A stretch of DNA of 15,538 nt from Amoebophrya sp. AT5.2 (taxonomy: Eukaryota > Sar > Dinophyceae > Syndiniales > Amoebophryaceae). The position numbers were made by a program, and so were the translations under genes. Location of the stretch: positions 1-15,538 of the forward strand of contig RXOD01005162.1 of assembly GCA_005223375.1 (NCBI GenBank), written 5' to 3'. Positions 1 to 15,538 of this stretch are shown piece after piece (position 1 is the stretch's first letter; the number at the start of each line of letters is the position of its first letter). The notes beneath the pieces were generated by a model. The model saw only the letters and a list, made by a program, of their open reading frames with translations. It did no database searches and was not told the DNA's origin.

Positions 1-1259
1 GCCGGAAGCTCCTGGTGCGCCGCGCACTTTGGTGATTTTGTAGCGCCATGCGAGGAGGTCGGCAGAAAGCCGAACGTCTTTCCCTGGTTTAGCGGCACCG
101 CGATGCCGGGACGGTTTCGGCCTTCTTCGAGCCGCATCTGAAAGTGGGCCCACGCTTTGAAGTAACAGTTGTCTGGGTCTGCCACCGCGACATCGCTGAG
201 GTGGAGCTGCGCGTTCGCGTAAAGCACGCAGCACAACACCGCCGCAGCGGTAGCGTCTGCTGATGCGAGGGAGTAGTCCGGTGTCCAGGAGGCGGGCGCG
301 CGGTCGGGGTGCGCAGGCGAGATTGCGTCAGTGTACACGGTTGGGATACCGTCGCATCCGCCGGTCATGACCGCGAAGTGCGTGCAGCCCGCGGTCGCGG
401 CGCAGTGGTTCGAGCAGGTCTGGGGGTGCCCGTCGAAAACTTCGTCTTGTTGCGGAACGGGCCAGCCACGGTGCATAACGTCGTCCCCCGCAATGCCACC
501 CGTACCATACCGGCTGCAGGGACCGATGGCCCCCGTCGCCTGCACTTTCCCGCTCCTTGCGGAAATCGTCAGCCTGGGATCCGCCACGCGGTCGAACAGG
601 GCGTGCCTGCTCCTGTCGCCGGGAAGAGCGTACACTGGCTGGCGGAAGCCAAGGTGCGTGGCGAACGCGAGGTAATTGTTCCTCCAGTCGACGCCCGTCG
701 ATAGCTCCAGGTGCACGGGCCCCGTGTGCAGGAAACAACAGAACCTGCTTACGTTGTTTTCGTCACCATCGCGCGGGCCACCAAAATTGCTGACGCCGTT
801 CTCGAAATTAAGTACCGGATCCGTGCTGTTGTAGATGAGACCGGATCCGGGGACTTGTCTTGCCACGGCGAAGACGGTACAGCCCTGGGTCCCCTGGAAG
901 CGGACGTTGGCGCACACGTAGGCACACTGCTCAGGGGTGCCGTCGAAGAGCTCGTCTTGCGGAAAGTCGTTAAAAATGTTACTGGTTGCGTCCTCGACCC
1001 TATGAGCTTCCATTCCGTCACATTGCCCGTAATGTATCCGCATCGAGTAGCCCGCCGGTCTGACGCCGTAATCAGGATTGTCGCCCCCGGGGTGCATTTG
1101 CTTGTAGTCTGGCCAGCTATGCACCCCGAGAAGCAGGAACAGGTCGTGGTCCGATGTGCAAACGTGTTGAAGAAGAGCGAAGAGCAGGAGCCGCGGACGA
1201 CCACGCACTCGACGTCGACCACGCAGAGAATCTTTTCTTGACATCTCAGTTGATGACAT
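1..1259 (-). CDS. Cysteine-rich secreted/membrane protein with tandem modules, 3' end outside window
   Basis: An uninterrupted reading frame of 419 codons runs from ATG at 1257-1259 to the left edge with no stop; a second in-frame ATG is at 1242-1244, and the first upstream in-frame stop is at 1326-1328. The N-terminus has an arginine-rich stretch (residues 8-23) followed by a hydrophobic run (LLLFALLQHVC, 24-34), which looks like a signal peptide or signal anchor. The body holds two copies of a module spaced 169 residues apart. Each has Gly-x-Cys about 25 residues upstream, then DE-(L/V)-FDG-x-P (102-109 and 272-279), C-x3-C-A (112/116 and 282/286), GCT-x-FAV (126-132 and 291-297), and later a Cys-Cys pair (174-175 and 343-344). 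The spacing recalls PAN/Apple-type adhesive domains, but I do not recognise the family with certainty. No intron is visible in this part. Function is unknown; an extracellular binding role is inference. Confidence 0.8.
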   Translation of the reverse strand, partial: MSSTEMSRKDSLRGRRRVRGRPRLLLFALLQHVCTSDHDLFLLLGVHSWPDYKQMHPGGDNPDYGVRPAGYSMRIHYGQCDGMEAHRVEDATSNIFNDFPQDELFDGTPEQCAYVCANVRFQGTQGCTVFAVARQVPGSGLIYNSTDPVLNFENGVSNFGGPRDGDENNVSRFCCFLHTGPVHLELSTGVDWRNNYLAFATHLGFRQPVYALPGDRSRHALFDRVADPRLTISARSGKVQATGAIGPCSRYGTGGIAGDDVMHRGWPVPQQDEVFDGHPQTCSNHCAATAGCTHFAVMTGGCDGIPTVYTDAISPAHPDRAPASWTPDYSLASADATAAAVLCCVLYANAQLHLSDVAVADPDNCYFKAWAHFQMRLEEGRNRPGIAVPLNQGKTFGFLPTSSHGATKSPKCAAHQELP

Positions 1260-1330
1260 GCCTTGTTCTGAAGGGCCTCCGAGAAGAAGCAAACTCTGAA
1301 AAAGAGTCAAAAACGACTGCAGCCTTCAGT
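1260..1330 (-). promoter_or_regulatory. Candidate 5' UTR with 3' splice-acceptor-like sites
   Basis: Upstream of the cysteine-rich gene's ATG, the minus strand has a pyrimidine run ending in AG (CTCTTTTTCAG, 1296-1306) and a second AG after CCCTTC (1268-1275). Dinoflagellate mRNAs receive a spliced leader by trans-splicing at such acceptors. The sequence would also fit an ordinary intron in the 5' UTR. No TATA box or other promoter motif is evident. Confidence 0.35.
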
Positions 1331-1404
1331 ACTGACTCCGAAATGGTAGATCGGAATCGGATTCGCATTCGTTTACGTTTTCGTGACCACGACTAGCAAG
1401 GTGT

Positions 1405-1466
1405 ACAGAAACGAGCCGAACTTTCCCGCGCACGACGAACAGAAACGAGCCGAACAGAAACGTGCC
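1405..1466. repeat. Short direct repeats, unit ACAGAAACGAGCCGAAC
   Basis: The 17-base unit occurs exactly at 1405-1421 and 1439-1455. A third, diverged partial copy (ACAGAAACGTGCC) follows at 1454-1466. It lies in the spacer between the two genes and has no visible coding role. Confidence 0.8.
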
Positions 1467-1513
1467 ATGCCAGCACTACAAAGGACCAGAAACATGGGTC
1501 ATTCTCATGCATT

Positions 1514-1533
1514 CGATAGCGATAGCGATAGCG
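1514..1533. repeat. Hexamer microsatellite (CGATAG)3
   Basis: Three perfect CGATAG units are followed by a partial fourth (CGAAG) in the spacer. It is a simple-sequence repeat of no evident function. Confidence 0.85.
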
Positions 1534-2309
1534 AAGCTCATACATTCAGGAGTAATATGGATTCTCTGGGGTTGGAAACAAGTATCGAGTTCAGTGACAT
1601 ACTGTAGCGCTTTCTTATTCTTCATCGCATTGCATCGATACTTAGCCATTGGTGGGCACTAGTCGCTGTGTCGACGATTCTGACCGACACGACTACACAC
1701 ACCAACCGCTGGCACGGTCACGACGACTCTGTTCATTTCTTTGCCAATACTGAGAACTTCGAAGCTGTAGTAGATGGTCCTACTTTCTGCACTACGAATT
1801 CCCCTTCGAGGGAATCTAGGATCGTGCTTCTTGATAGATGCTAATAGACGAAACAGTCGAGTGCCGCACAAAGGAGGAGCTTGTGCGTCGCTACCGTGAT
1901 GAGTGTCAGAAACAACCGGGAATCAACGAGGACTATAGATAGACGAAATGCTCAGTGTAGACTGGTATAGACTAGTGGACATAGAAAGTAACAGTAAATC
2001 ATCCGAGAATCAGAAAATTGAAAGCGCGCTTTCGTCGGGCTAGCATATAGATCGAGCAAATCGGTTGGAGCGTCGACCTCTACTCAACACAGGCGCGTCG
2101 AATCTCCAGGTTGGTACATCGCAGTAGCCTCTCATAGATAAAATTTTTCGCCGCCGTCATCTCCCGACAGCAGAGGCTCGACAGATCGCCGCTTCCGTCG
2201 CTGCTCTTCCCCAATACGACCAACATCGCTCCCCCGATTCTATCTGCGGGCCTTCTTCTGCATCTGAATCTGCGAGCCGATCGTTTCACAAGAACTACCT
2301 CGGTAGAAG

Positions 2310-2448
2310 TTACGAGTTGTCGTTCAGCATGCAGGCCACGCTCTGTAGCACCCAGAGCGAGGGGTGGATTTCGGTGTGCAGGTTCGCTTCGAACACCAAC
2401 CCAACGCCCATCGCGTTCCGCCGCAGCTGCGTGATGTACACCGGGGTG
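2310..2448 (-). CDS. DNAH10: Dynein exon o: terminal exon and stop
   Basis: Encodes [19 protein letters not shown] and then [16 protein letters not shown] before TAA at 2310-2312. The ending ([17 protein letters not shown], near-terminal LN) matches the natural C-terminus of DNAH10-type chains, so the protein is not truncated here. Confidence 0.96.
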
Positions 2449-5400
2449 GGGAGTATGACGGGACCAAGTGGTAAGTGAGCATAGCTGGTAAGTGAGCGGT
2501 GATGGGTAGTTTCCCCTTGGCGATGGCGGATTTCCGTCAGCGATGGCGAGTGCCGATTAAGGCGCTCTGAAGTCTGCCCGGGTCGATGAAACACCCGGGC
2601 GGTTTCTAGAAATGGGCCCCATTCGATGGGGGTATGAAGGTGAAAGAATGTCGGGAGGTTGAGGGAAGCGGAAGCTACTGACTACAGTGGTAATAGTCCT
2701 GAAAGCAGGGAAAAAGCGGGCGCTTAGGGTTAGGGTGGTGATTGGTTGTCCTTGTCGGCTATAGGGTGCAGGAGTGCCAGGCCTGCCGACCACGAAAAGG
2801 CGGCTTTCCTCCAACTGCTGACCTCTCTGGGGACAACCGAAAAGGACCCTAGAGAGCCCCCAAAAAATTTCACTTACCACTTAGGGACTTACCACCTGGT
2901 CCCGCCATAGGGAGGCTGTTCCGCAGCTTCAGCCGGTTCGCCTCGACCGGTACTATCTTTACTAAAGGCATCAACTCGACCAGCACTTTTGGGAGCTGGC
3001 GGGCCAGGCACCCGTTCGCGAGGTCCCACCGCGCGCCCTCGATGTACATGCCCTCCACGTACGTCCCATCAAGCATCGGCTCCGTAACCTGCGTCGTCTC
3101 CGTGTACTTCGTGACCTCGGTATACATCGTGCACTTGTCGAGGGCCCACCCGCACCGCCGGCAAGTGGTCTGCACCAGCGACGAAAGCAACGACTCCGGG
3201 ATATGCAGCCCAGAAAGCCAAAACACCCACGGATCGCCCTCCTTGGCCCACCTAAAATTCGATTCATATTTCATTTTCATATCACAATTGATGTCTTGAT
3301 TGCCGAGAACATTTGAATTCATCGCCAACCGTGGCGGGGAGAATTGAATTGATTCTTGCTTTGGCTATTGTCGACATCTTCATGCTCCCTATGCCTATGA
3401 TCTAGAAGCGAAATATTTCTCTTCTCATAATTTGCGGGCACAGCCATATGCCCTGAGTGATCGACAGATAGTTTCCTCGGCGAAAAAATCGGACATCGAC
3501 CTCCTCGGAAAAAAAAATGTACGTGTCGTATTGGGTGAATCTTTTTGCGTAGTGGTCCATCCAGCTTCCCAGCGGCTTCTCCGTCTGCGGCGCCAGCTTG
3601 GCCCACATCGTGGGCAAGAAACCGTTGAAGAGCGAACTCCCCAGCTCATCCAGCTGCTGTGACATTCCGATCTCGCCCTTCAAGGCCCGCTTCAGGTCCT
3701 TCAGCGACGCATACATCCGGACGGAGAGCGCATTCATACGTTCCATCTCCTGCATCAGCACCACCTCGTTCGGTGTCGGCACGTCGTCCTGGTAGGTTGG
3801 TTTCACCGGTTTGTTTGTTTCTCTAGTTGTACCAGCGAGAGCGAATCTCGCCGCCTGTTGTTTAAGTACTATGATGGATCCATCGATCCAGCAGCACATC
3901 CAGTTGTTGTTCCAGAAAGAAATTATAGAAAAGATACCTTGACTAACTTGAGGTCGTCGTCGGGTATTCTTTTCAGGACGTCGTTCGCAATCTTCGCTAT
4001 GTACTCGTCTTTCGACATCCCTCCGTCCCCTCCGCCGGATCCGGTTTCCATGGATAAAAGACCAAACCAGATCTCCTTCGCGGCGTTAGTAAAATAGTTG
4101 ATCTCAGCGTTCGCGTGGAGCCCGAAAACACCTTCCAAGTGTTGGGTATATAACGGTAATGGTTCAAAAATTTTAATAGAATACTGTTCTGAAATACATC
4201 GAATCGTCTTGGCCTATGAGGCGAAAAAGCGTGGGCGAAAACGCAAGGTGGCGCAAGCGGCCACATGATGTGGTGGGAATCTTACACGCACGGGGCCTGG
4301 CCTCCCGACAGGTTTCGGATGATACTTCTACCAACCTGGAACCGGTCCAAACCTTAACCTATCCCAAACCAAAGTAATGTGAATACCGTATCGCCATTAA
4401 TTCGGTTCCGAAACAGTAAGAGTAACAGCGACTTAACAGCCACTTTTCTGAGGAAGTGAGCGACTGGTCCAAAAACCTTGACACCAAATCAAAAACCTTG
4501 AATCTACTACGCTATGAGTATGAAATTTAATACTCAATTTAATGTACTACCTGGGCTCTGTCCGATCGGCAGCGCCAGAATGTGTGACATGTAGTCGGCG
4601 TGGTCGCCCTCCATCGGACAGGTGTATTCGAAGCCGTCCTTCGAGAAGAAGAACGGCACGTTCTCGTCGAACAAAAAGTCCCCCATGTAGTCCTCCAGGT
4701 ACGTGTTCAGAACCCGTCTGTCGTAGTTGTCGGTGACGCGGCCTCCGTACATGGCCTCGCCGATCAGGTACCGCAGCGTGTCCCACGGAATCACCGCGCC
4801 CTGGTCGAAGGATTTCTGCAGGTACAGCACCGACAGCTTGTTCGAGATCTTTAAAGGAGAGGAAAAAAATGAGCTAGAAGCGGGTGGAAAAATTAATATG
4901 CTTCGGTTTTGTCACTGTGATGACAAGAGGACCATGTCAAATTGATTCCCTGCCATGGGGAGTGGGAGATCCGTGGAGCCCGCCGAATCGTCGACATCGA
5001 CGAGCCCACAACCCCGGGGCGGAGGCGCACTTATGGGCTTCCAAGAGACCATGCCCATCTTGCGAGAGACGAGAGCCTGACCCACAAGACTAGAGCGCGG
5101 CTAGACCCGACATCGGCTAGACGAGTGCCCCCAGACTACAACAAGCCAACAGGACCGGGCACTACTTACAGCCTCCAAGACCGAGCAATGTCATAGGGAG
5201 GTAGCGCAATGGGAGTCCGGGTCGATAGGTGAGGGTCTGGCTCGCGTGGTCCTAGAAGGTGAAGATCTACTTCGAATTCCAAACCCATGGATCTGATAGC
5301 TCATTTTTGCATCGCTCGGTAAGATTTTCAAATCTGACTCGTTGAAGTCATAGGCGACGTTCCAACCGATCTTCCCGAACTTACGCCGGTCCTGCACGAT

Positions 5401-8400
5401 GGCGTGAAAGAACGCCAACACGTACAGCAGCGGCTTGCAGGCCCAGTGGGGGCAGAGCGTCAGGTCCTCGTCGGACATCTTTGTGTAGGTCTGCTTCAGG
5501 TTCAGCTTGAGGCCGTCTGGGGGTTCGGTCACCACTTTCAGAGACTTCTGCAGGATGCCCATCGGGAAGTCGTCGATGGGCATGGTGGTCAGCCAGAGGC
5601 GAAAGTCCTTGTGCGGCTTCAGGATACCTTTGGCGATGAGGGGGAGGGTTTCAATTTTCGGAGATTTGATCTTTTGAGTCCCCGCTACCTCTGCCCAAGG
5701 AAATGCATGTCGTCCTTCGCGCCTCTTCGCTGCGGAAGCATAGCTTGCGTAGCTCCGCGAATAGAAGATGCGTGTAAAAAAACAGCTGGAGCATCGACTG
5801 CATAGCTACACGGCTAGTCGAAATCGGATACGATAAGTAGCCAAAAACCCCAGCACCTTCCAGGATTTTCTCCAGCGTTTTCAGCCACGACACCAGCAGG
5901 TGGCAGTTCTGCAGGATGACCCACTGGCCCCTCTGCCACCCGGATTCGATGTTCGCGGCCGCGACCGGGCCCATCCCCTGCCCGAGACTTACGAAGCGGA
6001 ACTTCGGCCCCACGAAGCCCATGCCCTCCCCCAATTTCTGGAGGTCGCTCTGGGGGTCCGCCCCGGGCGAGAGCACGAACACGATCGGGGAGCGCTCCGA
6101 GGACAGCGCGTAGATCTTCTCGAAGGCCAGCGACGGGGGCTGCACGAAGTAGTCGTACAGCCGCCACATGATGAAGTTCTTCGTTGCGTTGATGATGCGG
6201 TCCGGGCGGAAGCACCGGATGATCAGCATCTGCTTGAAGGGGTCCATTAGAGGTTGAAAAAATCCAGGTCGTGCTCCTTGGGGTTTAGGCTTAGTCGTGT
6301 CGGATCCCCTCTGTCATCCTTCGATCCTGACTTTGAGCTCAGCAGGGTCCAGCAACACCCGGCTGAGAAAGGTCCAACAGAGCCGACCGACTGGGCCCTC
6401 TGCATCGATTTAAACCGACGGCAGCACCATCGGGCACCGCAGCCTTCTGGTCGTGGGGGCATACTAACGCTTACGCTAGAGGAGAACCTACTGCCGATCC
6501 TAGACCCCTACTCTCGTCTGAAGAAGGGGAGGCTGTCAGACCCGGTCAGAAAAACTACCCCTGGACCTGGACCTGAATTTTTTCAACCCGTAAGTCCAGC
6601 TCCGAGAAGCCGCAGGGCAGAATCTCCGTTTCCGGCGTCTCCAGGTCGTACCAGGCGCGCCACACGTCCCCCTCCTTGATGATGTCGTCGCACAGCGTTT
6701 TCATGCTCGCGTCCAGCGTCGAGAGAAGCTCCAGGTCCTTCCACGCCCCGTCGGAAATCCAAGTGTGCGGGTTCTGCTTCTGTGGCTTTTCCAGCGATGG
6801 GTTGCCCTTCATGTAGAAGTCGAACTCTTTTTGGATCAACTCGTCCTCGCCCTTCATGATCATCGTGGTCATCTTGAAGGAGAACAGCAGTTTGTGCTTC
6901 TCGAAGATGCCCATGCAGGTGTAGTCGTACATCAGCTGCGTGATTTTTTCCCGCAAATTTTTCAGTCGGTTGTCCAGAATCCGGTCCGGCTTCGCCTCCG
7001 CGATCGCGTTCGAGAACACCTCCAGGTAGCTTCCCAACGAGTACTCGTACATGTTGGAGATGGCCACCAGCCCGCTCATGGTGAAATACAAAATAGAGCC
7101 CCGCTTCGCCACTTTCGTGTACGACGACCGGGCCTTGTCGATCTCCACCGACGTGACGGCCGCGGCGGACAAGGACTCGCCGATCTCAATCGACTTCGTC
7201 TTCGCCGTGTTCAGCGTGTTGATCAGTTCCTCGTTGTCCAAGATGGACCCCTTCGAGTTCGCCAGCTCGCGAAGCAGCGTGCGGTGTGGAGAGGAGGGGG
7301 ACTGCATATTGTCCGGGAAAATCGGGATGGTTTCCGGGAAAAGTTCGATGCCAGAAACCATAGAGGACTTGCAAGGAGGTCTACGACGGTACAAGCCGAG
7401 CTGATACTGAGATACCCAGCTCCAGACGCAGCTTTTCCAACCATCGTTTGGGAGAAAATAGGGGGACCTATTTGTTCCTGACGGTGTATAGGTCCCGGCC
7501 GGAATGGAAAGGACCCCGGGACATACTTACTTACTATATTTCCCAGGGGTGTTTATTAGGTGCCAAAGCGAGCTATGGGAGGCGGCATAGTATGCAGGAA
7601 AGCTTCTGCACGGGGTCGCTGAAATCAGGGCCCCTGCCCGATCGGCAGCTCCTCGATCGACCCCGACAGCTAGCCGTCGGAGACTAGGAGCGCATCGCCG
7701 CCCGCGCTGCACGATCATAGCTTCCGGGAATTAGAAGTACTGTGGGAGCATCGTTAAGGGACAATATGGCTCTTTGTCTTCACCCTATGTCTTCGAGCGT
7801 CTTCAAGATCTGGCGGTTGTCGCTCATCTGCTGCACCAAGGCGGAGCGCTGCGCCTCCAGGTCCGGGCGCTCGAAGCCGACGACCACGTTCAGGAGCTGC
7901 GCCGCGAGTCCGTCCAGTGTGATCACGCAGTTGACGATGGACACCTTCCCCATCACCTCCGGGGTGTACGAGGGGTTCGAAAGCTTGGTGCACAGGCTCA
8001 GCTGGAAGGTGGGCGAGACCTCCAGTTCACTGTCCCCGAGCTGCAGCATCTTCTGCCCGGACACGATGGTGTACGCCTTCTCCAAAACCGGGTCGATCAT
8101 TGGGTCCAGCTCCTCGTCCAGGTTCTCGAACAGAAACGGCTTGCCGTACGTGATCGCGAGCTCCAGAAACTTGATGTAATCATCATTAAACGTCTTCACC
8201 GTCAACCCGTTCTTCGCCTCCTTCTTCTTGATCCAGTTCACCGCCTGCATCTGCGGATCCACACACAGCGGGTACCGCGCAGACCGAGTCACGAGAATAC
8301 CTGTTTTTATTTATGCAAAAACCAGGGTGGGAAAAAATTTGCGCGAGTATATCTATGTGCGCTGCATTATACTAGAACTAGATCAACACAATTCTAACGG

Positions 8401-11400
8401 ACAGCTAAACTAATCGGGTAAGCAACCTGCCATCGGACCTATCGCTCCCAAAGCACCAGTTTCAATAAAATCAACCATTTTGTATCGAGAGTTCGTCTGC
8501 CGGCAGCCCGAAGCCGTTCCAGGCTGCGGTTTCCACCTCTGACGTCAATAAATCCTCCAGCCGGTACTTTTCCGAGATGGGTATTTTGTTGCTCTGGATG
8601 AACTGGTACCAGTCCACGTACACCATCTGGCTGCGGAACTCGTAGTTGAAGGGTCCCGCGTACGACACGAACGCCGCGTTGGCGAGGCAGTCGCCCACCA
8701 GCCGCGTGCGGATCTCCCCCTGCACCTCCAGGTCCGCGGTCCAGCGAACCCGTTCCCCCGCCAGTCCCGTGATCAGCTGGCTCGCGGCGCCGAGCCGCCG
8801 CTGCATCAAATCCGCCTCGTCTTTCAGCTCTTTCAGCTTCGCAGACTGCTCCTGCTCGTCGGCCTGGAGCTTGGCCAAGCTGGAACTCAAAGCCGCCAGC
8901 TCCTCGTTGATGGCCTCCAGGTTGGCCTCGGCCTCTTCTTTTTGATTCTGCAGCTCTTTCACGAGCTTCTTCTTCGGCTCGACGGTCTTCGCCACGTCGT
9001 AGTACTTCGTCATGGCGAGAGTCTGTGGGATTCAGCCATTGAGATTGTGATTGGGATAATGAAGCACTGCAAAATGAGACAGCATGGCGGAGTTCTGTCA
9101 GTTTGGATTGCCGTGTTGGTGCCCATCTGCTGTTGGTCGTGCTCCTGGCGGTCTGTCTCTATTATATCAGGCGGATGATCAGATCTGTCGTCTCCGTCTG
9201 CCCTTCGGAGCTACACTTCGTAGCTACAAGGAACCCGGACCCACCAGGCAGACGACTTCTGCTTCTCAAACGATTTAAATACAAATACAAAATAGGCTTC
9301 TATACCCACTGCAGCAGCCCGTAGCCTGCTTTCGATATGGACTTCATTTTCGCGCCGTCGTTTTCCACGAGGGTCTCTTTGTCCTTGTTCATTTCTGTTC
9401 GGATGAGCACGATCTGCCGCTCCTTCATGTCGTCTTTACGGTACTCCTGCAGCGAGCGCAGGAAGCCACCATCCGACATCATCGCTTTCGCTCCCGCCCA
9501 CCCCTGCGTGTGGTCTTCCTTCCCGAGGGGCCTCAGGATCATGATGCACTTGCACACGGCCATCACGGCGGGGGGTGGCGTGGAAAACGCCTTCACCTCC
9601 GTGATGTCCTTCTTGTCCAGGTTCTCGAGCGCCTCCGCGGCCGCGGCGAGGGCCGGCAGCGCCATCTGCAGCGCGGCGTCGGCGTCGGCCTTTTCGCGCA
9701 CGATCACGACGTTGTCCTTCTCGATTTTTTCGGCCGCGGCGTTCGCCTCCTCCTGCCGCTTCGCCGCGACCTCCGTCTTCTGGTTGATGTCTTCTATCAG
9801 CGCGGTGACGTTCTTCGCGTTCTCGTCGACGACCACCACTTTCTTCGACAGTTCCGCGCTCATCACCGTGACTTGGTCCGCAGCCTCGATCAGCTTCTCC
9901 AGACCCCCACCCAGCCGCTTTTTCAGCGTGTCCGTGTTGCCGCGGTTCAACTCCAGAAACTCGGCGTAGTTCGCCAAATAGTCCAAGTAGTTCTTCGGCG
10001 TGGCGAAGTTCCGTCGCTTGAATTTCGCCTCGAACTCGGGCGAGTAGCTGGTCGTCACGGACGTGTGCACGTAGGAGATGGTCTTCGCGATCATCTCCCG
10101 GTTCTCCGCCGGCAACTCGACGGGACCCAGGAAGAACTCGGCCACGGCCAGCAGCGCCTCCTCGGGCCAGGAGAAGAACCAGTCGATGGTGCAGCAGGAG
10201 ACCATCCCCGGGAAGTTGCGGCACCGCGTGCGCAGTTGGCTGCCCGCGGGCGACATGGCGAGCACCATGTGCAGGTTGTCCTTCAGCATGTTGACCACCA
10301 GTCCCCACATCCCGGTCTCGGGGATGCCCTGCTTCTTCGCCTCCGGCCGCGCCACTTGGAGTAGTGGCTCCTTCTCGTCGTCGGCCATCAGCGCCGGCAC
10401 CATCCCTACCGTGAGGATGTTGTTGATGTACTCCAGGAACCCTTCCTGCACCACATCCTGGTCGCGGAACAGGAATATGCCGGCACCAGCGATGGTAAGC
10501 GCCTTCTTCATCGCTGCGCGATGTACAGGAGGGGTGATCAAGCCTGGTCGTCCTATCACCATGCATTCCCCTGGGCCTGGCTTTCCCCGCCTACTTACCT
10601 CTTTCATCTCCTTCCCAGCAGCTATCATCAGCGAGGGACCCGCCGCCTCCCCCCCCACATCCATGGGGCCCATTTTTAAAAACCGCCCCAGACCCCTTTG
10701 CGCCCCAGACACACAACTTCAGAGCGCCTTAATCGGCACTCGCCATCGCTAAGGGCCCCCGCCATCGCCAGGTGGGCACCCTCCCATCACCTCCTAGCAC
10801 TTATCAATACCATAGCTAGTATGGCAAAAATCGGTCTACCATCGCGGGTCTCGCTTCTTAAGAAAGCTGTGCGGCTTCTTGATTGCCGCGGTGTAGAGCG
10901 CCTTCAGGTCGTCGCGGATGTTGCTGTCGCCGTACCCTCTCGCCAACTGGATCTCGTACAGTGTGTAGCAGGCCGTGAAGGTCCCGAGCCTGGTGAGGCT
11001 CTGTTTGCCGCTGCCGCCGATCCCGATCAGGAGCGCGTGCCCGCGCTGAATCCTCAAAATCCGGTGGAGCCTTGTTAGGTGCGCCATCGCGTCCACGAAC
11101 AACACTAGGTTCATGATCTTGTTCTCGAGGTTGTAGTTTTCCAGCACGGCGGACATGGTCTTCTTCACGTTGTCCCACGTGTCCAGGTCCGCGTAGGACC
11201 GCGGCATCAGCCACGGCGTCTCGGACTTCATCATGTCGTTCAGCACGTCGGTGAAGTCCCCGAATACCATCGGCTCCGCCATCACCTTCTCCGCGCAGCC
11301 GCCGTAGTTGCTCCCGATGATCGCCTTCATCTGGTTCGCCACGAAGTCCTTGTCCTTGTCGTCGTTTAACCTGTCCTCGTACACCCTCAAAAATTCGTTG

Positions 11401-14400
11401 CGGAACATGCGCACCACCTGCGCGTCGGTCGCGATCCGCTCCGGCTCCGCGGCTTGGAATAAATTCTGGAACACCCGGGAGAGGTCGCGGAGGGAAAAAA
11501 TGTAGTGGAACTTGGACGGGGTCGGGGGCAGCGACGCAATCACGTTGTTGTGCAGCTCCATGGCACACTGCGGCAGCTTCAGGGTAGCGTCCTTTGCGGC
11601 GTCGGCGAAAGCCCCGCCCTGGAAGCGGAACGCCAAAATGCTCGCGTAGATCCGCTCCACGGTGGCGACCGTGGGCGCCAGCACGCCGACAATCGCGTAC
11701 AGCGAGGCCACGCGCGGGTCGATGTGGTTGCGCCCGCTGCCCGGCGGCTGCATCGCGGAGATGAAGTCACAGTCCAGGATCATCATGCGCTCCAGCTCTA
11801 ACCGGTGGTAGAAGTAGCCACGCTCCACCAGAAACTTCAGCAGCGCCAGCGGCTGCTGCGTCCCGTAGGTGTCGATTTTCGGCATCGCCAGATCGTCGAT
11901 GAAGATCCGCAGCCGCTTCCCCGCTTCCGGGCCGTACTGCCGCCCCGTTCTTTTCGTCACGTTGTCCTCCACGGTCCTTTGGAAGTCCATGGACGTGGTC
12001 CGGCTCGAAAACGAAATGTTCAGGATGATGCTCTCGTCGCTGCTCCAGCCCGTCTCCAGGCAGGCCTGCGCGGTCACGGACTTCGCCGTACCCGACTCCC
12101 CCACAAACAAAGTGGGCTGGTTCACGGACATAAACTTTTTTATCAGCCAGCTGTACCGGGTGGTGTCCAGGGTGGGGATCAAAATCTGGTTGAAATTGAT
12201 GTCGTTCGCCGGGTTCCAATCCTCAATCAAGTCGTCCCGTTTACAACTTGAAAATACCCAGCGATCGCCGACTGGTGCAGCGAAGCAGGTCTCTTTTTAG
12301 CAATCTATTTCTATACAGCCGTGGAGCATCAGCATCACGCTCCTGCACGTCGTGAGTCACTACGGCTGCGAAACTGGCGTCGGAGAAACCACATACGCAA
12401 AGAGCAGTGGAGCTAGTGGCGATTCCTTGCTTTGCGGCTGCGTACTTCTCCTCGAGGACATCATCGGTCTCAATTCCCCCCCGATCGATTGCACCCATCC
12501 GACTCGCAGCTGCTACTGCCAGTCTGATGGGGACGAGAGCAGCTACCGCTACAGCTAGCCAGCGTTAAGTAATCACTACGCCTGGACCGCCCGGATCGCT
12601 GAGTTTTTCCATCGCCCTTAACCCATGGCACCCACCTGCCAGAGGACTCGTAGTCGAAGTAGTTGTCGTACAAGGGACTCGACGGCATCATTTTCGCAGA
12701 CCGCTTCCGAATGAACTCGTCGAACTTACGCCGCCCCTCCTCGTCGACGGCAGCGCCGATGGACCACACTGTCAATGCGCATTGGAAGCATTATTTTCAT
12801 TCCTTCTACGTAGTGGTAGTACTAACTTAGTAGAGGCCAATAGTACTCCTACTCGTCTACAGCATTGTGAGCATATAGCAACTTCAAAACAACAGAAGTA
12901 CCCAGACAGAGCACGTAGATGTGTTCGATCAGGTCCAGGGATATTTCCGTGCCCGACGTGGTCATCATCGTATCCCTCGGCCCGCCTTCTTCTCCTTCCT
13001 TTACCTGCGAATCGTCCACGTCCGCTATCAGCGAATCGAACAGCCGGGAAAACTGGTACATCGCGTCCGTCCCGACGGTGCTCCTGGGAATCTGCATCCC
13101 CACCGGCTCGCCGATGCTGTCCCCCACCCTTCCCTCGTACACGTACAGAACCAGCTGTGGGTAGAACTTGTCGAACAACTCCAGCAGTTGCTCCCTCATC
13201 GGCTCGTGCTTCCCGCACTTCAACCGCACCCAGCGGTCGTAGTACGGCCCGCACCCCAGATTCCTGTCGTCAACATACACCATACCGCAGCGCGAAACCG
13301 TCGCGGGCGATGCGTACTGCAGGTCGTATACCTCAAACAGCATCGCGCAATGGCCCTCCAACCGAATGCGCTCGCCGTTCGGTAACGTTAAAAGCTTGTT
13401 GTCGTCTATGGCGGGCCCAGCTGGCAAGCGCCAGTCAGTGACCAAAGAAGTTGTGTGCTAACAGAAATATCGAGGCCTTTTTTTCTGGAGGAGCACTCCG
13501 CGAGCGTTTGGGTTTGCTGGAGGAGGACTAGCTGAAGAGGAAGGCGCTGCAACGCAGTATCTTCTACTTCCTTTGGGAGCCTACTGCTAAAAATGCAGAG
13601 TAGGCCTTCTAGGCGATCGATGCCCTTGGTGCCGTACGACCCCGGCCCCGCTCCCTCCTAGTGCCACGATGGCGCATCTCGGGACCAGGTCACGAAACAT
13701 TGCCAGCTGGTCCCTTCATATCGTCCATCACGGAGTTCATGTTTTCGATCCACAGCGCGTCCACATCTCCGTCGTACATGATGTACCGCCGCTCTGGTTT
13801 TTTCGGGTCGTAGTTGCTGTTCATGTCGCGGAAGATTTTCGACAGCAGCCCGTCCGTCCAGTCTCTTGTTGCGGGGTTCAGCACGCCGTATAGTTCGTCC
13901 GTCGTCACCGCTTTCGGGTTGATGGGAAAGATTTTCGTCGGCAGCGCGAGTGCTTTTTTCTGCGCGCCCGCCAGAGTGTCGACGCACACCGATTTGCCGC
14001 CGCAGGTCGGGCCGACCACCATTGTGGAGTGCCGTGTTAGCATCGTTTCGTACAGCTGCATCACTTTGTCCACCTGCAAGTTGAAGGTTTCGTCGTACTT
14101 GCTTTGCGCCGGCTTGTTGTGGTTTTCTGTGAGCACGTCGATGATGCCCTGCTTCAGCTCTGGGTTCCCCACCCGCGGGCAGTCCAGCCCCGGGAACAAG
14201 TCCGACAGCAACCCCATGAACAGCGGCACGTCCTGCTTCACGAACTTGGGGATGTTCATGTCGCGCAGCGCGCGCATCAGCACCACGTCCTCGCCCAGCT
14301 CCGGACTTCCCCGCTTCATGTCGCCCGCCATCACGAGCACGGACTTGAGCGCGCGCAGCTTGAAGTCGTAGTGGTACTGCTTCGACAGCTGCCCCGCGGA

Positions 14401-15364
14401 CAGCGCGTACAGCACCGTCATCTTCTTCGCGAGCACTTTCGACAACAAAAAGCCCTCGGACATCAGCATGTTGTCGCAGATCATCATCAGATCCGGCACG
14501 ATCATGGTCACCGGGCGGAACAACGCCTTCAAATTGTCCGGCAGCTCGGAGCGGCCCGCATACCCCGGGTTCATCGTGATGAAGTACCCGATCGTCACCT
14601 TCAAAGCCACCTCGCGGTTCAGCATCTCGATCGACTTGGCGCCGGCCGCGAGTCCGAGCTGGATCGTCTTGATCTGCGCCGCAACCACGGAGAGCACCTC
14701 GGGGTTGATCCGGTTGAACTCGTCGAAGCAGCCCCAGAACCCGGTTTCGCTCAACCCAGAAAAAATGACGCCCATCGCGCGGTAGTCCAGCCCGTCGCCG
14801 CAGTTCGTCACCACGCACGGGATCGCCAGCGCCTTCGCCAGGTCTTTTGTCGTTTCCGTCTTCCCCGTGCCCGCCGGCCCCGCGGGCGCGCCGCCCATGT
14901 AGAAGGTCAGCGCCGTGGTCAGCGTCATCACGCAGCGGTCCGTCAACGGCGTGATCACGAGCCGCCCGTTCAGCCCCTGGTACTCGTAGGTGTACTTCAG
15001 CGTGCCCGTGCACTGCTTGATCTGCACGTCGTCGATCCGCCGGTCCCAGTAGAACCGGAGCTGCGACTCCCAGTCGAAGTCGTCCCGGCTCAGCACCGAG
15101 TCGCGCACGAACCGGTCCACAATGTCCCGCGCGTGCACGTCGAGGATGATCAAACTGTTCACTTTTTTGCGCTGCTGCTTGTTGATGTCGGACGACACTA
15201 GGAGCACTAAATCCGTGACCTGCGTGTTCTGGTTCGCCAGCTCAGCCTTCATCCCGTTCTTGTCCCCCTCCGCGACCTTTCGAAACGCGTCCTCCACGAG
15301 CCAGGTCCACCAGATCTGCGTCCCCAGGATCGCCACCATCCCGTTGTAGGCCTGCAGCCACTCC
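2310..15364 (-). CDS. DNAH10: Axonemal inner-arm dynein heavy chain, DNAH10-like (I1/f beta), motor half; 5' end outside window
   Basis: This is the AAA+ motor and C-terminus of a ciliary dynein heavy chain, the ATPase that slides axonemal doublet microtubules. Fifteen exons join in frame to about 2,836 residues plus a TAA stop at 2310-2312. Visible landmarks by joined-residue number are: AAA1 P-loop GPAGTGKT (162-169) and Walker B CFDEFNR (212-218); AAA2 P-loop GPTCGGKS (451-458); AAA3 P-loop GESGTAKS (812-819); AAA4 P-loop GIGGSGKQS (1171-1179); stalk coiled coils around 1410-1510 and 1625-1695 flanking the microtubule-binding region; AAA5-6; and a C-terminus with [13 protein letters not shown]. 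The C-terminal segment and AAA1-2 match DNAH10 better than outer-arm or DNAH1/2/5 types as I remember them, so orthology is likely but unproven. A human heavy chain has about 4,500 residues, so tail and linker exons are missing on the right. Where a direct repeat flanks an intron, one copy was assigned to the upstream exon by convention. Confidence 0.95.
2454..2909 (-). mobile_element. Introner-like element no.1 (intron n/o), 456 bp
   Basis: Terminal inverted repeats: 2454-2476 and the complement of 2887-2909 match at 21 of 23 positions; both start TATG and contain GGGACCA. The direct repeat GGGAG (plus strand) sits at 2449-2453 and 2910-2914, exact. Removing the element and one copy gives NSLPTPVY, the conserved sequence. 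No register within the repeat gives GT-AG ends. It contains no long ORF. Near each end TGGTAAGT is repeated twice, facing inward. Its core is shared with the element at 10476-10860. Confidence 0.92.
2539..2573 (-). repeat. Dispersed intron repeat core, copy 1
   Basis: These 35 bases are identical, in reverse complement, to 10716-10750 in intron d/e. Weaker similarity continues on both sides, including GGGGCCCATTT and AAACCGCCC on one side and CCGCCATCGCCA and CCCATCACC on the other. The identity joins two introns over 8 kb apart. Confidence 0.92.
2910..3251 (-). CDS. DNAH10: Dynein exon n: C-terminal region
   Basis: Encodes [54 protein letters not shown] and [25 protein letters not shown] and the Y-x-E-GA-x-WD block are family signatures. 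The exon ends at an exact CTCCC target duplication. Confidence 0.95.
3252..3522 (-). other. GT-AG intron m/n, 271 bp
   Basis: Starts GTACAT and ends ATTTTAG; phase 2. Joining gives [15 protein letters not shown], with the same length as the family in this stretch. Confidence 0.9.
3523..3788 (-). CDS. DNAH10: Dynein exon m: C-terminal region
   Basis: Encodes [49 protein letters not shown] and [16 protein letters not shown]. The VVLMQE and LKGEIGMS blocks match the dynein C-terminal domain. The ACCAG acceptor at 3789 is chosen because it is in phase with the previous exon; AGs further upstream are out of phase. Confidence 0.9.
3789..3937 (-). other. GT-AG intron l/m, 149 bp
   Basis: Starts GTATCT and ends CTACCAG; phase 0. 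Joining gives [14 protein letters not shown]. The region is poorly conserved in the family, so the acceptor is chosen by phase. Confidence 0.78.
3938..4131 (-). CDS. DNAH10: Dynein exon l: C-terminal region
   Basis: Encodes [19 protein letters not shown] and a glycine-rich loop (GSGGGDGG), then [18 protein letters not shown]. FGLHxNAEI is a family signature. It is bounded by a GGAAG acceptor and a GTATCT donor. Confidence 0.92.
4132..4550 (-). other. GT-AG intron k/l, 419 bp, with short repeats
   Basis: Starts GTAGTA and ends TTGGAAG; phase 1. Joining gives QSPGVFGLH. Inside are an 11-base tandem repeat TAACAGCGACT/TAACAGCCACT (4423-4444), the direct repeat CAAAAACCTTGA (4470-4481, 4490-4501) and a small hairpin GAGTAT/ATACTC (4516-4535). 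No gene is seen in it. Confidence 0.88.
4551..4845 (-). CDS. DNAH10: Dynein exon k: C-terminal region
   Basis: Encodes [56 protein letters not shown] and [11 protein letters not shown], the conserved GEVMYGGR-type block. The 5' edge is set by homology and the AGATC repeat copy. The 3' edge is a GTAGTA donor. Confidence 0.93.
4851..5322 (-). mobile_element. Introner-like element no.2 (intron j/k), 472 bp
   Basis: Ends are TTA...TAA. The left 26 bases (4851-4876) pair with the complement of 5297-5322; the outer TTA and an inner 12-base AAAAATGAGCTA are exact, with divergence between them. The flanking direct repeat is GATCT at 4846-4850 and GATTT at 5323-5327 (one mismatch). Removing the element plus one copy gives ESDLKISNKL in frame. 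No GT donor is available near the junction. No transposase-like ORF is seen. Confidence 0.8.
5323..5627 (-). CDS. DNAH10: Dynein exon j: AAA6 end and start of C-terminal region
   Basis: Encodes [71 protein letters not shown] and LKI. These are among the most conserved segments of axonemal heavy chains. The acceptor is CAAAG. The 3' edge lies in the AAATC/AGATC direct repeat. Confidence 0.95.
5628..5856 (-). other. GT-AG intron i/j, 229 bp
   Basis: Starts GTGCTG and ends GCCAAAG; phase 1. Joining gives [15 protein letters not shown], with the same residue count as the family in this stretch. Confidence 0.88.
5857..6241 (-). CDS. DNAH10: Dynein exon i: AAA6
   Basis: Encodes [16 protein letters not shown], the [13 protein letters not shown] segment, [24 protein letters not shown] and [20 protein letters not shown]. 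All are hallmarks of AAA6. The exon ends LEKILE plus one base at a GTGCTG donor. Confidence 0.95.
6247..6593 (-). mobile_element. Introner-like element no.3 (intron h/i), 347 bp
   Basis: Terminal inverted repeats of 24 bases, 6247-6270 and the complement of 6570-6593, match at 21 positions; they share GGTTGAAAAAAT and CAGGTC. The exact direct repeat GTCCA (plus strand) lies at 6242-6246 and 6594-6598. Excision with one copy gives GFSELDPFKQML, as expected for the family. Neither GT nor AG can be placed at the ends in any register of the repeat. No long ORF with similarity. Confidence 0.93.
6594..7279 (-). CDS. DNAH10: Dynein exon h: AAA5-AAA6 region
   Basis: Begins [19 protein letters not shown] and includes [25 protein letters not shown], the [12 protein letters not shown] segment, [12 protein letters not shown] and VWRAWYDL. 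It ends GFSELD at an exact TGGAC target duplication. The frame runs on into the intron at the 3' side for about a dozen codons without family similarity. Confidence 0.94.
7280..7787 (-). mobile_element. Probable introner-like element no.4 (intron g/h), 508 bp
   Basis: Homology (LED-x-LLREL) fixes the junction to within two bases and there is no GT-AG. Near the ends an exact 10-base inverted repeat CATATTGTCC is present (7305-7314 and complement of 7759-7768), with weaker pairing outward (GGTG near both termini). I see no clear target duplication, so this is an older or decayed copy, or another kind of non-canonical intron. Confidence 0.6.
7788..8300 (-). CDS. DNAH10: Dynein exon g: AAA5
   Basis: Encodes [44 protein letters not shown] and [16 protein letters not shown], all conserved in AAA5 of axonemal heavy chains. 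It ends QILKTLED plus one base. The acceptor is AACAG. The 3' edge is set by homology (LED-x-LLREL in the family), because no GT donor is present. Confidence 0.92.
8301..8475 (-). other. GT-AG intron f/g, 175 bp
   Basis: Starts GTTGAT and ends AAAAACAG; phase 1. Joining gives SIQNGILVTR. It is A/T-rich near the acceptor. Confidence 0.9.
8476..9022 (-). CDS. DNAH10: Dynein exon f: stalk CC2 and start of AAA5
   Basis: Begins [19 protein letters not shown], the end of the microtubule-binding domain. It continues through the returning stalk helix CC2 ([16 protein letters not shown] to LMQRRLGAA), [11 protein letters not shown], the [16 protein letters not shown] segment and [11 protein letters not shown]. 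All are standard landmarks around the stalk-AAA5 boundary. The exon is bounded by a CACAG acceptor and a GTTGAT donor. Confidence 0.94.
9023..9305 (-). other. GT-AG intron e/f, 283 bp, with internal hairpin
   Basis: Starts GTATAG and ends CCCACAG; phase 0, lying in the microtubule-binding domain. An imperfect palindrome at 9187-9256 (GTCGTC...CTGCC against GGCAGACGAC, with an inner AGCTAC/GTAGCT stem) lies in its middle. Confidence 0.88.
9306..10470 (-). CDS. DNAH10: Dynein exon e: rest of AAA4, stalk CC1, most of the microtubule-binding domain
   Basis: Encodes [17 protein letters not shown] (AAA4 Walker B and after), CRNFPGMV with TIDWFFSWP, then [11 protein letters not shown] leading into the stalk. 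Stalk helix CC1 covers roughly joined residues 1410-1510, rich in Ala, Glu and Lys. The microtubule-binding region follows from about 1515 and contains [13 protein letters not shown]. The exon ends in frame at LLQW with a GT donor. The frame stays open upstream of 10470 into the intron, but that stretch has no family similarity. Confidence 0.94.
10476..10860 (-). mobile_element. Introner-like element no.5 (intron d/e), 385 bp, inside AAA4 Walker B
   Basis: The left end (10476-10497) begins TATGCCGGCACCAG, matching the TATG..GGGACCAG type of element no.1. It pairs with the complement of 10837-10860, best over ACC(A/C)GCGATGGTA. The direct repeat is AGGAA at 10471-10475 and AGAAA at 10861-10865 (one mismatch); either copy gives the same protein, KKPHSFLFRD. 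Its core matches element no.1 in the opposite orientation. It has an open frame continuous with exon e but no family similarity. Confidence 0.85.
10716..10750 (+). repeat. Dispersed intron repeat core, copy 2
   Basis: Reverse-complement match of 2539-2573. It lies inside element no.5, whereas copy 1 lies inside element no.1, so the two family members sit in opposite orientations within the same transcription unit. Confidence 0.92.
10861..12240 (-). CDS. DNAH10: Dynein exon d: AAA3 and N-terminal part of AAA4
   Basis: Contains AAA3 P-loop GESGTAKS (12078-12101), [10 protein letters not shown], the Walker B region IFIDDLAMP, the [10 protein letters not shown] and [20 protein letters not shown] segments, MNLVLF, and the AAA4 P-loop GIGGSGKQS (10998-11024). 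It closes with SRGYG-like ARGYGDSN and [16 protein letters not shown]. The last codons match the conserved run into the AAA4 Walker B (family pattern KPTVFLF), which places the junction at the TTTCT/TTCCT direct repeat. It does not lie at the nearby AAGAAG repeat. Confidence 0.93.
12244..12617 (-). mobile_element. Probable introner-like element no.6 (intron c/d), 374 bp
   Basis: Inverted repeats near the ends: 12244-12266 and the complement of 12594-12617, with CAGCGATC exact and an A-rich stretch outside it. Both sides share only TTA (12241-12243 and 12618-12620) as a direct repeat in phase with the coding sequence, so the edges are less certain than in the other elements. No in-frame GT-AG pair joins the exons. 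Confidence 0.7.
12618..12768 (-). CDS. DNAH10: Dynein exon c: AAA2-AAA3 connector
   Basis: A short exon encoding [19 protein letters not shown] through [16 protein letters not shown]. The SIGAA, FDEF, YDYFFD-like and WVPW motifs are typical of the segment just before AAA3. The acceptor is CAG (TTGACAG). The 3' edge is uncertain by a few bases because the next intron has no GT; I use the TAA shared by both sides. Confidence 0.85.
12769..12901 (-). other. GT-AG intron b/c, 133 bp
   Basis: Starts GTACTT and ends TTGACAG on the minus strand; phase 1. Joining gives VLCLVWSIGAA. No terminal inverted repeats. Confidence 0.9.
12902..13401 (-). CDS. DNAH10: Dynein exon b: rest of AAA2
   Basis: Starts [14 protein letters not shown] and includes the strongly conserved [16 protein letters not shown] segment, followed by the more variable AAA2-AAA3 region ending EHIYVLCL. 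Its 5' edge is set by the GACGA repeat shared with the previous exon. Its 3' edge is a GT donor after a single G of the next codon. Confidence 0.93.
13407..13720 (-). mobile_element. Introner-like element no.7 (intron a/b), 314 bp
   Basis: Terminal inverted repeats of 21 bases, 13407-13427 and the complement of 13700-13720, match at 18 positions. Both start TATG and share CCAGCTGGCAA. The exact direct repeat TCGTC (plus strand) is at 13402-13406 and 13721-13725. Excision with one copy gives SVMDDNKLL, the conserved AAA2 sequence. It sits directly after the AAA2 Walker B block. No long ORF. Confidence 0.93.
13721..15364 (-). CDS. DNAH10: Dynein exon a: end of linker, AAA1 and most of AAA2
   Basis: Begins at EWLQAYNG just inside an introner-like intron. 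It contains the conserved TQIWWTW and LDVHARD segments, the AAA1 P-loop (14857-14880), AAA1 Walker B (14710-14730), the [10 protein letters not shown] sensor segment, the AAA2 P-loop (13990-14013) and AAA2 Walker B MYDGDVD (13759-13779). AAA1, the main hydrolytic site, looks intact. The exon ends in NSVMDD at a GACGA target duplication, two bases into a codon. In AAA2 the P-loop has Cys where a Gly is common (GPTCGGKS). Confidence 0.95.
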
Positions 15365-15538
15365 TATGGCGAGCTTTGCGACTTAATCTATCTACAACTA
15401 CTTAAAAAAATCAGCTGCTGCAGGGGAGCGCGTGGTTCGCGAAGTCGGAAAAAGCGCTGCACGGCCAAGATGGAGGCTCGATGGCCGACGAACAGGGGCT
15501 GGAAGGATGTCCCGAGAGGTCTAGACGTCTGGGGGTAC
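15365..15538 (-). mobile_element. Introner-like element no.8, cut by window end
   Basis: The coding frame of exon a closes at a TAG across 15364-15366, and dynein similarity begins at EWLQAYN. The intron edge starts TATGGCGAGC on the plus strand, the same start as elements no.1 and no.7 (TATGGCGGG). The presumed target repeat is ACTCC at 15360-15364; its partner and the other inverted repeat lie outside the window. Confidence 0.6.

What the first reader, a model, noticed from the sequence alone, without database searches (positions are those of the whole stretch)
2310..15538. Half of the dynein introns are transposon-like introners without GT-AG ends
Seven of 14 complete introns cannot be given GT-AG ends that keep the protein frame. 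All seven carry inverted repeats at or near their ends, and five lie between 5-base direct repeats (GGGAG, GTCCA and TCGTC exact; GATCT/GATTT and AGGAA/AGAAA with one mismatch). Removing the element plus one repeat copy rebuilds the conserved dynein sequence each time. The other seven introns are plain GT-AG without such ends. The element class is longer (mean about 408 bp against 237 bp). This is how DNA-transposon-derived introners with target duplications should look; I recall similar introns from Amoebophrya.
Basis: partly seen in the sequence, partly recalled or inferred. Interest (0 to 1): 0.95.

Follow-up and report, generated by a model that had tools for sequence, protein, structure and literature searches.

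The report
Transposon-made introns in a plankton parasite
Half of the introns in this dynein gene are small mobile DNA elements that inserted into coding sequence and seem to be removed from the message without the usual splice signals, a phenomenon already reported in close relatives of this marine parasite.

Summary
The gene (minus strand) is an inner-arm dynein heavy chain, 91% identical to that of Amoebophrya sp. A120. Of 14 complete introns, 7 are exact GT-AG and 7 have no GT-AG pair that rebuilds the A120 protein. In-frame GT-AG pairs exist at all seven, but they add or delete residues. Terminal inverted-repeat scores separate the classes without overlap.

The 7 GT-AG introns matched only themselves in the genome. 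Four of the 7 others belong to repeat families, a fifth has one family's ends, two are unique. Families have sharp ends and 5-bp target duplications; terminal motifs occur 157 and 303 times, reversed controls 0.

New here: J8-family copies lie one way round relative to the coding strand (29:0 decided), J14-family copies both ways (11:9). Exact excision gives GT-AG in 0 of 33 tested copies.

Such introns are published for A25 and A120 (PMC7789003), so this is a new member of a known kind. No RNA evidence was available.

The parts
2310..15363 (-). Coding region (3' part) of an axonemal inner-arm dynein heavy chain, DNAH10/IDAf-alpha type, 15 exon pieces with 14 complete introns
   Evidence: PDB chains; 91% to A120, 88% to A25; tblastn exon map
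2454..2909 (.). J14 element: inverted repeats TATGACGGGACCAAGTGGTAAGT / ACTTACCACCTGGTCCCGCCATA, flanked by GGGAG at 2449-2453 and 2910-2914; family F1
   Evidence: family pattern 303 exact matches
3252..3522 (-). GT-AG intron J13, no other copy found
3789..3937 (-). GT-AG intron J12, no other copy found
4132..4550 (-). GT-AG intron J11, no other copy found
4851..5322 (.). J10 element, TTA-type ends, flanked by GATCT 4846-4850 and GATTT 5323-5327; no other copy found
   Evidence: IR p=0.060
5628..5856 (-). GT-AG intron J9, no other copy found
6247..6593 (.). J8 element: TTAGAGGTTGAAAAAATCCAGGT ... ACCTGAATTTTTTCAACCCGTAA, flanked by GTCCA at 6242-6246 and 6594-6598; family F2, orientation-locked
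7280..7789 (.). J7 non-GT-AG intron; repeated core at about 7413-7704 belongs to family F3 (TATGCAGAGGAAATTTGTCC ends elsewhere); its own ends are eroded, inner repeat CATATTGTCC
8301..8475 (-). GT-AG intron J6, no other copy found
9023..9305 (-). GT-AG intron J5, no other copy found
10476..10860 (.). J4 element, core shared with J14 but in the opposite orientation in the same gene; flanked by AGGAA 10471-10475 and AGAAA 10861-10865
12241..12621 (.). J3 element, TTA-type ends, flanked by CCCGT 12236-12240 and CCCAT 12622-12626; no other copy found
12769..12901 (-). GT-AG intron J2, no other copy found
13407..13720 (.). J1 element: TATGGCGGGCCCAGCTGGCAA / TTGCCAGCTGGTCCCTTCATA, flanked by TCGTC at 13402-13406 and 13721-13725; F1-like ends by eye, one weak relative of its core
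15364..15538 (-). Incomplete intron at the window edge; its gene-side end reads ...GCTCGCCATA, like F1 ends by eye; class not decidable
   Evidence: sequence

Best explanation
The seven are non-autonomous terminal-inverted-repeat DNA transposons (MITE-like introners) that inserted into dynein exons and duplicated 5 bp of target. In the pre-mRNA the two termini can pair and bring the exon ends together. The element plus one 5-nt duplicate is then removed, with the join somewhere inside the duplicate, so the original protein is restored without GT-AG ends. Shown: family structure for four of the seven, 5-bp duplications, insertion into coding sequence, a dynein protein that is whole when element plus one repeat is taken out, and no GT-AG in any exact-excision register. 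Inferred: removal from RNA, the use of the stem, and a transposase acting in trans. For the TAT-type families (J14, J7), which lie either way round, I think recognition of the paired, near-symmetric termini is most likely. For the J8 family some directional signal must also matter; candidates are a CCTAAAC near its sense 3' end and the small differences between its two termini (sense 5' TTAAGGG, sense 3' CCTCTAA).
For: Copies with sharp ends: J8 44 full-length, J14 29, each including the window's own. With ends chosen without looking at the duplicates: J8 5-bp duplicate perfect in 29, one mismatch in 11, two in 2, three in 2 of 44; J14 perfect in 19, one mismatch in 8, four or five in 2 of 29. 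Duplicate length is 5: in 26 J8 copies identity is 0.91 at 5, against 0.23-0.33 at the other lengths from 2 to 9 and 0.29 (maximum 0.44 of 200) with shuffled partners. Removing 5 nt gives a coding frame by the strict rule in 29 of 44 J8 and 20 of 29 J14 copies; removing 6 nt gives 0 and 1, removing 7 nt gives 2 and 1. Joined flanks match Pfam families in 9 of 10 tested, spanning the join in 7. Exact excision gives GT-AG in 0 of 19 J8 and 0 of 14 J14 perfect-duplicate copies in any register. At J1 the 53 residues compared equal A120 without a mismatch. RNA-seq in A25 and A120 supports over 60% non-canonical introns, a part of them with inverted and direct repeats (PMC7789003, passages and sections 11, 12, 16).
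Against: There is no transcript for this genome. GT-AG use with retained codons is not excluded for the J14 family: 17 of 20 copies offer an in-frame stop-free pair within the element, against a mean of 13.2 (range 9-17) for shuffled elements. A stem-only mechanism does not explain the 29:0 orientation lock of J8. Own termini pair no better than random partners in J8 (p 0.15-0.36); they do in J14 (p 0.0015-0.01), but there the choice of ends favoured pairing. J3 and J10 have no relatives, and J7 has no clear duplicate. No transposase was searched for.
Confidence: 0.72

Rival explanations
1. The elements are ordinary GT-AG introners that leave a few extra codons in the message, as the PNAS 2022 introner survey reports for Aureococcus.
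For: J14-type ends carry an inward GGTAAG in 25 of 29 copies in either reading direction; 17 of 20 J14 copies have an in-frame stop-free GT-AG within 80 nt of each end, 20 of 20 if up to 30 nt of exon may be lost (shuffled means 13.2 and 17.9). Precedent: 12 bp retained in Aureococcus (PMC9860276, passages).
Against: No donor-acceptor pair is shared by more than 3 of 20 J14 or 3 of 29 J8 copies. 18 of 29 J8 copies have no in-frame stop-free pair inside the element; the 11 that have one are fewer than for shuffled elements (mean 18.6, range 14-24). Letting up to 30 nt of exon be lost raises this to 24 of 29 (shuffled 26.2). In dynein the best pairs add 4-47 residues or alter conserved ones.
Confidence: 0.15
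2. A modified, U1-independent spliceosome removes them, using a branch point near the 3' end and pairing of the termini in place of U1 recognition. This is one version of the machinery within the best explanation, not exclusive of it.
For: The 29:0 orientation lock of J8 demands direction. J8 sense 3' ends carry CCTAAAC in 28 of 44 copies against 10 of 44 at the opposite end. Farhat et al. did not find U1 in A25 or A120 but found nearly all spliceosome proteins (PMC7789003, passages).
Against: J14 and J7 families lie both ways (11:9, and 1:3 with 3 undecided). The pyrimidine run near the J8 3' end has a near-equal counterpart at the other end, the general yTnAy motif is equally common at both J8 ends (16 and 17 of 44), and 8-base pyrimidine runs occur in only 4 and 1 of 29 J14 ends. 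The branch motif of this organism is unknown. My U1 and U2 searches are uninformative because the control genomes were silent too.
Confidence: 0.35
3. A cut-and-religate pathway like animal SOS splicing excises the hairpin and an RtcB-type ligase joins the exons. This too is a version of the machinery within the best explanation.
For: Orientation neutrality of the J14 family and the lack of any splice dinucleotide rule. SOS splicing excises transposons from mRNA and RTCB ligates the pieces (PMC13247085, passages); that it acts on inverted repeats is my recall.
Against: The J8 lock. Nothing in this genome was tested for it. The original paper could not be read.
Confidence: 0.25
4. The elements are cut out of DNA in part of the life cycle, as ciliates do with internal eliminated sequences.
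For: TIR elements with short direct repeats removed precisely look similar on paper; MITE infestation accommodated by genome editing is reported for Blepharisma (search listing only).
Against: No dual nuclei are known in dinoflagellates (recalled); relatives show such elements as RNA-supported introns (PMC7789003).
Confidence: 0.03
5. Chance, assembly error or pseudogene.
For: F1 termini are over-represented at contig starts (18 of the first 100 listed places within 650 bases, about 3.5 expected), so the repeats do seem to break the assembly.
Against: Complete separation of IR scores, hundreds of family termini with 0 in controls, and open dynein exons at 86-98% identity to A120, apart from one 78% stretch whose alignment runs into intron J1.
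Confidence: 0.01

Closest known systems
Introner elements (repeated non-canonical introns) of Amoebophrya A25 and A120 (Farhat et al. 2021, PMC7789003)
   Same: Non-GT-AG introns, inverted repeats at the ends, direct repeats of 3-5 nt at the boundary, many copies, mixed with GT-AG introns in the same gene; IR motifs start TAT in A120 and TTA plus two purines in A25.
   Different: The families here have defined termini and a constant 5-bp duplicate, whereas that paper reports direct repeats variable in length and position and says no family-specific IR motif could be detected. Orientation of the elements was not discussed in the main-text passages I saw.
MITE-type, non-autonomous TIR DNA transposons
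   Same: Short, TIR-bounded, fixed 5-bp target duplication, many copies with sharp ends.
   Different: Found as introns inside coding exons; parent transposase not identified and not searched for.
Introners of other eukaryotes (PNAS 2022 survey, PMC9860276, passages)
   Same: Transposition with TSD and TIR creates new introns; opposite-orientation copies are allowed for in that paper's methods.
   Different: The examples shown there carry or co-opt splice sites; here exact excision gives GT-AG in 0 of 33 copies.
Nonconventional introns of euglenids (PMC4770533, passages)
   Same: Variable borders, end pairing, frequent direct repeats, unknown removal mechanism, suspected MITE origin.
   Different: Unrelated lineage; the CAG/CTG end motif reported there was not tested here.
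SOS splicing in animals (described in the review PMC13247085, passages)
   Same: Removes transposons from mRNA to give a functional message.
   Different: Described in animals as a defence; no evidence yet in this organism.

Membership tests
Amoebophrya introner elements | Intron ends that are not GT-AG | tested here: met
   7 of 14 introns by protein alignment; 0 of 33 family copies give GT-AG on exact excision; no RNA
Amoebophrya introner elements | Inverted repeats between the two ends | tested here: met
   7 of 7 score above all 7 GT-AG introns; 6 of 7 individually p<0.03, J10 p=0.060
Amoebophrya introner elements | Direct repeats of 3-5 nt at the boundaries | tested here: met
   6 of 7 introns (3 exact, 3 with one mismatch); J7 unclear
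Amoebophrya introner elements | Repeated in the genome | tested here: inconclusive
   J14, J4, J8 and the J7 core repeated; J1 by termini and one weak match; J3 and J10 not
Amoebophrya introner elements | Host is an Amoebophrya | tested here: met
   Best matches A120 91% and A25 88%, next 68%; one protein only, species not named
Amoebophrya introner elements | Splice junctions supported by RNA-seq | not testable with these tools
   No transcripts held for this genome
MITE-type TIR DNA transposon | Constant target duplication length | tested here: met
   5 bp; in J8, ends set without it, identity 0.91 against 0.23-0.33 at other lengths; J14 with ends set by termini alone 27 of 29 with 0-1 mismatch
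MITE-type TIR DNA transposon | Family-specific terminal inverted repeats | tested here: met
   157 and 303 exact terminal matches, reversed controls 0
MITE-type TIR DNA transposon | Mobilised by a related transposase | not tested
   No transposase search was run
Canonical (GT-AG) introner | GT-AG splice sites carried or co-opted at the insertion | tested here: inconclusive
   Exact excision 0 of 33; retention model not excluded for the J14 family
SOS splicing | RtcB-dependent ligation | not tested
   None
Euglenid nonconventional introns | CAG/CTG pairing at fixed positions near the ends | not tested
   None

The most novel reading that the evidence does not exclude
One genome holds two mechanistically different kinds of transposon-made intron. 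TAT-type elements have near-palindromic ends and are removed whichever way round they inserted, so removal reads a paired stem and not a directional 5'/3' splice code. TTA-type J8 elements are tolerated in coding exons in one orientation only, so their removal is directional. Comparing the two would separate stem-guided excision from splicing of non-GT-AG introns.
Probability: 0.35. Interest if true: 0.88.

Novelty: new member of a known kind. Interest (0 to 1): 0.58.

Why it matters
How Amoebophrya removes introns without GT-AG ends is an open question. The authors of the A25/A120 genome paper wrote that general transposase-mediated mobilisation was ruled out and that no family-specific inverted-repeat motif could be detected (PMC7789003, section 16). 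This further genome shows defined termini, a fixed 5-bp duplication and insertion into exons, which is hard to explain without DNA transposition. The orientation contrast (29:0 against 11:9) turns the removal mechanism into something that can be tested by comparing families in the RNA-seq data that already exist for A120 and A25.

Tried and rejected
U1 and U2 snRNA searches found nothing, but the control genomes were silent as well, so I draw no conclusion on snRNAs.

Viral contigs were scanned for the three termini: 0, 1 and 0 matches. The single match lies inside an open reading frame of a 42% G+C contig whose genes look phage-like by eye, and it has no convincing partner terminus, so I count it as chance.

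A pattern joining J3 and J10 ends gave 3 places including J10 itself, so they are not a large family with that end.

Pairing of own against random partner termini was not significant for J8, and for J14 it is confounded by how ends were chosen.

RNA folding of the first against the last 60 nt exceeded the shuffle mean in 6 of the 7 element introns but also in 5 of the 7 GT-AG introns; it exceeded the shuffle maximum only for J8, J10 and J14 (15 shuffles each). I do not lean on it.

In one search the right anchor for J1 was one codon off; one search replaces it (the J1 GT-AG option shown therefore adds 5 residues, not 4). In one search J14 ends were chosen with the duplicate in the rule, and two rows (L067, L095) had false ends and were dropped afterwards; its counts were J8 18:0 and J14 12:9. 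re-chose ends without the duplicate. The J7-family ends were chosen with the duplicate in the rule. Orientation was left undecided for 15 of 44 J8 and 9 of 29 J14 copies and 3 of 7 J7-family copies. The J8 and J14 counts include the window's own copy. The J14 set leaves out loci whose ends could not be found (35 core groups, counted before removing duplicates).
Full report
What the window holds. The minus strand from 15363 to 2310 encodes the 3' part of an axonemal inner-arm dynein heavy chain; the best solved relatives are DNAH10 and related inner-arm chains such as IDAf-alpha. A joined translation matched Amoebophrya sp. A120 at 91% and A25 at 88% identity over its whole length, the next protein being at 68%. 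The window is contig C1366 of an unnamed 50.7-Mb, 2759-contig assembly. I infer that the host is an Amoebophrya close to, but distinct from, A120 and A25.

The observation. Using the A120 protein as a ruler, I listed all splice pairs that give the right length (J1 corrected). Seven of 14 complete introns have exact GT-AG ends with no change in length. For the other seven (J1, J3, J4, J7, J8, J10, J14) no register that rebuilds the protein is GT-AG. A terminal inverted-repeat score separates the two intron classes without overlap, 10-25 against 6-9. Ends of different introns paired at random reach 14 (GT-AG set) and 18 (element set, where ends are related), so for J4, J7 and J10 the case rests on the whole set and not on the single score.

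Copy number. The seven GT-AG introns, searched as one query, matched only themselves. Of the seven others, J14, J8 and J4 matched 39, 39 and 37 other contigs, in lists capped at 40 scored candidates. J4 shares its core with J14, in the opposite orientation in the same gene. The J7 core (about 7413-7704) has 25 other places; 7 of the 8 fetched relatives show a third terminus, close to TATGCAGAGGAAATTTGTCC, with a perfect 5-bp duplicate, ends being chosen with the duplicate in the rule. J1 has one weak relative of its core but J14-like ends. J3 and J10 have none. Exact terminal motifs occur 157 times (J8 type) and 303 times (J14 type), with 0 in the reversed control.

Transposition. With ends set by BLAST of terminal pieces (J8) or by terminal match only (J14), and not by the duplicates, 5-bp duplicates were perfect in 29 of 44 J8 copies (one mismatch 11, two 2, three 2) and 19 of 29 J14 copies (one mismatch 8, four or five 2). 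Only length 5 stands out in 26 J8 copies (the J14 figure there is biased by end choice). Joining flanks minus 5 nt gave a clear coding frame in 29 of 44 and 20 of 29; minus 6 nt in 0 and 1, minus 7 nt in 2 and 1. Of ten joined translations scanned, nine hit Pfam families, and in seven (RPB2, NUDIX, kinesin, topoisomerase, IMPDH, ion channel, mitochondrial carrier) the match spans the join. This shows insertion into exons. It does not by itself prove exact splicing, because any insertion with a duplicate behaves so.

Orientation. Relative to the coding strand, J8 copies lie one way in 29 of 29 decided cases (15 undecided; binomial p 3.7e-9). J14 copies lie 11 one way and 9 the other (9 undecided; p 0.82), and the families differ (Fisher p 8e-5). 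A smaller earlier set gave 18:0 and 12:9. Four decided J7-family copies lie 1 and 3, with 3 undecided. J14-type termini carry an inward GGTAAG in 25 of 29 copies at either end, so a donor-like motif is offered in both orientations. J8 is asymmetric: its sense 3' end has CCTAAAC in 28 of 44 copies against 10 of 44 at the other end, though the general branch-like motif yTnAy does not differ (16 and 17 of 44).

Could GT-AG be used after all? Exact excision gives GT-AG in 0 of 19 J8 and 0 of 14 J14 perfect-duplicate, orientation-called copies in any register. If codons may be retained, 11 of 29 J8 copies offer an in-frame stop-free pair inside the element (shuffled mean 18.6, range 14-24) and 17 of 20 J14 copies do (shuffled mean 13.2, range 9-17). 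If up to 30 nt of exon may be lost as well, 24 of 29 and 20 of 20 do. No pair inside the element is shared by more than 3 copies of either family. Non-canonical removal is thus well supported for J8 and likely, but not proven, for J14.

Literature. Farhat et al. 2021 (PMC7789003; outline with abstract, passages, sections 11, 12, 16) report over 60% non-canonical introns in A25 and A120 with RNA-seq support; 11% and 30% of these had inverted repeats of 8-20 nt and direct repeats of 3-5 nt, with repeats starting TTA plus two purines in A25 and TAT in A120. This genome has both the TTA and the TAT type. They also wrote that no family-specific repeat could be detected and that general transposase mobilisation was ruled out; the families here argue otherwise for this genome. 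A search of that main text for orientation terms found only gene orientation; supplements were not read. The listings showed no title or abstract start reporting introner orientation by family in Amoebophrya, but I looked into only the papers named here. The K. veneficum strain is described as mainly canonical and AT5 as canonical (PMC12005148, passages). Euglenid nonconventional introns (PMC4770533, passages) and SOS splicing (PMC13247085, passages; original paper not held) are functional parallels.

Verdict. Real, and correctly interpreted. The class is known, so this is a new member of a known kind. The family-resolved termini, the fixed 5-bp duplication and the orientation contrast are what this analysis adds.

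Noticed in passing
3-1325 (minus strand): An open frame of 441 residues that looks cysteine-rich with two repeats by eye; no Pfam match.
   Followed up: partly
own genome, J14-type termini: 18 of the first 100 listed termini lie within 650 bases of a contig start (about 3.5 expected), so these elements seem to break the assembly.
   Followed up: partly
7413-7704: The J7 intron holds a core whose relatives have clean TATG-type ends, while J7 itself has eroded, longer ends; it may be an old or composite insertion.
   Followed up: partly
2466-2478 and 2870-2882: J14 carries a second pairing with an inner GGTAAGTGA copy, so GGTAAG occurs more than once near its end.
   Followed up: no
15364-15538: A further intron cut by the window edge ends in GCTCGCCATA beside the exon, like the J14-type termini.
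   Followed up: no
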